DNA from: Desulfobacterales bacterium
Lineage (GTDB): Bacteria; Desulfobacterota; Desulfobacteria; Desulfobacterales; JAUCGF01
Direction: 5' to 3'
DNA length: 8,138 nucleotides
Assembly: GCA_029940345.1 (NCBI GenBank)
Contig: JAOZRC010000219.1
Span: 1 to 8,138, forward strand
In this document: positions 1 to 8,138 of the stretch, piece by piece
Layout: each line of letters starts with the position of its first letter
Position numbering within the stretch: position 1 is the stretch's first letter
The notes under the pieces: model-generated
The model's input: the letters and a program-made list of their open reading frames with translations, nothing else
What the model was told of the DNA's origin: nothing
Databases searched by the model: none
Position numbers and translations under genes: made by a program

Positions 1-9
1 AAATGTAGT

Positions 10-83
10 CGTAGGTTGGGTTGAGGAACGAAACCCAACGAATTCAGGCTGATGTTGGGTTTCGTTCCTCAACCCAACCTACG
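10..83. repeat. REP-like paired inverted repeat
   Basis: Positions 10-39 and 54-83 are perfect reverse complements (30-base arms) around a 14-base spacer. Each arm is itself a small hairpin (GTTGGGTT..AACCCAAC), so this is two inverted REP units side by side. The sequence type resembles the widespread REP palindromes mobilised by REP-associated tyrosine transposases (RAYT, TnpA-REP); no transposase lies in the window. The unit sits about 90 bases beyond the 3' end of the leftward phosphatase gene, where it could also end transcription. The spacer (40-48) and 108-116 share a further 9-base complementarity. Confidence 0.85.
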
Positions 84-175
84 TCTGTGCCGCCTTATGT
101 GGGTAGCCCTGAATTCCGAAGAAATAAAGATGTATGCAGAAAAAGGGGATGAAAATCTTTTCCAGCTCAAGCCCT

Positions 176-862
176 TCAATCAATCTCTTCATATCCAGAA
201 ATAATTTCCACATCACCAACCGGAGATTTAATCTTCATTAAATAAATCTGCCGGTGTTGAGGCGCAAAAATATAAAGCCAATCATTTCTATGTTCGACAC
301 GGTAGCCTGATTCATAGTCCAGGCCGAGCAAGCTTTTTATCAGCATCTTATTGATATTTCTATGGGCGACGACGATGACATGACCTTTTTGAGCAACTGA
401 ACGCAAAATTTCTTGCAGGGGTTTCTGGATTCGAGCGTGAACTGTTTTGAGATTCTCGCCGCCACCAGGCAGCGTTACATTGATTTCATCCCGCAAGAAA
501 TTTTTATACAATTTGGCAGAATAGTCATCAGAAAAATCAATCTTATGTTCACCTTCAAATACACCGAGCTTGACTTCGTTCAGATCAGGGAAAATCGTAA
601 GGGGGATTTTTTTTTCATCACTTAGCGGTTGGGCGGTTTGGATTGTTCTCTGTAAAGCGCTGGTATAGATTTTTACAAGCGGTAACGATTGCAGATGAAA
701 AAAAAGATTCTTTCTCTGCATGAAACCTTTAAAACTGAGAGGGCGGTCCTGCTGTCCCTGGATCAATTGCATAGCATTCCAGTCAGTTTCACCGTGACGA
801 GCCAGCAACAGGCAGTTTTGCCTCAATTTATATAAAAATTCTTTTAGTGAAGGGTATGTCAT
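176..862 (-). CDS. Histidine phosphatase family protein (phosphoglycerate mutase-like)
   Basis: A 228-residue member of the histidine phosphatase superfamily, which transfers phosphate through a phospho-histidine. The signature RHGETDWN is at residues 22-29 (His23 the expected nucleophile). It is followed by an EVKLGVFEGE segment, an LPGGGEN segment and the second conserved histidine in VVAHRNINK (about His167), where many relatives have HG. The substrate cannot be told; sugar phosphate and nucleotide phosphatases share this fold. An upstream TTG would give 252 residues but overlaps the start of the divergent gene. The ATG at 860-862 is preferred because a GAGGT lies 11 bases upstream and the phosphatase fold then begins close to the N-terminus. 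The gene ends in TGA and is divergent from the LicD-type gene. Confidence 0.85.
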   Translation of the reverse strand: MTYPSLKEFLYKLRQNCLLLARHGETDWNAMQLIQGQQDRPLSFKGFMQRKNLFFHLQSLPLVKIYTSALQRTIQTAQPLSDEKKIPLTIFPDLNEVKLGVFEGEHKIDFSDDYSAKLYKNFLRDEINVTLPGGGENLKTVHARIQKPLQEILRSVAQKGHVIVVAHRNINKMLIKSLLGLDYESGYRVEHRNDWLYIFAPQHRQIYLMKIKSPVGDVEIISGYEEID

Positions 863-933
863 AATTAACACAGACCTCAAATATCGAAAAAGGTTAATGG
901 AAATCTCAAACAAAATATGAATGGAGCGACACA

Positions 934-1605
934 ATGAAAAACGAAATGAATCAGAATGAATTGGAAATGTTTAAAGCAACGGGTTTTTTTAAGGAAAAGG
1001 CCATCGCAATTCAACATTTAAAAGATTTTACAGAGATATCAAATAAGCATAATATCGATTATTGTATCATGTTTGGGCTCTTGCTTGGGATGTTAAGGCA
1101 TCGTGGTTTCATTCCCTGGGACGATGATATTGATATTGTTATTTTCGAGTATGACAAATTCATTGAATGCTGCCGGAAAGAACTGGAAGACAGGGGATAC
1201 ATTATCCTACCTGATGTTCGAAATGGCAAAAATTGCGGCTGCCGCTTTTTTCATAAAGATAATCAGAAAACAATTCACAAGCCGGAAATTGGTTTTCCCT
1301 GGATTGGCATCTTTGTTCATGAAATAAATCAAGACAACTCTATCAGTTTCCCACCGGAAAATATCAAGTACGATCCCCTGGATTTTTTCCCGCTTAAGGA
1401 AATTGAATTCATGGAGATTGAAATTAAAATCCCCCAAAATCCTATAGAAGTTTTAAATACATATTTTGGAGAACAAGATTGGATGGAATATTGTATGCCT
1501 TCGATTTTAGACCATCGAAAAGGGCTTTACCCTACGAATTTTCCTCAGAAAAAATTTAAGCTGGACGATGTGATGCGATTTCTAAACGAGAGTAACGCTT
1601 CATAG
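934..1605 (+). CDS. LicD family protein (nucleotidyltransferase-fold phosphotransferase)
   Basis: A 223-residue protein with the LicD/fukutin signature. FGLLLGMLRHRGFIPWDDDIDI starts at about residue 47, and the acidic WDDDID (Asp63-65, Asp67) is the metal-binding nucleotidyltransferase motif. LicD proteins move phosphocholine or related groups onto surface glycans, so a role in envelope polysaccharide decoration is likely; the acceptor is unknown. The family usually has GTLLG, here GLLLG. The ATG is supported by GGAG at 923-926, 7 bases upstream. No signal peptide is seen, so it should be cytoplasmic. The gene is visibly AT-richer than the azl, dsbD and ATPase genes, which suggests horizontal acquisition. 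The 71-base gap to the divergent phosphatase must hold both promoters, but none is convincing by eye. Confidence 0.85.
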   Translation: MKNEMNQNELEMFKATGFFKEKAIAIQHLKDFTEISNKHNIDYCIMFGLLLGMLRHRGFIPWDDDIDIVIFEYDKFIECCRKELEDRGYIILPDVRNGKNCGCRFFHKDNQKTIHKPEIGFPWIGIFVHEINQDNSISFPPENIKYDPLDFFPLKEIEFMEIEIKIPQNPIEVLNTYFGEQDWMEYCMPSILDHRKGLYPTNFPQKKFKLDDVMRFLNESNAS

Positions 1606-1740
1606 AACGGATATTATCGTGAAAACGTGATGAACCCAAAGCGTATTACGACATCCTTTATACTGCACCTAAGGTGGTTTACCTTTTATTGTAAAGCTAT
1701 TCTATAAACGCTTCCGGCTGGCAAATGAACTCATCCGGAT

Positions 1741-2424
1741 TCAGATAACGTTAATATGAATTTCCGAAGCGACATCCGTTTGGGCGGAATCTTTATCGCC
1801 GTAACTGACGCGTTTTTCCACGTTCGCTGAAGAGACGTTTTCAGCGACATCCGATGGCTTTCCAGTGTATTTTTGCTTGTCATACAACGCGGTTAACTCG
1901 TTTAATTCATTTCGTTTGGTTTTAAGGTCCATCAATGCCATATTGGTGCGCAACACCGCCATCATTTTCATTTTATCGGCTTCCGCAACCCCCAGTTTGG
2001 CTTCTTCGATCCTGGCGTCTAAAACGTCTGCCTGATCCTGCATGCGCTCCCGTTCACGAATAAGGGAAGTGACCACCGATTTTAAGACTACGCTCTTTTT
2101 GCGGATGTCTGCCAGGGTTGCTTCCTCCTTAACGCGGGTTTCTTGAATTTCCCCCAATTTGTACTTTAACCTGGCATATTCCTGGCGTTGCCCCTCAATT
2201 TTAATCAGGGTGTTTTTGTTTTCATCCAGCCATTTGCGCTGTTGTCTGATTTCGGCTTCCAGCTGCGCCTTCCGGGTTTCAAATACTGCAGCATCAACGA
2301 TGTGTTGCTCATGATGCCTTACCAAATGGTGATGCCAAAGATAGAGCCATAACGCTAAAAAAATAAGCACCAAACTGGTTGTTGTAACGGCCAACCATAC
2401 AGAAGACGAAATTGCATCAAACAT
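1741..2424 (-). CDS. Membrane-anchored coiled-coil protein, function unknown
   Basis: A 227-residue protein I do not recognise. Residues about 9-31 form one hydrophobic helix (from VWLAVTTTSL on), followed by a His-rich stretch (WHHHLVRHHEQH). Residues about 45-185 are highly charged, rich in Glu, Lys, Arg and Gln with heptad-like spacing (for example LEAEIRQQRKWLDENKN), as in a long coiled coil. The last 35 residues are polar and probably disordered. The likely topology is an N-terminal anchor with a long coiled coil on one side of the inner membrane. The ATG is weakly supported by GTGAG six bases upstream. It stands alone, separated from the azl genes by over 400 bases. It ends in TGA. Confidence 0.7.
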   Translation of the reverse strand: MFDAISSSVWLAVTTTSLVLIFLALWLYLWHHHLVRHHEQHIVDAAVFETRKAQLEAEIRQQRKWLDENKNTLIKIEGQRQEYARLKYKLGEIQETRVKEEATLADIRKKSVVLKSVVTSLIRERERMQDQADVLDARIEEAKLGVAEADKMKMMAVLRTNMALMDLKTKRNELNELTALYDKQKYTGKPSDVAENVSSANVEKRVSYGDKDSAQTDVASEIHINVI

Positions 2425-2615
2425 AAAAAACTCACATCTATTATATAATAAATAGGAAATAGGGTGGTCAAGATGTCAGCCGCATCTGATGCGGCGCCGG
2501 AAACGGAACAGCGTTCCATTTTATAGATATTCAGGACATTTTGAAGGACTTCTTAAAGTCTATATAGAAGGGCGTTAAAATAATTGCAATTCTTTTCAAT
2601 AAAAAATGCAAAAAA

Positions 2616-2812
2616 GGTAATAGTTCACCGCAAAGTCGCAGAGGACGCAAAGACAATAATTATTTTTTTTATGAGAGAAAATATAGTACGAATTGTAATC
2701 AGATTAGAATAATAATCCGCCAGAATCAGCTTTTTCAGCTTTCCGGCCTCTCTGCGGAAAGCTGAAAAGATAACCCTTTGCGCTCTTTGCGTCTTTGCGG
2801 TGAACTATTACC
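2616..2812. repeat. MITE-like element with 37-base terminal inverted repeats
   Basis: The left arm 2616-2652 and the reverse complement of 2776-2812 match at 33 of 37 positions; both begin GGTAATAGTTCACCGCAAAG and then repeat CGCAAAG-type units. The interior is 123 bases, AT-rich, and carries its own perfect hairpin. No transposase gene is inside. Short A-runs flank both ends but are too simple to count as a target duplication. CACCGCAAAG/CGCAAAG intergenic repeats are, from memory, common in Desulfobacterota and related genomes; no copy number can be given from one window. Confidence 0.7.
2732..2768. repeat. Perfect 14-bp hairpin inside the repeat element
   Basis: TTTTCAGCTTTCCG at 2732-2745 is perfectly complementary to 2755-2768 with a 9-base loop. 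The stem base is A/T-rich on both strands, so it could end transcription bidirectionally between the leftward azlD and the next gene. A separate downstream T-tract is lacking, so the terminator role is only possible. Confidence 0.6.
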
Positions 2813-2846
2813 AAAAAAATCAATTCAACAAGGGTGCTTCGGAATT

Positions 2847-3179
2847 CTAAAACCGGCTTAAAAGCCAGAAAAGCAGCATACCCACAATAACGGTGCCGCC
2901 TAATGATTTCGTCTTTAAGGCAAAAAGAAGCGTGGGCAGAGCTGCCAGCAGTTCCGGCTTTAGGAAATCAAGATGCCTTGGTTCTCCGTTTGTCACCAGC
3001 ACAGGCATGAGCAGCGCGCTTAAAATTGCCGCCGGAATCAGGTCCAGCCACCGGACAAACCATTGGGGAAGGCTACGCCGGGATAGGAAAAATAGCGGCG
3101 CCCAGCGTGGCAGGTACGTGACAAGCCCCATGCCGACAATGATCATCAGGTAGTCGTAATCAGTCATCAGCATCTTCAT
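2847..3179 (-). CDS. azlD: AzlD family branched-chain amino acid transport protein
   Basis: A 110-residue, very hydrophobic protein of normal AzlD length, with about three to four membrane helices and the family-like N-terminal segment YLPRWAPLFFLSRR. AzlD is the small partner of AzlC; together they form an inner-membrane exporter of branched-chain amino acids and analogues. It overlaps the end of azlC by 20 bases, so the two are surely cotranscribed and translationally coupled. The start is uncertain: ATGs at 3179, 3173 and 3167 are in frame and none has a clear Shine-Dalgarno. The longest is given. It ends in TAG. Confidence 0.9.
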   Translation of the reverse strand: MKMLMTDYDYLMIIVGMGLVTYLPRWAPLFFLSRRSLPQWFVRWLDLIPAAILSALLMPVLVTNGEPRHLDFLKPELLAALPTLLFALKTKSLGGTVIVGMLLFWLLSRF

Positions 3180-3870
3180 TGCTTTCTGTGCGGATAAATA
3201 CGCAAATTGTCGCTGCCAGAACCGATCCGATAATCACATGTAGGTTGCCCGGTATGATCAGAGAAAAAATAACGGCCAGAACGCCTGCAATGACTGCGGT
3301 AATAATATAGATACCGCCTCTGAGTTGAAAAACCAAGAGACAGATAAACATGCCGATTAACGCAAAATCAATGCCAAAGGCGCCATCCGGTATCCAGGCA
3401 CCGCTGAAACCACCGGCAACGGTGCTGAAAATCCATACCAGGTTGGCCGAGTGGTTCAACACCAGCGCCTGATTCAGATTCCATTGACCGGCTTTAAAGC
3501 GGGAATAATTAATTGCAAAACTCTCATCCGTAACGCCGTAAGCAAAAAGGGAAAGCTTCCGTCTTGTCTCTGGTTTTAAAAACACAGCCAGTGCGGAACT
3601 CATCAAAAGATGTCTTAAATTGACAATAAATGCGGTGGCGATAATGGCGGGTGCGCCTGCACCGGAAGCGATCATGGAAACCGCAATAAATTGGGCGCTT
3701 CCGGCAAAAACGATAACAGACATCAGGCCGATTTCGAGAGGCGTCAAACCGGCTTTGCCGGCCAGTACGCCAAAAGCGATGCCGATGGGGACATACCCAA
3801 GGCAGATGGGCCACGAGGCCGCCAGTCCCGGCATGAAAATTTCCTTGCAAGTATTGTTGATTTTATCCAT
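3160..3870 (-). CDS. azlC: AzlC family branched-chain amino acid transport protein
   Basis: A 236-residue polytopic membrane protein with the AzlC signature near the N-terminus (CLGYVPIGIAFGVLAG), followed by SVIVFAGSAQFIAVSMI, NLRHLLMSSAL, and FAYGVTDESFA, all typical of the family. It is the large subunit of the AzlCD exporter for branched-chain amino acids. The start ATG at 3868-3870 has AAAGGA close upstream. An internal ATG at residue 13 (MPGLAASW) would also give a complete family domain. It is first in the leftward azlC-azlD operon and diverges from the selenoprotein cluster. The C-terminus is acidic (ESNEDADD). It ends in TGA. Confidence 0.92.
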   Translation of the reverse strand: MDKINNTCKEIFMPGLAASWPICLGYVPIGIAFGVLAGKAGLTPLEIGLMSVIVFAGSAQFIAVSMIASGAGAPAIIATAFIVNLRHLLMSSALAVFLKPETRRKLSLFAYGVTDESFAINYSRFKAGQWNLNQALVLNHSANLVWIFSTVAGGFSGAWIPDGAFGIDFALIGMFICLLVFQLRGGIYIITAVIAGVLAVIFSLIIPGNLHVIIGSVLAATICVFIRTESNEDADD

Positions 3871-3908
3871 ACGTCCTTTCGGTATCCTTCATTTTAGCTA
3901 AAAAGTAG

Positions 3909-3935
3909 TTTACACTTTAATTGTAATAATATAAT
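3909..3935 (+). promoter_or_regulatory. Candidate sigma70-type promoter for the selenoprotein cluster
   Basis: TTTACA at 3909-3914 and TATAAT at 3930-3935 are good boxes, but the spacer is only 15 bases. It lies about 100 bases before the ATG at 4039 in an AT-rich divergent region shared with azlC. A small dyad (TTACA 3910-3914, TGTAA 3922-3926) overlaps it and could be an operator. This was found by eye only. Confidence 0.35.
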
Positions 3936-4025
3936 TTAGAGATTGATACAAGTTTTTTATCTTTGTGGAATTGGCTTCAATAAGGTGCAATGGAACCGGG
4001 TCAACCTTTATGAAAGTGAAAACCA

Positions 4026-4033
4026 GGGAGGAG
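4026..4033 (+). promoter_or_regulatory. Strong Shine-Dalgarno deciding the start at 4039
   Basis: GGGAGGAG ends five bases before the ATG at 4039-4041. This fixes the start of the rhodanese-DsbD fusion at the residue that opens with MKNIKPF, rather than at an in-frame ATG at 3943 that has no such site. Confidence 0.85.
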
Positions 4034-4038
4034 TTGTT

Positions 4039-5766
4039 ATGAAAAACATCAAACCGTTTATCATCATCATTGTGACTGCTGCAATTACGCTTGGCAGCCT
4101 ATGGTTCACTAGTAGGACAATCCCCCCCAGAGATGCGACCTGGGATGATATTGTTGCCGAATCTGAAAAAGGCGGCTACCAGCTCATACGCACGGATGAA
4201 CTATGGGAGCGCTATCGCCAGAATTCGGAAAGTATATTGATTGTGGATACACGTCAGGAATGGGAATATCGCACCGGACATATCAAAGGGGCGCTAAATT
4301 TTCCCATGGAACCCACCTGGCTGTCCCGATGGCGGAAAAAAGGGGCGCTTGAGACCTTGTTGGGAGTAGACAAGAGTCGTTTCATCGTTTTCTACTGAGC
4401 AGGCTTGACATGAGTCCGCAGTGACTCCGCCGCCCGTGTGGCTGTAAAGCTTGGCTATCAGAAAGTTTATCGTGAACCCATAGGGTATCCGCAATGGCAC
4501 GCCCAAGGTTTACCGGTCGAGACAGCGCCGGCGGGGCTTTCCGGCATGGTGACGGAATCTGAACCACCAGGACCGCTGCATGGCTGGAAAATGATCTGGA
4601 CATTGTTAGGCATCTTATTCGGAGGCATGGCTCTGAACCTGACCCCGTGTGTCTACCCCTTGATTCCCATCACTGTGTCCTATTTTGGCGGGCGCAGCGG
4701 CAAGGGCCAATTGGTCGGCCACGGATTATGTTACATCGGTGGCCTGGCGCTCACCAACTCTCTTCTGGGTGTGGCGGCCGCCATGACCGGCGGTTTGATG
4801 GGAGCAATGCTTCAAAATCCTATCGTGCTTGCCACGGTCGCCGCCATTTTGGTTATTTTCGCCACCAGTCTTTTCGGATTCTGGGAATTAAGACTGCCTG
4901 GCGGTCTCATGCAAGCGGCCTCAAAATCCTATACCGGCTATTTAGGAACGTTATTCATGGGATTGACTCTTGGAGTGGTGGCGGCTCCCTGTATCGGTCC
5001 CTTTGTTTTGGGATTGCTGACCTGGGTGGCCAGCATGGGGAGTCCTTTGCTGGGGTTTGTCATCTTTTTCACCCTGAGTCTTGGCCTCGGTTTGCCTCTT
5101 TTCTTTTTGGCCATCTTTTCAGGGCGCATCAATGCACTTCCTCGCTCCGGTGAATGGATGGTGTGGGTCAGAAAACTGATGGGTTGGATCCTGGTGGGTA
5201 TGGCCGCGTATTTCATAAGACCGATTATTCCCAAAACGGCAGGAATCTTTTTTTTAGCAGCCGTGGCTTTGGCAGCAGGGCTTCATTTGGGATGGTTTGA
5301 TCGAACCAAGGCCAGCTTTCGGGCATTTGAGTGGTTCCGAACCGCTGTTCTTATCGCAAGCATTGTAATGGCGACGCTGCTTATCGGATCATGGGGTCTG
5401 CAGGGGCCGGGAGTGAATTGGCGATCTTATTCCGATGCACTTTTATCAGAAGCGCAAAGATTAAAAAAGCCGATGATAATTGATTTTTCTGCTAACTGGT
5501 GCAGTCCCTGCCGCGAACTTGATGAGATCACCTTGCATGACGCGGAAATTGTCAAACAGGCCGGGCAGGACTTCATCATGGTCAAAGTCGACCTCACGCG
5601 CAAGGGAATTCCGGTTCATGAACAATTGCTTACAAAATATGAAGTCAAGGGAGTTCCCACAATTGTCTTTTTAGATCATCAGGGCCATGAACGACGCAAT
5701 CTTCGCGTGGTGGATTTCATGCCGGCGGATCAATTTCTGATCCGCATGGCGGAAGCTAGGAAATAG
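4039..5766 (+). CDS. Double-selenocysteine rhodanese-DsbD-thioredoxin fusion protein
   Basis: Read through two in-frame UGAs as selenocysteine, this is one 575-residue protein. Residues about 7-24 are a membrane anchor. Residues about 45-160 are a rhodanese domain with VDTRQEWEY (Asp70, Arg72), GHIKGALNFP and the loop YUAGLTUVRS, where Sec120 is the expected nucleophile and Sec125 the sixth loop position. Residues about 185-455 are a DsbD/CcdA membrane domain with the two conserved cysteines TPCVYP (Cys204) and APCIGP (Cys318). Residues about 465-575 are a thioredoxin domain with WCSPC (Cys488, Cys491) and cis-Pro540. In ordinary DsbD an alpha domain occupies the N-terminus; here a rhodanese replaces it. 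DsbD passes electrons from cytosolic thioredoxin across the inner membrane to periplasmic partners, so the Sec pair should be a periplasmic output (inference). Both halves share frame, and no Shine-Dalgarno precedes the GTG at 4438. It ends in TAG. The alternative is a gene broken by two nonsense changes. Confidence 0.85.
4396..4398 (+). other. UGA codon read as selenocysteine (Sec120)
   Basis: This in-frame TGA follows FIVFY, exactly where rhodanese proteins have the catalytic cysteine. The frame stays open and homologous beyond it (AGLT, then VRSDSAAR..LGY, matching the usual C.GxxC..S..A....LGY pattern). Confidence 0.85.
4411..4413 (+). other. UGA codon read as selenocysteine (Sec125)
   Basis: This is the second in-frame TGA, five codons after the first, at the position of the second cysteine of the CxGxxC active-site loop seen in many periplasmic-type rhodanese proteins. 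Two UGAs hitting exactly two cysteine positions is hard to explain by random decay. Confidence 0.83.
4412..4427 (+). promoter_or_regulatory. Candidate bacterial SECIS hairpin for the UGA at 4396
   Basis: GAGTC (4412-4416) pairs with GACTC (4423-4427) around the six-base loop CGCAGT. A lower GGC (4402-4404) to GCC (4429-4431) pairing across an internal loop is also possible. The apical loop starts 18 bases after the first UGA and has G among its first two bases, as bacterial SelB-binding hairpins usually do. The second UGA lies at its base. The folding was done by eye. Confidence 0.5.
4432..4442 (+). promoter_or_regulatory. Weak candidate SECIS hairpin for the UGA at 4411
   Basis: GCC (4432-4434) pairs with GGC (4440-4442) around the loop CGTGT, about 21 bases after the second UGA, with G at loop position 2. 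Only three firm base pairs are seen, with one more pair and a wobble below a mismatch, so the stem is weak and an alternative fold is likely. Confidence 0.3.
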
Positions 5767-5807
5767 CCGGAATGGCAAAATCCCATAAATTTATTAATCT
5801 TCATAAG

Positions 5808-5813
5808 AGGAGG
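5808..5813 (+). promoter_or_regulatory. Shine-Dalgarno deciding the start at 5819
   Basis: A perfect AGGAGG lies five bases before the ATG at 5819-5821. It sets the start of the small thioredoxin-like gene upstream of its in-frame UGA, so the UGA at codon 16 is internal to the gene. Confidence 0.9.
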
Positions 5814-5818
5814 AAAAC

Positions 5819-6136
5819 ATGCTGAAAGTCAGATTTTTTTATAATGAGCCCAATGGAAAACCTTGAAAGCATTTCAAGAAGATGTTGCCCGGGCTGGGTG
5901 ACAAGTATGACATCCTAATCGAAACCATGTCCAAACCTAAGGCGGAATATAACACCGACGAATACTTCGAGCTGGATCTGCCGGTCGCTCCCGCCGTGAT
6001 GGTAGGCGAAGAAATCGTTGTTGAAGGGTCCGATGTTGCGGACGAAAAGCTTGAAAGCGTCATCTGTAAACACCTCGGACTGTCACCGCCTGAGCCGCGG
6101 AAAAAAGGGATATTCGGTCGTATTTTTAAAAAATGA
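5819..6136 (+). CDS. Small thioredoxin-like selenoprotein (Sec16)
   Basis: A 105-residue protein when the UGA at codon 16 is read as selenocysteine. The N-terminus is a beta strand (KVRFFYNE) followed by PNGKPU, so a GKPU motif stands where thioredoxin and glutaredoxin relatives have CxxC. LPVAPAVMVGEEIVVEG at about residues 54-70 looks like the thioredoxin-fold cis-proline strand (Pro58) and following hairpin. Cys83 is the only cysteine; there is no second redox residue beside Sec16, so a partner may resolve the bond. The C-terminus is basic (PRKKGIFGRIFKK) and may touch the membrane. No signal peptide is visible, so it is probably cytoplasmic. It lies 52 bases after the rhodanese-DsbD fusion and is likely cotranscribed, possibly as its electron partner (inference). 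It ends in TGA; I do not recognise a named family. Confidence 0.8.
5864..5866 (+). other. UGA codon read as selenocysteine (Sec16)
   Basis: This in-frame TGA is followed by 90 further sense codons in the same frame that complete a thioredoxin-like fold. It stands at the end of the first strand and loop, the usual redox-active position of this fold. Confidence 0.8.
5881..5914 (+). promoter_or_regulatory. Candidate bacterial SECIS hairpin for the UGA at 5864
   Basis: CCC (5888-5890) pairs with GGG (5896-5898) around the loop GGGCT. TTG (5885-5887) pairs with CAA (5902-5904) across a three-base bulge, and GATG (5881-5884) with CATC (5911-5914) further down. The loop begins 24 bases after the UGA and opens with G, within the usual spacing for bacterial SECIS elements. 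Folded by eye. Confidence 0.5.
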
Positions 6137-6155
6137 AGTGCAAGGAGAAACCGCA

Positions 6156-7952
6156 ATGCAAACCAAACCCACGCCTTGGGTCATCAAACCCCTTGTTCCC
6201 GAACCGGTTTACACGGATCGAACCGAATTTTTAGAATATTTTCATCATTCCGCGCTGGAAGGGGCGCATCGCCGCACCATGTCCAAGGTGCTTTTAGGCC
6301 AGCGCCGCATGGGTAAAACGGAAATTTTCAAACGGGTGGTGAACCGGCTTTTTTTTGAACAAAATCCCCGTGATCCGCATGCGGTTGTGCCGGTTTACTA
6401 CTGTTTCCGGGATCAGCCATCCGGTGAAACAAGCTTTGCAACGGACTATATGGAAAATTTCATCCGGTATTATGTCGGCTTTTTAACCTCACAACCGGAA
6501 CTTATTATTGATGAACCCCGGGGTGATAAACTGCTTGCGCTGGTTGAAAAAGCCAGGGCCCTTTATCCGTTCACCCGCACGCTTAATTTAATACTTGACT
6601 GGTATGATTCCGTTGTAATTGAAGACACGGTTTATCCGCAACGCGATGCGTTGTGGCTGCCGCGCCGGGTTTCTGACATTGATGACAGCACGATTGCCAT
6701 GTTTCTGGATGAATTTCAGAACACGCGTCTGCCCCAGTACGCTTTTGAAATCGTCGGCTTTATGCAGGAAGCCGTGGAATCACCCACCTGCCCCCATTTT
6801 GTCACTGGGTCAGCCATGAGCATTTTGTCCCGGGAGATTATTGGTCGGGGATCGCTGTTCGGAAGATTTCGCGGCAAAGATATCAAAGCGCTGTCCGGCT
6901 ATTGGGGTGCGGCCTTGGCTCGTAGAGCCGCCCGCTATTATAAGGCGGATATTACCGAATTGATGGCGCCCGTCATCGCAAACCGTTGTGGCGGCAATCC
7001 GTTTTATATCACCGCAGTGATTCAGCAGGCCGCTGAGTTAAATCAATCAATCAATAGCGAGGAAAGTCTGAATCGCATTTTGGCAGTGGATATCTCCTCC
7101 GGATTTATCTGGGGCGAGCTTAACGATCAGGTGGCGCGTTGGATTGAAAGGATCAATGAACACGGCATCACCAAACAAATTCTTTATCTCTCGGCGTTGG
7201 ATGAAAATACGGAGATGGAAAACAAGGGACGCTTGAATGTTGAGCGCATCCGCCGCGAACTCAAAAGGCGCGAAGGCCGGGATGTTGCACCGGAGGCTGT
7301 CAAGGAAGTGCTGATCAAGCTTTCGCGCGGCGATCTGGTGGAATATCTGGAATTGGGCGGATGGTTTCGCCGTATCAAAGACCCGATTCTCCTGGAGTTT
7401 CTTAAGGTCTGGGGACGGATTGAGGTGGATGGGCATCAGGCGAATCAGGTTCAAAATGAGTTGGTAGAAAAGTATATGGCTTTTGAACGGCGCGTCAAAG
7501 AATATAAAGGGTATCTGGCGGAAGTGCATATCACCCAGGTTTTATTGAATGGTCAGCGCAAAGTTTTGCCCGGCGCTTATTTTAACAGTTCCGAAGATAT
7601 TCAGATGCCGGATATGTTTTTCTTTGTACGGCAACGGTATCGTTTCGGTTCTGGTAAGGGACGCGAAATCGACGTAATCGGCGCGGCCGGACCGGAACAG
7701 TGGGTGTGCCAGAGCAAATGGATTGAAGGGAAAAAAATCGGTGTCGGGGTGCTTAAAGCGTTACAGGCGCAAGCCGATCAGGTCAAAGAGGATATGGAAC
7801 GACCGATCATCCGTAAATGGCTGTTTGCCAACCACGGTTTAACCGCCCAAGCACGAATTTATGCCCAAAAACATGGAATCTTATGGTCAGCGCGTGCAGA
7901 GTTCGATAAACTGCTTCAATACCTTGGTCTGAGACCGTTGCCGAATCTATGA
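6156..7952 (+). CDS. STAND-like (archaeal-type) ATPase with C-terminal PD-(D/E)XK nuclease domain
   Basis: A 598-residue protein. Walker A is GQRRMGKT (48-55), Walker B is AMFLDE (181-186), a sensor-like VTGSAMSIL follows at 216-224, and GGNPFYI (279-285) is the motif typical of archaeal/STAND (MNS-clade) P-loop ATPases. Residues about 335-405 look like a winged helix. The C-terminal 150 residues contain EIDVI (504-508, Asp506) and CQSKW (518-522, Gln519, Lys521), the D...QxK core of restriction-endonuclease-fold domains, with Glu456 a possible first acid. This matches the archaeal ATPase plus DUF234-like arrangement. Its role is unknown; defence, DNA repair or mobile-element upkeep are possibilities. 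The ATG at 6156 is chosen because AAGGAG lies eight bases upstream; the frame is open further upstream but overlaps the selenoprotein gene. It starts 19 bases after that gene, so it may be cotranscribed, though the functional link is doubtful. It ends in TGA. Confidence 0.85.
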   Translation: MQTKPTPWVIKPLVPEPVYTDRTEFLEYFHHSALEGAHRRTMSKVLLGQRRMGKTEIFKRVVNRLFFEQNPRDPHAVVPVYYCFRDQPSGETSFATDYMENFIRYYVGFLTSQPELIIDEPRGDKLLALVEKARALYPFTRTLNLILDWYDSVVIEDTVYPQRDALWLPRRVSDIDDSTIAMFLDEFQNTRLPQYAFEIVGFMQEAVESPTCPHFVTGSAMSILSREIIGRGSLFGRFRGKDIKALSGYWGAALARRAARYYKADITELMAPVIANRCGGNPFYITAVIQQAAELNQSINSEESLNRILAVDISSGFIWGELNDQVARWIERINEHGITKQILYLSALDENTEMENKGRLNVERIRRELKRREGRDVAPEAVKEVLIKLSRGDLVEYLELGGWFRRIKDPILLEFLKVWGRIEVDGHQANQVQNELVEKYMAFERRVKEYKGYLAEVHITQVLLNGQRKVLPGAYFNSSEDIQMPDMFFFVRQRYRFGSGKGREIDVIGAAGPEQWVCQSKWIEGKKIGVGVLKALQAQADQVKEDMERPIIRKWLFANHGLTAQARIYAQKHGILWSARAEFDKLLQYLGLRPLPNL

Positions 7953-8138
7953 ATAATCAAATAGTGGATGTAACCATGACCGAACCCAGTCTGAATTCAG
8001 CCATCACGCGTATTTTGGCAGATGATCTTTTGGTTTGTTCTGGCATGATTTTTGATATCAATCCTCAATTACGATATTGGTCTATTTTAACTGACAAATT
8101 AAGGAATATTTGCTTGAAAAGGCGCTTTTTGCATATAA
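7949..8138 (+). CDS. Unrecognised protein, 5' part only, coupled to the ATPase gene
   Basis: The ATG at 7949-7951 overlaps the ATPase stop as ATGA, and the frame stays open for 63 codons to the end of the window. The visible protein starts MNNQIVDVTMTEPSLNSAI and includes LADDLLVCSGMIFDINPQLRYW. I do not recognise it. A second in-frame ATG at 7976 (MTEPSLNS) is possible. The overlap suggests translational coupling and a joint function with the ATPase-nuclease. Confidence 0.5.
   Translation, partial: MNNQIVDVTMTEPSLNSAITRILADDLLVCSGMIFDINPQLRYWSILTDKLRNICLKRRFLHI

What the first reader, a model, noticed from the sequence alone, without database searches (positions are those of the whole stretch)
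4039..5766. Rhodanese-DsbD-thioredoxin fusion with two selenocysteines in a UxGxxU active-site loop
Seen: one frame from a strong Shine-Dalgarno/ATG to a TAG, interrupted only by TGA at 4396 and 4411, which hit precisely the two cysteine positions of the rhodanese CxGxxC loop. Homology is continuous on both sides (rhodanese end, then DsbD TPCVYP and APCIGP, then WCSPC). Known: DsbD normally carries a periplasmic alpha domain with a cysteine pair; rhodanese-like selenoproteins have been reported in selenoproteome surveys. Inference: the Sec pair replaces the alpha-domain cysteines as the periplasmic output of a DsbD-type relay. A double-Sec rhodanese fused to DsbD is, as far as I know, not a described architecture.
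Basis: partly seen in the sequence, partly recalled or inferred. Interest (0 to 1): 0.93.

Follow-up and report, generated by a model that had tools for sequence, protein, structure and literature searches.

The report
Double-selenocysteine rhodanese-DsbD membrane protein (TsoB)
This bacterial gene belongs to an already named family of membrane proteins (TsoB) whose two conserved UGA codons are predicted to be read as selenocysteine, and the protein likely passes electrons from inside the cell to a selenium-based active site outside the membrane.

Summary
One frame (4039-5766) is interrupted only by TGA at 4396 and 4411. Read through, it is a rhodanese / DsbD-membrane / thioredoxin protein with UAGLTU as the rhodanese loop. 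Of 93 related loci readable at both positions, 92 have TGA/TGA and one Cys/Cys. The genome has tRNA-Sec, selA, selB and selD. Two RNA hairpins after the UGAs are kept far beyond what codon usage gives. The next gene (5819-6136) is also a UGA gene.

The novelty claim fails. NCBIfam NF045694 (TsoB, "rhodanese/DsbD fusion-like selenoprotein") matches at 1003 bits (cut-off 805), the next gene matches TsoC, and a 2026 review lists TsoB with UxxxxU, crediting Haft & Tolstoy 2025.

Not seen described in my searches: the two hairpins, one of which contains UGA2; Sec-to-Cys change at both sites together; and a clade, including this window, without adjacent TsoA, where an ArsR-rhodanese gene often lies directly upstream.

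Likely mechanism: electrons from the cytoplasm pass through the membrane Cys pair and WCSPC to the Sec pair, which would reduce an outside disulfide or sulfane-sulfur compound. The relay is inferred from DsbD; the substrate is unknown.

The parts
4026..4033 (+). Shine-Dalgarno-like GGGAGGAG, 5 nt before the ATG
   Evidence: read from the sequence
4039..5766 (+). tsoB coding frame with two in-frame TGA, 575 residues
   Evidence: NF045694 TsoB 1003.3 bits, cut-off 805
4048..4113 (+). predicted N-terminal membrane anchor (residues 4-25)
   Evidence: hydropathy and helix 4-25 in the model
4198..4503 (+). rhodanese domain (residues 54-155)
   Evidence: Pfam PF00581, 51.8 bits, cut-off 22.2
4396..4398 (+). 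UGA1, predicted Sec120, at the rhodanese catalytic Cys position
   Evidence: TGA in 92 of 93 loci, TGC in one
4411..4413 (+). UGA2, predicted Sec125, sixth residue of the loop
   Evidence: TGA in 92 of 93 loci, TGT in one
4412..4427 (+). hairpin 1 (GAGUC, 6-nt loop, GACUC); its first two bases are those of UGA2; loop 18 nt after UGA1
   Evidence: 76 of 86 loci perfect, null mean 22.9, max 36; 38 of 45 non-redundant, null max 21; weak alone, -5.3 kcal/mol in the window
4429..4445 (+). hairpin 2; loop 21 nt after UGA2; the window has a C.U mismatch in the consensus register and can also pair 4429-4442
   Evidence: 82 of 86 loci perfect, null mean 11.8, max 24; 42 of 45, null max 13; changes on both sides of pairs
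4597..5229 (+). DsbD-type membrane domain (residues 187-397)
   Evidence: Pfam PF02683, 135 bits, cut-off 27.1
4648..4650 (+). membrane Cys204 (TPCVYP)
   Evidence: Cys in 95 of 95 loci
4990..4992 (+). membrane Cys318 (APCIGP)
   Evidence: Cys in 94 of 94 loci where mapped, one missing
5419..5676 (+). thioredoxin domain like DsbD gamma (residues 461-546)
   Evidence: Pfam PF13899; best model matches are DsbD gamma structures
5500..5511 (+). redox pair Cys488-SP-Cys491
   Evidence: Cys488 in 92 of 93 (the other is a disrupted record, L121) and Cys491 in 93 of 93
5819..6136 (+). tsoC, 105 residues with one in-frame TGA at 5864-5866 (predicted Sec16) and a TGA stop
   Evidence: NF045708 TsoC 148.8 bits, cut-off 45
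5884..5902 (+). hairpin after the tsoC UGA, -9.8 kcal/mol
   Evidence: the stem is perfect in 65 of 74 distinct tsoC stretches, null mean 4.8, max 11 of 150

Best explanation
The gene is tsoB, a member of a known family whose two in-frame UGA codons are predicted to be decoded as selenocysteine, and its product likely works as a DsbD-type electron exporter with a rhodanese domain carrying the selenocysteine pair as its outer tip. Shown: the frame, the conserved UGA pair, the domains, the conserved Cys pairs, the Sec machinery genes, and two conserved hairpins after the UGAs. Inferred: (1) SelB reads the UGAs with the help of these hairpins. (2) An N-terminal anchor puts the rhodanese outside, and eight further membrane segments put the C-terminal thioredoxin domain outside too. 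(3) Cytoplasmic thioredoxin would reduce the membrane pair Cys204/Cys318, which would reduce Cys488/Cys491, which would reduce a Sec120-Sec125 diselenide. (4) Sec120 would attack an outside disulfide or sulfane-sulfur compound and Sec125 would resolve the intermediate. I favour sulfane sulfur or persulfide as substrate, because the loop is that of a rhodanese and an ArsR-rhodanese gene often lies directly upstream in the window's clade; that choice is a guess of about 0.35. TsoC, predicted thioredoxin-like and without an evident signal sequence, may be a cytoplasmic partner.
For: NCBIfam TsoB and TsoC over their cut-offs. TGA/TGA in 92 of 93 loci, Cys/Cys in one locus and in proteins P0024 and P0077. 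tRNA-Sec, selA, selB, selD. Hairpins beyond a codon-usage null with changes on both sides of two pairs of hairpin 2. Rhodanese, DsbD_TM and thioredoxin domains. Cys204 in 95 of 95, Cys318 in 94 of 94, Cys491 in 93 of 93. An ordinary DsbD with its alpha domain is in the same genome, so TsoB is not the housekeeping copy. ArsR-rhodanese fusion directly upstream of TsoB in 16 of 88 loci, none of them with TsoA in the stretch held.
Against: No experiment. Direction of electron flow and topology rest on analogy and on a crude hydropathy plot; the whole-chain model is weak (pTM 0.46). The Cys locus L117 still forms both hairpins, hairpin 1 with two G-U pairs, so the stems are not tied strictly to Sec. 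The window has no regulator next to tsoB and its genome has no ArsR-rhodanese match. The regulator named TsoR is called a metalloregulator, which fits a metal or metalloid substrate as well.
Confidence: 0.68

Rival explanations
1. TsoB serves metal or metalloid handling: the Sec pair would bind or reduce a soft metal, arsenic or selenium compound outside the membrane.
For: An ArsR-type gene lies next to TsoA in 32 of 45 TsoA loci; the one tested, L062, is NCBIfam 'ArsR/SmtB-type metalloregulator TsoR' (165 vs 115). A C_GCAxxG_C_C redox protein and a methyltransferase occur near some loci.
Against: No metal-binding motif was tested; the short ArsR rows printed show no Cys kept in all of them (by eye). 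The methyltransferase tested reaches no NCBIfam cut-off. The rhodanese loop points to sulfur.
Confidence: 0.25
2. TsoB is a general disulfide reductase like DsbD, with the rhodanese fold used only as a scaffold for a low-potential Sec pair.
For: The DsbD_TM and gamma parts are those of DsbD; a Sec pair with four residues between resembles a redox pair more than a sulfur carrier.
Against: The same genome has an ordinary DsbD; the rhodanese fold and loop are kept in the relatives; the link to TsoC is close (14 of 15 TsoB genomes).
Confidence: 0.3
3. A single recoding hairpin (hairpin 2) serves both UGAs, and hairpin 1 is kept for another reason.
For: The loop of hairpin 2 lies 21 nt after UGA2 and 36 nt after UGA1, both inside the 16-37 nt given in PMC13188914 (passages). 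Hairpin 2 meets the energy limit in 82 of 86 loci, hairpin 1 in 3 of 86.
Against: Hairpin 1 is also far above its null (38 of 45, null max 21) and has the loop G (86 of 86) and the spacing expected for UGA1.
Confidence: 0.35
4. The TGAs are sequencing errors or the gene is broken.
For: Within the window alone the frame is interrupted twice.
Against: The same two TGAs in 92 of 93 loci from many assemblies; constraint on both sides; Sec machinery in the genome.
Confidence: 0.01

Closest known systems
TsoB, NCBIfam NF045694 (Tso operon; Haft & Tolstoy 2025, cited in PMC13188914)
   Same: Rhodanese / DsbD-like / thioredoxin fusion, UxxxxU, two Sec; score above cut-off; TsoC next door.
   Different: No adjacent TsoA or TsoR, and no TsoA match in the genome.
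DsbD (protein-disulfide reductase)
   Same: Membrane domain with a Cys pair and a C-terminal thioredoxin (gamma) domain.
   Different: Rhodanese with Sec instead of the alpha domain; 234.8 bits against a cut-off of 330 for NF001419.
Rhodanese-like selenoproteins forms 1-4 (UxxS, UxxG, CxU, UxxG)
   Same: Sec in a rhodanese domain (PMC13188914, passages).
   Different: Listed with one Sec each; TsoB is listed separately as form 5. TsoB scores 35.2 against 115 for NF041203.
ArsR-rhodanese fusion proteins upstream of some tsoB genes
   Same: A rhodanese loop of the same C-x4-C spacing (CRGPYC in 16 of 16).
   Different: A regulator with HTH_5 and rhodanese domains, with Cys instead of Sec and no DsbD part; not TsoR (46.9 vs 115).

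Membership tests
TsoB (NF045694) | Curated model score above cut-off over the full length | tested here: met
   1003.3 bits, cut-off 805, residues 8-573
TsoB (NF045694) | UxxxxU in the rhodanese loop | tested here: met
   U120 and U125; same TGA pair in 92 of 93 loci
Tso operon | TsoC gene adjacent | tested here: met
   5819-6136, 148.8 bits, cut-off 45
Tso operon | TsoA gene in the operon | tested here: not met
   No match in the genome, 93% complete; upstream lies an AzlC gene on the other strand
DsbD | Membrane domain and gamma domain with their Cys pairs | tested here: met
DsbD | N-terminal alpha domain (DsbD_N) | tested here: not met
   No PF11412 match at E 0.001; the genome's ordinary DsbD has it
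DsbD | NCBIfam NF001419 cut-off | tested here: not met
   234.8 vs 330
Bacterial selenoprotein | Sec machinery in the genome | tested here: met
Bacterial selenoprotein | SECIS-like hairpin at the right distance | tested here: inconclusive
   Two conserved hairpins with fitting loop and spacing; hairpin 1 is weaker than the published energy limit in 83 of 86 loci
Bacterial selenoprotein | Selenium found in the protein | not testable with these tools
   Needs 75Se labelling or mass spectrometry

The most novel reading that the evidence does not exclude
TsoB is a transmembrane diselenide reductase for sulfane sulfur: it exports cytoplasmic electrons to a two-selenium rhodanese loop that turns over persulfides or polysulfides outside the membrane. 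Its mRNA uses two tandem recoding hairpins, the first built partly from the second UGA itself, so that reading one Sec codon melts its own signal before the next is read. In a branch without adjacent TsoA the system is rewired to a persulfide-sensing ArsR-rhodanese regulator.
Probability: 0.2. Interest if true: 0.7.

Novelty: new member of a known kind. Interest (0 to 1): 0.4.

Why it matters
The family has a name, but in the passages I could read no function is given. The data make a clear question testable: does a diselenide pair replace the alpha-domain cysteines of a DsbD-type relay, and for which substrate? Two UGAs 15 nt apart, one of them inside a conserved hairpin, also offer a compact natural case for how a bacterial ribosome reads two Sec codons in close succession.

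Tried and rejected
Sequencing error or pseudogene: rejected on conservation. Single-sequence folding of the window was uninformative: z from 1.06 to -0.93 over five stretches, the tsoC one included. A shuffle that only swapped codons between loci had no power, because the codons hardly vary; I then drew synonymous codons from each gene's own usage. For tsoC the null used the usage of the tsoB gene of the same locus, or of all loci pooled. RNAalifold returned hairpin 2 only. Rfam gave only weak, irrelevant matches below the gathering scores and ARAGORN no tRNA in the window. L125 seemed to lack the rhodanese; that stretch reads as N. The single 'U488' (L121) lies behind a stop in a disrupted stretch and was set aside. 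The first regular expression for TsoA was wrong and was corrected. A TsoC alignment with a wrong reference (A2) was not used. In one search only the best 120 of 6585 protein matches were listed, so the count of Cys forms there (P0024 and P0077, the two full-length rows) is a lower bound. One search kept 80 of 99 confirmed stretches. Tree labels were typed by hand, and the tree is the quick version. Papers: Haft & Tolstoy 2025 is not held, so what it says beyond the review's passages is unknown to me. Of PMC13188914 I saw passages, and passages only of PMC9312934, PMC8318568 and PMC12013277. Searches for tandem or double bacterial SECIS and for an ArsR-rhodanese fusion were seen as listings and abstract starts; none of the listed titles or abstract starts names these points. 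No paper of the library holds all of rhodanese, DsbD, polysulfide, periplasmic and fusion. The SqrR/BigR listing was not read further.

Full report
What is there. The frame 4039-5766 reads through two TGAs, at 4396 and 4411, to a TAG, giving 575 residues with U at 120 and 125. Pfam finds rhodanese (54-155), the DsbD membrane domain (187-397) and a thioredoxin domain (461-546). NCBIfam names it: NF045694, rhodanese/DsbD fusion-like selenoprotein TsoB, 1003.3 bits against a cut-off of 805. The next gene, 5819-6136, has a UGA at residue 16 and is TsoC (148.8 bits, cut-off 45). A 2026 review lists TsoA, TsoB (UxxxxU, 2 Sec) and TsoC, describes Tso as a three selenoprotein operon, and cites Haft & Tolstoy 2025 (PMC13188914, passages). 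The original paper is not held. The finding is therefore real and already described at family level.

Is it selenocysteine? The genome has tRNA-Sec, selA, selB and selD, the last with an in-frame TGA of its own. I did not test the machinery in the relatives. A collection scan gave 80 loci and a search of 58 genomes 15 more. Of these 95, 93 could be read at both positions: 92 TGA/TGA and one TGC/TGT, L117. L122 starts inside the gene and L125 reads as N there. Two full-length protein records, P0024 and P0077, are also Cys/Cys. No mixed Sec/Cys case was seen among these. In an 85-row quick tree L117 is sister to the Sec row L118 (SH-aLRT 100), so this Cys pair looks derived. Both sides of the TGAs show protein constraint. 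G054 also has a second, partial TsoB-like stretch without stops, which I did not follow.

The hairpins. From the 93 loci came 88 distinct stretches, 86 of them Sec. Hairpin 1 (GAGUC, six-nt loop, GACUC) begins with the last two bases of UGA2, and its loop starts 18 nt after UGA1. Hairpin 2 (commonest form GCGGCC-CGGGU-GGCCGU) has its loop 21 nt after UGA2. Against synonymous codons drawn from each gene's own usage, hairpin 1 is perfect in 76 of 86 (null mean 22.9, max 36 of 200) and the five-pair core of hairpin 2 in 82 of 86 (null mean 11.8, max 24 of 200). In 45 loci under 80% identical the counts are 38 (null max 21 of 1000) and 42 (null max 13 of 1000 for the six-pair stem, 16 for the core); the best stem anywhere in 100 null sets reached 27. 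Hairpin 2 changes on both sides at two pairs (GC 54, AT 23, GT 4; CG 77, TA 9). Other overlapping stems also exceed the null, so a larger fold is possible. Against a plain reading: the published limits include -7.5 kcal/mol (PMC13188914, passages). Hairpin 1 alone meets that in 3 of 86 and hairpin 2 in 82 of 86; the window gives -5.3 and -7.2, with a C.U mismatch in the consensus register of hairpin 2. The loop of hairpin 2 is also 36 nt from UGA1, so one hairpin could serve both. The Cys locus L117 still forms both stems, hairpin 1 with two G-U pairs. tsoC has a conserved hairpin of its own: 65 of 74 distinct stretches, null mean 4.8, max 11 of 150.

The neighbourhood. Of 58 genomes, 15 have TsoB. 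TsoC is in 14 of these 15 and in none of the other 43. TsoA is in 8 of the 15 and in none of the 43, and not in the window's genome. In 90 loci (L022 and L059 being the same stretch), TsoA lies near TsoB in 45; 25 have at least 2.5 kb upstream and no TsoA; 20 are too short to tell, the window's short locus among them. A short ArsR gene lies next to TsoA in 32 of the 45; the one tested, L062, is NCBIfam TsoR (165 vs 115). In 16 of 88 loci an ArsR-rhodanese fusion with the loop CRGPYC lies directly upstream of TsoB, and none of these 16 has TsoA in the stretch held. The fusion tested is not TsoR (46.9 vs 115). In the 58 genomes the fusion is in 5 of the 15 with TsoB and 1 of the 43 without; the window's genome has none at E 1e-25. 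G038 has the fusion next to TsoB and a TsoA on another contig. The window's TsoB falls in a clade of 17 rows (SH-aLRT 96) in which none carries the label of an adjacent TsoA.

How it probably works. DsbD passes electrons from cytoplasmic thioredoxin to a membrane Cys pair, then to its gamma and alpha domains outside (recalled). TsoB keeps the membrane pair (Cys204 in 95 of 95, Cys318 in 94 of 94) and the WCxxC pair, gives no alpha-domain match, and has a rhodanese with a Sec pair in that place. The best matches of the TsoB model are DsbD gamma structures, followed by rhodaneses, but the whole-chain confidence is low (pTM 0.46), so the model does not show how the domains meet. The same genome has an ordinary DsbD with the alpha domain, so TsoB is likely specialised. 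The loop has six residues, as in sulfur-handling rhodaneses (recalled). A second Sec at its end suits a Se-Se bond that the gamma domain would reduce. I read TsoB as an exporter of electrons to an outside disulfide or sulfane-sulfur substrate. The relay is inferred and the substrate is open; the metalloregulator label of TsoR favours a metal or metalloid rival.

TsoC. The model (mean pLDDT 73.6) has a thioredoxin-like order of elements. Its best PDB matches are mostly thioredoxins, none below E 0.001 and with TM-scores near 0.5-0.6, so the fold is a lead. Sec16 is near the start of the first helix.

Verdict. Added here are the hairpin pattern, the joint Sec-to-Cys change, and the variant without adjacent TsoA but often with another regulator.

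Noticed in passing
window 7-86: A near-perfect 33-nt inverted repeat (97%) at the contig start; it explains weak plant and animal microRNA matches in the Rfam scan.
   Followed up: partly
window 2616-2812: A 37-nt inverted repeat flanking about 120 nt, with partial copies elsewhere: 30 matches in the genome, the window's own included. It looks like a dispersed repeat element.
   Followed up: partly
window 6156-7952: A 598-residue ATPase-like protein with only a sub-threshold AAA_14 match (24.9 vs 27) and no NCBIfam match. It lies on the same strand behind tsoC, but no relative of it was found in the other TsoB loci searched.
   Followed up: partly
L052:2599-3267 and 15 other loci: ArsR-rhodanese fusion genes directly upstream of tsoB, with Cys in HTH and linker regions and CRGPYC in the rhodanese loop. 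They resemble a persulfide sensor (recalled, SqrR/BigR type) but reach neither the BigR nor the TsoR cut-off.
   Followed up: partly
L067, L077, L080, L109, L114, L126, L128 and others: Two tsoC-like genes in a row behind tsoB; the first copy in L109 has Cys at the Sec position.
   Followed up: no
L101:5105-5641: A GcvH-related protein (NF045810, 256.8 vs 150) beside tsoB; the same cluster occurs in 10 of 88 loci. GcvH-like lipoate carriers are known in sulfur oxidation (recalled), so this may bear on the substrate.
   Followed up: no
L098:5161-5886 and cluster: A VTT-domain (TVP38/DedA-type) membrane protein gene near tsoB in 21 of 88 loci, function in this context unknown.
   Followed up: no
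L159:192-2069: The genome's ordinary DsbD has a C-x4-C pair (CTATSC) in its alpha domain, the same spacing as UxxxxU in TsoB.
   Followed up: no
genome G001, same genus as the window's: Neither TsoB nor TsoC was found in the one other genome of the genus searched, which suggests gain or loss within the genus.
   Followed up: no
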